Positions 1-64,000 of a stretch of 64,000 nucleotides of DNA are shown here, in pieces. Under the pieces are notes generated by a model. The model worked only from the letters and a program-made list of their open reading frames with translations. It was not told the DNA's origin and ran no database searches. The stretch is from Candidatus Acidulodesulfobacterium ferriphilum (lineage in GTDB: Bacteria > SZUA-79 > Acidulodesulfobacterales > Acidulodesulfobacteraceae), in NCBI GenBank assembly GCA_004195035.1, contig SGBD01000001.1, positions 372,001-436,000 of the forward strand. Direction: 5' to 3'. Each line of letters begins with the position of its first letter. The first letter of the stretch is position 1. The position numbers and the translations under genes are program-made.

Positions 1-56
1 TATATTTAACTTTTACAATTTATAATTGCAACTGCTAAACAAGGTGATTTAAAATA

Positions 57-422
57 ATTAACGCAAAAATAGAAAGAAAAAAACTAAAAAGAACAAATAA
101 AACTATAAGGTCTATAATAGGCTCCCTTTTAGAGAAAAAGGCTCACGATGTTATCGTGCTCGATATTAGAAGGATTTCCGCAATGACCGATTTTGTTATT
201 ATCGCGGGCGGTTCATCCGATCGTCAAATATCATCGATAGCCAACAATTTAATAGATTCCATAAAAAAGCGTCCCTTCGGAGTGGAGGGGCTTTCAGGTT
301 CGAGATGGGTCGTAATTGACTATGGAGATGTCATAATACACATAATTCACGACGATTTAAGGCCGTATTATAACCTTGAAGGATTATGGCCCGATGCCAA
401 AGAGTTAATTGTGGAAAATTAA
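57..422 (+). CDS. rsfS: Ribosomal silencing factor RsfS (start uncertain)
   Basis: RsfS binds ribosomal protein uL14 and blocks subunit joining when nutrients are short. The family core is clear: LLEKKAHDVIVLDIRR, then a TDF-containing strand, the GLSGSRWVVIDYGDVIIHI segment and the C-terminal PYYNLEGLWPDAK. The first standard start codon in frame is GTG at 156, but it falls after the conserved LLEKKAHDVIV strand, so it is too late. Upstream the frame stays open to a stop at 45-47 and contains no ATG, GTG or TTG. An AAGGTG ribosome-binding-like sequence at 41-46 points to a rare ATT start at 57, giving 121 residues against 105 for the E. coli protein; ATA at 54 is another option. Followed by a LapB-like gene and gpmI; rsfS-gpmI linkage is common in deltaproteobacteria. 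Identity is secure, the start is inferred. Confidence 0.85.
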   Translation: MNAKIERKKLKRTNKTIRSIIGSLLEKKAHDVIVLDIRRISAMTDFVIIAGGSSDRQISSIANNLIDSIKKRPFGVEGLSGSRWVVIDYGDVIIHIIHDDLRPYYNLEGLWPDAKELIVEN

Positions 423-428
423 GAGTAG

Positions 429-448
429 ATTCCTGCGTACGCAGGAAT
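429..448. repeat. Solo palindrome of dispersed repeat family
   Basis: A perfect 20-bp palindrome (ATTCCTGC, GTAC, GCAGGAAT) is followed by GACG, just after the rsfS stop. The same ATTCC(T/C)GC-4 nt-GC(A/G)GGAAT-GAC unit occurs at 41843-41862 and twice at 45805-45881, so this is a single half unit of that family. It could form a hairpin between rsfS and the next gene. Confidence 0.8.
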
Positions 449-466
449 GACGGATAAAAATTAATT

Positions 467-1840
467 ATGTATATCATTACATTAATAATCGCCATTCTGG
501 TGCTGATAGCTTTCTTTGAGTATCTTTATATGCTTAACCCCGTGAAGATTCCACTGCATTACGCCCCGGGCTCACAGCACATAATTAATGAATATCTTAT
601 AATTTATATTTTTTCGGCATTTTTGGTTGGAATTGTTCTTGTCCTGTCTATAAATATTTTAAAGGATTTAATTTCTCAGATAAAAAATCTTTTCTTTAAA
701 AGAAAGCAGTTTATAAAAACGGAAATAGATAATTCCGTTAACAAAGCTTACGATTTCTATATTAAAGGACAATACGACAAGGCAATAGACTTAATAAAAA
801 AATACTTATCCGCCTATGAAAACAGCATAAGCGGTTATTTACTTCTGGCGAAAATTTACAAACATAAAGGAAAAATAAAAGATAGCGAATTTAACTTAAA
901 TAAAGCGCTGGAAATAGAAAAAGATAATATTAATGCTCTTAATGAGGCCGGAAATCTATATAAATTAAACAAAGATTATGATAAAGCAATAGTTTATTAC
1001 AATAAGGCGTTAGAATCCTCAAACGATAATCTATATGCAATAACGCAGTTAAAAGATATTTACATAAAAAAAGGCGAATGGAAAAATGCATACAGGATGT
1101 CTAAGCTCTTTCTCGCTGAATCAAAAGATAAAGAGATTAATAAAAAAGAAGAATTAGTCATGCTCGGGCTTAAATATGAATTCGGAAAGTATCTTTTAGA
1201 AACGGAAAACGATACCGTAAGATCCGCTAAAAGATTTAACCAGGTGTTAACCCAAAATAAAAATTTTGTCCCCGCGTACATATCTCTGGGAGACATTTAT
1301 ATTAAAAAAGGGAAATATCCCGAAGTATTCGATTTATGGGAAAAGGCATTTTTAAAAACCGGCAACTTCGCTATTCTAATCAAAATCGAGGATATAGCGA
1401 TAAAAACGAATCATCCCGAAAATATTATTAAATTCTACCAAGAACTTATTTACGATAATCCTGAAAAGTGGGAATACAGGCTATTTTTAGGAAAACTATA
1501 TATGAGATTAGAAATGGTTGACGATGCGCTTTCAAGCCTTCATGAAATCCCTGCTTCAATTTTTAAAGACAACTCCCTCAGCCTTCTTTTAGCGGAATGT
1601 TACTTTAAAAGAGGAAAATATAACGATTCCGCCGTAAATTTTAGAAAGGCTCTTAAAGGCCAATATCCGGTCAAGTTACCTTTTACCTGTTCAAATTGCG
1701 GGTTTGTCTCTTACAATTATTCTTCGATCTGCCCATCCTGCAACCTATGGAACACATTTAATATAAAAACCTCCGGAACGCTTTATGAAAGCGGACAAAA
1801 AGATGATATTAAAAATATTCCGTCATTGATTTCGGAGTAA
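467..1840 (+). CDS. LapA/LapB-like membrane TPR protein with C-terminal zinc ribbon
   Basis: A 457-residue protein with two N-terminal membrane segments (about residues 2-22 and 43-63), separated by a short loop that would be periplasmic. At least seven TPR-like helical repeats (about 90-400) follow, then a rubredoxin-like zinc ribbon with Cys408, Cys411, Cys422 and Cys425. In E. coli, LapB has one membrane helix, TPRs and the same C-terminal metal site and links FtsH to LpxC degradation; LapA is a separate two-helix membrane protein. The architecture here looks like both combined in one chain. A role in lipopolysaccharide regulation is inferred from architecture only, since the neighbours are rsfS and gpmI. 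It could also be a general assembly factor. Confidence 0.72.
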   Translation: MYIITLIIAILVLIAFFEYLYMLNPVKIPLHYAPGSQHIINEYLIIYIFSAFLVGIVLVLSINILKDLISQIKNLFFKRKQFIKTEIDNSVNKAYDFYIKGQYDKAIDLIKKYLSAYENSISGYLLLAKIYKHKGKIKDSEFNLNKALEIEKDNINALNEAGNLYKLNKDYDKAIVYYNKALESSNDNLYAITQLKDIYIKKGEWKNAYRMSKLFLAESKDKEINKKEELVMLGLKYEFGKYLLETENDTVRSAKRFNQVLTQNKNFVPAYISLGDIYIKKGKYPEVFDLWEKAFLKTGNFAILIKIEDIAIKTNHPENIIKFYQELIYDNPEKWEYRLFLGKLYMRLEMVDDALSSLHEIPASIFKDNSLSLLLAECYFKRGKYNDSAVNFRKALKGQYPVKLPFTCSNCGFVSYNYSSICPSCNLWNTFNIKTSGTLYESGQKDDIKNIPSLISE

Positions 1841-1853
1841 ACAGGCTAAGCAA

Positions 1854-3398
1854 ATGAAAAAATATGACGGGTTAGCTTTGATTATTTTGGACGGTTTCGG
1901 CTTGTCGCCTTCCGTGAAAGGCAACGCTATAATAAATGCGAATCCCGAGTTCATAAATTCCATCTTTAAAAGTTATCCGTTTACGACTCTAATCACTCAC
2001 GGCAAAGATGTCGGTTTGCCTGAAAACACGATGGGAAACTCGGAAGTGGGGCATTCCAATATCGGCGCCGGAAGGATTACTATGCAGGATTTGACAAAAA
2101 TAGATATGCAAATTGAAAATGATACCTTAAAAAATAATAAAACATTATCTTTATTTTTAGAAAAAATCAAAAACGGAAATTCACGGGTCCATCTTATGGG
2201 TCTCTTATCCGAAAGCGGGGTCCATTCCGAATTATCCCACTTATTATACTTAATCCGGTTTTTCAGGACTAACGGGGTAAAGGAGATCTATATTCATGCA
2301 TTTTTAGACGGAAGGGATTCTCCGCCAAAAAGCGCAGAAATTTTCTTAAAAAAATTAATGGAAGAAGTTAAAAAGTTAAAACCTTTTGTTTTCTTATCTA
2401 CGATATGCGGCAGATTTTATGCCATGGACAGGGATACAAGATGGGACAGGACAAACAGGGCTTTCGATCTGCTTACGGGATTAAACGGGGAAAGGTTTGA
2501 CGACCCCGCCCTTGCCATAAAAAAGTTCTACGACGACGGAATAACGGATGAGTTTGTACACCCCGTCGTAATTAACAACAAGGAAGGGAAGAACGGCGCG
2601 ATAGGCGGGGACGACGGTGTTTTATTTTTTAACTTCAGGGCGGACAGAGCTAAACAATTAACAATGGCTATCACATTTAAAGATTTTAATAAATTTTACA
2701 GGGATGGATTTAAACCCGTAAAAAATTTTATATCGATGACCAAATATGACGACTCGTTTAAAAACGGCTACATTATAGAACCCGAAAATTACGACAATAT
2801 TTTAGGACAGGTTATCTCTGACCTTGATTTTAATCAGTTAAGGATAGCCGAAACAGAAAAATATGCCCATGTAACCTATTTTTTTAACTGCGGAAGGGAA
2901 GAACCATTTAAAAACGAAGATAGGCTGTTAATACCGTCTCCGAGGGAATATAAAACTTACGATATGATACCGGAAATGAGCGCTTTTAAGATTAAGGATG
3001 CCTTAATAGAAAGGATTAAACTTAATAAATACAAGTTAATAGTCTGCAATTTCGCAAACTGCGATATGGTGGGTCACACCGGAAATTATGATGCCGCTGT
3101 TAAAGCGGTCAAGGCTGTAAATTCAGTCCTTAGCGAGATAGTCCCCGTAATTTTAAATCAGCATCATGCCTGTATTATAACGGCGGACCATGGAAATGCC
3201 GAAACAATGCTGGACGAAAACGGGATGCCTATGACCAATCACACTCTTAACCCTGTGCCGTTTGCTATAGTTTCTAATTATCCTAAGGAAATTCCGATAT
3301 TAAAACCCGGAAGGCTTGCCGACATAGCCCCGACAATTCTTAAATTACTGGGCTTAAATATACCGGAGGAGATGACCGGACGGGTTTTATGGGAATAG
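1854..3398 (+). CDS. gpmI: 2,3-bisphosphoglycerate-independent phosphoglycerate mutase
   Basis: Interconverts 3- and 2-phosphoglycerate in the cytosol, in glycolysis and gluconeogenesis, using two manganese ions and a phosphoserine intermediate. At 514 residues it has the normal family length. Visible are the first metal-binding aspartate in LIILDGFG (Asp13), the catalytic serine in GNSEVGHSNIGAGR (Ser63), DGRDSPPKS, the FNFRADRA substrate-binding stretch and the C-terminal metal motifs NCDMVGHTG and ITADHGNAE. It starts 13 bases after the LapB-like gene, and its 3' end overlaps the next gene by 10 bases, so the three are probably cotranscribed. Confidence 0.97.
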   Translation: MKKYDGLALIILDGFGLSPSVKGNAIINANPEFINSIFKSYPFTTLITHGKDVGLPENTMGNSEVGHSNIGAGRITMQDLTKIDMQIENDTLKNNKTLSLFLEKIKNGNSRVHLMGLLSESGVHSELSHLLYLIRFFRTNGVKEIYIHAFLDGRDSPPKSAEIFLKKLMEEVKKLKPFVFLSTICGRFYAMDRDTRWDRTNRAFDLLTGLNGERFDDPALAIKKFYDDGITDEFVHPVVINNKEGKNGAIGGDDGVLFFNFRADRAKQLTMAITFKDFNKFYRDGFKPVKNFISMTKYDDSFKNGYIIEPENYDNILGQVISDLDFNQLRIAETEKYAHVTYFFNCGREEPFKNEDRLLIPSPREYKTYDMIPEMSAFKIKDALIERIKLNKYKLIVCNFANCDMVGHTGNYDAAVKAVKAVNSVLSEIVPVILNQHHACIITADHGNAETMLDENGMPMTNHTLNPVPFAIVSNYPKEIPILKPGRLADIAPTILKLLGLNIPEEMTGRVLWE

Positions 3399-4321
3399 TT
3401 TCATTTGTTTGCCCTTATGGCAATATAAGATTGGATTTATTTTTAAAAACCCGATTACTTAATAATACGAGGGCATATATTCAAAGACTTATATTAAGCG
3501 GCAATGTGACGGTTAACGGGTTAATCGTTAAAAAACCGGCATATAAATTAAAAGAAGGTTCGGTATTAACCGTAAAAGAACTGGAAATAAAAAAAACAGG
3601 GCTAACTCCCGTAGATTATAATCTTGAAATAATTTATGAAGATGACTGCATCGCCGTAATAAATAAACCTGCAGGCATTACCGTTCATCCCGGAAAAGGA
3701 AATTATGACAACACCCTCGTTAATATTTTGATTGGAAAAATATCTAACCTCTCGGGCATCGGCGGCGTTGAAAGACCAGGAATAGTTCATAGATTGGACA
3801 AAGATACTTCGGGAATAATGTTAATTGCTAAAAACGATCTTTCTCATAACGCTCTTATTTCGAGTTTTAAAAACAGGGAAATAAAAAAAACATATCTCGC
3901 TATATGTTACGGCCTTTTTCCGCAAAAATACGGCTGTATCGAGGGATTTATAAAAAGGGATGTAAAAAACAGGATTAGAATGCAAATAACCAAGGAAACT
4001 GGGAAATATTGCCTCACCCGATTCGAAACTATAAGGCAGATAAAGGGTATAGCAACATTGCTTAAGGTAATGCCGCATACAGGAAGAACCCATCAAATAA
4101 GGGTATCCCTTTTTGAAACAGGTCATCCGATAGTAGGGGATAAAGTCTATAAAAGGAAAGATGCGTCGGACAGATATAAGAGCTTAAACTTTGTGAAAAG
4201 ACAGATGCTTCACGCATATATGCTGGAATTTTTTCATCCAAAAACCGGAGAAAAAATGGCCTTAAAGGCGGAAGTCCCCGGCGATATGCTATGGGCTTTT
4301 GATTCCGGCGATACAATATGA
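3389..4321 (+). CDS. RluD-family 23S rRNA pseudouridine synthase
   Basis: Converts uridine to pseudouridine in RNA, most likely large-subunit rRNA. It has an N-terminal S4 RNA-binding domain (about residues 12-60) and a RluA/RluD catalytic domain. The domain holds INKPAGITVHPG and the signature HRLDKDTSG, in which Asp137 is the expected catalytic aspartate; GRTHQIRVSL closes the active site. At 310 residues it matches the RluD group, but RluC/RluD specificity cannot be fixed from sequence alone. Its ATG lies inside the gpmI end (10-base overlap) and its end overlaps pgeF by four bases. Confidence 0.93.
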   Translation: MGIVSFVCPYGNIRLDLFLKTRLLNNTRAYIQRLILSGNVTVNGLIVKKPAYKLKEGSVLTVKELEIKKTGLTPVDYNLEIIYEDDCIAVINKPAGITVHPGKGNYDNTLVNILIGKISNLSGIGGVERPGIVHRLDKDTSGIMLIAKNDLSHNALISSFKNREIKKTYLAICYGLFPQKYGCIEGFIKRDVKNRIRMQITKETGKYCLTRFETIRQIKGIATLLKVMPHTGRTHQIRVSLFETGHPIVGDKVYKRKDASDRYKSLNFVKRQMLHAYMLEFFHPKTGEKMALKAEVPGDMLWAFDSGDTI

Positions 4322-5064
4322 TCCACGCCATTAAAGATTTAGACATAAATAATAGCCGCATAGTATATGGATTTATAGACAATGCGCTTGATTTTAAATT
4401 GGGAAACAGCGAAGCAAGAAAAGAACTTTCAGGATATATTCCTGCGGGTTTCAATAAAAAAGATATATATATTTATGAAGTTAAGCAGGTCCACGGCAAT
4501 AACATCGCAGTTTTAAACAAAGATTTTCAAATAAAGGATGGGGATGATTATTACGGTTTAAATTTAGCCGAGGCTGACGGAGCTTTTACTCAGAAAACCG
4601 GCATAATGCTGTGCATAAGAACCGCCGATTGCGTTCCCGTTCTTTTTTACGACCGCATTAAAAAGGTTATAGGCGCCATCCACTGCGGCTGGAAAGGGGC
4701 TTACACAGGCATAATAACAAATGCAGGGAATATATTAATAGATTATTTTCAATCAAATTTAGACGATGTAATTATTATAATAGGTCCTTCTATTTGCAAA
4801 AATTGTTACGAAGTCAAAGAAGATTTTGTGAATAAATTTATAGCTAAAAATATGCTGAATCAAAAATTTTTTAAAAGAAATACAGATAAAAACAATTTGT
4901 TTTTTGATTTGAAGGGTTTCTTAAAAAACGAACTTAATATAAACGGATTTAATAAGGAAAATATCTATGATTTAAATAAATGTAATTTTGAAGATAAAAA
5001 ATTTTATAGCTACAGGCGCAATAAAACGGACAAAAGGCAGGTTTCTTTTATTATAATAAATTAA
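4318..5064 (+). CDS. pgeF: Peptidoglycan editing factor PgeF (YfiH/laccase-domain)
   Basis: A 248-residue multicopper-oxidase-like (DUF152) protein. In E. coli, PgeF (YfiH) removes wrongly built muropeptide precursors; homologues have purine nucleoside phosphorylase activity. The expected metal ligands are His59 in QVHG, Cys105 in RTADCVPVLF and His122 in IHCGWKGA. Its ATG overlaps the stop of the pseudouridine synthase gene (ATGA), so translation is probably coupled; a RluD-PgeF gene pair is common in bacteria. Confidence 0.92.
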   Translation: MIHAIKDLDINNSRIVYGFIDNALDFKLGNSEARKELSGYIPAGFNKKDIYIYEVKQVHGNNIAVLNKDFQIKDGDDYYGLNLAEADGAFTQKTGIMLCIRTADCVPVLFYDRIKKVIGAIHCGWKGAYTGIITNAGNILIDYFQSNLDDVIIIIGPSICKNCYEVKEDFVNKFIAKNMLNQKFFKRNTDKNNLFFDLKGFLKNELNINGFNKENIYDLNKCNFEDKKFYSYRRNKTDKRQVSFIIIN

Positions 5065-5123
5065 TAAATGGATGAAGTAATCGTAAATACATAAGAATAT
5101 AAGATTTATTTTAAGATTAAAAA

Positions 5124-5714
5124 ATGATAAAAATAGGTCTGACGGGTTCTATAGGTTCCGGAAAAACTACGGTTCTTAATTTATTAAAGGATTATGGATT
5201 CTTAACTTTAAATCTTGACTTAGAGGCCAAAAAGCTGCTTAAAAAAAATACGATAGAATATAAAAAAATTGTTGCTTTTTTTGGTAAAAACATTTTAAAT
5301 AAAGATAATGGGATTAATAAGAAAATTCTGGCAGAGGTCATTTTTTCAGACCCCTCTAAAAAAAAGGCCTTAGAAAATATAATCTATCCAACTTTAAGAA
5401 CAAATATCAATAATATACTTGAAAGAAGCAAACAATCCGCAGCAATAATTGAAGGCGCGGTTATTATCGAATCAGGATATTACCGGAAGTTAGACAAAAC
5501 TATCCTTGTTACCTGTGATTTCTCAAGAAGGATTAAAAGATCATATAAAAAATTTACTTTTGATGATTTTGCAAAAAGGGATAAAAATCAATTAAATCAG
5601 GCAGAAAAAATTAAAAAATCTGATTTTATAATCAACAATAATTACGGATTTAAATTTTTAATTCCTCAAATTCAGCTATTAATAAACTTTCTAAACAACA
5701 TTTATCGTACTTGA
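5124..5714 (+). CDS. coaE: Dephospho-CoA kinase
   Basis: Catalyses the last step of coenzyme A synthesis, ATP-dependent 3'-phosphorylation of dephospho-CoA. The P-loop GLTGSIGSGKTT covers residues 5-16, and residues 32-60 carry the usual substrate-site helix. Later parts of the protein are divergent, lysine-rich and AT-driven, and the common LID arginine motif is replaced by a CDFSRRIKRSYKK segment. Length (196) is normal. No clear ribosome-binding site precedes the ATG. A generic P-loop kinase is possible but less likely. Confidence 0.87.
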   Translation: MIKIGLTGSIGSGKTTVLNLLKDYGFLTLNLDLEAKKLLKKNTIEYKKIVAFFGKNILNKDNGINKKILAEVIFSDPSKKKALENIIYPTLRTNINNILERSKQSAAIIEGAVIIESGYYRKLDKTILVTCDFSRRIKRSYKKFTFDDFAKRDKNQLNQAEKIKKSDFIINNNYGFKFLIPQIQLLINFLNNIYRT

Positions 5715-5784
5715 AAAATAGAACCTCAAAGGATTAAAATTTCCCGATTCCCGGATTTAATTCAAATAAGAGGGGGATATATCT

Positions 5785-6789
5785 ATGGAAGAATATCGCA
5801 AATGTGAAGATTTAGGCTATATATTTATAAATGAACTTTTAGAATTTGCCAATCAAAGAAAACAGGTAGAGGAAATATTTCATTTCGTTAATGTCGGTTT
5901 TGAATATACATTTGGGGCAACGGCAATAATGTTTATATACAAAAAATATAATCTGGAAGAAAAAATAGAAATTTCAAGAGGGGTTTCTCTTGAATATGTT
6001 AAAAAATTTAATGAAAATCCTCCATTATCTATATTAAAAGAAATAAAATCTGCTCGGGGCGGCTTATATATAGATTTCAAAAAAGAACACGAAAAGTATT
6101 CCGAATATAGTTTTTTATTTGAGCACGATAATGTGGCCGAGTTTTACGGCTATGAATTAAAAACCGCATATACGGACTCATATTTTGTAATAATGTACTC
6201 AGTCCCTGGATTTAAGAACTGCGGAAATGAAAAAACCGGCGTATTCGATACAATCTTTTCCGTACTTGCGTACATCTTAAACTCAAACAAATGCGTTCAA
6301 ACTATGAGGGACTGTTCCCAGATCGATTATGTATCGGGGCTCAACAATTTTAAATATTTCCATGAAAAACTTTTTCAAGAGATGCAAAAAATTGCCAATG
6401 AAAAAGGAATATTATCCCTTGCTTTAATTTCAATAAATCAATTAAATAAACTAAACTCAATATTTGGCCACAGTGCGGGAGACAAAAACATAGGGCTAAT
6501 CGCGAATATTATTAAAAAACATATACGAATATTCGATATAGCCGCCAGATACGGCAATAAATTTATTATACTGTTTCCAGGTATGGATAAGAACCCGGTC
6601 AAAGATATTTTAAGAACTATTTTTTCGGAGGTTGAGGCAAACTTTAAGAATGAAAACCAGGACATATTATCATTAAATGCCGGTGTTTCGTCATTCCCAG
6701 CGGACGGTAATAATGAACGAACGGTTTTAGATTTAGCCGAAGGTCATCGCATAGATGCCAGAAGGAAGAGTAAATGGTCCATAGTATAA
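5785..6789 (+). CDS. Degenerate GGDEF-domain protein with GAF-like N-terminus
   Basis: A 334-residue soluble protein. Residues 1-170 look like a GAF-type sensor fold (inferred). Residues 180-325 are a diguanylate cyclase fold, recognisable from DYVSGLNNFKYF, a helix with SINQLNKLNSIFGHSAGDK, and NAGVSSFPADG. The signature that should read R-x-GGDEF is RYGNKF (residues 255-260), one residue shorter and lacking both acidic residues, so cyclase activity is very unlikely; a binding or scaffold role is more plausible. A strong ribosome-binding site (GAGGGGG at 5771-5777) precedes the ATG. It lies between coaE and rho. Confidence 0.82.
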   Translation: MEEYRKCEDLGYIFINELLEFANQRKQVEEIFHFVNVGFEYTFGATAIMFIYKKYNLEEKIEISRGVSLEYVKKFNENPPLSILKEIKSARGGLYIDFKKEHEKYSEYSFLFEHDNVAEFYGYELKTAYTDSYFVIMYSVPGFKNCGNEKTGVFDTIFSVLAYILNSNKCVQTMRDCSQIDYVSGLNNFKYFHEKLFQEMQKIANEKGILSLALISINQLNKLNSIFGHSAGDKNIGLIANIIKKHIRIFDIAARYGNKFIILFPGMDKNPVKDILRTIFSEVEANFKNENQDILSLNAGVSSFPADGNNERTVLDLAEGHRIDARRKSKWSIV

Positions 6790-6841
6790 TTATAATATAA
6801 TAAAAATAACCAAAATAAAATTTTAAACTTAAGAGGTAGTT

Positions 6842-8107
6842 ATGAATATTAAAGAATTATCCGCAAAAAAAATTTCAGAGTTATTGCAGATAGCAAAGAA
6901 TTATAGCATAGAAGGAGCGTCGGGGATGCGAAAGCAAGATTTAATATATGCCCTGCTTCAGGCAGAAACTGAAAAAAACCAGCAGGCCGAAAAAAACGGT
7001 TTGCTTTCGGGCGAAGGCGTACTTGAAATTTTACCTGACCAGTACGGATTTTTAAGATCGCTCGAGGCAAATTATCTTCACGGACCTGACGACATTTATG
7101 TATCGCCGTCCCAGATTAGAAAATTCGGACTCAGAACCGGCGACACCATCCGCGGGGTAATCAGGCCGCCGAAAGACAGCGAAAGGTTTTATGCGCTCCT
7201 TAAGGTAGAAAGCGTTAATTTTGAAGACCCTGAAGTTGCCAAAGAAAAAATACTATTTGACAACCTGACCCCCTTATATCCCGAGGACAGGATAAAACTT
7301 GAATTCGATCCAAAAAATTTATCTACAAGACTGATGGATTTGCTTATTCCTATAGGAAAGGGACAAAGGGGCTTAATCGTGGCGCCTCCAAGGACAGGAA
7401 AAACCATGCTTTTAAAAGACATAGCCCACGCTATAAATACTAACCATAAAGAAATTTTTCTGATGGTTCTTTTAATAGACGAAAGACCGGAGGAAGTTAC
7501 CGATATGCAAAGGTCCGTAAATGGGGAAGTAATCAGTTCCACATTTGACGAACCGCCTCAAAGACACATTCAGATTGCCGAAATAGTTATAGAAAAGGCA
7601 AAAAGAATCGTTGAAACAGGAAAAGATGTCGTTATCCTGCTGGACTCTATTACAAGGCTTGCCAGGGCTTACAATGTAACCATTCCATCCTCGGGAAAGG
7701 TTTTATCGGGCGGGGTTGATTCAAATGCCCTCCATAAGCCAAAAAGATTTTTCGGAGCGGCAAGAAATATCGAGGAGGGAGGAAGCCTTACCATAATAGC
7801 AACTGCCTTAATAGATACGGGTTCCAGAATGGATGAGGTAATTTTTGAAGAGTTTAAAGGAACGGGAAATATGGAGGTAAATTTAGACAGAAAACTTGCG
7901 GAAAAAAGGGTATTCCCCGCCTTCGATATAAATAAATCCGGTACAAGAAAAGAAGAACTTCTTGTTGACAAAGACCATCTTAAAAAGATTTGGGTTTTAA
8001 GAAAGGTTTTATCTAATATGGATCCGGCCGAAGCAATGGAATTCTTAATCGATAAAATTAAAAATACAAAATCAAATGCCGATTTCTTAAATCTAATGAA
8101 TCAATAA
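6842..8107 (+). CDS. rho: Transcription termination factor Rho
   Basis: Hexameric RNA-dependent ATPase that ends transcription. The 421 residues show the Rho N-terminal helical domain (1-45), the cold-shock-like RNA-binding domain with YGFLRS and [15 protein letters not shown], and the ATPase domain. That domain has Walker A APPRTGKT, the [14 protein letters not shown] segment, Walker [15 protein letters not shown] and the Q/R-loop region. The length is normal with no insertion. The ribosome-binding site AAGAGGTAG is close to the ATG. It is the last plus-strand gene before a convergent switch to waaA. Confidence 0.98.
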
Positions 8108-8132
8108 GCGTGTTAAATAACGATTATCATCT

Positions 8133-9488
8133 TTATTTTTTTAATAATCGGGCTATATATTCCAAATTTTTTAATGATGACCCTTTATTTTGCGATATAA
8201 GATTTAAACCGCTTTTTCTTGCATCTTTTATTGCTTTCTCATCGTATAAGTAATATAATAACGCATTATATAATTCTTCAGGAGACGCTACCTTTTTGCC
8301 TGCCTTAATTTCAATAATTTTACCTGCGATCTCCGCGAAATTTTCCACATATTTACCGAAAATTACAGGCTTTCCAAAAAATAACGGCTCTAATAAATTA
8401 TGTCCCCCTGCATGCACCATGCTTCCCCCTACGAAAGCGACATCGCATAAGCTGTATATTGATATTAATTCTCCAATTATATCCACTAAAATAACAACCT
8501 TTAGACCGGCGGAACTAGTCTTTTTAAAGTCAAAGTTATGCGGAAGGGCAAGTTTATAATTTGACGAATAAATAGAAGAAAGCCTGTAATATTGCAAATT
8601 GTAGCCGCTTATAAGGCTGTCAGCATATTCAAATCTTTCGGGGTGTCTTGGCGCTATAAAAAGGAAAAAATTTTCATCTTTTTTATCTAATTTTACAAAG
8701 GCGTCTAAAATCAGCCTCTCTTCTTCTTTATGAGTGCTGCCTGCAACTATTACCCTACCGTCTTTAAATATATTTTTTAAATTTTCCATTTTTTTAGAAA
8801 TTTCTTCCGTAAAATTTGCAAGGTTTGAATCAAATTTCATATTTCCGGTTATGTGGATGTTTTCCTTTTTTACGCCAAGTTTGAAAAATTTATCGTAATA
8901 CCCGCCGGATGTGCAGAGAACTAAGCTAATGCTTTCAAAAATATATTTAAAAAAAAAATCAAGGGCTAAATAATTTTTATATGATTTATTGGATAACCTG
9001 GCGTTTATAATGGAAACCGGAATTTTTCTTTTTTTTAACATATTAAATAAATTCGGCCATATTTCGGTTTCAACGGATATAAATAATGCAGGCTTTATCA
9101 TACTAAGAACGGATTTAATGGAAAAATAAAAGTCGTAAGGAAAGTAAAAAATATAAATATGATTTCCGGCTTTTTCGTAATATGTTTTTGCATAATCATA
9201 ACCGGTTTTGGTGACCACGGAAAGATAAACGGGTTTTTGAATTTCTTTTATCAGCATAAGGGTAAAATTTGCGGATGCTTTAACCTCGCCCAAAGATACG
9301 GCATGCACCCAAATTCCGTTTTCAAAATTCAATTCCCTTAAGCCTTTGTCTATGAATGGAAAAAGTTTATTTAAAAAACCCGTCCCCCTTTTGTCCCTTA
9401 TAAAATAAAGAAATAGCATCCATATAAAGAAAAACGGCAGGATTATTATTAATAAAAGATTATATAAAGCAAACAAAAACTTTTTCAA
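8133..9488 (-). CDS. waaA: 3-deoxy-D-manno-octulosonic acid (Kdo) transferase
   Basis: Adds Kdo residues from CMP-Kdo to lipid IVA at the inner face of the cytoplasmic membrane, the first sugars of the lipopolysaccharide core. It has an N-terminal membrane anchor (about residues 5-28), then the GT-B N domain with GIWVHAVSLGEVKA, and the C domain with GSTHKEEE, IAPRHPERF and FVGGSMVHAGGHNLLEP. At 451 residues it is slightly longer than the E. coli enzyme. The start is TTG, four bases after the msbA stop, so translational coupling is likely. lpxK, often found beside it, is not in this window. Confidence 0.95.
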   Translation of the reverse strand: MKKFLFALYNLLLIIILPFFFIWMLFLYFIRDKRGTGFLNKLFPFIDKGLRELNFENGIWVHAVSLGEVKASANFTLMLIKEIQKPVYLSVVTKTGYDYAKTYYEKAGNHIYIFYFPYDFYFSIKSVLSMIKPALFISVETEIWPNLFNMLKKRKIPVSIINARLSNKSYKNYLALDFFFKYIFESISLVLCTSGGYYDKFFKLGVKKENIHITGNMKFDSNLANFTEEISKKMENLKNIFKDGRVIVAGSTHKEEERLILDAFVKLDKKDENFFLFIAPRHPERFEYADSLISGYNLQYYRLSSIYSSNYKLALPHNFDFKKTSSAGLKVVILVDIIGELISIYSLCDVAFVGGSMVHAGGHNLLEPLFFGKPVIFGKYVENFAEIAGKIIEIKAGKKVASPEELYNALLYYLYDEKAIKDARKSGLNLISQNKGSSLKNLEYIARLLKK

Positions 9489-9492
9489 TGAA

Positions 9493-11247
9493 TTAATTAC
9501 CCATTTGCTTGATAAGAAGATTTTTATAAATACCGTTAACCTCGATTAGCTCTTCATGGTTTCCGCTTTCAACTATCTCACCATTGTCCAAAACATATAT
9601 GGTATCGGCTCTTTTTACCGTGGACAGTCTGTGGGCGATGATTATCGCAATTTTATTTTGGCACAGGCCGTAGGGGTTTTCATCTGTTCCAAACAGGGCG
9701 CCCTGAATCTCTTTTTCGGACTCGCTGTCCAAAGAAGATGTGGCTTCGTCGAGCACAATTATAGGGGCATTTTTCAAAAAAGCCCGGGCAATCAGTATCC
9801 TTTGTTTTTCTCCTCCGGAAAGCCTTAATCCTGCTTCATCGACAATCGTGTCATAACCGTTTGGAAGTTTCATAATGAAATCATGGGCAAAAGCAAATTC
9901 CGAAGCCTTTATTATATCCTTCATGTCTTTGGAAAAACTGCCGTAAGCGATATTAAACCTGATTGATTCATTAAATAAAATTACCTGCTGCGATACATAA
10001 GAAATACTGTTTCTTAAATCCTTTAAATTAAATTCACGGATATTTATTCCGTTAACTAATATTTCCCCGCTGTCGGGATCGTAAAAACGGGGTATTAACA
10101 TTGAAATAGTGCTTTTACCCGCCCCTGAATAACCCACGATAGCAATCGTTTTACCCTTTAGCGCTTTAATATTTATGTTTTTTAAGTCGTAACCCTTGCT
10201 CTTATCATAACTAAAATAAAGATTTCTTATCTCTAAACTACTTATTTCCTCCGGCAATGAGCGCTGATGAGCGCCCATTTTTTCAGACTCGCCGTCTATT
10301 ATCTCAAAAATCCGCGTTCCCGCCGCAATACCTTCCTGCAGGCTATTGTTTAGCCGTGACAGGCTTTTAACCGGCTCGTAAAGCAAGAGAATTGCGGTTA
10401 AAAAAGAAAAGAAATTGCCGGGGGTATAGCCGAATTTTATTACCTGCAACCCCCCTACAAATATGATGAGGGAAACGGAAACGCCGCCTATTAATTCAAC
10501 AAACGGTACGGTTAATCCCCTTATCTTTGTCATTCTCATTAAGAATCTATAGAGATTGTCCGACAATTTTTTAAAACGGCTAATCTCAAGTTCTTCCATA
10601 TTATAAGCCTTTACCGTCCTTAAACTTGAAATGGTTTCATCTAAAAACTTGGTAATATTACCCATTTCCGTCTGTGTATCCGTGCTTGTTTTTCTCGCTT
10701 TTTTCCCGAGCAGCGTAACAGGAATTATAACCACCGGAAATAATACAAAAACAACTACCGCCAGATAAAAGTCCATATAAAATACGACAACGATAAGCAC
10801 GAGTATTGTCAATATATCCTTCATAACCGCGCTTACAGAATCTGAAACCGTTCTTTGAATAATATTTATATCGTAGGTTATTCTTGCGATTAAAACACCT
10901 GTCGGAATTTTGTTTAATTTTGGGACGGGAAATTTTACGATAGCGGAATAGACCTCGTCTCTTAATGTTCTTATTATGTTCTGCCCGACATTGCCTATAT
11001 AATAAAACTCCGCATAATAGAAAATGTTTTTCACCACAAAAATAGCCATAACGAGAATCGGGATCAATAGGAGATCTTCGTAGCTTTTTGTTATAAATAT
11101 GTTGTTTATGAGGGGTTTGACGACATAAGCAAGAAGTCCCGTTAAAACAGAAACTATAGCCATGCTTATCATAGCTAATATTAATCTTTTTTTATAAGGA
11201 AGTATATAAGGAACCAACCTTTTTAGGATATTGAAGTCTTTTCTCAT
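9493..11247 (-). CDS. msbA: Lipid A export ABC transporter MsbA
   Basis: Homodimeric flippase moving lipid A-core across the inner membrane. Residues 1-320 hold six membrane helices; the C-terminal nucleotide-binding domain shows Walker A GYSGAGKSTI, Q-loop YVSQQVILFN, signature LSGGEKQRI, Walker B IIVLDEATSSLDSE and the switch histidine in IIAHRLSTV. The length (584) equals that of E. coli MsbA. The context, lpxB upstream and waaA immediately downstream, supports MsbA over a generic multidrug exporter. Confidence 0.95.
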   Translation of the reverse strand: MRKDFNILKRLVPYILPYKKRLILAMISMAIVSVLTGLLAYVVKPLINNIFITKSYEDLLLIPILVMAIFVVKNIFYYAEFYYIGNVGQNIIRTLRDEVYSAIVKFPVPKLNKIPTGVLIARITYDINIIQRTVSDSVSAVMKDILTILVLIVVVFYMDFYLAVVVFVLFPVVIIPVTLLGKKARKTSTDTQTEMGNITKFLDETISSLRTVKAYNMEELEISRFKKLSDNLYRFLMRMTKIRGLTVPFVELIGGVSVSLIIFVGGLQVIKFGYTPGNFFSFLTAILLLYEPVKSLSRLNNSLQEGIAAGTRIFEIIDGESEKMGAHQRSLPEEISSLEIRNLYFSYDKSKGYDLKNINIKALKGKTIAIVGYSGAGKSTISMLIPRFYDPDSGEILVNGINIREFNLKDLRNSISYVSQQVILFNESIRFNIAYGSFSKDMKDIIKASEFAFAHDFIMKLPNGYDTIVDEAGLRLSGGEKQRILIARAFLKNAPIIVLDEATSSLDSESEKEIQGALFGTDENPYGLCQNKIAIIIAHRLSTVKRADTIYVLDNGEIVESGNHEELIEVNGIYKNLLIKQMGN

Positions 11248-11286
11248 AGCAATTTTTGACTTGCCTTGGGGGTTAAAGGTTAAAAA

Positions 11287-12420
11287 TTAAACATTTTTTA
11301 ATGTTTTATCATATATCAAATTAGCGGATGCTTCAAGCGGATTAACGCCTGTTTTCAAGGTGGAAATTATATTTGAAATTTCATCTATCATAGAGTTTTT
11401 ATAGAAATCGTCTCTTAAAATTTTGTCTATTTCCGTAAAGACATTCTGAGGGGTGAATTTCGATTCTATGAGCTCCGGAACTATCAATTTATTTGCCATT
11501 ATATTTATAAGTCCGATATACTTAATTCTGACTAAAACCTTGGCTATCAAATAAGTTAAAAAATTTAAATAATACACTATTATTACCGGTTTTTTATAAA
11601 ATCCTGCTTCTAAAGAGGCTGTTCCGCTTGCAGCTACTATTATGTCGCTTGAAGCTAAAGCATCTTTAACGGAATCTGTAATAATATACCAATCTTGAGA
11701 TATATTTTTCTTTTTCAACGCCTGTGCGAAATAGGATGAATCTATTCCTTTTCTAAACGGAAAGATAAAAAAGGCGTCTTTATAAGCAGACTTTATAAGC
11801 TGCAAAGACTTGATAATTCGATTTGCGTGATATTTAAGTTCGGTTTTTCTTGAACCGGGTAAAAATGAAATTACGGGATAATTACTGCTCATTTCTTTAG
11901 CTTGCGCTTCCTGCTTATATTCTAACTCGTACAATGGATTCCCGAAATAGTACGCTTCGATACCTGCTTTTTTATAAATTTCAAGCTCGAATGGAAAAAT
12001 AGTAATCACAAATTTAATATACCTTTTTATAAAATTAATCCTTTTATATCTTGATGCCCATATTTTCGGAGGAATAAAATAAACTACGGGAATTTTTAAC
12101 TTATGCGATAATTTTGCTATTTTAAAATTAAAAGAGGGGAAATCGACCAATATGACAACATCCGGTTTATTAAGCCTTATCCAGCTTGAAACGTTCTTTA
12201 AAACACTTTTGATTGTTTTGATCTTGCATATAACCTCCGTAAAACCCATGACGGCTAATTTATCGATGCCAGCAATCAGTTCTGCCCCTTCCGATTTTAG
12301 ATTTTCGCCTCCCATCGCGTAATACATTGTCCCGGATTTAATTTTTTTAAGGTATTTAATTAAGCCGGAAGCAAATATATCCCCTGAAAGTTCTCCTGCG
12401 ATAATAAGTACTTTTGCCAA
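11287..12420 (-). CDS. lpxB: Lipid-A-disaccharide synthase
   Basis: Condenses UDP-2,3-diacylglucosamine with lipid X to form the lipid A disaccharide at the inner membrane. Recognisable segments are the N-terminal IIAGELSGDIFA, FTEVICKIKTI, VVILVDFPSFNFKIA, YFIPPKIWASR, SFLPGSRKTE and VAASGTASLEAGF. It is 377 residues long, the usual size. The start is TTG; no strong ribosome-binding site is seen. It lies downstream of lpxI, which makes one of its substrates, and upstream of msbA. Confidence 0.96.
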   Translation of the reverse strand: MAKVLIIAGELSGDIFASGLIKYLKKIKSGTMYYAMGGENLKSEGAELIAGIDKLAVMGFTEVICKIKTIKSVLKNVSSWIRLNKPDVVILVDFPSFNFKIAKLSHKLKIPVVYFIPPKIWASRYKRINFIKRYIKFVITIFPFELEIYKKAGIEAYYFGNPLYELEYKQEAQAKEMSSNYPVISFLPGSRKTELKYHANRIIKSLQLIKSAYKDAFFIFPFRKGIDSSYFAQALKKKNISQDWYIITDSVKDALASSDIIVAASGTASLEAGFYKKPVIIVYYLNFLTYLIAKVLVRIKYIGLINIMANKLIVPELIESKFTPQNVFTEIDKILRDDFYKNSMIDEISNIISTLKTGVNPLEASANLIYDKTLKNV

Positions 12421-12452
12421 TTTTCGTCGGGCTTTAATAGTTTAACATAAAT

Positions 12453-13256
12453 TTACATTACATATATGGAAATGGATGATTCGTTCGCCTTTTTAATAAA
12501 CTCTTCTTTGTTTAGAACAATAGTGTTGGCTTCGAATGCTAAACAAGTAGCATTAACCGACATAAGTGCATCTATCGTATTGCCGCCGACGGCAGGAACA
12601 TCAAATCTTAAATCCTGGTTCGGCTTGTTGACTTTTACGACGACAGCCCCGCCGCTTGCAAGTTTTCCTCCTCTTATAATTGCTTCATCCGTTCCCTCTA
12701 TCGCTTCTAATGCCATAACTGATTTATCCTTTATAACGGCGGTCTGTCCAATATCGGCGGCGGCAATCAATCTTGCGGCATTCAATCCAAAGCCGATATC
12801 GTCCATTTCTTTTTTAGTGGGAACCCGTTTAGAAGCAACGCCCTTTGGCAGGAAAATAGAGGTTATATACTTAGTTTGCGGAACTACGGTTATGCCTTCT
12901 TTTTCAAAGAAATTGCAAATTGCGTTCAAGATAGTATCATCCCTTTTATCTTTAAGCGATAAAAAAAGCGTGATAGCCTTTAAATCCGGTTTGACCTTTT
13001 TAAACATAAGGGTTTTTTTTACCTTGCCTGCCATAATTACATCTCTAACCCCAACGGAATTAAAAAATTTTACCAATTTTCCGAGCTGGCCGACGCTTAT
13101 ATAAACAATCGAATCCGTATGCTCCGCCAAACCCTTGTCGGCTTCTTCCTCTATCGCGCACACATGCACGGAATACCCTTTGGATTTTAGTTCATTTATG
13201 TATATTAAAGGAAACTCTCCGTAACCGGCAATTATTCCAATATTTTTATCTTCCAT
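12453..13256 (-). CDS. lpxI: UDP-2,3-diacylglucosamine pyrophosphatase LpxI
   Basis: Hydrolyses UDP-2,3-diacylglucosamine to lipid X. It is the DUF1009-type enzyme that replaces LpxH in alphaproteobacteria, deltaproteobacteria and others. The 267-residue protein has the N-terminal GIIAGYGEFPLIY, a central IMAGKVKK, VMALEAIEGTDEAI, and the C-terminal LpxI signature with VKVNKPNQDLRFDVPAVG. Placement between lpxA and lpxB supports the role. No LpxH-type metallophosphoesterase is seen in the window. Confidence 0.95.
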   Translation of the reverse strand: MEDKNIGIIAGYGEFPLIYINELKSKGYSVHVCAIEEEADKGLAEHTDSIVYISVGQLGKLVKFFNSVGVRDVIMAGKVKKTLMFKKVKPDLKAITLFLSLKDKRDDTILNAICNFFEKEGITVVPQTKYITSIFLPKGVASKRVPTKKEMDDIGFGLNAARLIAAADIGQTAVIKDKSVMALEAIEGTDEAIIRGGKLASGGAVVVKVNKPNQDLRFDVPAVGGNTIDALMSVNATCLAFEANTIVLNKEEFIKKANESSISIYVM

Positions 13257-13265
13257 AAATAAAAG

Positions 13266-14036
13266 TTACCTTGTTATGCCCCTTTTGGATTTTTCGATAA
13301 AATTAGTAAACTTTTCTATTTTATCCGAACCGTTTAACTCCAGTTTTATTTTTTCTAATGCGGCTTTGGTGGTAACTTTTGATTTATATATAATTTTAAA
13401 GGCATTTTTTATTTTATCTATTTCTTCTTTTGAAAAACCCCTCCTTTCCAAGCCTATTCTATTTATCCCGTATATCCTTGCCCTGTCTCCAGATGCAATA
13501 AGATACGGCGGAATATCCTGAACAACCATCGAACCGCCGGCAACTAAAGCCGATTCGCCGACTCTGACAAACTGATGAACGGCGCAAATACCTCCCAATA
13601 TGGCATAATCGTGAATCTCGATATGGCCCGCTAATGTCGCATTATTTGCGAGAATTACATGATTACCGATAATACAATCATGCGCCACATGAACATGCAT
13701 CATAAACAGGTTAGAATCGCCGACCGCGGTAATACCGTTTCCCGTTACGGTTCCGGTATTAAATGTCGCATATTCCCTTATGATGTTATTATTGCCTATG
13801 ATAAGTTTTGTATCTTCCCCTCTGTATTTAAGGTCCTGCGGAATTGAACCTATAGAAGCAAATTGAAATATTTTATTGTTATCCCCTATCGTGGTATTTC
13901 CTTCTATAACGACATGGGAAGCGATTTTATTATTCTTGCCGATTTTTACGCCGTCTTTGATAACGGTATATGGCCCTACATCCGTTGAGTCGTCTATTCT
14001 GGCGCCTTCATAAATAATTGCGGTTTTATCTATCAT
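13266..14036 (-). CDS. lpxA: UDP-N-acetylglucosamine acyltransferase
   Basis: First step of lipid A synthesis, 3-O-acylation of UDP-GlcNAc by hydroxyacyl-ACP. The N-terminal two thirds are left-handed beta-helix hexapeptide repeats (I-G-x4 pattern), and the C-terminal third is helical, as in LpxA trimers. The catalytic histidine lies in MHVHVAHDCIIGNH, and the conserved GGICAVHQFVRVGE and RARIYGINRIGLERRGF follow. At 256 residues the length is typical. Acyl chain preference cannot be read from the sequence. Confidence 0.97.
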   Translation of the reverse strand: MIDKTAIIYEGARIDDSTDVGPYTVIKDGVKIGKNNKIASHVVIEGNTTIGDNNKIFQFASIGSIPQDLKYRGEDTKLIIGNNNIIREYATFNTGTVTGNGITAVGDSNLFMMHVHVAHDCIIGNHVILANNATLAGHIEIHDYAILGGICAVHQFVRVGESALVAGGSMVVQDIPPYLIASGDRARIYGINRIGLERRGFSKEEIDKIKNAFKIIYKSKVTTKAALEKIKLELNGSDKIEKFTNFIEKSKRGITR

Positions 14037-14063
14037 AAACCCTTTTATCCTTAAATATATTTT

Positions 14064-14531
14064 TTATGGTTTTACAAAAGAAGCCATAAGGTCTGCCTCT
14101 GCGCATAATTTTCCGTCAACTAAGGCTTTCCCGTGAAACATCCATATAAACTGCTTTCTTTTAACAAGCTCGACATTCAATACTATAGTGCTTCCAGGGA
14201 AAATCGGTTTTCTAAATCTTGCCTTATCTATTCCCATAAAATAAGTGAGCATATTTTTTAGATCGTCGTCTTCTTCCGTTTTATATGCAAGAATTCCCCC
14301 TGCCTGAGCTAATGCCTCCAGAATAAGCACTCCTGGCATAACGGGATAGGACGGGAAGTGCCCCTGAAAAAACGGCTCATTAATTGTGGTATTTTTAATA
14401 GCGGTAATAGATTTTCCTTTTTCGAGCGCAATAACCTTATCCACCATAAGAAAAGGAAATCTATGCGGAAGAAGATTTAGTATCTCCTGAATACCTATTT
14501 CCGTTAAATTTGAAGACCCTTCATTAATCAT
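14064..14531 (-). CDS. fabZ: 3-hydroxyacyl-ACP dehydratase FabZ
   Basis: Hot-dog-fold dehydratase of fatty acid elongation; it competes with LpxA for hydroxymyristoyl-type acyl-ACP. The active-site pair is visible: His in FFQGHFPSYPVMPG and Glu in LILEALAQAGG, with LLPHRFPFLMVDKV near the N-terminus. It is 155 residues long, normal for FabZ. The lpxD-fabZ-lpxA order, three bases after lpxD, is the classical arrangement that balances phospholipid and lipid A synthesis. Confidence 0.97.
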   Translation of the reverse strand: MINEGSSNLTEIGIQEILNLLPHRFPFLMVDKVIALEKGKSITAIKNTTINEPFFQGHFPSYPVMPGVLILEALAQAGGILAYKTEEDDDLKNMLTYFMGIDKARFRKPIFPGSTIVLNVELVKRKQFIWMFHGKALVDGKLCAEADLMASFVKP

Positions 14532-14534
14532 TTT

Positions 14535-15578
14535 TTAGTCCCTTGTCTTTTCGATATCTTTTATTCTTTTAAAAAGTTCGGGGAGTCTTTTGAATAGCAC
14601 AACCGAACTGCGCCAATCTTTAATAGAAAAAGCCGGGGAACCGGATATGATGTCGTTATCCTTTATGTTATGCGCAACGCCCGACTGTGCCGCTATTATA
14701 ACGCCGTTCCCTATCCTGATGTGCCCTGCAATACCCACCTGCCCGCCGATCGTCACATTATCTCCTACCTCCGAACTGCCGGCAATTCCGGTTTGTGCGG
14801 CAATAACGCAATTGCTGCCGATTATTACATTATGAGCAATCTGGGACAGATTGTCTATCTTTGTTCCCCTGCCTATTTTAGTAAAATCGGCAACACCCCT
14901 ATCGACGGTAACATTGGCGCCTAATTCGACATCGTCATCCAGAATAACATAACCTGAATGAATAATTTTCACATAGCCGTTTTTATCTCTGGCATACCCA
15001 AATCCGTCGCTTCCTATAACGGAACCTGAATGAATTATGCAGTTATTACCTATTTTAGAATTGTCGTAAACGGTAACATTCGGATAAATCTTGACGCTGT
15101 CCCCTATCTTAACATTTTTTCCGATAAAAACATTGCTCATTATATTGCAATCTTTACCTATAACCGAACCGGCATCTACAAAAACGCCCGGGTATAATAT
15201 AGAGTTTTCGCTTATTAACGCAGTTTTATCGACTCTGGCATATTGCAGAAAATCCTTAGAAACCGTTTTGTCTAAACTATTCTTCCCGCTAAATAACTGC
15301 GTTGCTTTTGCAAAGGCTAAATAAGGATTTTTTGAGTCGAGTATAAGGAATTTAATTCCCGAAGGAAGTTCCCGTTTTAAAGACTCGTAATCCATAATTA
15401 CCGCACAAGCCTTTGTTTCGCTAAGATATTTAAGATATTTTAAATTTGAAATAAACGAAATCTCATCGCTTTTCGCTCCCTGCAAAGAGCCTGCTCCCGA
15501 AATAAAAATATCTGCCGGAAGTTTGCCTATGCTGTGTAAAGATAACTTTGAAACAATGTCGTTAAGCGGTATGGCCAT
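14535..15578 (-). CDS. lpxD: UDP-3-O-acylglucosamine N-acyltransferase
   Basis: Third step of lipid A synthesis, N-acylation of UDP-3-O-acyl-glucosamine. It has an N-terminal uridine-binding LpxD domain (about 1-100), then a long left-handed beta-helix of hexapeptide repeats, a GSDGFGYA loop and the catalytic histidine in LSQIAHNVIIG, and a short C-terminal helix (LFKRLPELFKRIKDIEKT). The length of 347 is typical. Downstream of skp and directly followed by fabZ. Confidence 0.97.
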   Translation of the reverse strand: MAIPLNDIVSKLSLHSIGKLPADIFISGAGSLQGAKSDEISFISNLKYLKYLSETKACAVIMDYESLKRELPSGIKFLILDSKNPYLAFAKATQLFSGKNSLDKTVSKDFLQYARVDKTALISENSILYPGVFVDAGSVIGKDCNIMSNVFIGKNVKIGDSVKIYPNVTVYDNSKIGNNCIIHSGSVIGSDGFGYARDKNGYVKIIHSGYVILDDDVELGANVTVDRGVADFTKIGRGTKIDNLSQIAHNVIIGSNCVIAAQTGIAGSSEVGDNVTIGGQVGIAGHIRIGNGVIIAAQSGVAHNIKDNDIISGSPAFSIKDWRSSVVLFKRLPELFKRIKDIEKTRD

Positions 15579-15627
15579 AAAAAATAAAAATTAAAATACG
15601 ATTTATATTATATGATATTACAATATC

Positions 15628-16161
15628 TTATTTTGAGTTCATCTGCGTTAAAACTTCATTTGTAATATCAATCCCCTGAGCCCTGTAAACTACGCTTGGT
15701 CTGTCGATAACAAGCTGGTAGCCGTTTTTCTTTGCAATTGCGGTTATAATAGCAGTGGCTTTATCTACTATTCCTTTTAAAAGCGTATATCTTTTTTCTG
15801 CCATAGCACCCTGAACATGCTTCTCCTCGGCTCTAAACTTTGAAATATCCGTTTCAAACTCCTTTGTCTTATGCGCCTTTTCGCTGGCCGACATTATAGA
15901 GCCGTTCTGCTTCAAATCATTTTGAATCGCGGCTATTTTTTTTCTCATCGTTAACAATCTGGCGGTATATGTGGAATACAAAGCCTTTAGCTCCGCATTA
16001 GCTTTTTTGCCCTGATTTGACATCGAAATAATATTTTGCATATTAACTACGGCAATGGAGGAACCCGCCGCCCATACATTTTTTGAATTTGAATAAGTTA
16101 ATGCCATGGCGAATAAAGTTAAAATTACCGCAAGACTTAAATTAAAAATTAATCTTTTCAT
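15628..16161 (-). CDS. skp: Skp/OmpH-family periplasmic chaperone
   Basis: Holdase chaperone that keeps unfolded outer-membrane proteins soluble on the way to BamA. A signal peptide covers about residues 1-31 (hydrophobic stretch LSLAVILTLFAMAL). The mature part starts with the conserved SIAVVNMQNII strand, followed by a long charged coiled coil and the closing strand NGYQLVIDRPSVVYRAQGIDIT. At 177 residues it fits the family. The bamA-skp-lpxD order is the standard one. Confidence 0.92.
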   Translation of the reverse strand: MKRLIFNLSLAVILTLFAMALTYSNSKNVWAAGSSIAVVNMQNIISMSNQGKKANAELKALYSTYTARLLTMRKKIAAIQNDLKQNGSIMSASEKAHKTKEFETDISKFRAEEKHVQGAMAEKRYTLLKGIVDKATAIITAIAKKNGYQLVIDRPSVVYRAQGIDITNEVLTQMNSK

Positions 16162-16197
16162 ACAATCTCCTTGTTTTATTTTTTATTTTTTTTATTG

Positions 16198-18942
16198 CTA
16201 AATACCAGGAAAACTCTGACCCAGGCTAAACTGAATCCTCGTCGGATTATTCCCGTTTATCGGCGTTCCAAGTATTTTGCCATAAGTAATAGTTATGGGT
16301 CCAAACGGGGAATACCAGTTAAAACCGATTCCCGCCGCCTGAACGAGGTCCAATGGAAATACCGGTTCGCTCTGCCCCCATGCATTACCCGCATTCCACC
16401 ATAAAAATCCATAAAAGCCCATCTTTTTAAGAATGGGTACTGAATATTTTGCCTGAACCGTAAACATCTTTGTTCCGCCGATAAGCAAGCCGTTTTGCGA
16501 GGGACCGACGGAATCGTACATAAATCCTAAAAGCGGGTATGTATTCATTATACCGCCGACAAAAAATCTCTGGTATATCGGCAATGCAACGGAAGACCTG
16601 GTTGAAGTTACATAACCTGCCTGCGCCCCCTGCATGAAAGATGTCCCCCACCATAACGGTATATAGTGGTTTGCCTGCGCTACAAATTTGATAAAATCGT
16701 CATTGCCGCCGATCGGGGGACCGGCAAAGCTGACCCTGAAACTGTCTAAATTGCCCGCGGTCGGAACCATAGGATTATTTAATGTGTTATAAACGGTCGT
16801 TAAAGAAGCCTCGCTCGTTATCAATCTCCCCTGAGGCAAAATATTTAAAAGACCGGGAATTATAACCGATGTGTCTTCCTCTAAAAGGTACCTAAAATAT
16901 TCCGTAAGCACATTTTTATAAAGCGGATAACCTAAAGTAATCGAACCGCCGACCGAACGATAGGCAAATTCATAGTAAAGACCGTTAAAGGTGTCATATA
17001 AAGATAAATTAAACGATAAAGGTTTCGCAAAAATATAAGTAAGGTACGGCTGAAGAATATTAAAACTATACGACTGATACGGCCCGCCAACCTGAGCATT
17101 TAAAGAGGCGGATATTCCCGTCCCAAATAAATTTGACTCGGAGATTGACGATATTGCCATAAAAGCCGTGGCAGAGCTATACCCGCCGCCAATCGTAAAT
17201 TTACCCGTATTCTGTTCCTTAACATGCACTTTGACATCTAATATGCTTTCACCCGGAACCTTTTCGGTGGTGATGGCGACATGCTTAAAATACATCAAGT
17301 TTTTTAAATTTTGTCTCGATATTTTTATAAGCTTTGGGTTATATTCCTCGCCGGGGTAAAGAGCGAGCGCTCTAAGTATGACATAGCTGTAAGTAACATC
17401 ATTTCCGGTTATCGTAATTTTGCCGAATTTTGCAATCTTACCCTTATGAACGATTAGTTTAATCAAAACAGAATTTGTTTTTTGTCTGATTTTTATGGAC
17501 GGCTCGACATTCGCAAAGGCATACCCTTTATTTGTGTAGAACTTGGTAATATTCAGTATCTCTTTTTCTATATATTGCCTGTTAAAAATATCCCCCACTT
17601 TTGTGATTATAAGTTTTTTAACGGAAATATATTCCCCCGAATCCTTTTTAACATTTTTTATTTCAAGGTCAACATTCGATATTCTATACTGCGGCCCTTG
17701 GACTATCTTTATGATAATTGTTACATACTTCTTATTTTTAGAGAAAATGAATACGGGTTTTCTGACCCTTACATTTATATAACCGTGATTATAGTAAAAA
17801 CCTAATAATTTAATAATCTGGTTATTTAATTTTGCTTTCTTGAACTTTCCCGCACCCGTTATCCATGTCAGCAGATTAACCGTCTTTATGCCCATCACGG
17901 ATTGAAGCTTTGCCGAAGGGAAAGAGCTGTTGCCTTCAAATTCAACTTTCTCAACCATTACGGGGGAATTTTCGTTTATAAGAAAATGGATGCCGATATA
18001 ATTGCCTTGAAAGGTTGTCTTTTTTACTTTTATCTTCGCATTATAATATCCCTCGGCCGAATATATAAATTTAAGAATTTTTAACGCCTTATCTAAGCCA
18101 TAAGAGCTATAAGGCGAATTAACCTTCAGATTTATTACCTTCTTGATTTTCTTTACGCTTACGGAGGCGTTTCCCGAATATTTAATGTATTTAATGTACG
18201 GTCTTTCGGACACTATAAAAGTAACCGCCAGCCCTTCGGGTACGGCCCGGGCATTAACCATTATATTTTTAAAATACCCTGTTTTATAAAGGTCTTTAAC
18301 GCTTTCGTTGATTTTTTTAATCGAATAATAACCCCCTTTTTTTATCTTAATCTTGCTTGCGATAAATGAAGCGCCCGTCCTTATATTACCTTTTACCCTG
18401 ATAGAATAAATCTTTTTTGAAACAGGCACATGCTTTTTGATTTTTTCCGCTTTTAAGCGGCTCAAAATTAACGAGGACACCTTTTGGGATAAGGTATAAA
18501 TGCTTTTTTCCAAAGACTTTTTACCGGCGCCCGAATATTTTACCGTTTTGGAGTTATAAATATCCGCGGCCTCTATCAGCATGGCATGAATTTCGTAATG
18601 AGATCCAAACCTTGCGATGCTGCCTGTTATAATATAATTTGAATGATATTTTATGCCAAGCCTTTTTATTCCGGCAAGGTTCATCTTTGTATTAAAATTA
18701 AAATACGGCGGTTTTTTAAGGAGCGTGTATGCTAATACAAAGTATGGTTTTTTTGAATCCATATAGGTTTTAAAAACATCGGTAAACGATTTATCTATAT
18801 TTTTTAATGCCGGAGTCCCCTTTTGATGGAAAAAACCGACAAACACATCCTTGTTGTTTAATAAGGCATAAGCTTTTGTCGAATTTAAAAAAACAACAAA
18901 AGAAATGAAAAGTAAAAATAAAGACAATCTGAAAAATTTCAT
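16198..18942 (-). CDS. bamA: Outer membrane assembly factor BamA with extra N-terminal domain
   Basis: Core of the machine that folds beta-barrel proteins into the outer membrane. A signal peptide (1-26) is followed by an additional domain of about 150 residues (27-177) with YIITGSIARFGSHYEIHA, resembling TolB-N/CsgG-type periplasmic domains. Five POTRA domains (about 178-570) then lead to a 16-stranded Omp85 barrel. The C-terminal beta signal reads IQFSLGQSF followed by PGI. At 914 residues it is about 100 longer than E. coli BamA, and the extra domain accounts for this. It lies between lolD and skp. Domain limits are estimated by eye. Confidence 0.95.
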   Translation of the reverse strand: MKFFRLSLFLLFISFVVFLNSTKAYALLNNKDVFVGFFHQKGTPALKNIDKSFTDVFKTYMDSKKPYFVLAYTLLKKPPYFNFNTKMNLAGIKRLGIKYHSNYIITGSIARFGSHYEIHAMLIEAADIYNSKTVKYSGAGKKSLEKSIYTLSQKVSSLILSRLKAEKIKKHVPVSKKIYSIRVKGNIRTGASFIASKIKIKKGGYYSIKKINESVKDLYKTGYFKNIMVNARAVPEGLAVTFIVSERPYIKYIKYSGNASVSVKKIKKVINLKVNSPYSSYGLDKALKILKFIYSAEGYYNAKIKVKKTTFQGNYIGIHFLINENSPVMVEKVEFEGNSSFPSAKLQSVMGIKTVNLLTWITGAGKFKKAKLNNQIIKLLGFYYNHGYINVRVRKPVFIFSKNKKYVTIIIKIVQGPQYRISNVDLEIKNVKKDSGEYISVKKLIITKVGDIFNRQYIEKEILNITKFYTNKGYAFANVEPSIKIRQKTNSVLIKLIVHKGKIAKFGKITITGNDVTYSYVILRALALYPGEEYNPKLIKISRQNLKNLMYFKHVAITTEKVPGESILDVKVHVKEQNTGKFTIGGGYSSATAFMAISSISESNLFGTGISASLNAQVGGPYQSYSFNILQPYLTYIFAKPLSFNLSLYDTFNGLYYEFAYRSVGGSITLGYPLYKNVLTEYFRYLLEEDTSVIIPGLLNILPQGRLITSEASLTTVYNTLNNPMVPTAGNLDSFRVSFAGPPIGGNDDFIKFVAQANHYIPLWWGTSFMQGAQAGYVTSTRSSVALPIYQRFFVGGIMNTYPLLGFMYDSVGPSQNGLLIGGTKMFTVQAKYSVPILKKMGFYGFLWWNAGNAWGQSEPVFPLDLVQAAGIGFNWYSPFGPITITYGKILGTPINGNNPTRIQFSLGQSFPGI

Positions 18943-18973
18943 TTTAATAACCTATCAAATAATAAATTATATG

Positions 18974-19711
18974 TCAATTTATATGTTCTATGATACCGTT
19001 TACGATTTTAATTTTATGTCCCATCATATTTGAAAACTCTTCGTCATGAGTAACGACAATCAGCGTCTTATTATATTTTTTATTTAGATTTATAATTATC
19101 TCGTGTAGTTTTTCCGCATGTCTCGGGTCTAAATTACCCGTCGGTTCGTCCATTAAAACAACCTTTGGAGAGCCTATAAGAGCCCTTGCAATTGCCGCCC
19201 TCTGTTGTTCCCCTCCCGAAAGCGTATACGGCTTAAAATTCAGCCTGTGTTCAAGCCCCAGCTCGCATAAATAATCGCGCGCAATTTTTAACGCCTTCGC
19301 TTTTGGTTCATTCCTTATATATAGCGGCATGGCAACATTTTCAATACAGCTGAATTCGTTTAAAAGATAATGAAACTGAAAAACAAAACCTATATTTTCG
19401 TTGCGAAATTCGGAAAGTCTTTTATCCGTCAGCCCGTATATATCTGCATTTTCAAAATACCCGACACTTCCCGAATCCGGTTTTAAAAGCGTCCCCATAA
19501 TGTGAAGCAGAGTGCTTTTGCCTGTGCCCGATTCCCCTGTTATTGCAAATGTCTCGCCGGCTTTTATTTCTAAATCGGCTGCGTCAAGAATGCTGACGGT
19601 TTCGTCCCCCGTTTTAAATATTTTGCTTACCTTCCTTAAGCATATTGCAGGTGAGGTTGGCTCCGCCGGTCCTGCGGACCGCTGATTTTCAATTCCATGA
19701 TATTTATTCAT
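18974..19711 (-). CDS. lolD: Lipoprotein-releasing ABC transporter ATPase LolD
   Basis: ATPase of the LolCDE-type complex that extracts lipoproteins from the inner membrane for transfer to the outer membrane. The 245 residues show Walker A GESGTGKSTLLH, Q-loop FVFQFHYLLNEF, signature LSGGEQQRAAIARAL, Walker B VVLMDEPTGNLD and the switch histidine VVTHDEEF. The ATG overlaps the end of the permease gene by eight bases. The MacB/FtsE-like ATPases are close relatives; the LolC/E-type partner decides the assignment. Confidence 0.93.
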   Translation of the reverse strand: MNKYHGIENQRSAGPAEPTSPAICLRKVSKIFKTGDETVSILDAADLEIKAGETFAITGESGTGKSTLLHIMGTLLKPDSGSVGYFENADIYGLTDKRLSEFRNENIGFVFQFHYLLNEFSCIENVAMPLYIRNEPKAKALKIARDYLCELGLEHRLNFKPYTLSGGEQQRAAIARALIGSPKVVLMDEPTGNLDPRHAEKLHEIIINLNKKYNKTLIVVTHDEEFSNMMGHKIKIVNGIIEHIN

Positions 19712-20948
19712 GTCTTACGCCCTCAGCAGGATCTATTTTGCTTGCTTTATAGGAAGGGTACAGCGTTGCTATAAAGCTTAAAAAAAGGGCGCTGGATCCG
19801 ATAACTATAAACTCGCCCGGGGTCATTCTTACAGGCAGGGTTGTTATGTAATAAACAGAGGACGGCAGGCTTATTATATGATAAGTCTTTTCAAGGTAAC
19901 CGATTAAAAAACCCGATATAAGCCCGAGCGAAGTTCCGACAAGACCTATTATGATGCCCTGGGCCATAAAAATAATCATTATATCCCTCGAACTTGCACC
20001 TATAGATTTTAATATGGCTATGTCTTTGCGTTTTTCCATAACAACCATAATCAATGTAGAAATAATATTAAATGCCGCCACTAATACAATTAAGGAAAGT
20101 ATAATAAACATAGTAAGCTTTTCCAATCTTATGGCGGAAAATAGGTTTTTGTTAAGTTCCTCCCAGCTTAACGCATAAAAAGAGGATGACGGCTTTTTGT
20201 TTAATATTCTCTCTATCTTTTTTGCGTAGAGGTTTGCAAGCCCTATCTTATCAAGTTTAACCTCCATTCCCGTTACGGTGCCGCGGGGTAATCCCAAAAA
20301 CATCTGCGCATTTTTTATAGAGATAAAAGAAAATGTGGAGTCGTAATTGTACATGCCGCTGTTTATAATTCCGCAAACGGTGAACCTTTCGGTTTTCGGC
20401 ACAATACCAAACGGGGTCATCTGCCCTTCGGGAGACATTATAAGCACCTTATCCCCTACCGAAACCCCGAGGTTTTGCGCCAGAACCTTTCCAAGCACTA
20501 TACCGTTGTACTTTTTGCCGTTAAGCCCGTTTAAACTCCCTTTAATTAAATACTTTTTTAGATTTGTTACCTTTTCCTCCGTTTTAATATCGATTCCTCT
20601 TAAGACGCTGCCTGTTGAGGTACCGGCGGAAGAAATCATAACATCCGTATAAATGAAAGGTGAAACGCTTTTAACCCCTTTTATGGCGGATATATCTTTC
20701 ATCACGCCGTCATAATGATTAATGGAGCTGTTATAATTTAAAACAATAATTTGAGATTCGATTCCGATAACTTTGTTTTCGAGCGCACGGTCGAAACCGC
20801 TCATTACCGATATAACTACAATCAAAGCCATCACGCCTATCGCTATGCCCGATATAGATATAAAACTCAGCAAAGATATAAAGGAGTTATTTTTCGGCTT
20901 TAAATAACGAAGAGCAATATTTGTATGAAAATTCATATCATCGGTCAT
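19704..20948 (-). CDS. lolC: Lipoprotein-releasing permease LolC/LolE family
   Basis: Integral membrane subunit of the lipoprotein-releasing system. Topology is typical: one helix near residues 20-50, a large periplasmic domain (about 50-265), then three C-terminal helices. The family motif KSIGASSRDIMIIFMAQG of the FtsX fold precedes the third helix. At 414 residues it fits. Only one permease gene is present, so it may form a homodimer (LolF style). It starts two bases after lysS and overlaps lolD. Confidence 0.93.
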   Translation of the reverse strand: MTDDMNFHTNIALRYLKPKNNSFISLLSFISISGIAIGVMALIVVISVMSGFDRALENKVIGIESQIIVLNYNSSINHYDGVMKDISAIKGVKSVSPFIYTDVMISSAGTSTGSVLRGIDIKTEEKVTNLKKYLIKGSLNGLNGKKYNGIVLGKVLAQNLGVSVGDKVLIMSPEGQMTPFGIVPKTERFTVCGIINSGMYNYDSTFSFISIKNAQMFLGLPRGTVTGMEVKLDKIGLANLYAKKIERILNKKPSSSFYALSWEELNKNLFSAIRLEKLTMFIILSLIVLVAAFNIISTLIMVVMEKRKDIAILKSIGASSRDIMIIFMAQGIIIGLVGTSLGLISGFLIGYLEKTYHIISLPSSVYYITTLPVRMTPGEFIVIGSSALFLSFIATLYPSYKASKIDPAEGVRHE

Positions 20949-20950
20949 TT

Positions 20951-22441
20951 TTACTTGTTAACGGGTTTAAGCAACGGAAATAATATAACATCTCTAATGG
21001 AATACGAATTCGTTAAAAGCATAACAATCCTGTCTATGCCTATACCGCAGCCGGCAGTGGGGGGAAGCCCCTGTTTCAGCGCCTCGATGTAGTCGTCGTC
21101 CATTTCCACAGGAAGTCCTTCTTTAATTTTTGCATCCACCTGCGACTTAAACCTTTCTTCCTGATCGAACGGGTCATTAAGCTCCGAAAAGGCATTTCCT
21201 ATTTCCCTTCCTGCTATGAATAGCTCAAACCTGTCCGCAACCGAGGGATCTTCATCGTTCCTTCTCGCTAAAGGCGAGCTTTCGACGGGATAATCCGTCA
21301 CAAAAGTAGGATTTATAAGTTTCGGCTCCACCGTTTCATCGAATAAAAGGGTTAATAGTTCGCCATAGCTGTCATTTCTGCTTATATTAGAAACATTTTT
21401 TGCCGTTAGGATGTCATAAATCTTTGAGGCGGAATCTACTTCTTCGGGCTTGAATCCCGCAATTTCGAAAAGGCTGTCCTTTAATTTTATTCTTTTAAAG
21501 GGGGGAGTAAAATCTAATTTTTCAGAGGCATAGTCGATTTGAAGATTCCCGCAAATATGTTTTGCGAGTTCGGAAAGCATCTCCTCGACAAAATTCATTA
21601 AATATTCGTGCGTCGCGTATGCCATATAAAATTCTAACATCGTAAATTCGGGGTTGTGTTTTACGGAAATGCCTTCGTTGCGAAAATTTCTCCCAATTTC
21701 GTACACCCTGTCAAAGCCGCCTACGACTAATCTTTTTAAATACAACTCTGGCGCTATTCGCATATAAAGTTCTAAATTAAGGGCGTTATGATGCGTTTTA
21801 AAAGGCCTTGCCGTTGCGCCACCCGGGTTAGTCTGCATAACCGGCGTTTCAACCTCTAAAAATTCGTTGGAATTTAAAAAGGAGCGTATAAAATTAATCG
21901 TCTGCGCCCTTTTTTTAAATATCTCGCGCGCCCCCTCGTTTGCTATTAAATCTATATATCTTTTTCTGAAACGGGCCTCGATGTCCTTAAGCCCGTGCCA
22001 TTTTTCAGGCAAAGGCAAAATAGATTTAGTCAGGATGCCGATACGCTCTACTTTTATCGTCAGTTCATTTGTTTTTGTCCTGAAAAGATGTCCCTCCACC
22101 CCGACAATATCTCCCGCATCGATAAATTCGGTAAAAAGCTCAAAATCACCATCTTTTACCGTACCTTTTTGGATATAACACTGTATCTCCCCTTCGCCGT
22201 CCCGAAGCCTGAAAAACGAAGCCTTGCCAAAATTTCTTATGATAAGAATTCTGCCGGCAGTTTTTACGCCTGCCGTATTTTTTTCAAAAAACTCTCTGTC
22301 TTTTGAATTATATTCGCCTATAATCTCTTTAATATTTTCTTCTTTTATAAAATTATTATCAAAAGGGTTTATCCCTTTTTCTTTTAATTTTTTTAGCTTT
22401 TCAATGCGCCCTTTTTCGACAAGATTTAGCTCCTGTTCCAA
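20951..22441 (-). CDS. lysS: Lysyl-tRNA synthetase (class II)
   Basis: Charges tRNA-Lys. An N-terminal OB-fold anticodon-binding domain (about 55-165) is followed by the class II core: motif 1 near FLEVETPVMQTNPGGATARPF, motif 2 FRNEGISVKHNPEFTMLE and motif 3 TAGCGIGIDRIVMLL. The length is 496. The start codon is TTG at 22441, supported by a strong GGGAGGG ribosome-binding site seven bases upstream. It follows prfB, a pairing also found in E. coli. Confidence 0.97.
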   Translation of the reverse strand: MEQELNLVEKGRIEKLKKLKEKGINPFDNNFIKEENIKEIIGEYNSKDREFFEKNTAGVKTAGRILIIRNFGKASFFRLRDGEGEIQCYIQKGTVKDGDFELFTEFIDAGDIVGVEGHLFRTKTNELTIKVERIGILTKSILPLPEKWHGLKDIEARFRKRYIDLIANEGAREIFKKRAQTINFIRSFLNSNEFLEVETPVMQTNPGGATARPFKTHHNALNLELYMRIAPELYLKRLVVGGFDRVYEIGRNFRNEGISVKHNPEFTMLEFYMAYATHEYLMNFVEEMLSELAKHICGNLQIDYASEKLDFTPPFKRIKLKDSLFEIAGFKPEEVDSASKIYDILTAKNVSNISRNDSYGELLTLLFDETVEPKLINPTFVTDYPVESSPLARRNDEDPSVADRFELFIAGREIGNAFSELNDPFDQEERFKSQVDAKIKEGLPVEMDDDYIEALKQGLPPTAGCGIGIDRIVMLLTNSYSIRDVILFPLLKPVNK

Positions 22442-22460
22442 ACTAAAGCCCTCCCTATTT

Positions 22461-23595
22461 TTATTCCTTTGCCTTTACTCCCAGCAAATATGCGCTTATA
22501 AATTCATCTATATCCCCGTCAAAAACACTCTGGTCGTCATAAACGGTTACCCCCGTTCTATGATCTTTTATTACACGGTTTGGATTGAGCGTGTAAGACC
22601 TTATCTGAGAACCCCATGATATATCTTTTTTGGTTTTTTGAAGCTTGCTTTCCTCTTCCTCTTTTTTCTTTTTATAATAATCGTATAGTCTTGCCCTTAA
22701 CAGCTTATATGCAACATCCTTGTTTTTATGCTGGGACCTTTCATTTTGACATGCCACAACAATCCCGGTCGGAATATGAGTGATTCTGACGGCCGAATCG
22801 GTAGTGTTTACATGCTGTCCGCCAGCCCCGCTAGAACGATATGTATCTATCCTTAAATCTTTTTCATCTATGACGATGTCGATATTATCGTCTATTTCAG
22901 GATAGACAAAAACAGAGGCAAAGGATGTATGCCTTCTTTTATTGGCATCAAAGGGGGAAATCCTGACAAGCCTGTGAACCCCGATTTCAGCCTTAAGGTA
23001 GCCGTAAGCAAATTCACCGTACACAACAAATGTCACGCTTTTAACACCGGCTTCTTCGCCGGCGTTATACTCCATTATAATGGTTTTAAATCTTTTTCGT
23101 TCCGCCCATCTTAAATACATTCTCAAAAGCATGTTTGCAAAATCCATAGACTCCGTTCCGCCGGAACCTGCGTGAATTTCAACAATAGCGTTAAGCTTAT
23201 CGTCTTTTCCCGAAAGAGTGAGATCTATTTCTAAACCAGAAATCTCTTTTTCAAGCGGCTTTAGGCTCTCCGCAAGGTCGGATAACATATTTTCATCGTT
23301 AGCCTCTAAAGACAGAGCATATAAATCCTTTATATGTTTAAATTCGCCATAGACCTTATAAAACGGCTTCAATCTATTTTCAATTGCCGACTTTTCCTTT
23401 AGCACCGATGTCGAAAAAGAAATATCGTTATAAAATCCCTCTTTTGCGGTTATCCCGTCTATTTCTTTAAGCCTGTCCTTTAGTCTGGCAACTTCAAAGC
23501 CTCCTCCCTATTTTTTCAAGTTTATCGTCAAGACCTTTTACCATTCTATCCAGAAGGCTTAAATTTAAAACATCGCTTACCTTTGAATCAGACAC
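22461..23595 (-). CDS. prfB: Peptide chain release factor 2, programmed +1 frameshift
   Basis: Releases nascent peptides at UGA and UAA. The gene lies in two frames: GTG at 23595 (AGGGAG ribosome-binding site eight bases upstream) opens 33 codons ending CTT TGA at 23499-23494. A +1 shift over the T at 23496 continues with GAAGTTGCC to the stop at 22461, giving 377 residues in all. The second frame has no good start, because its first internal ATG (23405) would drop the first helices. The tripeptide SPF (RISPFDANKRR) that reads UGA and the GGQ of SSGAGGQHVNTTDS are present. As known for RF2, low RF2 would favour the shift (autoregulation). Followed by lysS. Confidence 0.95.
23494..23508 (-). 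promoter_or_regulatory. RF2 programmed frameshift site
   Basis: Read on the minus strand the site is GGGAGGAGG followed by CTTTGA and then A. The purine run mimics a Shine-Dalgarno sequence directly upstream of the slippery CTT and the in-frame TGA. The E. coli arrangement is AGGGGG, three bases, CTT TGA C. Here the base after TGA is A rather than C. The reading frames before and after match the RF2 family, which makes the site functional by inference. Confidence 0.92.
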
Positions 23596-23624
23596 TATAT
23601 AATCTCCCTTAAATATTATAAAAT

Positions 23625-25199
23625 TTAAATCCGCCTTTTAAAAGATTTATTTAAAAAAAGGTATGATATTATTAAATATATTAAAGATAAAGAAAAAAGA
23701 GCAGTAACGATATAAGTAAATATATTACCATATAAAGCAAAAAAAGTCTTTTTATTAATTAATTTTACATATCCTATCATAAATGTTCTTTTGAAAATGC
23801 CTGTTTCTTCCAGTATTTTACCGGTTGGAGATATTATTCCGCTAATTCCGGAGTTTCCAGCCCTTGCCACATACCTGTCGTTTTCTACTGCCGAAAAAAC
23901 GGTCATAGACATATCCTGATACGGCGCGGATGTCTTTCCGTACCAGGCGTCGTCCGTAATACTGATTAAAAGATTAGCGCCGTCTTTTGAAAAATTTCTT
24001 ACCAATGAGTTAAAATATGCTTCATAGCATATCATGGAACCCGCCTTAATCTTACCGTCTTTTAAAATTCTAAATTTTTTACCCGCAGTGAAATTTCCGA
24101 TTCCCGCTCCTTTTAAAATATGGGCTAAAAAAGGAAATTGATGCCTTAACGGAATATATTCGCCAAACGGAACGAGATGATTTTTATCGTAATAAGAATA
24201 TCTTCCCGATTTGTCAAACATATAATCTCTGTTATAATAGAGGTATTTTCCGTTTAAAAACCTGACGCCTATGGCTCCAAAAATTAAATTGATATTGCTT
24301 TTTTTTACAAAATCCATAATTTTGTTCCAATAGTACGGATAGAATGATATGATGTATGGAAGCGCCGTTTCAGGCCATACGACAATTTTGGGCTTGTATT
24401 TTAACGATTTTTTAGTTAAATTTAAATAAATTTTGGTAGTCCTTTTTTTTGTAATCCTCCATTTTTGAAACATCCCGATATTTCCTTGAATTAAAGCAAC
24501 TTCCAGCGGCTTTTTGTTCTTTAACGATGCCCTTACGGAATAAATATTATAATAGCCGTACAATATAACCGAAATAAAGATAAGTAAAACCAAAATCAGC
24601 TCAAAAAGCGCCTGTTTTTTTGATATTTCATTTTTAAAGAATATAAAGTGGAAAATGGAGTAATTTATAAGAACTATGATGAAAGAAAGTCCAAACGCCC
24701 CCGTTATATTGGAAATTTGGATGAATGGAAGATTTAAATATTGGGAAAAACCCAAATTTTCCCACGGAAAACCTGTCAGCAGGTTTGATTTCAGAAACTC
24801 AAAAAAAACCCAGCATGACGGAATTAAAATAATGCTTAATCTTTTATAATTATTTAACAAAATTTTACCGAACCCTGCAAATAAAGCGATGTACAGGCTT
24901 AAATAAGCGGAAAGAAGCAGAAGGGCAAAGACGGCTGTATAATATGGAAGGTTTCCAAAAACATGGACGGTATATACTATCCAGTACATTATAAAAATAT
25001 AGGAAACAAGTCCTGCTATAAAGCCGTAAAAAAACGAATCTTTGAAGCCTCTGGATTTCTTTATTACATATAAAAGAGGGATGAGGGCAAACCATGCAAG
25101 AAACTCAAGATTGAAATTCGGAAACAAAAAAGCTATAAGCAATCCCGATAAGGCGGATAAAGCGGCTCTCATTAAAAAGTCTCTGGAAATTTTCGGCAT
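23625..25199 (-). CDS. lnt: Apolipoprotein N-acyltransferase
   Basis: Adds the third acyl chain to the N-terminal cysteine of lipoproteins, acting at the periplasmic face of the inner membrane. N-terminal membrane helices (about 10-215) are followed by a nitrilase-fold domain with the catalytic triad Glu277 (VWPETALPY), Lys339 (YDKNHLVPFGEYIP) and Cys391 (GSMICYEAYF). A final membrane helix sits near 495-515. At 524 residues it is normal. It fits functionally with lolCD downstream, since triacylated lipoproteins are the Lol substrates. Confidence 0.96.
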   Translation of the reverse strand: MPKISRDFLMRAALSALSGLLIAFLFPNFNLEFLAWFALIPLLYVIKKSRGFKDSFFYGFIAGLVSYIFIMYWIVYTVHVFGNLPYYTAVFALLLLSAYLSLYIALFAGFGKILLNNYKRLSIILIPSCWVFFEFLKSNLLTGFPWENLGFSQYLNLPFIQISNITGAFGLSFIIVLINYSIFHFIFFKNEISKKQALFELILVLLIFISVILYGYYNIYSVRASLKNKKPLEVALIQGNIGMFQKWRITKKRTTKIYLNLTKKSLKYKPKIVVWPETALPYIISFYPYYWNKIMDFVKKSNINLIFGAIGVRFLNGKYLYYNRDYMFDKSGRYSYYDKNHLVPFGEYIPLRHQFPFLAHILKGAGIGNFTAGKKFRILKDGKIKAGSMICYEAYFNSLVRNFSKDGANLLISITDDAWYGKTSAPYQDMSMTVFSAVENDRYVARAGNSGISGIISPTGKILEETGIFKRTFMIGYVKLINKKTFFALYGNIFTYIVTALFSLSLIYLIISYLFLNKSFKRRI

Positions 25200-25239
25200 T
25201 ATAGAATTAAGGTCATTTATTTAAACTTCGTTTGAATTT

Positions 25240-26121
25240 CTAAAGAACCTTTTTCGATTCTTCCCATAAGTCGTCAAGTTTTTGAGGACCGAGTTCGGAA
25301 AACGGAAGCAAAGCTTTCTTCTCCATATAACCGAATCTTTCTATAAATTTATTCGATGATTTATTTAAAGCATTGCAGGGATGAATATCCATAAATCTTC
25401 CTATATTAACAATCGAAAATATTATATCCCCGTATTCCTCTTTAATCTTGTTTAAAATATTTTCATCTTTCGGTTTATCTTTACTTTTATTTAATTCATT
25501 TAATTCATTTTTAAGTTCGGCAAGCTCTTCATAAATCTTATTAAAGGCATCGCCTAAATTGTCGAAATCAAATCCTAATCTTTTAGCCTTTTCCTGTATC
25601 ATATTAGCCCTGTGAAGAGCGGGCAAGCTTTCGGATACATACACGGAGGAGTTTTTTGTTTTTGAAGGGGCTCCGATGTTTTGTTGTTTTTCCATTTTCT
25701 CTTCAGCCTTAATTCTTTCCCAATTTTTAAGAATAACATCGTCTAAACACTCCCCCTCTTTTAATGAAAAAGAGGCATCAAAAACATGCGGATGCCTTCT
25801 GAGCAATTTTTTAATTATGGCATTTACGACATCGTCTAATGAAAATTCTTTCTTTTCTTCGTATATGTCGGATAAAAATATGACCTGGAGTAGCAAATCG
25901 CCCAACTCTTCCATTATCTCTATCTTTTCCCCCGAACTTATCGCATCTACGACTTCGTAGGCTTCTTCTATAACATAGGGCTTTAATGTCTCTTCGGTCT
26001 GTTTTCTATCCCATGGGCAACCCTCTTCCGACCGCAATTTCTTGACTATGTTTATTAGTCCCTGAATCCCTGAATATTTTTCATAGTTTTCATAATTTTT
26101 CATATTCTTTTGACCAATCAT
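25240..26121 (-). CDS. mazG: Nucleoside triphosphate pyrophosphohydrolase MazG
   Basis: House-cleaning enzyme hydrolysing (d)NTPs to the monophosphates. It carries two MazG-type helical repeats. The N-terminal one has GCPWDRKQT, the metal-binding EEAYEVVDAI and EELGDLLLQVIF; the C-terminal one has KIYEELAELKNELNEL and EEYGDIIFSIVN. The C-terminal region with FGYMEKKA is also family-like. At 293 residues it is slightly longer than E. coli MazG, partly through a linker around residues 145-165. A downstream start is possible within the first 20 residues. Confidence 0.95.
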   Translation of the reverse strand: MIGQKNMKNYENYEKYSGIQGLINIVKKLRSEEGCPWDRKQTEETLKPYVIEEAYEVVDAISSGEKIEIMEELGDLLLQVIFLSDIYEEKKEFSLDDVVNAIIKKLLRRHPHVFDASFSLKEGECLDDVILKNWERIKAEEKMEKQQNIGAPSKTKNSSVYVSESLPALHRANMIQEKAKRLGFDFDNLGDAFNKIYEELAELKNELNELNKSKDKPKDENILNKIKEEYGDIIFSIVNIGRFMDIHPCNALNKSSNKFIERFGYMEKKALLPFSELGPQKLDDLWEESKKVL

Positions 26122-26154
26122 AATATAGCCTCTTATTTTGAAAGAAAAGGGGAT

Positions 26155-26919
26155 TTAAAAATAAAACAGTTTAAAAATTAGAGCGGTTATCAGGACGCCT
26201 ATTAAACTGCCGACAAAAACCTCGAGCCTTGTATGAATACCGCTATTTATTCGGGAAAAGGCTATAAGCAAAGCCAGAACAAATGTAAGAAGCGAAACAA
26301 CAGGGTTTAATGTTAAAAATGAAACCATCAGCCATATTGAAAAAGCAATAGCGGAGTGCCCGCTCGGCAGCCCGCCCCGAAGCGGCGTACCCTTATTAAA
26401 CATTGCCTTTATTATGATTATAGCGACAAAAACAAGCGATATAACAACGATTGCGATGTCCGAACCCGGTGTCCTTATCATATTTACAATGTAGTATATC
26501 ATATAATAAAGATATTTTGAAAATATTTCATAACCTACTATAAAAGCTCCAAAAGCCGACAAAAGAACCGCCCCTGCCGCCAAATTTTTTACGGCAGCCA
26601 TTTTTGGGGACTGTTCTTTAGAAATAAAGTCGGACAAATATTCTATGGAAGTGTTCACGGTTTCGGCAAATAAGACAAAAAATACGGAAATGAATATCAG
26701 GAGCAGGTCGATTTTGGGCAACCGTAAAAAAAGGGCAAGCAAAATTGCGCTTAAAGCAACTATAAAATGAATCCGCATATTCCTTTCGGTCTTAGTTGCA
26801 AGTATTATTCCTTCTATTGCCGCATTTAACGATTCGGTCAATGTTTGCGGAGTATATTTTTTATCCCTATGCTTATAATCGTCTTTAATTTTAATATGGT
26901 TGCTTTCCATGATATTCAA
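26155..26919 (-). CDS. DgkA-type lipid kinase fused to PAP2 phosphatase
   Basis: Two membrane enzymes in one 254-residue chain. Residues 24-130 are a DgkA-type diacylglycerol/undecaprenol kinase (NMRIHFIVAL, the ligand motif FAETVNTSIEYL). Residues 150-254 are a PAP2 acid phosphatase domain with LPSGHSAIAFS and SRINSGIHTRLEV, the expected final Asp being Glu. Such a chain could phosphorylate and dephosphorylate prenol or glycerol lipids and so recycle carrier lipids, but substrate is not shown by sequence. The start is TTG at 26919, overlapping the ybeY stop as TTGA; ATG at 26910 is the alternative. Confidence 0.87.
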   Translation of the reverse strand: MNIMESNHIKIKDDYKHRDKKYTPQTLTESLNAAIEGIILATKTERNMRIHFIVALSAILLALFLRLPKIDLLLIFISVFFVLFAETVNTSIEYLSDFISKEQSPKMAAVKNLAAGAVLLSAFGAFIVGYEIFSKYLYYMIYYIVNMIRTPGSDIAIVVISLVFVAIIIIKAMFNKGTPLRGGLPSGHSAIAFSIWLMVSFLTLNPVVSLLTFVLALLIAFSRINSGIHTRLEVFVGSLIGVLITALIFKLFYF

Positions 26920-27446
26920 ATCTTATCGAATAATAGTTTTTGCATATCCTTCATTTCTTTATCGTAAGTTTCATCGTTAATATCTAAAATATGCTCTTCG
27001 TCATGAACATATCCAAAAAGATGTAAAATTCCGTGAATTATCAAAAGGGCTAATTCTTTGTTGAATCCGTTAATCTTGCAGGGATTTATGCCCCTGCTAT
27101 TGTTACATGTAATCCATTTTTCTTTCTCCCAAAAATCCTTGTATTTTAAATAGTTTTTCCGGGCAACGGACGGAGCTATATAAATTTCTCCTATATGAAA
27201 AATATCCCCCTCATACTCTTTGATTTCAAAGGATAAAACATCGGTCGCGGCATCTTTATGCAGGTAAGCTTTATTTAGTTTCCGTATATAGGCAGGGGAG
27301 CAAAAAATTATATCGATTTCGTAAGAACCGCAAAAAAGATTTAGGATAGCGCTATGAACGATATAACGGACTAACCTTTGATTTATTCCCTGCTTCCTTT
27401 GGAGATTCGTTATATTTACTATCTTCTTTGGCTTCCGTTTCTTCAT
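26916..27446 (-). CDS. ybeY: Endoribonuclease / rRNA maturation factor YbeY
   Basis: Zinc-dependent RNase involved in 16S rRNA 3' end maturation and ribosome quality control. The metal site HGILHLFGYVHDEEH keeps all three histidines, although the Asp usually before the last one is Val. TDVLSFEI and the IGEIYIAP strand are also family marks. At 176 residues it carries a short insertion (about 105-130) before the metal helix. The N-terminal IVNITNLQRKQGINQRL segment matches the family start, so the ATG at 27446 looks right even though it overlaps pgpH by 95 bases. Confidence 0.92.
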   Translation of the reverse strand: MKKRKPKKIVNITNLQRKQGINQRLVRYIVHSAILNLFCGSYEIDIIFCSPAYIRKLNKAYLHKDAATDVLSFEIKEYEGDIFHIGEIYIAPSVARKNYLKYKDFWEKEKWITCNNSRGINPCKINGFNKELALLIIHGILHLFGYVHDEEHILDINDETYDKEMKDMQKLLFDKI

Positions 27447-29667
27447 ATTCTAGTGACCTGCCCGTATAAGGAATTCTTTGGTGAAAAACGCTGTTCAACA
27501 CTTTAACGAATGCCGACCCTATAATATGCAGGTCTTTTAATGTCAACTCGCACTCATCGAGTTGTCCGTCGCTATAAATTCTATTCACCGTCTTTCTAAC
27601 CATTAATTCTAACCGGGATGGAGAAATATTAACCATTGTCCTTGAAATAGCCTCGACGGAATCGGCTAACATTATTATACCGGCTTCCTTGGTTTGGGGC
27701 TTTTTCCCGTTGTATCTGAATGTGTCTTTGGAAAGACCCTCGTCTTTATTCTCCTTAGAAGCCTTCTCGTAAAATGCTCCAATCATGGATGTTCCATGAT
27801 GTTCGCTAATTATATTTTCGACCCTGGTTCCCAATCTATATTTTTTTGAAAGCTCCTGCCCCTCTTTAACATGGGAGGCTATTATCAAACTGCTCATCGT
27901 CGGGGCAAGTTTATCGTGCGGGTTTTCTCGATTAGATATATTTTCGATATAATAATTTGGTTTTATGATCTTTCCTATGTCGTGATACAGGCTCGCGACT
28001 CTTGTCAGCAAGGGGTTTGCGCCGATGGCAAATGCGGCTGATTCCGCCAGTGTGGCAACCATTATCGAATGCTGATAGGTGCCGGGAGCCGCAATGGATA
28101 ATTGTTTTAACAAAGGGTGATTGGTATTTGAAAGCTCAAGCAGTTTAAAATCCGTCGTATATCCAAAAATCCTTTCAAGTAAAGGTATCAGCCCGATTAC
28201 CATTATGGATGAAATAACGCCCGATAAAAACGCAAAGACAATGCTGTAAATGTTCTGGATATTGATCAGGTTAAGCCTCATTAAAGCGAATGCGATAACT
28301 ATGCAGACATTTAAAACGCCGGTTATAACCCCCGCTTTCACTATTCTGCCCCATGAAGAAAAGTCAAAAACCTCATAGGATGCGATTAAGCTCCCGCCAA
28401 ATGTGTAAATCATAAAAAAGATGGAGTTTTTGAAAATTATCGATGTTAAAATCGAAAAAAGGGCTATATAAACAACCGAAACCTCCGAATTCAACACTAT
28501 TCTAATCAGCATGGGACCGAAGGCAAAGGGTATTAAATAATAAATATCGTTACGATTAATAAACGGAAAATATAAAGTCAGGGCATTCGCGAAAATAATC
28601 CCCGCTTTAATTATCAAAATAGATGTTATTAAAATCGTAATGATAAAAAGAATATTCTTGAAATCAAGCGATAATCTGAACTTCCTGATATATCTATAAG
28701 GAAAAATATAGGAAAGAGACAAAAGAATTACGACAACAAAAAATAGGCCGATCAGGGAGGGAATATTGTTTTCTAATTTAAATATCGATTCGTAGGTATT
28801 TAACTCGAGAGCCTTGGATTTAGTGATAAGCTTGCCCGCATTAATCAGAAGCATACCTTTATCCACATGTATATAGATAAGCGGGGTTTTCTTTTTAATA
28901 TCCTCGATTTTTTTTAGCGTAAGATATTTAGAATACACAATATCAGGCTTAATAACACGGTAAACCAATTTATATATATCGTTCTGCATATAAGACGGCA
29001 AAAAGCTCAAATACTGCCTCGTATAATAATATGTAAAACCTTTAACCTTGTTTAGTGTGAAAAATATCTGGGGATAGCCTATTATCCTTGAGCTGTTTGT
29101 TATAACATTTCTTATTTCTATCTTTTTATCATTCGAAGGCGGCTCTGACAAAACACCTTTTTTATAAATATCGTCAACTATTTTTAAAATATAATTTTCG
29201 ACATTTTTATTATAATTTAAAAAATAAAACTCGTTGAGGGTGGCTTTGTCTAATTTTATGCCAAGCTTCGAAGCGAATATATTCCCTGATACGGCTAAAT
29301 TTCCATTATTTTGCGGATGAGCATGTTTATAAGATCTTGCAAAGGCAAAAGCCCTCCTTATCTTTCTCAGGAGCGTTACCTTGACTTCGGGGTAAAACAA
29401 GTAAACATCGGGGGTATTTTCAATTTTTTGTTTAAGCAGGTTGTTGGTCGCCTTTACATTAATATACCTAAAACTTTTCTCGGCTATTATTGTCTTTTTT
29501 GCAATTTCACCCGCTTTGTACTTGTTCTTAATGAATTCCACGCCGTTGTAAAGCAAAAAGGTCAAAAATATTGAGGATATTAAAAGTAATGCTAAAAGGG
29601 GATAATAACGGTTTCCTGCTTCTAAGGCGTTATTTTTTAGAAATTCGAGAAATTTCGTTCGTTTCAT
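27352..29667 (-). CDS. pgpH: 7TM-HD phosphohydrolase, PgpH/YqfF family
   Basis: Membrane-anchored HD-domain protein; in Firmicutes PgpH degrades cyclic di-AMP. An N-terminal helix (about 20-42) precedes a large extracytoplasmic domain (45-300) and seven membrane helices (about 300-505). The cytoplasmic HD domain has PGTYQHSIMVATLAESAA, SLYHDIGKI, SEHHGTSM and MLADSVEAISR. At 771 residues it is typical. No diadenylate cyclase is present in the window, so the nucleotide substrate is inferred from family. It overlaps phoH (38 bases) and ybeY (95 bases), an order conserved in many bacteria. Confidence 0.93.
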   Translation of the reverse strand: MKRTKFLEFLKNNALEAGNRYYPLLALLLISSIFLTFLLYNGVEFIKNKYKAGEIAKKTIIAEKSFRYINVKATNNLLKQKIENTPDVYLFYPEVKVTLLRKIRRAFAFARSYKHAHPQNNGNLAVSGNIFASKLGIKLDKATLNEFYFLNYNKNVENYILKIVDDIYKKGVLSEPPSNDKKIEIRNVITNSSRIIGYPQIFFTLNKVKGFTYYYTRQYLSFLPSYMQNDIYKLVYRVIKPDIVYSKYLTLKKIEDIKKKTPLIYIHVDKGMLLINAGKLITKSKALELNTYESIFKLENNIPSLIGLFFVVVILLSLSYIFPYRYIRKFRLSLDFKNILFIITILITSILIIKAGIIFANALTLYFPFINRNDIYYLIPFAFGPMLIRIVLNSEVSVVYIALFSILTSIIFKNSIFFMIYTFGGSLIASYEVFDFSSWGRIVKAGVITGVLNVCIVIAFALMRLNLINIQNIYSIVFAFLSGVISSIMVIGLIPLLERIFGYTTDFKLLELSNTNHPLLKQLSIAAPGTYQHSIMVATLAESAAFAIGANPLLTRVASLYHDIGKIIKPNYYIENISNRENPHDKLAPTMSSLIIASHVKEGQELSKKYRLGTRVENIISEHHGTSMIGAFYEKASKENKDEGLSKDTFRYNGKKPQTKEAGIIMLADSVEAISRTMVNISPSRLELMVRKTVNRIYSDGQLDECELTLKDLHIIGSAFVKVLNSVFHQRIPYTGRSLEYEETEAKEDSKYNESPKEAGNKSKVSPLYRS

Positions 29668-30724
29668 AGGCTTTTATTATATTTTGAACAAGTTTATGCC
29701 TTAGCACATCAGTCCCGTTAAAATGTACTACTTCGATCCCTGAGGTATTGTTTAAAATCTTGCTTGCGGTTAAGAGACCTGATTCTTTATCTAAAGGAAG
29801 ATCGGTTTGCGTTATATCGCCGTTTACGACAATTTTTGAACCTGAACCGATTCTTGTAAGCATCATCTTCATCTGTTCGTTTGTGGCATTTTGCGCTTCA
29901 TCCAATATTATAAAAGAGTTATTGAGGGTTCTGCCCCTCATAAACGCGATCGGCGCAACCTCTATAACATCCGTTTCGATAAGTTTCATTACTTTATCAA
30001 ACTCGAGCATCTCGTATAGAGCGTCATATAAAGGTCTTAAGTAAGGATTGATTTTTTGTGAAATGTCTCCGGGTAAAAACCCCAATTTTTCACCGGCTTC
30101 TACGGCGGGGCGCGTTAATATTATTCTGTCAAACAGCTTTTTTTGAAATAACGACACTGCACAAGCCATAGCAAGATAAGTTTTTCCAGTCCCTGCAGGC
30201 CCGACCCCGATAACTATATCGTTTTTATAAATGGCGTCCACATATTTTTTTTGATTTATCGTTCGGGGAGCTACAATCTTTTTTCTCGGGGTTATTAAGA
30301 CGGAATTATAAAAATTGGCGCCGATATTTTGACCGGGGCTTTCAGTTTTCATCTTTGCCAGTCTTATTAAATCGTTATCCGTAACAACTTTATTTGTTTT
30401 ATATAAATCTATGAGGTCATATATAAATTCGCCGCAAATTCTCACATTTTCCTTACTGCCCTTAACCAACAAAACATTGCCCCTGACCGATATATCGACG
30501 GCAAATTCAGCCCCGATAATATCTAAGATATGCGAGGATGGGCTGGAAAACTTATTGAAAAGGTCAATGTCTTCCAACTCGATCTTTTCAATACGGGCGG
30601 AAACATTTTCTTTCGGCTCGCACTCCTTTACCATAACCGCCTGCGCCGTTTTCCGCTCCGCAGCTGCTGCCTTCCGTATTTTATCGATGTTTCTCAAATT
30701 ATGTTTTTGACGACCTCTCGGCAC
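29630..30724 (-). CDS. PhoH-like ATPase (YbeZ family)
   Basis: P-loop ATPase of the PhoH family, usually linked to YbeY and thought to act in RNA metabolism. It has a KH-like N-terminal part (about 50-110), Walker A GVGPAGTGKTYLAMA, TRPAVEAGEKLGFLPGD, Walker B SFIILDEAQNATNEQMKM and the sensor GDITQTDLP. The GTG start at 30724 gives a lysine- and arginine-rich extension of about 30 residues and has no ribosome-binding site. An ATG at 30634 with AGGCGG just upstream is an equally good start and fits the family's usual N-terminus better. Confidence 0.94.
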   Translation of the reverse strand: MPRGRQKHNLRNIDKIRKAAAAERKTAQAVMVKECEPKENVSARIEKIELEDIDLFNKFSSPSSHILDIIGAEFAVDISVRGNVLLVKGSKENVRICGEFIYDLIDLYKTNKVVTDNDLIRLAKMKTESPGQNIGANFYNSVLITPRKKIVAPRTINQKKYVDAIYKNDIVIGVGPAGTGKTYLAMACAVSLFQKKLFDRIILTRPAVEAGEKLGFLPGDISQKINPYLRPLYDALYEMLEFDKVMKLIETDVIEVAPIAFMRGRTLNNSFIILDEAQNATNEQMKMMLTRIGSGSKIVVNGDITQTDLPLDKESGLLTASKILNNTSGIEVVHFNGTDVLRHKLVQNIIKAYETNEISRISKK

Positions 30725-30822
30725 TTATAAATTTATATTTATAGTTAATTATAACATTATAGTCAAAAAAGTCAAAATCGCAAGATTTAAAATATGGCGT
30801 CTGCCATATTTAAGCCTGAAAT

Positions 30823-31866
30823 CTAATGCACTTCCAGAATATTTCCTTTGTATCCAAATTTTTCAAGCAGCATTCTACTATTGTTAATACAACCGGCGGT
30901 ACTAAAATGCGTTTCAATAAATAATCCGTTAGATAATTTTTTTGGCGCTCTAAAATTATCCTTATACCTATGTTTAGGTTCTGTATTAATCAGATTTCTT
31001 TTGCGGCCCGTTGGTATCGGACACTCCTTCCTAGTCAATTTACCTTTCTTAATAAGCCATTCCGCAGTATTAGTCAATATTTCCAGAGATTTTCTTACCT
31101 CAAAATAATTACCATTAATTTTAATGCTCTTTGGATTTATGTTTTCTTCAACCTGAGTATTGGTATGTTCTGGCTCAATTTCCTCGGCGGATAAAATTCC
31201 TTCTTTAATCCTCTCTCTTAAAAAATCTTCAATCATCATAGTTTCGAATTTAAAATCCGGATACCCTTCAATTATTATTTTACTAAAAACAGGGGTTAAT
31301 CCTTTTATTATTTCTTCCGGTTCCTCAATCAACGATTTCCAGACCTCATCAAGTATCTTAAGTTTATTTATAAGATTTTCGATATTTTCAATGCTCTCTT
31401 TGCTGATAGTATTTAGTTTTCTTATAACGGCAGTTAATCCATCGCTTTCCATATCCGTTTTCCATACTATTCGCTCTGATACGGTTGTTCCTTCTTCAAA
31501 TGATCTAAATAGTATCCAAATTACCCCGTTGGTTAAAACGCTATATTTCATCCCTTCAGAAAAACAGTATCTCGCTAATTGTTTTAGCGGTGATATATCA
31601 GATTTTTCTTCAATATCTGTAGATAAATTCTTGGCTTCAATAAAAATCACTTTTTTATCGTTTTTAATAAGAACATAATCGGGTATGCCTTTGCCTTCAT
31701 CAATTGAAATATTTGGTTGAACATCTTCGGGATTTTCAGTATCCCAACCTAAACTTCTTAAGAGCGGATTTATTACTTGTTCTCTCACAGCCATTTCGTT
31801 TTGTTCATAAAGAGAACGGTGTTTCTTAATTTTTTCGAGTATATTTTCTACGGTTCCTTTAAGCAT
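30823..31866 (-). CDS. Orphan HsdR-N-type (type I restriction-like) nuclease protein
   Basis: A 347-residue protein whose first half matches the HSDR_N domain of type I restriction enzymes. The PD-(D/E)xK core is intact: Asp63 in IPDYVL, then Glu77 and Lys79 in FIEAK, followed by LARYCFSEGMKYSVLTNG and WILF. The region after about 190 is not recognised; it contains a basic segment and ends in GLFIETHFSTAGC. No helicase, hsdM or hsdS gene is adjacent, so it is not a normal type I system. A strong AGGAGGT site precedes the ATG. Possible roles are defence or repair; function is not established. Confidence 0.75.
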   Translation of the reverse strand: MLKGTVENILEKIKKHRSLYEQNEMAVREQVINPLLRSLGWDTENPEDVQPNISIDEGKGIPDYVLIKNDKKVIFIEAKNLSTDIEEKSDISPLKQLARYCFSEGMKYSVLTNGVIWILFRSFEEGTTVSERIVWKTDMESDGLTAVIRKLNTISKESIENIENLINKLKILDEVWKSLIEEPEEIIKGLTPVFSKIIIEGYPDFKFETMMIEDFLRERIKEGILSAEEIEPEHTNTQVEENINPKSIKINGNYFEVRKSLEILTNTAEWLIKKGKLTRKECPIPTGRKRNLINTEPKHRYKDNFRAPKKLSNGLFIETHFSTAGCINNSRMLLEKFGYKGNILEVH

Positions 31867-31884
31867 TGAGTTTACCTCCTAATT

Positions 31885-31913
31885 ATTTATTTTTACACAA
31901 AAAATTATGACAA
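31885..31913 (-). promoter_or_regulatory. Candidate sigma-70-type promoter
   Basis: On the minus strand, TTGTCA (31913-31908) is separated by 17 bases from ATAAAT (31890-31885). It lies just ahead of the AGGAGGT ribosome-binding site of the HsdR-N-type gene. The area is AT-rich, so a chance match is possible. Confidence 0.3.
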
Positions 31914-32063
31914 GTTCTCATCTATCCGAGCATTTTTAATTTTATTAGACCTTGCCTACATCCAAGTGACGATCAGTATTTGAAGTAAAAGTTGGATAAA
32001 ATTTCCCCGATATATTTAAATACAGACATTTTTATTTCCAAAGTTTTTTATAATTTAAACGCT

Positions 32064-33017
32064 TCAAAAAAGCAAATGTTCATCACAGTCTGAAGAATAT
32101 GCACATAAATCGGATAGACACCATGGTTTTGTCATGTTTCTCCATAATTTTTTGCTATTATTAAAAATCTTTAAGAGTGAGCCCTTTCCATTCCATTCTG
32201 AAAGGCTATATCTTGCAATATCGCAAGGGAACACTTCTTTATTGGGGGATAAAACTAACGTAGTGAAACCGGCAAGGCAATCAATATGTGAATCTCTTGC
32301 TTGAAAATTTGTAATTGTTGGGTTTTTATCATTAAAATTTGAAACAGCTATAGATTTAGATATTGCAATATCTTTTATTTGCGGAATGATTTCAGCGGAA
32401 AATATATCTCTTTCGATAGCACTCAGTTCTATTTCTGGATGACCCATAACATTCATTAAATGAAATCGGCTGGTAAATTTACTAAAAAAATCTATAGCCT
32501 CAGAAATGTCTAAAAAATTATATTTATTTATAACTATTCCTATAGAAGGGGATAATTCTTTATTGCCAGCTTCTTCAACTAAATTCATAAAACCTCTATA
32601 AGTTTCATTATATAATTGTCTGGTTTTATTATGGATATCCGGCGTATGACCGTCAAAACTGATTTGAATAAAAGGTATTATTTCAAGTTCAAATAACGAT
32701 TTTGCAATTTCTTTGCCGATAAATGTGCCATTTGAAACTATTGATATTCCAAGTTTAGCTGATTTGATTATTTCAATAAATTTCAATATATCTTTATGAA
32801 TAAACGGTTCTCCGCCGCTTAAATTTATATCAAATATTCCAATCTCGTTGGCTTCCTCGACAATTAACGAGAAATCTTCAAGGCTAATATCGCAATTTTC
32901 TCTTTTATTATAGCCAAATCTATCATAACAGTACTTACAATTTAAATTGCACCTATCGGTTATTTCAATAACCAAAAGCAACGGAGATCGCAAATCTAAA
33001 TTATTTTGTTTGTTCAT
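32064..33017 (-). CDS. Radical SAM enzyme with SPASM/twitch-like C-terminus
   Basis: A 317-residue radical SAM protein. The CX3CX2C cluster motif is Cys23, Cys27 and Cys30 (DRCNLNCKYCYD), with INLSGGEPFIH and ISFDGHTPDIHNKTR typical of the fold. A C-terminal set of Cys247 (CLAG), Cys265, Cys300, Cys305 and Cys311 resembles a SPASM or twitch domain binding an auxiliary iron-sulfur cluster. Such enzymes often modify peptides. The frame opens at 33131, but those 38 extra residues lie over the 79-residue gene in another frame and look non-coding; ATG at 33017 leaves a 17-base overlap suited to translational coupling. The substrate is unknown. Confidence 0.82.
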   Translation of the reverse strand: MNKQNNLDLRSPLLLVIEITDRCNLNCKYCYDRFGYNKRENCDISLEDFSLIVEEANEIGIFDINLSGGEPFIHKDILKFIEIIKSAKLGISIVSNGTFIGKEIAKSLFELEIIPFIQISFDGHTPDIHNKTRQLYNETYRGFMNLVEEAGNKELSPSIGIVINKYNFLDISEAIDFFSKFTSRFHLMNVMGHPEIELSAIERDIFSAEIIPQIKDIAISKSIAVSNFNDKNPTITNFQARDSHIDCLAGFTTLVLSPNKEVFPCDIARYSLSEWNGKGSLLKIFNNSKKLWRNMTKPWCLSDLCAYSSDCDEHLLF

Positions 33018-33240
33018 GACTGATAAACTCGTTAAAAGCTTCTTCGTCCATTTTCCATATAATCCCTTCCTTATCCTGAACAGTATAATTATTTTCTCCC
33101 TCTTTTCTCCATCTATATTGACTTGAAACATAAGGGGATATTCTGCTGCCCCATTGATAATTCCAGTGCCCGCTCCATTTTTGTATTGAAGATTTTGGCT
33201 CCATGGTGTAAATGGAATCTAAAAAAACTTCTTTTTTCAT
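33001..33240 (-). CDS. 79-residue Trp/Tyr-rich protein; possible peptide substrate or PqqD-like partner
   Basis: Not recognised as a known family. A GGGAGAT ribosome-binding site lies directly upstream of the ATG. Residues 22-44 are dense in aromatics: Trp22, Trp26 and Trp30 at four-residue spacing, Trp44, and Tyr28, Tyr37 and Tyr42. Residues 37-75 could form two beta-hairpins and a helix (YTVQDKEGIIWKMDEEAFNEF), which resembles the first half of a PqqD/RRE peptide-binding domain. Its 3' end overlaps the radical SAM gene by 17 bases. It may be the substrate of that enzyme or a small recognition protein; both are inferences from position and composition. Confidence 0.6.
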   Translation of the reverse strand: MKKEVFLDSIYTMEPKSSIQKWSGHWNYQWGSRISPYVSSQYRWRKEGENNYTVQDKEGIIWKMDEEAFNEFISHEQTK

Positions 33241-33316
33241 ATTGAATCTCCCATATTAAACTGAATTAAAATTTTACACAGCATAAAAAGCTCGCACCAT
33301 CAAGGCTTTATATAAT

Positions 33317-33345
33317 AATATATAATCTAATTATAAAATATTCAA
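33317..33345 (-). promoter_or_regulatory. Candidate sigma-70-type promoter
   Basis: On the minus strand, TTGAAT (33345-33340) and TATATT (33322-33317) are 17 bases apart, about 76 bases upstream of the 79-residue gene. This would let the small gene and the radical SAM gene be transcribed apart from the TPR gene. The very AT-rich surroundings limit confidence. Confidence 0.3.
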
Positions 33346-33439
33346 GTTAAGTTAAATTTTATTTAATTTGGCAATATATAAATTCATAATACTTGTGAGT
33401 TTAAATTTAATACGGTATATAAAAATTTAAATATATTGC

Positions 33440-35734
33440 TCAATATTTCTTTTCAAGGAGAGATGGTTCACCAAGAATTACCTTATTAACATTTTCCTCA
33501 TTTGATTTAATTTCATATTTTGCAATTATAGCATCTATTATTAAACCCAATCCCAATCCTATAATTATTCCAAAAAATGATTTAAATTCAGGGATTAAAT
33601 TAAGCAAATCAATAAAAATACCAATTATCAAAAAAGCAATTCCAAGCAACATCATTAAAGATTCAATAAAAGATATATTTGATATTATATTTTCTATAAT
33701 TACATTTGAATATAAAATTGGATGACGAAGATTACACAAATGTGCGCGTATTATTTTACAATAGGAAAGATAATTATAAGCCTTAATTCTATAGTTAAAA
33801 GCCTCGGCTGTAATGTTTTTATCCATATTTTTTTTAGGTCTTGCATTTACAACTTTTGTGAAATCATTGATAGACTCTTTATATAGCTCCAACTCATAAT
33901 TTGCCAATCCCCTAAGCCTGTAAGCTTCAGTATTTTTATCATTTATTCTAATAGCTTCGGTAAAAAAATTGATAGCTTCAGGGTAGCTTTCCAAATTAAG
34001 GTAGGCTCTCCCTTTGTCAATATAAATCTCGTCATAATAATCGTATTTTTGATAATCATCCTGATTTATTTCTATTTTTATGGCTTCTTCCCAATCATTC
34101 TTAGCTTTTTGGATGTTATCGTAGTTAGCCAATGCTCTGTAATTATAGGCCTTTATAGATTTTGGATCTATTTTAATTGTGTTTGTAAAATCTTCGATAG
34201 CCTCTTTGTATTTTCTTAAAAAAAGGTAAGATCTTCCTCTAAGGAAGTAAGCATTATCACATTCTTGAAATAATTTTATAGCTTTTGTGCAATCCTTAAT
34301 GGTTGCACTATAATCATTTAAATTAAAATGATTTATTCCTCTGTCGGCATAAGCATAGCTTAATTCTTTTGCATCTTTTTCTTTTGTTATTACTATTTTG
34401 AGATCTTTAATAGCTTTTTGATATTTACCCATTCTAAAATAAACAGAGGCTCTAAATGAGTAAAACTCATTATTATTTGAATTTGTTTTTATTGCTTTTG
34501 TGTGGTCATGTACGGCTTTTCGATATTTGCGTAAATTATAATAGGTCGTTCCTCTATTTTTATAGTACTCAGCATTCTTAGAATTAATTCTTATTGCTTC
34601 AGAAAAATCACTTATAGCCTCTTTGTTTTTTTCGCCTGAATCAAGATATGATAACCCCCTATTATTAAAGAATTCAGCATTTTTATTGTCTAGTTCTATA
34701 GCCTTTGTAAAATCGGAGATAGCCTTGTTATAATTGTCGGGATTATCGGGACCTAAAGAAGCAAAAGCTGCGCCACGATAATTATAAGCATCTGCAAACT
34801 CTTTTTTAATCTCTATAGCCTCTGTAAAATCGTCAATGGCTTTATTAATAATATTTCCATATTCTTCATTATTTTTTAAATTGCGCAAATAAAAATAAGC
34901 TAATCCCCTGTTATTGTAAGCTTCTGCATTTTTGTCATCTAATTTTATAGCCTCTGTAAAATCGTCAATAGCATTATTTATAGTATCTTCATATTTTCTA
35001 TCATTACCTTTTTGTTGTTCGCTATAATCAAAATATGTTAGTCCCCTGTTATTGTAGGTTTTGGAATTTCTATCATTTAATTTTATAGCTTCTGTGAAAT
35101 CGTCGAAAGCCTTCTGAAATTTTTTTAAATCTCGAAAAGTTGAACCTCTATTATTATACGCATCAGTATATTCTTTATTTATTTCTATGGCTTTTGTAAA
35201 GTCGTCAATGGCTTTATCATATTCTTTTAAAGAGCCATAGGACATTCCTCTAAAATTATAAACCTCTGCGTCATCATGTTTTGATTCTAAATCTAATTTT
35301 ATAACTTCTGTGAAATCGCTAATGGCCTCCTCATATTTTTTTAGTTCGTAATAAATTCGTCCTCTTCGCATATAAGCACATCTTGGATAATTAGGAAACT
35401 CTCCTGTATTAGTCAATTTTAGTTCAATTATATAATCTTTAATGGTTTTAATATATTTTTCTTTTAAGAAAGGATAATAACGGCTTTTTATTTGAAAATT
35501 AATATTAATATAATCAGGGTTAAGTTCTGTAGCTTTTATGTAATCATTGATAGCTTTATGGTAATGCCCTAAAGCAGCAAAAGTCATACCTCTAAAATTG
35601 TATGCTTCCGCATTTTTATCGTTTATTCTTAAAACTTTCGAAAAACTTTCTTTAGCTTTTTTATAAAATCTTAAATAAAAAAGAATAATGCCAATATAAT
35701 AATTTGTTTTTATTATTAATTGCGATTTGTTCAT
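33440..35734 (-). CDS. Large TPR-repeat protein with C-terminal membrane segments
   Basis: A 764-residue protein made of about 16 TPR units of 34 residues (some with inserts of 8-12 residues), most reading AYNNRG...KAIDDFTEAIKLD. The repeats run from about residue 10 to 660. They are followed by two hydrophobic segments (about 690-712 and 718-738) and a short charged tail, so the TPR array would be membrane-tethered. No catalytic domain is visible. TPR arrays bind other proteins; the partner is unknown. It lies between the restriction gene and the small protein/radical SAM pair and belongs to the accessory island. Confidence 0.85.
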   Translation of the reverse strand: MNKSQLIIKTNYYIGIILFYLRFYKKAKESFSKVLRINDKNAEAYNFRGMTFAALGHYHKAINDYIKATELNPDYININFQIKSRYYPFLKEKYIKTIKDYIIELKLTNTGEFPNYPRCAYMRRGRIYYELKKYEEAISDFTEVIKLDLESKHDDAEVYNFRGMSYGSLKEYDKAIDDFTKAIEINKEYTDAYNNRGSTFRDLKKFQKAFDDFTEAIKLNDRNSKTYNNRGLTYFDYSEQQKGNDRKYEDTINNAIDDFTEAIKLDDKNAEAYNNRGLAYFYLRNLKNNEEYGNIINKAIDDFTEAIEIKKEFADAYNYRGAAFASLGPDNPDNYNKAISDFTKAIELDNKNAEFFNNRGLSYLDSGEKNKEAISDFSEAIRINSKNAEYYKNRGTTYYNLRKYRKAVHDHTKAIKTNSNNNEFYSFRASVYFRMGKYQKAIKDLKIVITKEKDAKELSYAYADRGINHFNLNDYSATIKDCTKAIKLFQECDNAYFLRGRSYLFLRKYKEAIEDFTNTIKIDPKSIKAYNYRALANYDNIQKAKNDWEEAIKIEINQDDYQKYDYYDEIYIDKGRAYLNLESYPEAINFFTEAIRINDKNTEAYRLRGLANYELELYKESINDFTKVVNARPKKNMDKNITAEAFNYRIKAYNYLSYCKIIRAHLCNLRHPILYSNVIIENIISNISFIESLMMLLGIAFLIIGIFIDLLNLIPEFKSFFGIIIGLGLGLIIDAIIAKYEIKSNEENVNKVILGEPSLLEKKY

Positions 35735-35806
35735 ATCCTAAAATCCAATAAATACATATTATTTAAATTCCATACTGGCATATTTTTTGTTTTGTATAAC
35801 AAAAAT

Positions 35807-36601
35807 CTATATAATCACGTTAGCTTTTCCATAAAGCAAAGGAAGCGCGTTCTGCCTCATCCTAAATTTCGTTCCATGATTGTGTCCGGTGCGGGCATCG
35901 AAATCTACCAATATTTTTCCGTCTTCGATTGCTTTTAAAAAGCCCGCGAAATTAAACTTCTGCAACATCATAACTTTTGAATATTTATAAAACTCTTTAG
36001 CTTTCTCCTTTTTAACTTCCGCCTGAACATAAAAACAATTTAAAAGTTTTGTTCCCGCTTTATGTTCTAAATCATCAAAACCCCAATATGGTTGCGGATC
36101 TAATTCCCCAAGCCCTATATTCTCCTTAACCGTCTTAAGCCAATCGGCATGCCTTATATCAACGGCTTTGGCATCGAAGGAAATTAAAACCTTTCTTTCC
36201 TTCCTGTCTATAACGACCATGAAGCCCCTATCGCTCCTTGATAATCCATGGATAGTCTGCCTGAAACTCATTTCGTTTTCAGGATAATGTTTGCCTGCCT
36301 CTTTATGCGGCCAGCCGTATCTTTGCAAAAAGACTTGCGGTACGAAACGAATAGCTCTTGGGGAAGGCTCCGTATGGAATAAGGTGGTAAGAGACGTGGA
36401 GTTAATGCGTTGCGATTTAAGTTCCCACTCGGCTGCATTTGGAATCGGTAAATTATTCTCTTTAATACCAAGCAAGTCTTCCAAGGTATTCCCGATTCCG
36501 CCGTGGTTTCCTTTGCGGGCGTTTGGAATCCAGCCTATTGCATAAATTTCTTTTAATTTATCTATTAAAGTTTGTTTTGTATATATTACAGGTTTTTTCA
36601 T
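35807..36601 (-). CDS. MvaI/BcnI-family type II restriction endonuclease
   Basis: A 264-residue protein resembling the MvaI/BcnI family, whose members act as monomers on CCWGG or CCSGG. Family-like parts are NARKGNHGGIGNTLEDLLGI near the N-terminus, the nuclease strand EWELKSQ (Glu60 and Lys62 as the ExK pair) and the C-terminal FDARTGHNHGTKFR. The residue five before Glu60, where PD-ExK enzymes carry Asp, is Asn55, so activity is uncertain. It overlaps the methyltransferase stop by four bases (ATGA), which means methyltransferase first, nuclease second. Target specificity is only inferred from family. Confidence 0.82.
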   Translation of the reverse strand: MKKPVIYTKQTLIDKLKEIYAIGWIPNARKGNHGGIGNTLEDLLGIKENNLPIPNAAEWELKSQRINSTSLTTLFHTEPSPRAIRFVPQVFLQRYGWPHKEAGKHYPENEMSFRQTIHGLSRSDRGFMVVIDRKERKVLISFDAKAVDIRHADWLKTVKENIGLGELDPQPYWGFDDLEHKAGTKLLNCFYVQAEVKKEKAKEFYKYSKVMMLQKFNFAGFLKAIEDGKILVDFDARTGHNHGTKFRMRQNALPLLYGKANVII

Positions 36602-37374
36602 ACCATAGAAAAGAGCTTGCCTTGGGATAAATGTTTTTTAATCCGTTCTTCCGCCATGCCGCAATATTCAGGGGATATTTCAATTCCTATATAATCCCTG
36701 TTAAAATTAATCGCTGAAATAGCGGTCGTTCCGGAACCCATAAACGGGTCTAAAACAATTTTGGCATCGGTCGAGGATATAATCCTGTCAATAAGACTGA
36801 TGGGAAATGCGGCGGGGTGGTCGTTTTTCATCTCTTGCGTAAATTCCCACACATCGCCGTATCTATTGGCTTTTTCTATAAGTTTGAATTTTGGTTTTGC
36901 AATAAGGTAGATAACTTCGTAGGTAGGTAAAAAATAGCCGGGGTTAAAATTCAGCCCCCCTTTTCTTTTCCATATAATAATTTGTCTTACGGGAAAACCC
37001 GAAACTATGTCCTGCCTATCCTGCAGGATTCCGGCTTGAACGCGCCATTTATGGTTGTAGAAAATAGCCCCCGAATCTGGAATTATCCTGAACATTTCTT
37101 TAAGGCAATCCCTTTGCCATTTTACATATTTATCATGAGGCATACAATCATTGTGGTGGGAATAGCCTTTCTGAAGGGCGGCATTTGCCCATTTCCCGCC
37201 GCGGCCGTCTTTCATGCCGTTTCCGGTAGAATTTTTTAAATTATACGGCGGCGAGGTAATAACTAAATCAACGGAACCGCCGGGGATTTGCTTCATAATA
37301 TTTACGGCATCTCCGCAAACTATTTGATTTGTAAAGTCTTCAGGAAAACGAAGTTCAGCAGAACTTAATTTCAT
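36598..37374 (-). CDS. Type II DNA methyltransferase, beta class (N4-cytosine or N6-adenine)
   Basis: A 258-residue methyltransferase of the beta class: the catalytic motif TSPPYN (residues 40-45) comes before the S-adenosylmethionine motif DPFMGSGTT (209-217). SPPY is common in N4-cytosine enzymes, and known partners of MvaI/BcnI nucleases methylate cytosine N4, so it probably protects the host against the overlapping nuclease gene. N6-adenine specificity is not excluded. No controller protein gene is seen. It is the first gene of the accessory island after murJ; no ribosome-binding site is obvious. Confidence 0.88.
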   Translation of the reverse strand: MKLSSAELRFPEDFTNQIVCGDAVNIMKQIPGGSVDLVITSPPYNLKNSTGNGMKDGRGGKWANAALQKGYSHHNDCMPHDKYVKWQRDCLKEMFRIIPDSGAIFYNHKWRVQAGILQDRQDIVSGFPVRQIIIWKRKGGLNFNPGYFLPTYEVIYLIAKPKFKLIEKANRYGDVWEFTQEMKNDHPAAFPISLIDRIISSTDAKIVLDPFMGSGTTAISAINFNRDYIGIEISPEYCGMAEERIKKHLSQGKLFSMV

Positions 37375-37559
37375 AACTTTAATAGTTTTATCGCCTATTT
37401 ATTGTTTTTATATTATTATAAGCATCGCCGGTTTTTATTTTATAAATTTATCATAATACTTCTTATAATGACCGGTCAAGAAAATTCATCACCTTGCATT
37501 TATTTTATAAACCTTAGCGCTTTTTTATTTTACCCTATATTTTTTAGTTTTCTAATACT

Positions 37560-39113
37560 TTAATATTTTCTCATTAAAACATCCCGCATAACACGCAGCG
37601 AATCGTTTTTGAATATAAATGAAGCAAAAAGGTAAGATGCTATTCCTATGACGAGAGAAACGACTACAATCATTAAAGAACGATAGTTTAACCTGTTTAA
37701 AATAATTATTATAAGCTCGACAAAAACTCCCATAACGATGCTTGCCGCTATTGTCCTTATGAAGGACTTAAAAAAACCGCTTCCCAGTCCTATCCTTTTT
37801 TTTGAATAAAGCCTTCTCAAAAGGAATAAGTAATTAAAAATCAAAGAAATGCTCGAGGCCAAAGCCAATCCGTCAACCCCCATTATTTGCATAAGTATTA
37901 CGGCAAGGATTATGTTAATTATCAAAGAATATACGGCTGCGTTAACGGGGGTCTTAGTATCCTTCATCGAATAAAAAACCGGAACCACGGTCTTTAGCAA
38001 TGCCGATGCCCATAGACCTATAATAAAAAAAAGGAGGACGGATGCCGTTTTTTGCGCATCTATCAAATTAAAAATCCCATGCATATAGATTAATCTTACA
38101 AGATGATTTCTTAATAAGATTAACCCTATACTTGAAGGTATTATTATGAAAAACATAAGGGATGCGGAGAAGTTAAACGCATTATCCACCTCTTTTATAT
38201 CGCCCCTTGCAAAAGAAGCGGAAAGCGCCGGAAAAATTGCCGTTTGCATGGCTATGGCAAATACCCCGAGCGGAAATTGGTAGAGCCTGTCCCCGTAGTA
38301 AAGATATGATATGCTCCCGGACGGCAAAAACGATGCAAGAAGGGTATCGAACAGCAGATTAAGCTGTATTACAGCCATTCCGAGAAGCGAAGGGGTAAGT
38401 AATTTAAAAACGGTCTTTACATCGCTATTTTTAAAATTAAATCTAAATCCCAGCTTGATTTTTTTTCGTTTAATATAGTAAACCTGAGATAAAATCTGCA
38501 AAATGCCGCCGATAATAACCCCGATAGCAAGCGCATATATGCCTTCGTGAAAAAACGGCCTTAAAAAGATAGCGGAAATTATAAATAAAATATTTAATAT
38601 TATGGGATATATTGCACCCGGGGCATAAGAATTATGGACATTTAAAACCCCCGCAAAAAAAGCGGTAAGCCCTATTAAAAATATGTAAGGAAACATCATT
38701 CTGGTAAGAAATACGGTAAGATGAAGTTCAAAGGGCTTATTTAGAAAACCCGGGGCGGTTATAGCGACAAATATAAAAGAAAACAAAACGCCCAGACATG
38801 AGAGAAATAAAAGAATAAAAAAAAGAATTGTGAAAACGGTCATCAAGAGGTCAGAGGATTCCTCCGCCCGCTTTTTAACTAAGCTCTCTGAATAGACAGG
38901 GATAAAGGACGCCGAAAGCCCCCCTTCCCCAAAAAGTCTTCTAAAAAGATTCGGTATCCTGAACGCGACAAAAAAGGCATCGGTAGCAACGCCGGCGCCA
39001 AAAAAATACGCAATACAAATATCCCTTAATAAACCTAAAATTCTGCTTATTAAAGTGAAAAACGAAACTACCGATAAATTCCTGACTATCTCATGATTTT
39101 TGGATTGCGCCAT
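37560..39113 (-). CDS. murJ: Lipid II flippase MurJ
   Basis: Moves lipid II across the inner membrane for peptidoglycan synthesis. The 517-residue protein has about 14 membrane helices of the MOP fold. Family marks are SRILGLLRDICIAYFFGAG at the N-terminus, ATDAFFVAFRIPNLFRRLFGEG, and GSISYLYYGDRLYQFPLGVFAIA in the middle. It starts ten bases after asd and ends the large biosynthetic run; the accessory island lies downstream. Confidence 0.96.
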   Translation of the reverse strand: MAQSKNHEIVRNLSVVSFFTLISRILGLLRDICIAYFFGAGVATDAFFVAFRIPNLFRRLFGEGGLSASFIPVYSESLVKKRAEESSDLLMTVFTILFFILLFLSCLGVLFSFIFVAITAPGFLNKPFELHLTVFLTRMMFPYIFLIGLTAFFAGVLNVHNSYAPGAIYPIILNILFIISAIFLRPFFHEGIYALAIGVIIGGILQILSQVYYIKRKKIKLGFRFNFKNSDVKTVFKLLTPSLLGMAVIQLNLLFDTLLASFLPSGSISYLYYGDRLYQFPLGVFAIAMQTAIFPALSASFARGDIKEVDNAFNFSASLMFFIIIPSSIGLILLRNHLVRLIYMHGIFNLIDAQKTASVLLFFIIGLWASALLKTVVPVFYSMKDTKTPVNAAVYSLIINIILAVILMQIMGVDGLALASSISLIFNYLFLLRRLYSKKRIGLGSGFFKSFIRTIAASIVMGVFVELIIIILNRLNYRSLMIVVVSLVIGIASYLFASFIFKNDSLRVMRDVLMRKY

Positions 39114-39122
39114 TAAATTTAA

Positions 39123-40166
39123 TCACAAATACTTTTGTATAAGTATTTCTGCTATCTGAATAGCGTTTAAGGCGGCCCCTTTTCTGACATTATCCGCAAC
39201 AACCCATAAATTTAAGCCGTTCGGTATGGAAAAATCTCTCCTGATTCTTCCGACAAAAACATCGTCCAGCCCTGCAACATGCGTCTGGTAAGGGTATCTT
39301 TCGTCAGGGTCGTCGCTGAATATATTATCCACAATCTTTATACCCTTTGTTTCGGACAACATAGCCTTAATATCTTTAATATCGAAAGGTTTCTCGGTTT
39401 CGATATTAATCGATTCGCCGTGACAGAAGAATACGGGTACGCGGACGGTCGTCGCCGTTATGCCGATCCCCTTGTCATGCATTATTTTATGCGTTTCTTT
39501 TACCATCTTAATTTCTTCTTTGGTATAACCGTCTTCACTAAAAACATCTATTTGAGGTATGCAATTAAATGCGATTTGAACGGGAAACTTCTCTGGAAAT
39601 ATATCGCCTTTTGCGTTTATAATCCCTGTGGTTTGGTAAAAAAGCTCATCCATTGCTTTTTTCCCTGCCCCCGAGGTTGATTGATAAGTTGAAACGACAA
39701 CCCTTTTTATCTTATATTTATCGTGAATCGGTTTCAGCGGAACAACCATTTGAATAGTGGAGCAATTGGGATTTGCTATTATATTCTTTTTGCCGTAATG
39801 CCGTATATCGTCGGGATTAACCTCTGGAACAACTAAAGGAATATCGTCGTCCATTCTAAAATATGAAGTGTTATCGATTACGATAGCGCCTTCTTTTGCG
39901 GCAAGCGGAGAATATTTTGAACTGGCAGATGCTCCAGGACTTGACAGAACAATATCTATTTTCTTTTTTTTAAAAGAATCTTCATTTAATGCTTCGACGA
40001 TATAATCCTCGCCTTTAAACTTTACGGCCTCTCCCATAGAATTTTCGGAAGCAAACAGGTAAAGTTCCATAACGGGAAAATTTCTCTGTTCCAATATCTC
40101 TAAAAATTCTCTCCCGACCAATCCCGTAGCGCCGACAATGCCGACATTATATTTATCTTTTTTCAT
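39123..40166 (-). CDS. asd: Aspartate-semialdehyde dehydrogenase
   Basis: Makes aspartate semialdehyde for lysine, threonine, methionine and diaminopimelate. NADP-binding GIVGATGLVGREFLEIL opens the 347-residue protein. The catalytic cysteine is in IIANPNCSTIQMV, and STYQSTSGAGKKAMDEL and the histidine in RVPVFFCHGES follow. The ribosome-binding site AAGGAG sits eight bases before the ATG. It follows leuB. Confidence 0.97.
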   Translation of the reverse strand: MKKDKYNVGIVGATGLVGREFLEILEQRNFPVMELYLFASENSMGEAVKFKGEDYIVEALNEDSFKKKKIDIVLSSPGASASSKYSPLAAKEGAIVIDNTSYFRMDDDIPLVVPEVNPDDIRHYGKKNIIANPNCSTIQMVVPLKPIHDKYKIKRVVVSTYQSTSGAGKKAMDELFYQTTGIINAKGDIFPEKFPVQIAFNCIPQIDVFSEDGYTKEEIKMVKETHKIMHDKGIGITATTVRVPVFFCHGESINIETEKPFDIKDIKAMLSETKGIKIVDNIFSDDPDERYPYQTHVAGLDDVFVGRIRRDFSIPNGLNLWVVADNVRKGAALNAIQIAEILIQKYL

Positions 40167-40191
40167 AAAACTCCTTTGTAAGAATCAGGGC

Positions 40192-41286
40192 CTACGCCCG
40201 GGCTTTAACATCTTTTAATTCTGAAATAACCGCTTTGCCCATTTCTTTTGTGCCGATAAGTTTTGTTCCTGCGGAATTAGAATAAATATCAAGGGTTCTA
40301 TATCCTTTTTTAATAACCCTTTCTACGGCTTTTTCTATCGCCGCAGCCAAATTATCCATATCAAAGCTATAACGGAGCATCATTGCAACGGACAAAATTG
40401 CCGCCAGCGGGTTTGCCTTGTTTTGTCCTGCGATATCGGGAGCGCTGCCGTGAATCGGCTCATACATCCCCTTTCTGCCGTTCAAACTGGCCGACGGCAG
40501 CATGCCGATTGAACCTGCCACCATCGATGATTCGTCGCTCAATATATCCCCAAACATATTTGTGGTAACAATAACATCGAACGATTTTGGCTGCCTTATG
40601 AGCTGCATCGAACAGTTGTCCACATACATATTGCTTAACCCGACATCGGGATAATCCTTTGAAACGGCTGCCACAACTTGCCTCCACAGTTCGGTGGACT
40701 CCAGAACATTAGCCTTATCGACCGATAAAACCCTTTTCCTTCTTTTGCGGGCAATTTCAAATGCGATTTTTGCAATCCTTTTTATCTCATTCGTTGTATA
40801 AACTAAAGTATTGACGCCCTTTTTTTGACCGTCTTCCATATCAAAAACCCCTCTAGGCTGTCCAAAATAAATCCCGCCGGTTAACTCCCTGACTATCATC
40901 ATATCGGTTCCGCTTACAATTTCTTTTTTTAAGGGAGAAGCATCTATAAGTTCGTCATAAATTTTTGCGGGTCTGAGATTTGCATAAAGCCCGAGTTCGT
41001 ATCTCAGTGTTAAAAGGGCTTTTTCTGGCCTAAGGGCAATCGGCAAAGATTCCCATTTTGGTCCGCCGACCGCTCCAAAAATAACGGCATCCGATTCTTT
41101 GGCAAGTTTAAGGGCTCTTTCGGTTATAGGATTTTTATATTCGTCATAAGACGCCCCGCCGACAAGGCCTTCTTCTATTTCATAAGCCGCTCCATTTTCG
41201 TCCAGAACAAATTTTAAAACATTTACAGCCTCCGAGGAAACCTCCGTGCCGATGCCGTCGCCTGCAAAAAGCGCCAATTTCATCAT
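40192..41286 (-). CDS. leuB: 3-isopropylmalate dehydrogenase
   Basis: Oxidative decarboxylation of 3-isopropylmalate in leucine synthesis, NAD-dependent. Its 364 residues include [31 protein letters not shown]-type substrate-binding arginines, [14 protein letters not shown], and the NAD-site signature [20 protein letters not shown]. The two adjacent ATG codons at 41286 and 41283 are both usable; the leuD stop is immediately upstream. Confidence 0.97.
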
Positions 41287-41787
41287 TTATTTAAGTCCTC
41301 CTTCCTTAACCCTTTTTCTCGCATATTCCATTAATCCCCCCGCATTAACAAGCTCGGACATAAACTTAGGAATGGGCTTTGCATTTATAACGCTATTTTT
41401 AGTTAAATTTTTAATCTCGCCGTTATCGGTGTTTACCTCGAGCATATCCCCATTATTTATATCATCGGTATTTGCTTCTAAAATAAACAGGCCGATATTA
41501 AAGGAATTTCTATAAAAAATCCTGGCAAAGCTCTTTGCTATAACGACCGGGACGCCACTGACTTTAATAGCCCTTGGGGCATGTTCTCTTGAGGAGCCGC
41601 ATCCAAAATTATTTCCCGCAACAATAAAATCGCCTTTCGAAATATTGGAGGAAAATGCGGGGTCAGCATCTTCCATACAGTGTTTTTTTAAATTCTCATC
41701 GCTTGAATCATTTAAGTATCTTGCCGGAATTATAGCGTCCGTGTCTATATTATCCCCGAACTTAAAAACTTTTCCCTTAAAGATCAT
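41287..41787 (-). CDS. leuD: 3-isopropylmalate dehydratase small subunit
   Basis: Forms the swivel subunit of isopropylmalate isomerase with LeuC. Marks in the 166 residues are DNIDTDAIIPARYL, the NNFGCGSSREHAPRA loop and ARIFYRNSFNIG. It is the short, archaeal/deltaproteobacterial-type LeuD rather than the 200-residue enterobacterial one. It lies between leuC and leuB, separated from leuC by a 156-base gap holding a repeat element. Confidence 0.96.
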   Translation of the reverse strand: MIFKGKVFKFGDNIDTDAIIPARYLNDSSDENLKKHCMEDADPAFSSNISKGDFIVAGNNFGCGSSREHAPRAIKVSGVPVVIAKSFARIFYRNSFNIGLFILEANTDDINNGDMLEVNTDNGEIKNLTKNSVINAKPIPKFMSELVNAGGLMEYARKRVKEGGLK

Positions 41788-41836
41788 AACCTCTCCTTTA
41801 TAAATGTTAAAACCTTTAACTAAATTACTCCATATT

Positions 41837-41929
41837 TTCTGGATTCCTGCCTTCGCAGGAATGACATATAGAGAAGTTTACCGTCTTATCTTAAAGGATG
41901 TCCCAACCCGCTTCGGCAGGAATCCAGAA
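41837..41929. repeat. Nested inverted-repeat element between leuC and leuD
   Basis: A 15-bp perfect inverted repeat (TTCTGGATTCCTGCC at 41837-41851, complement at 41915-41929) bounds a 93-bp element. The left half is itself a hairpin (41843-41862, 8-bp stem, 4-base loop); the right half is degraded. The interior shares ATGACA, GAGAAGTT and TAAAG with the element at 45801-45885 when that is read in reverse, so the two are copies of one family. Confidence 0.8.
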
Positions 41930-41943
41930 TTACTTATTTAGGA

Positions 41944-43218
41944 TTAAACAACCTCTTCAGGGCTTGCTATCTTGCCGAGTATTGCCGATGCGGCGCACAC
42001 CGCAGGGTTTGCAAGATAAACCTCGCTTGTTACATCTCCCATTCTTCCCTTAAAATTCCTGTTAGTGGAAGAAATTGCCCTTTCACCGTCGGCTAAAATC
42101 CCCATATATCCGCCAAGGCATGGCCCGCAGGTGGGGGTACTTACGACACCCCCCGCATCCATAAATATATCTATTAAGCCCTCTTTTTCTGCCGTCCTGT
42201 AAACCTCAACCGTTGCGGGAATAACGATTAATCTGGTGTATTTTGCAATCTTTTTCCCCTTTAAAATTTGAGCGGCTATTCTTAAATCCTCGATTCTTCC
42301 ATTTGTGCAAGAACCGATAACGGACTGGTCTATTTTAATATTTTTAGCGGATGCTTCGCTTATATCGACGCTGTTTTCGGGAAGATGGGGCAACGCAACC
42401 TGCGGATTTATCGTTTCGGTATTAAAATTTAAAACCTTAGCATATTTTGCCCCTTCATCGCTTTTATAAAATGTGTAATCTCTATTTGCTCTTCCTTTTA
42501 CATATTCTTCGGTAATTTCATCAGGTTCGAAAATTCCGCTTTTAGCTCCTGCTTCTATCGCCATATTAGATATAGTAAACCTGTCTGCCATACCGAGATG
42601 TTTAAATGTGTTTCCCGAAAATTCAAGCGCCATATAATTTGCCCCTTCGACGCCTATCTGCCCGATTAAATACAGCACCAGATCCTTGCCTGAAACCCAT
42701 TTTTTGGGTTTTCCCGTAAAAACCACCTTTATCGACTCGGGAACTTTTAACCACAGTTCGCCAAAGGCAAAGGCGTATGCCAGATCGGTCGAACCTACGC
42801 CCGTGGCAAAAGCGCCCAACGCCCCGTAAGTGCAGGTATGGGAATCTGCCCCGATTACAAGGTCTCCGGGTAAAACAATCCCTTTTTCCGGCAAAAGAGC
42901 ATGTTCGACCCCTGCTTCGCCGCATTCAAAATAGTATTTAATATCGTAGGTTTTCGCAAATTCCCTGAGCATTTTTGCCTGTTTTGCGCTCAGGATGTCC
43001 TTATTGGGGACAAAGTGGTCAGGAACCAGAGCTATCTTCTGCCTGTCAAAAACTCCGTTTATTCCAATAGTTTCAAATTCCTTTATTGCGATAGGCGCCG
43101 TAATATCGTTGCCGAGGGCAATATCGACCCTTGCATTGACGATATCGCCGGGCTTAACTTCGCCTAAATCCGTATGGTTTAATATTATTTTTTCGGTAAT
43201 GGTAAGAGGTCTTCCCAT
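41944..43218 (-). CDS. leuC: 3-isopropylmalate dehydratase large subunit
   Basis: Aconitase-family subunit with a [4Fe-4S] cluster, isomerising 2- to 3-isopropylmalate. At 424 residues it is the shorter LeuC type. Cluster cysteines are seen in [10 protein letters not shown] and in [34 protein letters not shown] is the substrate-site region. It is encoded between leuA and leuD. The ATG at 43218 follows a GGGGGTAAC purine stretch. Confidence 0.96.
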
Positions 43219-43351
43219 CCTGATGTTACCCCCGTTATAAAATTTTTATAAAGCTAATTTCAATTTTGTGGAATTATGTACGGCTAATATATAATATAAA
43301 ACCTATTAAGAAATGGGTCAAATGAATAATATTGATAATAAAGATGAGGTT

Positions 43352-44905
43352 TTACTCATAAATTTCCGATTCTACCGATTTTTTTAAATTACTGTTATGT
43401 ATATACAGTTTGTTTATCGCATTTACATAAGCCTTCGCGCTGGCGACCACAATATCGGTATGAGCGCTTCTTCCCGTTATATTGGTCCCGTTTTCCTCTA
43501 TGGTAATAGAAACATCCCCTTGAGCTTCGGTAGTTCCTCTAATGGATTTAACCTCGTACCCTATAACCCTGGCTTTGGAGTTAACAATTTTTTCGATAGC
43601 GTTAATAGCGGCATCGACAGGACCATTGCCGCAGGAAGAGTCATGCTTCAATTCTCCGTTTACCATAACCTTGACCATAGAAAGGGGCGTAACCGTATCG
43701 CCGCAAACGACATTCACATATTTAAGTTCATACTTTTCGAATGAATGGGATTTTGCGATAAGCGAATCGATATCCTCGTCGTAGATTTCTTTTTTTCTAT
43801 CCGACAGCGCTTTAAATTTAACAAAGGCATCCTCTATCTCTTTATCGTTTAATAAATATCCTAAGGATTCTAATTTTTCTTTAAAAGCATGCTTTCCCGA
43901 ATGCTTGCCCAGAACTAAATCGTTCGACTGCCTGCCCACTCTTTCGGGAGTCATTATCTCGTATGTCGTCTTTTCTTTTAATACGCCGTCCTGATGAATA
44001 CCCGCCTCGTGGGCAAAAGCGTTTTTCCCGACGATAGCCTTATTCGGTTGAACAGATATACCCGTTATATGAGTTAAAAGCTGAGAAGAGCGGTATATCT
44101 CCGCAGTGTTTATATTGGTGGCGGCATTATAAATATCCTTCCTGACATCAAGCGCCATGACTATTTCTTCCAATGCGGCATTGCCCGCGCGCTCCCCTAT
44201 GCCGTTTATCGTACATTCTACCTGACCCACTCCCGCCTGAATCGCGGCAAGGGAATTTGCAACGCCGAGACCGAGATCGTTATGGCAGTGAACGCTTAAT
44301 ATAATATTTTTTATGCCCTTAACCCTTTCCCGTATATTTTTTATAAAATCATAGAATTCGAAAGGGGTCGCAAAACCGACAGTATCTGGAATATTCACAG
44401 TCGTGGCGCCGGCGGCTATAACCCCTTCTATTACTTCACATAAGAAATTCATATCCGTTCTTGTGGCATCTTCCGCGGAAAATTCGATGTTTTCTATAAA
44501 AGATTTTGCATATTTAACCATGGAGACGGCTTTTTCGTACAGATCCTCGCGCGTCATCTTAAGCTTATGTTTAAGGTGTATATCGGAAGTTGCGATAAAG
44601 GTATGGATAACCGGTTTTTCTGAGTATTTCACGGCGGAATAAGCCCTGTAAATATCTTTTTCATTAGCTCTTGCAAGACCCGCAATTTCAACGCCTTTTA
44701 TCTCCTGAGCTATTGCTTTGACAGCCTCGAAGTCGCCCTCGGAAGCTATGGGAAATCCAGCTTCAATAACATTAACTCCAAGGCGGGCAAGCTGGCGCGC
44801 TAAATTTAACTTTTCGGATGTATTCATGCTTGCGCCGGGAGATTGTTCCCCATCCCTCAAGGTCGTGTCGAATATCTTTATTTTCTTAATATGTCCGTTA
44901 TCCAT
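43352..44905 (-). CDS. leuA: 2-isopropylmalate synthase
   Basis: First committed step of leucine synthesis, condensing acetyl-CoA and 2-oxoisovalerate. The TIM-barrel part has FDTTLRDGEQSPGASM and the metal-binding SVHCHNDLGLGVANSL; GNAALEEIVMAL and HEAGIHQDGVLK follow. The C-terminal LeuA dimer domain (about 390-505), the site of leucine feedback in the family, is complete. The frame can also open at TTG 44920, but ATG at 44905 has GGGAA six bases upstream and is preferred, giving 517 residues. It follows pssA closely. Confidence 0.96.
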   Translation of the reverse strand: MDNGHIKKIKIFDTTLRDGEQSPGASMNTSEKLNLARQLARLGVNVIEAGFPIASEGDFEAVKAIAQEIKGVEIAGLARANEKDIYRAYSAVKYSEKPVIHTFIATSDIHLKHKLKMTREDLYEKAVSMVKYAKSFIENIEFSAEDATRTDMNFLCEVIEGVIAAGATTVNIPDTVGFATPFEFYDFIKNIRERVKGIKNIILSVHCHNDLGLGVANSLAAIQAGVGQVECTINGIGERAGNAALEEIVMALDVRKDIYNAATNINTAEIYRSSQLLTHITGISVQPNKAIVGKNAFAHEAGIHQDGVLKEKTTYEIMTPERVGRQSNDLVLGKHSGKHAFKEKLESLGYLLNDKEIEDAFVKFKALSDRKKEIYDEDIDSLIAKSHSFEKYELKYVNVVCGDTVTPLSMVKVMVNGELKHDSSCGNGPVDAAINAIEKIVNSKARVIGYEVKSIRGTTEAQGDVSITIEENGTNITGRSAHTDIVVASAKAYVNAINKLYIHNSNLKKSVESEIYE

Positions 44906-44926
44906 AAATAGTTCCCGCAAGCTTAT

Positions 44927-45733
44927 TTATCCTATCTTTTTATTACTCTTCATCTTAACATTATCGATATAAAAATACAATAGGGGCGAAACGAAGGTAT
45001 AGAGGAAAAAGATTACAAAAAAGGCCTCGATTGGTTTTACTATGATTATTATAATTAATAAGGAAAGCAAAACCAGAATCTCGAACGGCCTTCTTTTGAA
45101 AACAGATAAATCTTTCATAGCAAAATACTTAATATTACTTATCATTAATAAACCTGTAATTATCATTAAGGCAATCATAACCGTACTTATTACGGCAAAA
45201 TTTAGAGAAATATCCGCCATAAAAAATATCGATGAAACAACCATGCCTGCGGCAGCAGGGGAAGGAAGCCCGCTAAATTTATTGTATTCCACGGAATTTA
45301 CCTGAACATTAAACCTGGCAAGTCTAAGCGCCGCACCCAAAAGATATACAAAAATAGATGCCCAGCCGAGTCTTCCATAGACAAAAAGCTGCCACTTAAA
45401 CAATAATATGGATGGGGCAACCCCGAATGCTATTAAGTCTGATAAGGAATCATATTCTATGCCGAACTTAGAGCTTGAATTTGTGAGCCTTGCAACTTTC
45501 CCATCGATTCCGTCTAAAAAAATCGATACGACTATAAGCCATCCGGCGATATAAAATTTTCCGTTAATGGAGTTTATAATCGAGTAAAAACCTGAAAAAA
45601 GAGAAAGGCTTGTTAAGAGATTGGGCAGCAAAAAAACCCCTTTTGTCATACTATCTTTGTAAATATCGGCAGCGGCATTACGGGGAGCCTTTATGCTTTT
45701 TGTCTTTAGTTTCTTATTTGCATCTATATCCAT
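44927..45733 (-). CDS. pssA: CDP-diacylglycerol-serine O-phosphatidyltransferase
   Basis: Makes phosphatidylserine at the inner membrane. The CDP-alcohol phosphatidyltransferase motif is complete: Asp77-Gly78, Ala81-Arg82, Gly91, Asp95, Asp99. Hydrophobic helices cover about 35-75 and 105-255. At 268 residues with a charged N-terminal stretch of about 30 it is the integral-membrane (Bacillus/deltaproteobacterial) type, not the E. coli peripheral type. It lies downstream of psd, which uses its product, and just before leuA. Confidence 0.95.
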   Translation of the reverse strand: MDIDANKKLKTKSIKAPRNAAADIYKDSMTKGVFLLPNLLTSLSLFSGFYSIINSINGKFYIAGWLIVVSIFLDGIDGKVARLTNSSSKFGIEYDSLSDLIAFGVAPSILLFKWQLFVYGRLGWASIFVYLLGAALRLARFNVQVNSVEYNKFSGLPSPAAAGMVVSSIFFMADISLNFAVISTVMIALMIITGLLMISNIKYFAMKDLSVFKRRPFEILVLLSLLIIIIIVKPIEAFFVIFFLYTFVSPLLYFYIDNVKMKSNKKIG

Positions 45734-45750
45734 AAAGAATTAATAATTAA

Positions 45751-45914
45751 CCAAAATTGCCGATAGAAACTCTTAAAGCTGCTTCAAAGTTTTATAAGCA
45801 CTGGATTCCCGCCTACGCGGGAATGACTTTACGGGGATTAACTTCTCACCCAACGGGTGTCATTCCCGCGTAGGCGGGAATCCAGAAAAATAATTTTCTA
45901 TCGGCAATTTTGGG
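45751..45914. mobile_element. MITE-like nested inverted-repeat element
   Basis: The outer ends are a perfect 19-bp inverted repeat: CCAAAATTGCCGATAGAAA at 45751-45769, with its complement at 45895-45913. Inside lies a perfect 27-bp inverted repeat (45801-45827 and 45859-45885), each arm itself a hairpin with an 8-bp stem. AATTAA flanks both sides (45745-45750 and 45915-45920) and may be a target site duplication. There is no coding capacity, so any movement would need an enzyme in trans. It sits between psd and pssA. Confidence 0.68.
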
Positions 45915-45941
45915 AATTAACGCAATATACCAAATTTGCTA

Positions 45942-46619
45942 CTATAATAATCTTCCCAGAACCGTCTTTCCCGAAAAAACCCTGTCGTTAATCCTGGCAT
46001 AACTTTTAAAATCTAAGGGAAGGTACAAATCTAACCTCGAACCATATTTAATTAAACCAAACCTTTCTCCCGCGGCTATTTCGTCCCCTTCTCTAATCGT
46101 ACAAACTATTCTTCTTGCAACAAGACCCGCTATCTGGACAAATGCGATTTTTGCGATTCTTCCGCCGCTAATATTCGAATTTAAAATAATCCCGTTAAAT
46201 TCATTTTCCAAAGATGCCTTATCAAGATTAGCGGAAAAGAATCTTCCCTTATTATATATGATCTTTTCGACCTTTCCATTTATCGGCACCCTGTTTACAT
46301 GAACATTAAAAAGCGACATAAAAATGCTTATCTTTACGGCCTCCCGATTTAAAAACCTGTCGTCAAAGACCCTTTGCATGAAAATAACCCTGCCGTCGGC
46401 AGGGCACAGTATCTCATCTTCTTTTAAAGTAGTTTTGCGCTCTGGGTCTCTAAAAAAATATATATTAAAAATAAAAAATATTAAAAATATAAGGGATAGG
46501 GATAAAAAAACATATTTTAATATTTTATCGCCAATATAAAAATATAAAATAAAAGAAACAAAAGAAACGGACAGGGAAACTATTATAAAACCAATCCCTT
46601 CTTTTGCTATATATTTCAT
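45942..46619 (-). CDS. psd: Phosphatidylserine decarboxylase proenzyme
   Basis: Converts phosphatidylserine to phosphatidylethanolamine using a pyruvoyl group made by self-cleavage. At 225 residues it is the short (type II) form. Two N-terminal membrane helices (about 8-52) are followed by FRDPER, LCPADGRV, MSLFNVHVNR and the self-cleavage site Gly193-Ser194 within IKYGSRLDLYLP. It lies between ilvC and pssA, a grouping also known in Geobacter-like genomes. Confidence 0.95.
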   Translation of the reverse strand: MKYIAKEGIGFIIVSLSVSFVSFILYFYIGDKILKYVFLSLSLIFLIFFIFNIYFFRDPERKTTLKEDEILCPADGRVIFMQRVFDDRFLNREAVKISIFMSLFNVHVNRVPINGKVEKIIYNKGRFFSANLDKASLENEFNGIILNSNISGGRIAKIAFVQIAGLVARRIVCTIREGDEIAAGERFGLIKYGSRLDLYLPLDFKSYARINDRVFSGKTVLGRLL

Positions 46620-46644
46620 CCGTTGATTGCCCTTTATGATGTAA

Positions 46645-47682
<1,038 letters not shown>

Positions 47683-47716
47683 TTATCTTATTAAGTTATC
47701 TTATTAACTTGGCTTA

Positions 47717-48208
47717 TTAACTTGGCCTTCTTGCGCGCTGTATTGCTATTGCCCCCGTCATAACTATATCTTTTATGCCGAGCGGCCTCAAAATATCTAT
47801 TAGAGATTCTATTTTCTTTTCCGAACCTGTAGCCTCAACCGTATATGAATTTCTGGAAATATCGATAATGCGGCCGCCAAATATATCCTTGATCCTTATA
47901 ATGTCGCTTTTTGTAGTTTCATCGGCGTTTACTTTTATCAAAACGGTTTGTCTGACTACCGAATCTTCATCCGTTAATTCTTGAACCTTTATCACATTTA
48001 TAAGCCTGTTAAGCTGCTTTGTAATCTGCTCTAATATCTGAGTGTCTCCGGATGTGGTAATTATCATTTTCGACTCGTTTTTTTCAAGCGTCTTTGCCAC
48101 ACAAATGCTATCGATATTAAACCCTCTTGCCGAAAAAAGACCCGCAACACGGGTCAACACCCCTGCTTCGTTCTCGACAAGTATTGACAAAATATGGGTT
48201 TTATCCAT
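47717..48208 (-). CDS. ilvN: Acetolactate synthase small (regulatory) subunit
   Basis: Regulatory partner of IlvB that confers valine feedback. The N-terminal ACT domain reads THILSILVENEAGVLTRVAG and RGFNIDSICVAKT; the C-terminal ALS_ss domain has the closing ETTKSDIIRI and IDILRPLGIKDIVMTG. It is 163 residues long, the IlvH/IlvN size. Located between ilvB and ilvC. Confidence 0.96.
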   Translation of the reverse strand: MDKTHILSILVENEAGVLTRVAGLFSARGFNIDSICVAKTLEKNESKMIITTSGDTQILEQITKQLNRLINVIKVQELTDEDSVVRQTVLIKVNADETTKSDIIRIKDIFGGRIIDISRNSYTVEATGSEKKIESLIDILRPLGIKDIVMTGAIAIQRARRPS

Positions 48209-48252
48209 AATTATTTCATCCTTTATTTATTCTTATCAAAATAATTTTTATT

Positions 48253-49971
48253 TTAAACTAATAACATGCCCGTAATAGGGGCTCCCGGGGCAACCATGGG
48301 ATAAACGCTTTCTTCCGGGGCAACAACAAAATCCATTATAACAGGTTTTTTTATGGATAACGCCTTTTTAAGAACATCTTCCACCTCATTTGGCTTGGTT
48401 GCCCTTAAACCTACGGCGCCATAAGCCTCGGCAAGCTTAACAAAATCCGGATTGACATTCATTTCGGAAAAAGAATATCTTTTTTTATAGAATAATTCCT
48501 GCCACTGCCTTATCATACCCAAAAAGTTATTATTGACTATAGCAATCTTAACGGGTAAATTATATTGAACGGCGGTGGCCAGCTCCTGAATATTCATTTG
48601 AATACTGCCGTCCCCCGCAATATCGAAAACTACCTTGTCGGGACATGCTATCTGTGCGCCTATGGCGGCTGGAAATCCATAACCCATAGTGCCAAGGCCG
48701 CCGGAGGTTAAAAATGTTCTTGGGCTATTGAATTTATAAAATTGCGCCGCCCACATTTGATTTTGACCGACCTCGGTCGAAATGATAGCAGAACCCCCTG
48801 TAAGTTCGTATATTTTTTCGATAACATACTGGGGCTTAATTATATCGTTCATTTTATACGAAAGCGGATGCTCGTACTTCCATATATTAATCTCTTCAAG
48901 CCATTTAAGCCTGTCGTATTGGGTGGAAGAAATTTCTTTAGATTTCGCGCTTAGCATTTCCAAAAGACTATTTAATACGGACTTGACATCCCCTACGACG
49001 GGAATCTCAATTTTTACATTTTTGCCGATAGACGAAGGGTCGATATCGATATGGGCAAACTTTGCGTTTCTGCCGAACTCTTCAACCTTGCCCGTAACTC
49101 TGTCGTCAAATCTTGCGCCTATAGCGATAATAAAATCGGCGTTGGATATTGCCATATTTGCCGCATAAGTGCCGTGCATTCCAAGCATTCCAAAAAATAG
49201 CGAATGTTCGGACGGAAATCCGCCAAGCCCCATTAATGTCGAGGTAACCGGCAAATCAAGGAGTTCCGCTAATTCTTTAAGTTCCGCCGAGGCATTTGAA
49301 CTAATAACGCCTCCGCCCACATAAAGCAAGGGTCTTTTCGCATTCAAAAGCTCTTTGACAACCTTGGAAAGCTGCACATGATGTCCGAAATATGTAGGGT
49401 TATAACCTCTGAGCTCTACGCCTTCCGGATAATCGAATTCATATACGCTTGAAGTAATATCTTTAGGAATATCGATTAATACGGGGCCCGGCCTTCCCGT
49501 GGAAGCTATATAAAAGGCCTCTTTAATAGTTCTTGCAAGATCTTTTATGTCTTTCACAAGATAGTTATGTTTTGTGCATGGTCTCGTTATACCGACGGTA
49601 TCGGCCTCCTGAAAAGCATCGTTTCCTATCAAATTAGTCGGAACCTGCCCTGTCAATATGACAATCGGCACAGAATCCATATAAGCCGTTGCAATACCTG
49701 TTATTGTATTTGTGGCGCCTGGACCCGATGTTACAAGAACAACCCCCACCTTGCCCGATGCCCTGGCATAGCCGTCCGCCGCATGAGCTGCGCCCTGTTC
49801 ATGTCTGACAAGCACATGCTTTATTTTATCTTTATAATTAAAAAGCTCGTCATATATATTTAATACCGCTCCACCTGGATAACCGAATATGGTATCCACC
49901 CCTTCCCTGATTAAACTCTCGAGAATTATTTTTGAACCTGTCATTATCTCTTTTCCGTTACCCGGCTTCAC
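48253..49971 (-). CDS. ilvB: Acetolactate synthase large subunit
   Basis: Thiamine diphosphate enzyme making acetolactate or acetohydroxybutyrate, the first common step of branched-chain synthesis. The 572 residues show [15 protein letters not shown], the catalytic Glu in [31 protein letters not shown], and the ThDP motif [13 protein letters not shown]...NNNFLGM. The GTG start at 49971 overlaps the ilvD stop (GTGA). An ATG nine codons later (49944), preceded by GGAAAAGAG, is an equally good start and matches the usual MTG N-terminus. Confidence 0.96.
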
Positions 49972-51638
49972 TTTCTTACTCCTTTATTTACAATTGCTCC
50001 TTCATCTGCCGAAGAAACCATATCGGCATATCTCGATAAATAGCCGTAATCTATTTTTTTACCCCTTGCGGGTAATTTTGATTTCCTAATGTTCAATTCT
50101 TCGGCAGATAAAAGAACATTAAGTTTCCTCTTTGGTATGTCTATTTCAATCTTATCCCCGTTATTTATCAAAGCAATGGGTCCGCCCTCCTGCGCCTCCG
50201 GGGATATATGTCCGATACAGGGGCCGCGCGTCCCGCCCGAAAAACGGCCGTCCGTGATTAGCGCCACTTTATCGCCAAGACCCATGCCGACAATCTGGGA
50301 TGTCGGGGCAAGCATTTCTCTCATTCCCGGACCGCCTTTCGGTCCTTCATATCTTATGACGACAACATCTCCCTCTTTAATTTTACCTTTTGAAATACTT
50401 TCCATGGCCGCTTCTTCGCTGTCAAAAACAACAGCGCTGCCTGTAAATTGCATTATATCGGGATTAACGCCGCTTGCTTTAATTATTGCTCCATTTGGGG
50501 CTAAATTGCCGAAAAGAACGGCGATACCGCCTTCCTTTCTATATGGATTATCAATTTTTCTAATTACTTCGTTATTTACATAATTAACGCCGGATATTAT
50601 CTGCCCTATATTGCCGCCGCTAACGGTTGCCTCATTATTATTGACGATAGTTCTTAACTCGTAGAGCAGCGCAGGTATTCCGCCGGCAAAATCTAAGTCT
50701 TCGAGGAAATATTCCCCTGCAGGCCTTAAACTTGTGAGCTGAGGTGTTTTTTTTGAAATTTCGTCAAAAAGCCTTAAATCTAATTTCATTCCGGCTTCAT
50801 TTGCTATAGCCAATAAATGTAAAACTGAGTTAGATGAACCGCCTAATGCCATATCGACCATGACGGCATTTTTTAAAGCACCTAATGTTACTATGTTTCT
50901 AGGAAGTACATTTTCTTTTACTAAGTCAACCGCCCTGGCGCCGCTTTCGAAGGCAATTCGTTTTTTTACCGCCGAACCGGCAAGCGCCGTCCCCGCGCCG
51001 GGCAAAGACATACCCATAACCTCCGTTAAGCAGGCCATAGTATTAGCCGTATATAATCCCTGACATGACCCTTGACCCGGGCAAGCGCACATTTCCAGAT
51101 CGGAAAGCTCCTGTTCCGTTATCTCGTTTACCCTGTATTTAGCCACCGCCTCAAATGTATCCCTGACAAATGAAAGCCGTTTTCCGTGATAGTGACCGGA
51201 AAGCATAGGCCCCGCAGTAACAATTATAGATGGAATATTTAAACGCAAAGAAGCCATAAGCATTCCGGGGGTAATTTTGTCGCAATTCGTTAAAAGCACA
51301 AGACCGTCGAGACAATGCGCCTCCGCAATCGTTTCTATCATATCGGCAATAAGTTCGCGGGACGGGAGCGAATAGTGCATCCCAAAATGTCCCATGGCGA
51401 TACCGTCGCAAATTCCCGGAATACCGAAAACAAACGGGTGGCCGCCGTTGCTATATACGCCGTTTTCGACAGCCTTTTCGAGATCCCTTATGCCTACATG
51501 CCCCGGAATCAAATCGGTAAAACTTGAAGCTATGCCGATAAACGGCTTCTTCATCTCGTTTTTTGTCATGCCGGTTGCATAAAGTAAAGACCTGTGAGGA
51601 GTTCTGTCAACGCCTTCTTTAATATTTTTACTTTTCAT
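49968..51638 (-). CDS. ilvD: Dihydroxy-acid dehydratase
   Basis: Iron-sulfur enzyme giving 2-oxoisovalerate and 2-oxo-3-methylvalerate. Signatures in the 556 residues are the cluster cysteine in [47 protein letters not shown] and [18 protein letters not shown]. The length is normal. It is the first gene of the branched-chain run, about 60 bases after a small DUF465 gene, and overlaps ilvB by four bases. Confidence 0.97.
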
Positions 51639-51702
51639 AAAATGCCGTTATATTTAATGTTAAATTAATAAATCTTGATATAATATATTTTAAATAAATA
51701 GA

Positions 51703-51939
51703 TTACTTAACTGCAATCTTTTCCCTGACGATTTTTTTCATAATATCGTTACCGTAAAGTTTTTTTAATTTAAGCTCCTTAATGGCTTTTTGCTCTTCGG
51801 GAGTTAAAAACGGCTTAGTGCTGTATTTATTTAATAACTTATCGATTTCGATATGCTCATTATATATCTTTTTAAAATTTTCATCCGATGATAGAAGGGA
51901 TTCTGCTACTATTCTTTCGGTTTCATCTAAAAATTGCAT
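51703..51939 (-). CDS. DUF465 (YdcH-like) small helical protein
   Basis: A 78-residue, highly charged helical protein. The pattern of a first helix (residues 5-35, NFKKIYNEHIEIDKLL), a linker with FLTPEEQKAIKELKLKKL, and a last helix matches the DUF465/YdcH family, a two-helix fold of unknown function. A strong AAGGAGG ribosome-binding site lies nine bases before the ATG. It lies between tsaB and ilvD, and no role follows from its neighbours. Confidence 0.8.
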   Translation of the reverse strand: MQFLDETERIVAESLLSSDENFKKIYNEHIEIDKLLNKYSTKPFLTPEEQKAIKELKLKKLYGNDIMKKIVREKIAVK

Positions 51940-52011
51940 AAAAAAACCTCCTTATAGTGACAATATTAATATCGTTAAACTTACAAAACTTATAATTGTT
52001 ATAAATGCCTG

Positions 52012-52701
52012 CTAAAACGGCCCCTCGCTATAAACATAATATGGAGAAAGCCCTTCGGCATATTTTAAGTCGTTTTTTATTCCGCTTTCCAACGCATGCT
52101 TAGCCGCATAATACGGTATTTTTATTAAATCAAAAGGATTCAGTGAAACAATTTCCTGAAGTTCACTTTTAACTCTTTTATACCTGTCTTTTTGGTTATA
52201 TCCGTAAACTAAGATTGGCGCGCTGCCAAGCCCGCTTATAAACGACTTAAGTTCTTCTAAATTAAACTGCCCAATCTTAAGATATGGGGTAAAATTTCCA
52301 TTTTTTAACATAAAAGCAGATGCATAGTATTTATTTTTCATTGCATCTTTTACGGCTACGATATATTTAGAACCTAAATTATTTTTAAAAAAGGGGTAAG
52401 CGCAGACAAATAAACTTCCAAGCCCGATTATATTTAAGCCGAGGGAGTAGGAAAGCGTTTTGGCTATCGTAAGAGAAACCCTTACTCCCGTAAAAGAACC
52501 GGGGCCTAACGATACTACTATTCCGTTTAAGTCATTTAATTTTATGCAGGTTTTCGATAACATTGCGTCTATTTGCTTAAAAATTAATACGGAATGGTTT
52601 TCATGAAATCCGGAAATTGTTTCGGCAATCACATTAAAATTATCGCCCATTATTAATATATTTGAGTACCCGCTTGAACTATCGATAGACAGGATAGGCA
52701 T
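52012..52701 (-). CDS. tsaB: tRNA threonylcarbamoyladenosine biosynthesis protein TsaB
   Basis: Scaffold partner of TsaD in t6A37 tRNA modification. The ASKHA fold is seen in ILSIDSSSGYSNILIM at the N-terminus, in GIVVSLGPGSFTGVRVSLTIAKTL, and in ALESGIKND with a C-terminal PYYVYSEGP. At 229 residues it has the normal TsaB length (TsaD is longer and carries metal-binding histidines absent here). It starts three bases after rseP. Confidence 0.94.
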   Translation of the reverse strand: MPILSIDSSSGYSNILIMGDNFNVIAETISGFHENHSVLIFKQIDAMLSKTCIKLNDLNGIVVSLGPGSFTGVRVSLTIAKTLSYSLGLNIIGLGSLFVCAYPFFKNNLGSKYIVAVKDAMKNKYYASAFMLKNGNFTPYLKIGQFNLEELKSFISGLGSAPILVYGYNQKDRYKRVKSELQEIVSLNPFDLIKIPYYAAKHALESGIKNDLKYAEGLSPYYVYSEGPF

Positions 52702-52704
52702 AGT

Positions 52705-53787
52705 TTAAGTCTTTATAGTTCTAATAATGTCATTATAAGAAACAAATAATAACAGTAAAATTAACAGCGCAAAACCGACTTTAGCGGCTGTTTCCTGAAA
52801 CTTAACGCTTAAAGGCTTTCTCTTAATCATCTCGATAATGGAGAATAACAAATGTCCCCCATCGAGAGCAGGGATTGGAAATAGATTTATAAGTCCTATA
52901 TTCACGCTAATAAACGCTATAAAATAAAAAAAATCCGAAACTCCCATGCTTGCAGCTCTTCCTGAAAGTTGAGCTATCATTATCGGCCCTCCTAAATCGC
53001 TTGCAGGAAGTTTACCCGCAATAAGGTAAAAAAGGCTAATCATGGTTATATAAATTATAAACCAAATTTCTTTAAGCGATGAATAAAAAGAATTAAATAT
53101 ATTGCTGTATTTATAATAAACGGCATTTTGCGACGGGTAAATGCCTATAATATATCTTTTTGTTTTTTGTCCGAAAACATTTAGTCCTGCGGCAACAACG
53201 GGCTTTAATTTGACGAAATAACTTTTCTTCCCCTCTTCAACGGCAAGCGTTATCGTAGTTTTACCATATTTTTGAATATATTTCGACAAAGACTGCCACG
53301 ATTTTATCTTTGTTCCGTTAATCCCTGTTATAACATCGCCTTTTTTAAGCCCCGCTTTTGCGGCGGGATGCCCTTTAATTACGCCGCCTATTACGGATTT
53401 TAAAACAGGCCTGCCTGCCATAAATATAATCGTAAAAATTATTAAAGCTAAAATGAAATTAAAAAAGGGACCGCAAAAGATAATAAGAAACTTTTTATAC
53501 GGCGGCAAATTGCTATAAGAACGCTTTTGATCTTCGGGCGGCAATTCTTCGGAAGGGTCTTCGCCGAGAAGTTTAACATACCCCCCGAGCGGAAGGGCCG
53601 AAACGACATATTCCGTTTCCCCCACTTTTTTGCCAAATATTTTTGGACCAAAACCTAAAGAAAACTTCTCTACCTTTACCCCTAATTTTTTTGCGACAAT
53701 AAAATGTCCAAACTCATGGATTAAAACAATAATGCTTATAACAATGAGAAATGCAACTACATCATAGAAAATTCCGTTAATTATCAT
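52705..53787 (-). CDS. rseP: Site-2 intramembrane metalloprotease RseP
   Basis: Cuts transmembrane substrates such as anti-sigma factors and remnant signal peptides in the inner membrane. The zinc site is His24-Glu25-x-x-His28 in LIHEFGHFIVAKKLGV; a single PDZ domain lies at about 125-205 (AAKAGLKKGDVITGINGTKI). The third metal ligand is in NLFPIPALDGGHLLF. At 360 residues it has one PDZ domain, against two in E. coli RseP. It is encoded directly before tsaB. Confidence 0.95.
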   Translation of the reverse strand: MIINGIFYDVVAFLIVISIIVLIHEFGHFIVAKKLGVKVEKFSLGFGPKIFGKKVGETEYVVSALPLGGYVKLLGEDPSEELPPEDQKRSYSNLPPYKKFLIIFCGPFFNFILALIIFTIIFMAGRPVLKSVIGGVIKGHPAAKAGLKKGDVITGINGTKIKSWQSLSKYIQKYGKTTITLAVEEGKKSYFVKLKPVVAAGLNVFGQKTKRYIIGIYPSQNAVYYKYSNIFNSFYSSLKEIWFIIYITMISLFYLIAGKLPASDLGGPIMIAQLSGRAASMGVSDFFYFIAFISVNIGLINLFPIPALDGGHLLFSIIEMIKRKPLSVKFQETAAKVGFALLILLLLFVSYNDIIRTIKT

Positions 53788-53852
53788 ATATTTATTTTAT
53801 TTTATTTTAAATTTACTTATAACCTCCCGATTCCGGCATCTTAAAATCGTCT

Positions 53853-53965
53853 GAGGGCAGATTTGAAATATGTCCCATAATATAGATATTATTATATTGT
53901 TTTTTGCCATAAAGTGCAATTTATTTTTCGTCTTAGGGGCGGATTTGAAATATGTCCCCTAATAT
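53853..53965. repeat. Direct repeat pair with hairpin potential, upstream of rseP
   Basis: Two copies of GGGC(A/G)GATTTGAAATATGTCCC(A/C), each followed by TAATAT, start at about 53855 and 53936, 81 bases apart. The second copy forms a hairpin through TTAGGGG (53933-53939) and CCCCTAA (53956-53962); the first keeps only GGG/CCC. They lie in the 188-base gap between pheT and rseP. Origin unknown; they might be remnants of a short mobile repeat. Confidence 0.7.
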
Positions 53966-53975
53966 CATACCGGTT

Positions 53976-56405
53976 TTAACCCCTTAAGGTTATTCCGAAC
54001 AGGATGCCCAGCTCTTTTAATAAGTTATCCCTTAATAAGTTTACTTCTTCCATAGTTAAAGTTCTATCGCCCGCTATCGCGTCATATCTTATAAGAAAGG
54101 ATACTTTGCCTTCTTCTATTTGCTTGCCCGTGTAAATATCCGCCAGCCTTACATTTCTGATTAATTCCGAAAAGCTCTTTATATACTTTTCAATACTCCC
54201 GTATTCTATATTTGAATCCGCAATAATCGAAATATCCTGCTCTATTGCCGGATATTTGGGCGGTATAACGAATGCCTTTTTTAATGAAATAAATTCTTTA
54301 AGGGAGTCTAAATCGATATCAAAGACAAATGTCTTGTATTCTATCCCGAACTCTTCCAATATATTCCTCTTTATTTCACCAAAAATACCTATCCTTTTTT
54401 TACCTGTTAAAACTTCCAAAGAAGTATCAATATCAAATATAGGGTTATCCTCTATTTTAGAATAAACAATTTTTTTAAGACCTAATTCTTTAAGTAAAAA
54501 TTCTATTATGCCTTTGCCGGCGTAAAATTCCGTTTCTTGTTTATCAAATTTTATCCCGCTGCATAACAGTCCGCACAAGACATTTTGTTCCAAAACAGGG
54601 TAATTATCCGAAGGTTCGTTTACATAAGTCTTGCCAATCTCGAATATCTTTATGTTTTTATATTTTTTTGAATTTTGAGATAAAACCCTCAGGATATCGG
54701 GGACTAAACTTGTTCTAAAATATGTATAGTCCGCCGAAATCGGGTTTTTTAGTTCCAAAATTTTATCCTTTTTACTACCCGATATTCTAAGCTCAAGCTC
54801 TCCGACTAACGACGGGTTTATTACTTCGATAAAACCGTTATATCTTAATAAATCTCTAAGCATCGTAGATGTTTCGTGATTTATGTTTTTGGGGGGCGGA
54901 TTTAAAACGCCGTACGGAATTGAGGATTTAATATTTTCATAGCCGTATATCCTGAGGACATCCTCGTAAATATTAACTTTATCCGATATATCGTTTCTAA
55001 AATACGGAGGAACGGCTTCAAATATATCTCCATTTTCGTTAATTTTAGACTTTACCACGCTAACATCATATCCAAGCCTCGATAGAATATTTAATACTTT
55101 GCCGTTTTCAATTGCCTCGCCCGAAAATTCAAATAAATCCTTGAACTTCATCGAATAACTTTGCGGCTTTTCCACTTCTTTAATATCATAAGCATAGCAT
55201 TCAACCTTCGCACCTTGGATATACTTTTTCACTAAATATATAAACCTCTTAATTCCTAAAACGGAAACTAACGGGTGCAGCCCCTTTTCAAACCTTGTAG
55301 ATGCGTCGGTTCTCAGGGAAAGTATCCTTGAAGTCCGCCTAATGCTCGACATATCGAAATTTGCCGATTCAACGACGATAGAATTCGAATTTTCGTCAAT
55401 TTCACTATTTAAAGCCCCCATGATTCCCGCAAGGGCTATTATTTTTTGTCCGCATTCTACGACAATATCCCCGTTCATTAATTTTCTTTCCTTACCGTCT
55501 ATAGTAAAAACAGACTCCCCGTCACCTGCCGATCTAATATTTATTTGCTTTTCGCCAAGCTTTTTTTCGTCGAAGGCGTGAAGCGGCTGAGATGTCTCAA
55601 GCATAACGATATTTGTTAAATCCACGACATTGTTAATTGGTCTAACTCCGCTTTTTATCAGTTTGTTTTTAATATCTGCGCCCGACTCTTTTATCTTTAT
55701 ATTGCTAATTTTAACCGCAATATAAGCAGGAATCAAATCCCTGTTTTCTACATTAACGGTTAATTTATCGTTTTGGGCGCCATAAAATTTTCCCGGGATG
55801 ATTTCTATATCATTATAAATTTCGGGTAAAATAATTTCTTTGTTAATTATGGCGGATAACTCGTACGCAAACCCCAATACTCCAAATAAATCGGGTCTAT
55901 TAGGCTCAAGGTCAAATTCTAAAACAGTATCGTCAAGATTAAAGATTTCGTATGCCGTTGCGCCGACTTCTTCGAAAGGAAATTTTATAATGGATGGCAT
56001 ATTTAACTGAAAGCCTAAATCCTTTTCGGAGCAAAATGCCGCCTCCGAAATAACGCCAAAGATTGCTTTATCCCTTATCTTTAACCCGTGTTCGAAAACA
56101 GCCCCCTTTGTTGCAATCAGCGGTTTCTCCCCAACCTTAATATCAAGACCCGCCTTCGTAAAAACCACCTTTTTCATTCCGATAATTTCACCGCCGTAAA
56201 CTCCTGCAATTCCAAACTTATCGTTCGAAGGGTGTTCGCTAATAGACCGTATTTCCCCGACGACGATATTCTTGAAAGATTTTTTCAAAAAATATGGAAT
56301 TATTTTTTCAACCTCCATAGTTCTATTATTAAAAAGATTCGCAATCTTTTCGCTGTCCATATCGAAATCAATAAACTCTTTAAGCCAATTTAAGCTGACC
56401 TTCAA
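53976..56405 (-). CDS. pheT: Phenylalanyl-tRNA synthetase beta subunit
   Basis: Large subunit of the alpha2-beta2 enzyme charging tRNA-Phe. Domains in its 809 residues run: EMAP-II-like tRNA-binding domain (about 40-150), B5, B3/B4 editing region, the inactive synthetase-like core (from about 480, with VINPSLVGELELR), and the C-terminal anticodon-binding FDX-ACB domain with KYPAIEQDISIIAD and FLIRYDAIAGDRTLT. The start is TTG, supported by AAGGAGGA ten bases upstream. Unusually, pheS is about 3.7 kb away with four other gene ends between. Confidence 0.96.
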   Translation of the reverse strand: MKVSLNWLKEFIDFDMDSEKIANLFNNRTMEVEKIIPYFLKKSFKNIVVGEIRSISEHPSNDKFGIAGVYGGEIIGMKKVVFTKAGLDIKVGEKPLIATKGAVFEHGLKIRDKAIFGVISEAAFCSEKDLGFQLNMPSIIKFPFEEVGATAYEIFNLDDTVLEFDLEPNRPDLFGVLGFAYELSAIINKEIILPEIYNDIEIIPGKFYGAQNDKLTVNVENRDLIPAYIAVKISNIKIKESGADIKNKLIKSGVRPINNVVDLTNIVMLETSQPLHAFDEKKLGEKQINIRSAGDGESVFTIDGKERKLMNGDIVVECGQKIIALAGIMGALNSEIDENSNSIVVESANFDMSSIRRTSRILSLRTDASTRFEKGLHPLVSVLGIKRFIYLVKKYIQGAKVECYAYDIKEVEKPQSYSMKFKDLFEFSGEAIENGKVLNILSRLGYDVSVVKSKINENGDIFEAVPPYFRNDISDKVNIYEDVLRIYGYENIKSSIPYGVLNPPPKNINHETSTMLRDLLRYNGFIEVINPSLVGELELRISGSKKDKILELKNPISADYTYFRTSLVPDILRVLSQNSKKYKNIKIFEIGKTYVNEPSDNYPVLEQNVLCGLLCSGIKFDKQETEFYAGKGIIEFLLKELGLKKIVYSKIEDNPIFDIDTSLEVLTGKKRIGIFGEIKRNILEEFGIEYKTFVFDIDLDSLKEFISLKKAFVIPPKYPAIEQDISIIADSNIEYGSIEKYIKSFSELIRNVRLADIYTGKQIEEGKVSFLIRYDAIAGDRTLTMEEVNLLRDNLLKELGILFGITLRG

Positions 56406-56438
56406 CTCTTTTAAATCCTCCTTAAAATAAAAATTAAA

Positions 56439-57428
56439 CTAACCGAATAAGCCGGGTTGCATCAATAATGAACTGCGGGTATCGGATTTTTCTTCATAAA
56501 TGTCATTATATACGATTCTTAATTCATCCATAACTTCCGCTAAATCAAGTATGCCGTTTTTATCTAATTTTAACGCTACTACCCCGTTTCTTCCCAGCAA
56601 AGATTTTAAACCGGAGTTATCTTTTGAATCCATAAGTTCTTTAGCGTATTCGGGAACAAAAACCGGCCTTTTTTGCTTTAAAGAAAAACCGCAAGTTTTC
56701 ATGGTTCCGCCATTTACAGGAGACGATATAGCGAATGTCCCGAGGCTTGAACCGCTCTGGAGCCTGTCTCTCGCAATTAAATTTTTAGCGCTAATTTTTG
56801 AATACAGGGGAAACTCGGAAACTATTGCTCCGTTGCGCAAAATAATTTCTTGATAAAGATTCCTGTTTTCAGGCGGATATACGGATTCTAATAATCCTGA
56901 GCCGATATACGCAACGGTATAACAGTTGTTTTTTAACGCAGTTTTATGCGCAACGGCATCTATCCCCATGGCAAGACCGCTTATTATCGAAAACCCGGAT
57001 GAACAAAGCTGCTCCGTTAAATTTTGCGCCAGATTCAATGAATAATCAGGCGGATTTCTCTGTCCGACAACCGCAGCCGCAAATTTTAAGTTTTCCTTCA
57101 AAACCCCCTTATAGTACAAAATTATCGGCTTGTTTCTTATAAAGTTTAAATTATAAGGATAAAACGGCGAGTTATATGTTATAATTTTAATCCCATTTTT
57201 TGAAGCATCTTCGATTTCATTGATAGCTTCAAAAAATGCCGTCCTGACAATCCTCGTATTCCTTAAAATTTCTATCTGTTCATCCTTCAGTCCTGCCTTT
57301 AAGAAATCCGGTTTCCCTGCATCAAAAATATCGCACGGATTTTTAAATGTTTTCAGTAAAAGAAAGATATGAATATTTTTTAATCCTTTAATTTTTTTTA
57401 GCGCAAGGGTACATATTAAATCATCCAT
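56439..57428 (-). CDS. dprA: DNA processing protein DprA
   Basis: Loads RecA on incoming single-stranded DNA during transformation and may act in general recombination. The Rossmann-like core reads VGQRNPPDYSLNLAQ, SGLAMGIDAVAHKTAL and GSGLLESVYPPENRNLY, with RDRLQSG later. The frame extends to GTG 57437, but ATG at 57428 has AAGGTG six bases upstream and overlaps the comF stop. From that ATG the protein is 329 residues, without a clear C-terminal winged helix beyond a short tail. Confidence 0.93.
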   Translation of the reverse strand: MDDLICTLALKKIKGLKNIHIFLLLKTFKNPCDIFDAGKPDFLKAGLKDEQIEILRNTRIVRTAFFEAINEIEDASKNGIKIITYNSPFYPYNLNFIRNKPIILYYKGVLKENLKFAAAVVGQRNPPDYSLNLAQNLTEQLCSSGFSIISGLAMGIDAVAHKTALKNNCYTVAYIGSGLLESVYPPENRNLYQEIILRNGAIVSEFPLYSKISAKNLIARDRLQSGSSLGTFAISSPVNGGTMKTCGFSLKQKRPVFVPEYAKELMDSKDNSGLKSLLGRNGVVALKLDKNGILDLAEVMDELRIVYNDIYEEKSDTRSSLLMQPGLFG

Positions 57429-58011
57429 TAAAATCACCTTGCAATTTGCCGTAATCTCCGGATGTTTTTCCCAGAAAAAGACCCGTAACCGAATTAGCCC
57501 CCTTTTTCAATAAAGTTTGTTTTATTTGTCTAAATGTTGCTCCCGTGGTAATAATATCGTCAAATAAAATAATATTTTTTGATTTTAGTTCACTTTTGTT
57601 TTTAATTAAAATAGAGCTTATAGAGCTTTTTTTATATTTTGCTCCCGTTATATGATTGGGTTTATGCCCTTTAATGCAAACTACTTCATCCTTTAAATAA
57701 CCGATCAAGCCGGCCGAGTTTAAATATGAACAAACTATGCTGTTCGGATAAATGTCGAGATAAGAACTGCTTGGCGGCACAGGTAAAATTAAATCGTACG
57801 GATAAAAGTAGTAATAAATTATATTGCTCAAAAGTCTTGCAAAAAATGATATTATTTTATAATCTCCTTTTTTGTACCGCAGTATTAATTCGGAATATTC
57901 ATCTAAAGAGGAACTGGTATCTTTTTTATTTCTTGGAATATAATTTCTTATGTAAAAATATTCCCCGTCGCCGCCTATATTTATACTATTTTTTAAAATT
58001 TTGCTTTGCAT
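57421..58011 (-). CDS. ComF-family phosphoribosyltransferase-like protein
   Basis: A 196-residue protein with the PRPP-binding motif IILFDDIITTGATFRQI near the C-terminus and DLILPVPPSSSYLDIYPNS in the middle, as in ComF/GntX proteins. The four-cysteine zinc domain normally at the N-terminus of ComF is missing; the first 70 residues contain no cysteine. It runs straight into dprA (stop and start overlap), so a competence or DNA-uptake link is inferred. Enzyme activity of the family is not established. Confidence 0.82.
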   Translation of the reverse strand: MQSKILKNSINIGGDGEYFYIRNYIPRNKKDTSSSLDEYSELILRYKKGDYKIISFFARLLSNIIYYYFYPYDLILPVPPSSSYLDIYPNSIVCSYLNSAGLIGYLKDEVVCIKGHKPNHITGAKYKKSSISSILIKNKSELKSKNIILFDDIITTGATFRQIKQTLLKKGANSVTGLFLGKTSGDYGKLQGDFNG

Positions 58012-58056
58012 CTCGGGTAAAGGTTATTAAAAATAAAAACGCATACTGATTTTATT

Positions 58057-60099
58057 ATGATAAATCTTTATTTTAAAAATTTCAATTTTAATCTATCAAA
58101 CTTTATAGGAATTGCCATTTTTTCGGAGGATAAGAAAAAATCATTTATAAAAAATCTGACAAATTTGGAATTGGATTATAATGTCATATCCTTTATTAAA
58201 ATGAAATCTTCTTTACGGCTTTATAATAAAAATAAAATTTCCCGTCCGCTTAATTTTCCTTTAAAAGACATCGAAGAACTTTTCTCTTCAAAGTTTATAA
58301 TTTTAGAAGATTTGTTTATAGAAAATCTGACGGATGCCGTTTTATTTAATGCGATATGCGATTTTGTTTTGCATAACAAAATTATTTTATGCCCAGTAAT
58401 TGCGGACAATTTTGATTTACAAAGGATATACGATAATTTTAATAAAAATTTTTATGAAGATTTAATTATAGATATTTTTAAACTTCGCCTCGGGCTTCTG
58501 ACGGCCACAAGAATAATTTATGATAGAAGCTCCGAATTTGCTACGGCTATAACTTATATTATTAAAAAGATAAGCGAACTTGGATTTCTCCGTCACGGTT
58601 CAAACCGGCAAAACCCGTTTGGCAATCCCTGCTTAAAATTTATGGGCAAAGATAATTTTACAATAATGCTTAGAATCCACCCTCTAAAAAAAATTATCGC
58701 CATAAGAGATGAATTTATAGGAGATTCTAAAATAATGTTGAATATTTCATTTAACGATATTTATTTCAACCCCGATGAAATAATTAATAAAATTAAGATA
58801 TTCCCATTTATTGTTCGGGGCATTAAAAATGTTCCGAATAATAAAAAAACTGTGAAATTTAAATATGACAAATTAAGTAAAATTCAGGATATTTCTATAA
58901 AAGAATTAAATTCGGCTCATCTTGTTATAGCAGGGGCTGGTTCGGGGAAAACCAGACTGATCGTAAATAAATTCTTATATCTTATGAATTTTATGCCCCC
59001 GGGTGAAATTTTGGTATTAACATATACGAATAACGCCGCTGATGAAATAAAAAACCGCATTGGCCGCCTTTGCACAGGCGATAATCTTAATATAAAAAAA
59101 ATATTAAATATTACGACATACCATAGTTTTTTCTACTCAATCATCAGGGAATATTATTTAGAACTTGGATTTAAGTCTGCGCCGTTAGTAAAGGAACAGG
59201 CTTGCGAAAATATTAAAAGCGGTTTTATATCTTACGACGACATGATTTTAAATGTCTTAAAATTATTTAAAAATAAGAATATAGTTTATGATATTGCAAG
59301 CCGGTTTAAATATATTTTAGTTGATGAATATCAGGATCTGGATTTTTTAAGCGATATTATTATCAAAAAAATAGACAGCGGCAGAGGCATTACGATGTAC
59401 GCGGGGGATGACGATCAATCTATCTATGGTTTTAACGGCGGCGATTCAACAAATCTTCTTTTCTTCGATTTATTTTATTCTTCGGGAAAATTGTTTATAA
59501 TGCAATATAATTACAGGTCTAATTCAAAAATTATAAATTTTTGCAATTCCCTCCTTAATAATATAAATTTTAGATTTCCTAAAAAGATGATTCAATCCGA
59601 AGGTGATAATATGCTGTCCGATGAAAATGCTATCGATATTCTAAGTTTTGAAAGTAAAAATTCGGAGGAAAGATTTATTATTGGCCGGTTTAATTTGTAT
59701 CTGGCTAAGGGGGGGAATGTAGGGATTCTTGTCAGAACGCAAAAAGAGGAGGATAATTTTAAAAAAATTTTAAAAGAAATGAATCCCGAAGTCTATGCAA
59801 ATTCTAAAAATTGGTTTATCGGAACAATCCATAAAAGCAAAGGAATGGAATTTGATACCGTATTTATTGCAAATGCAAATAACGGCAACATACCCCACTC
59901 AAAAAGTTTAACGCAGGCATATAGCAAAAATAAAAAAAGCAAAAATTTAAACCACCCGTTCCAGTTTTTTCTAAATAACGATATTAATGGAAATAGCGCA
60001 TATGATGATGAAATTAAACTATTTTATGTAGCGGTTTCAAGAGCAAAGAAGAAAGTTTTTATAACATACTCAGGCAAGAAGTCCGAATTTTTAGCATAG
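58057..60099 (+). CDS. UvrD/Rep-like superfamily 1 helicase with novel N-terminus
   Basis: The only plus-strand gene in the right half of the window. Residues 286-680 carry SF1A helicase motifs: Walker A IAGAGSGKTRL (about 292-299), motif Ia LTYTNNAADEI, motif II VDEYQD (423-427), motif III GDDDQSIYGFNGG, motif IV YNYRSN, motif V GTIHKSKGMEFD and motif VI YVAVSRAKK. The first 285 residues match nothing recognised and hold no obvious nuclease motif. It is shorter than UvrD, with a reduced 2B domain. Divergent from comF and tail to tail with pheS, one base between stop codons. A role in repair or DNA uptake is inferred. Confidence 0.88.
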   Translation: MINLYFKNFNFNLSNFIGIAIFSEDKKKSFIKNLTNLELDYNVISFIKMKSSLRLYNKNKISRPLNFPLKDIEELFSSKFIILEDLFIENLTDAVLFNAICDFVLHNKIILCPVIADNFDLQRIYDNFNKNFYEDLIIDIFKLRLGLLTATRIIYDRSSEFATAITYIIKKISELGFLRHGSNRQNPFGNPCLKFMGKDNFTIMLRIHPLKKIIAIRDEFIGDSKIMLNISFNDIYFNPDEIINKIKIFPFIVRGIKNVPNNKKTVKFKYDKLSKIQDISIKELNSAHLVIAGAGSGKTRLIVNKFLYLMNFMPPGEILVLTYTNNAADEIKNRIGRLCTGDNLNIKKILNITTYHSFFYSIIREYYLELGFKSAPLVKEQACENIKSGFISYDDMILNVLKLFKNKNIVYDIASRFKYILVDEYQDLDFLSDIIIKKIDSGRGITMYAGDDDQSIYGFNGGDSTNLLFFDLFYSSGKLFIMQYNYRSNSKIINFCNSLLNNINFRFPKKMIQSEGDNMLSDENAIDILSFESKNSEERFIIGRFNLYLAKGGNVGILVRTQKEEDNFKKILKEMNPEVYANSKNWFIGTIHKSKGMEFDTVFIANANNGNIPHSKSLTQAYSKNKKSKNLNHPFQFFLNNDINGNSAYDDEIKLFYVAVSRAKKKVFITYSGKKSEFLA

Positions 60100-60100
60100 G

Positions 60101-61177
60101 TCAAAACTGGCTTAATACATCTAAGTTTCCCTGATAAAGAAATCTTAAATCATTGATGTTGTATTTCAACATTACAATCCTGTCGAATCCCATTCCGAAG
60201 GCAAATCCCCGGTACTCGTTCGGGTCTATCCCTGCATACTTAAAGACATTGGGGTGAACCATGCCGCACGGAATAACCTCTATCCAGCCCGTATGCTTAC
60301 AAATGCCGCATCCCCTGCCTCCGCAAAATACGCATTCTATATCCAAATCAAGGCCCGGCTCCACAAATGGATAAAACGCGGGTCTAAATCTGGTTTTTTT
60401 TGCGCCTAAAAGATATTTAACGGTTTCTTCTAAAATACCTTTTAAATCGGTTAATCTAACATTTTTATCGACGAAAAGCCCTTCCATCTGATTAAACATA
60501 AATAGATGTGTTGCATCGACAGCCTCGTACCTGTAGCATCTGCCCGGCGCTATAACTCTAAACGGAGGAGATTTTTTTTCCATGGTTCTAACCTGAACGC
60601 TCGATGTATGAGTGCGGGGAACAAGTCCGTTCAAAAGATAAAAGGTGTCCCAAACATCCCTTGCAGGATGATTTGCGGGAATATTTAAGGCGTCGAAATT
60701 ATAATATGTGGTTTCTATTTCCGGGCCTTCGGCTATTTCAAAACCCATCGAGGAAAAAAAATTAACGGCTTCCTCGAGAACTGCCGTAATAGGATGTTTA
60801 TGGAATTTTTCGATATAAGCGCCGGGAACGGTTAAATCTAATTTATGTTTTTTAAGCAGCCCTATTTTACCGGCTTCTAATAATTCGTTTTTTTTATTTT
60901 GATAAAATACTTCTATCTGCTTCTTGACTTCGTTGGCTTTAGACCCTATATTCTTTTTTTCTTCGGGGCTTAAAGAATAAATTAAATGAAGTATTTCGGT
61001 GAGTTTGCCTTTTTTGCCGCAAAAAAATTTAAATCGATTTTCCAACTCGGATAAATCTCTCGCAGCCTTTAATTCATCTAATGCGTTTTCTAAAATTTCG
61101 CCGATTTTACTTAAAAACGGGCTTTGCCGATTTGAATCCGCACCCGGCTCGGCGCCGTTCCCGATTTCGTTATTCAT
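60101..61177 (-). CDS. pheS: Phenylalanyl-tRNA synthetase alpha subunit
   Basis: Catalytic subunit for Phe-tRNA formation. An N-terminal coiled-coil tRNA-binding region (about 20-100) precedes the class II core: HPITAVLEEAVNFFSSMGF, the Phe pocket segment NFDALNIPANHPARDVWDTFY, motif 2 RVIAPGRCYRYEAVDATH and motif 3 GFAFGMGFDRIVMLKY. A CVFCGGRGCGICKHTGW stretch carries four cysteines that may bind zinc. It is 358 residues long. It is not adjacent to pheT. Confidence 0.97.
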   Translation of the reverse strand: MNNEIGNGAEPGADSNRQSPFLSKIGEILENALDELKAARDLSELENRFKFFCGKKGKLTEILHLIYSLSPEEKKNIGSKANEVKKQIEVFYQNKKNELLEAGKIGLLKKHKLDLTVPGAYIEKFHKHPITAVLEEAVNFFSSMGFEIAEGPEIETTYYNFDALNIPANHPARDVWDTFYLLNGLVPRTHTSSVQVRTMEKKSPPFRVIAPGRCYRYEAVDATHLFMFNQMEGLFVDKNVRLTDLKGILEETVKYLLGAKKTRFRPAFYPFVEPGLDLDIECVFCGGRGCGICKHTGWIEVIPCGMVHPNVFKYAGIDPNEYRGFAFGMGFDRIVMLKYNINDLRFLYQGNLDVLSQF

Positions 61178-61260
61178 AATGGTAATTTTATAATATTTTA
61201 AATTATTTTCCTATAAATCTTTATTATGAAATATAATAGCATGGCAAAAAAGTTAAAGAA

Positions 61261-61348
61261 TGGTGCCGAGGGCCGGAATCGAACCGGCACGGAACAAAGT
61301 TCCGAGGGATTTTAAGTCCCTTGCGTCTACCATTTCCGCCACCCCGGC
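61261..61348 (-). tRNA. tRNA-Leu (anticodon UAA)
   Basis: Read on the minus strand the gene begins GCCGGGGTGGCGGAA and ends CCTCGGCACCA, so CCA is encoded. The acceptor stem pairs with one G-U. The anticodon loop CTTAAAA gives UAA, reading UUA codons. A long variable arm (about TCGGAACTTTGTTCCG) marks a class II tRNA, and the T loop GTTCGATTC is intact. Confidence 0.96.
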
Positions 61349-61422
61349 ATTTTATTTAAAGCGCGGCGATTAAAAATATAATTTAACAATAATTTATTAT
61401 CGCGGCAAAAGTGTTTTTACCT

Positions 61423-62880
61423 TTACCATGTACCTGTCCTGAGATATTCATTTATGGAGACCGCAGCCTTTTTGCCTGCCCCCATCGCCAGTATAACGGT
61501 TGCCGCGCCCGTTACAATATCGCCGCCTGCGAAAACGCCCTTTTTTGTGGTTCTTCCTGTATTTTCATCGGCAACTATGTGTCCCCATTTATTTAAATCC
61601 ATCCCCGGCGTGGAATTCGGCACAATAGGGTTTGCATTAGTTCCAATCGCAATAACAGCGGCTTCTATAGCGGTTATAAACTCCGATCCCTTAATCGGGA
61701 TAGGTCTTCTTCTGCCGCTTTCATCCGGCTCTCCCAGTTCCATTCTCTGGCATTCGACAGCCTTAACATTTTGATTTTCGTCACCGATAAACCTTACGGG
61801 ATTAATTAAAAATTCAAATTTAATCCCTTCCTCTTCGGCGTGGTGCACCTCTTCAAGCCTTGCCGTCATCTCCTTTCTTGAGCGTCTATAAAAAATCCGC
61901 GCATCCTCGTATCCAAGCCGCAAACCTGTTCTTACCGCATCCATTGCGGTATTGCCTGCGCCAAATACGACAAGAGTTTTGCCACATTTCATCGGCGTAT
62001 CGTATTCAGATTTATTGTATGCGCGCATTAAATTAACCCTCGTAAGAAACTCGTTTGCCGAATAAACACCGTTTAGTTCTTCCCCCGGTATATTAAGAAA
62101 TTTTGGCGTTCCGGCGCCGGTTCCGATAAAGACGGCGCTATATCCCTTTTTTTCAAGTAATTCATCTACCGTAAAAGTTTTTCCTATAACAGCATTTGTA
62201 AAAATCTCAACGCCCATATCCTCTAAAACCTTTAGCTCTCTCAAAAGTATTTCCTTTGGAAGCCTGAACTCGGGAATCCCGTACATTAAAACACCCCCAA
62301 TTTCGTGGAGCGCTTCAAATATGGAAACACTGTACCCCATTTTGCATAAGTCTCCCGCCACCGTCAAGCCTGCAGGTCCGCCCCCTATGACGGCAACTTT
62401 TTTACCTTTGTCGGCTTTTACCGTAATACCGGTATTTCCGTATTTTGCCTCATAGTCGGCAACAAATCTTTCTAAATTGCCGATTGCGACGGACGGCGTA
62501 TCTTTTCTTCTGCCAATCACGCATAGTTTTTCACATTGGTCTTCCTGCGGACAAACTCTGCCGCAAATTGCGGGAAGGGAGTTAGTCTCTTTAATCTTTT
62601 TAGCGGCAGCCAAAAAATCGCCTTTCTCGATAAGGTTTATAAAACCGAGGATATCAATATTTACAGGACATCCTTTTACGCATTCGGGCACTTCGCTTTT
62701 GCACTGAATGCACCTTTTAGCCTCTTCTATTGCTTCTTCGGGAGAATATCCGTAAGGCACCTCCTTGAAGTTTCGCTTCCTTTCTTCGGGGGGCTGGGAA
62801 GCCATCTCATGTCTTTTAATTTTAAGACGGGCCTTCGTGTCCAATGAATTGTCTTTGTTTAAATCTTTACCCTCATCCAT
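61423..62880 (-). CDS. NfnB/SudB or GltD-type NADPH-dependent flavoprotein oxidoreductase
   Basis: A 485-residue protein of the glutamate synthase small-subunit family. N-terminal cysteines in RCIQCKSEVPECVKGCPVNID and ICGRVCPQEDQCEKLC bind two iron-sulfur clusters. Next come a FAD-binding VAVIGGGPAGLTVAGDL, a second dinucleotide site VVFGAGNTAMDAVRTGL and the C-terminal GVFAGGDIVTGAATVILAMG. The partner encoded just upstream (the NfnA-like subunit) makes an electron-bifurcating NfnAB transhydrogenase or SudAB sulfide dehydrogenase more likely than glutamate synthase; no GltB is present. Confidence 0.92.
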   Translation of the reverse strand: MDEGKDLNKDNSLDTKARLKIKRHEMASQPPEERKRNFKEVPYGYSPEEAIEEAKRCIQCKSEVPECVKGCPVNIDILGFINLIEKGDFLAAAKKIKETNSLPAICGRVCPQEDQCEKLCVIGRRKDTPSVAIGNLERFVADYEAKYGNTGITVKADKGKKVAVIGGGPAGLTVAGDLCKMGYSVSIFEALHEIGGVLMYGIPEFRLPKEILLRELKVLEDMGVEIFTNAVIGKTFTVDELLEKKGYSAVFIGTGAGTPKFLNIPGEELNGVYSANEFLTRVNLMRAYNKSEYDTPMKCGKTLVVFGAGNTAMDAVRTGLRLGYEDARIFYRRSRKEMTARLEEVHHAEEEGIKFEFLINPVRFIGDENQNVKAVECQRMELGEPDESGRRRPIPIKGSEFITAIEAAVIAIGTNANPIVPNSTPGMDLNKWGHIVADENTGRTTKKGVFAGGDIVTGAATVILAMGAGKKAAVSINEYLRTGTW

Positions 62881-62950
62881 AATTATTTACTCACAATATA
62901 TAAATAAAATATTTAATTTAGTTCATTCACAAATTAAAAATGAAAAACGG

Positions 62951-63790
62951 TTAACTTTGATGATGTTCTTTCGTATGGCATTCATAAGAAGCCTTTTCTT
63001 CTTCCTTATAAAATTTAAGCCTGTTCATAAGATTATCAAAATCAACCTTATGGCCGTCAAAGTCCGGTCCATCCACGCAGGCGAATTTGGTTTTTTTATC
63101 TACAAGCACCCTGCAAGCGCCGCACATACCGGTCCCGTCAATCATGATTGGATTTAGGCTGACGATAGTCTTAATAGACTTATCCCTTGTTAAATCGCTG
63201 ACGGCCTTCATCATAATTACCGGCCCAATTGCAATAACTCTATCTACGGGTTCTTTTTTATCATCTATAAGCTCTTTTAAAACATCCGTAACAATACCCT
63301 TTGTTCCGTAACTGCCGTCGTTTGTAGCAACTAAAAGTTCCGTACTGACGGCCCTCATTTCATCTTCCATTAACAAAAGGTTCTTGCTTCTCGCGCCTAT
63401 AATAGAAATAACTTTATTCCCGCTCTCTTTTAAAGCCTTGGCGATAGGGTAAATTGCCGCTATGCCAAATCCTCCGCCAATGCAAACCACGGTCCCGAAT
63501 TTAATGATTTCCGTAGGAACGCCCAGCGGACCAACCACATCTGCCAAACTATCTCCCACATTCAATTCGCTAAGCATATGCGTTGTTTTGCCGAGCGTTT
63601 GAACTAATATAGTGACGGTTCCGTCATTTTTGTCGGTTTTTGCAATAGTTATAGGTATTCTTTCTCCTTTTCCGTAAACCCTTAAGATGATAAATTGTCC
63701 GGGCAAAGCCTTCGAGGCAATATCGGGAGCCAAAATATTATATAAATTAATACCTTCCCCCATACTTTTTCTGCCAACTATTTCATACAT
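62951..63790 (-). CDS. NfnA/SudA-type ferredoxin-NADP+ oxidoreductase subunit
   Basis: A 279-residue flavoprotein of the dihydroorotate dehydrogenase electron-transfer subunit family. The FAD part has GQFIILRVYGKGERIPITIA, the NAD part VVCIGGGFGIAAIYPIAKAL, and the C-terminus carries cysteines for a [2Fe-2S] cluster in DGTGMCGACRVLVD and FACVDGPDFDGH. Paired with the gene downstream (70-base gap), it fits NfnAB, which couples NADH, NADPH and ferredoxin in anaerobes, or SudAB. Which reaction dominates cannot be read from sequence. Confidence 0.92.
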   Translation of the reverse strand: MYEIVGRKSMGEGINLYNILAPDIASKALPGQFIILRVYGKGERIPITIAKTDKNDGTVTILVQTLGKTTHMLSELNVGDSLADVVGPLGVPTEIIKFGTVVCIGGGFGIAAIYPIAKALKESGNKVISIIGARSKNLLLMEDEMRAVSTELLVATNDGSYGTKGIVTDVLKELIDDKKEPVDRVIAIGPVIMMKAVSDLTRDKSIKTIVSLNPIMIDGTGMCGACRVLVDKKTKFACVDGPDFDGHKVDFDNLMNRLKFYKEEEKASYECHTKEHHQS

Positions 63791-63816
63791 ATCGATCCCT
63801 CATAAGACGAATATTA

Positions 63817-63891
63817 TGGAGGCGGCACTCGGATTTGAACCGAGGTATAGAGGTTTTGCAGACCTCTGCCTTACCGCTTGGCTATGCCGCC
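63817..63891 (-). tRNA. tRNA-Cys (anticodon GCA)
   Basis: On the minus strand it begins GGCGGCATAGCCAAGCGG and ends GAGTGCCGCCTCCA with encoded CCA. The 7-bp acceptor stem is perfect. The anticodon loop CTGCAAA gives GCA. The T arm GTTCAAATC is intact, and the short variable loop is as usual for Cys. Confidence 0.96.
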
Positions 63892-64000
63892 GAAAAAATA
63901 AAATATCATAACTTTAATTAACTTTGTTGGATATGCTGCAGATTATTTAGCAGAACTCCCTTTCAGGAAATTGCGCCATATTCCATTAATGTATATATTA

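Follow-up and report, generated by a model that had tools for sequence, protein, structure and literature searches.

A radical SAM enzyme and a small aromatic-rich protein carried together on an inserted island and on ColE1-like plasmids: a candidate enzyme-substrate module

A 64,000-nucleotide stretch of the Candidatus Acidulodesulfobacterium ferriphilum genome (hereafter the window) contains a short gene rich in tryptophan and tyrosine codons that overlaps a radical SAM gene. This arrangement raises the question of whether the small protein is the substrate of the enzyme, a partner assisting the enzyme with some other substrate, or the business end of a conflict system.

The gene pair in the window

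The small gene lies on the minus strand at 33001..33240 and encodes 79 residues, among them Trp 22, 26, 30, 44, and 62 and Tyr 11, 28, 37, 42, and 52. It has its own ribosome-binding site, GGGAG, seven bases 5' of the ATG (33248..33252, minus strand). An earlier note on this DNA had counted five residues each of Trp and Tyr in the encoded protein, and all of its residue numbers were correct. Besides the open reading frame and ribosome-binding site, plasmid homologues and purifying selection, both described below, support the gene. The enzyme frame is open as far as an ATG at 33131, and the plasmid relatives (MFELKSPLLLVIDIT...) support a start at 33017 (MNKQNNLDLRSPLLLVIEIT...). With that start, the enzyme gene occupies 32064..33017 of the minus strand, encodes 317 residues, and overlaps the small gene by 17 bases (33001..33017, minus strand).

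The enzyme belongs to the radical SAM superfamily, matching Pfam Radical_SAM (PF04055) at 3.4e-20 with 73.3 bits against a cut-off of 29.5. The CX3CX2C motif, at residues 23/27/30 in the window enzyme, is also present in the plasmid versions, and a GGEP motif is found at 68-71. The five C-terminal cysteines listed in the earlier note were confirmed, with the arrangement 247-x17-265-x34-300-x4-305-x5-311; the corresponding spacings in the plasmid enzymes are x17, x34, x2, and x2. A SPASM domain has a Cys pair followed by CX2CX5CX3C and a last Cys, while a twitch domain has fewer. The window enzyme has the pair, C-x17-C, and three further cysteines, and the final SPASM set is missing. The SPASM model scored 13.6 bits against 27 on this region (E 0.07), and AlbA matched the same C-terminus at 7.5e-5. 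By sequence, the C-terminus thus looks like a truncated SPASM or twitch-like domain that stops before the last cysteines.

The best profile match in the PDB, at 1.7e-17, was to 5v1q/5v1s/5v1t, which we take to be SuiB, the Lys-Trp crosslinking enzyme of streptide. This alignment starts at SuiB residue 124, which excludes the N-terminal domain (residues 1-123), and covers the core and the sequence beyond it up to and including the first C-terminal Cys pair. SuiB carries both an N-terminal RRE and a SPASM domain (PMC8326336). In NCBIfam, the top match of the window enzyme by E-value was WgkB, at 92.5 of the 650 bits required, and the plasmid enzyme matched GeoRSP first and WgkB second. We did not retain assignment as a KxxxW/WGK crosslinking maturase, as these scores and that of the KxxxW maturase model against the plasmid enzyme (74 of 500 bits) are far under the curated cut-offs and an N-terminal RRE of the SuiB type is lacking. 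Assignment as a prokaryotic viperin was likewise set aside (NCBIfam viperin model, 67.5 bits against a cut-off of 180). With scores far below every cut-off, and dominated by a core barrel that also occurs in many enzymes not acting on peptides, MoaA and viperin among them, the matches point toward modification of a peptide or protein and fall short of a family assignment.

When the small protein was searched against Pfam, NCBIfam, and PHROGs, no family scored above its cut-off, in keeping with the earlier statement that it belongs to no recognized class. The Pfam and NCBIfam searches gave no PqqD match. A profile comparison with PqqD/MftB was also negative, and the positive control of the same comparison likewise failed. 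Single-sequence AlphaFold2 left residues 1-38 unfolded (pLDDT < 50) and gave a low-confidence model in which residues 42-78 form three strands and a single helix (pLDDT ~72-86), and for which Foldseek returned no significant match. We could recognize no leader or cleavage site in the sequence.

A separate resemblance was seen in the plasmid small proteins (L022:5005-5229 and L023:3562-3786), whose residues 27-64 align ungapped with a segment of the TIGR01365 type of phosphoserine transaminase, SerC (WNGTTSG...W...ICDAT; E 0.004). Weak agreement came from a profile of two sequences and from 3,000 shuffles. The window protein lacks the TSG and CDxT residues of the match, and we did not adopt SerC ancestry; the similarity is probably a coincidence and possibly a trace of descent.

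The pair as a travelling unit

The small protein was used in a tblastn search of annotated plasmids, and six records were returned at ~38% identity over residues 6-74 (1e-13). Of these plasmids, one is from Escherichia marmotae (7,680 bp) and five are from Klebsiella (4,773 bp each), and all are ColE1-like. A close relative of the enzyme was encoded in each of the six, and it adjoined the small gene in all three records whose annotation was inspected. Searched separately against the plasmid collection, the enzyme had as its sole close relative the very gene paired with the small gene (41-42% identity), all other matches being at or below 30%. As each gene, searched on its own, led to the other, the pairing is real. 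The two are the only protein-coding genes common to the plasmids and the window island described below; no other coding frame is shared. With related copies on Enterobacteriaceae plasmids of 4.8 to 7.7 kb, easily handled in laboratory E. coli, a single odd gene pair becomes a testable system.

The earlier note had made its proposal depend on homologous radical SAM genes having a conserved small neighbor and on the small frame being conserved as protein. Such a neighbor is present beside the close enzyme relatives found on plasmids, and between the Escherichia and Klebsiella plasmid versions dN/dS is ~0.055 for both genes. A partner gene conserved beside the enzyme is what would be expected of a RiPP precursor with its maturase. 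The 17-base overlap, which the note had also pointed to, is present in the window but is not a conserved feature of the pair: the plasmid genes are divergently transcribed with ~135 bases between them, whereas those of the window overlap head to tail. Adjacency has been kept despite the changed arrangement, which makes the overlap a local detail.

In the window, the pair lies within an inserted island of 6.8 kb between phoH and murJ (30780..37575), which is marked by an empty site in relatives, by its GC content (32% versus 37-40% in the flanks), and by matches to restriction-modification models. The insertion site is empty in G001, G002, G005, and others, and in the nearest genomes ~100-650 bases separate murJ from phoH. 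Besides the pair, the island encodes the restriction enzyme and the methyltransferase of a type II system, a TPR protein, and a protein with the HSDR_N domain that type I restriction enzymes carry at their N-terminus. No integrase was seen between 30780 and 37575. The TPR protein has 764 residues, with hydrophobic segments at its C-terminus. In one relative (G007, locus L002, contig C29, near 1501-1614), a fragment of the small gene covering residues 37-74 at 79% identity adjoins a transposase-like frame, and no related enzyme was found in that genome at E 1e-20; we regard the fragment as a decayed copy. Given the insertion, the empty sites, and this fragment, the pair appears to be cargo that comes and goes, and its co-occurrence in unrelated replicons makes it a real travelling unit.

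The pair is also rare in the collections searched. Among 386 genomes, the enzyme profile found this genome alone at 1e-30, and the small-protein profile found this genome, the G007 fragment, and G278, the last probably by chance. A looser enzyme match in G058 was dismissed as a longer enzyme of another type without a small partner of this kind alongside. A scan of GTDB r220 contigs for W..HW[ND][YF][QE]W, which requires near-exact conservation and would let diverged members escape, gave 24 matches; a related enzyme adjoined none of them, and they were judged to be chance. In viral contigs, the small-protein profile had no match and the enzyme profile had only remote partial matches (27-31%). 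A DNA pattern for HWNYQW gave 48 matches in viral sequences with no convincing homologue (best E 0.0016). No further copy of the pair was found in phages, and complete E. coli genomes nowhere covered 80% of the query. Literature searches returned no description of the pair, and we know of no described system like it.

Two uncharacterized genes on the Klebsiella plasmid (L023:1179-1592 and L023:1710-2000) are absent from the frames it shares with the Escherichia plasmid. The latter has a sub-threshold match to the five-fold beta-flower protein family.

Where conservation falls, and what the pair may do

Conservation in the small protein is unevenly placed. Between the plasmid lineages, codons 1-39 carry 14 silent changes (one of them an ATG/GTG start-codon difference) and no amino-acid changes, and codons 40-74 carry 9 silent and 7 amino-acid changes (Fisher p 0.004-0.007). 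The window and plasmid proteins agree at 19 of 35 N-terminal positions and at 9 of 39 C-terminal positions (Fisher p 0.008). The split points were picked post hoc, so that these p-values are somewhat optimistic. The conserved N-terminal sequence is LDSxYxxEPKxxIxxWxxHWNYQWxxR, whose conserved positions are identical in all three sequences compared (the window and two plasmid versions); as these form only two independent groups, the motif is invariant on few comparisons. Its aromatic part, WxxHWNYQWxxR, has at its core W22-S-G-H-W26-N-Y-Q-W30 (codons at 33151..33177, minus strand), followed by R33, and is the proposed region of modification.

A substrate with a recognition tail would be expected to combine, as here, a conserved unfolded N-terminal part with a folded part that is less conserved, and the opposite would be expected of a recognition protein. 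The pattern thus favors a substrate role for the small protein over a recognition role, and a PqqD-like protein would account for it less well than an N-terminal part that is protected and probably modified. Our preferred reading, which we rate as evenly balanced between right and wrong, is that the pair is a mobile enzyme-substrate module in which the enzyme modifies, and most likely crosslinks, the small protein, and the product acts inside the cell. The enzyme, with a core barrel, a truncated SPASM/twitch-like domain, and no built-in recognition domain, would bind the 79-residue protein, probably through the folded beta-beta-beta-alpha part at its C-terminus. A 5'-deoxyadenosyl radical and an auxiliary iron-sulfur cluster would then be used to modify, most likely by crosslinking, residues of the flexible conserved N-terminal stretch, and the modified protein would work intracellularly rather than be exported. 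We infer this interaction, the substrate role, the crosslink, and the intracellular action from the features described above. Against a substrate role, typical precursors are shorter and less folded than the small protein. A more specific version is possible and decidedly tentative: an undescribed mobile module whose enzyme, of a new radical SAM subfamily, would place a crosslink or a Trp-derived group on WxxHWNYQWxxR of a small folded protein with an intracellular role, for example in defence or plasmid maintenance. Few enzymes modify small folded proteins rather than leader-bearing peptides, and either a novel chemistry at Trp/Tyr or a novel function linked to plasmids or defence would be informative if true.

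The small protein might instead be a recognition or activation partner, such as a PqqD/RRE-like chaperone or a small subunit, with another peptide or a small molecule as the true substrate. The enzyme does lack the N-terminal domain found in SuiB (residues 1-123), PqqE and MftC each have beside them a separate small protein of about this size (PqqD and MftB, respectively), and the modeled three strands and helix resemble the first half of an RRE-type domain. The model nonetheless has one C-terminal helix where the RRE fold has three (PMC8326336), and its low confidence together with the lack of a PqqD match in Pfam or NCBIfam led us not to classify the small protein as a PqqD/RRE protein. As the folded part is also the less conserved one, and no third shared gene is available as a possible substrate, we consider this role unlikely. 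Export of a modified peptide, a bacteriocin-like RiPP whose N-terminal or central stretch would be excised after modification, appears more doubtful still. It would suit the ColE1 plasmids, of which bacteriocins are typical (PMC8683028), and the nearest enzymes, which make crosslinked Trp/Tyr/Lys peptides (PMC8326336). Yet no transporter, protease, or immunity gene is common to the three contexts (the island and two plasmid lineages), no leader-like cleavage site is apparent, and the C-terminal domain of the small protein is kept under selection. The lack of a shared transporter or protease is what makes an intracellular product likelier than a secreted one.

The remaining alternative concerns purpose and is compatible with the preferred enzyme-substrate reading. 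The pair may be a conflict module serving in anti-phage defence, as a toxin-antitoxin system, or in plasmid maintenance. In such a module, the enzyme might activate the small protein or render it harmless, or it might produce a small antiviral molecule while the small protein acts as regulator. Literature on ColE1-like plasmids lists restriction-modification, toxin-antitoxin, abortive-infection, and bacteriocin genes among their cargo (PMC8683028), and the pair resides on small plasmids of this type, known carriers of conflict genes, and adjoins a type II restriction-modification system in the island. The company that the pair keeps weakly suggests a conflict or plasmid-maintenance purpose, and the enzyme weakly matches the PADLOC models of prokaryotic viperins. 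Closeness to defence genes is no proof, however; the NCBIfam viperin score falls well short of its cut-off, and no effector domain was recognized. We regard a conflict module as improbable on balance.

Relation to known systems

Prokaryotic viperins share with the window enzyme a radical SAM core in a defence-like neighborhood and the weak PADLOC match, but the window enzyme carries an additional C-terminal Cys set and reached 67.5 of 180 bits. SuiB and WgkB, which crosslink Lys to Trp, likewise combine a radical SAM core with a Trp-rich partner encoded alongside. The window enzyme differs from these in having no N-terminal RRE and a shorter C-terminus with five Cys, and its partner is predicted to be a folded protein of 74-79 residues rather than a short leader-core peptide. 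In PqqE/PqqD and MftC/MftB, a radical SAM/SPASM enzyme is also encoded beside a small protein of 80-100 residues. The small protein of the window, however, has no PqqD/RRE signal, the enzymes are 20-30% identical, and a separate precursor gene like the mftA of the MftC/MftB system was not found here.

A different kind of comparison is offered by anSME, the anaerobic sulfatase-maturating enzyme. The small protein is not a sulfatase and has no sulfatase-type motif, and the window enzyme does not have the full SPASM Cys set. What the two would have in common, granted the modification proposed here, is a radical SAM/SPASM enzyme acting on a folded protein rather than on a peptide natural product, and a weak profile match between anSME and the window enzyme (9.3e-9) extends over most of its length.
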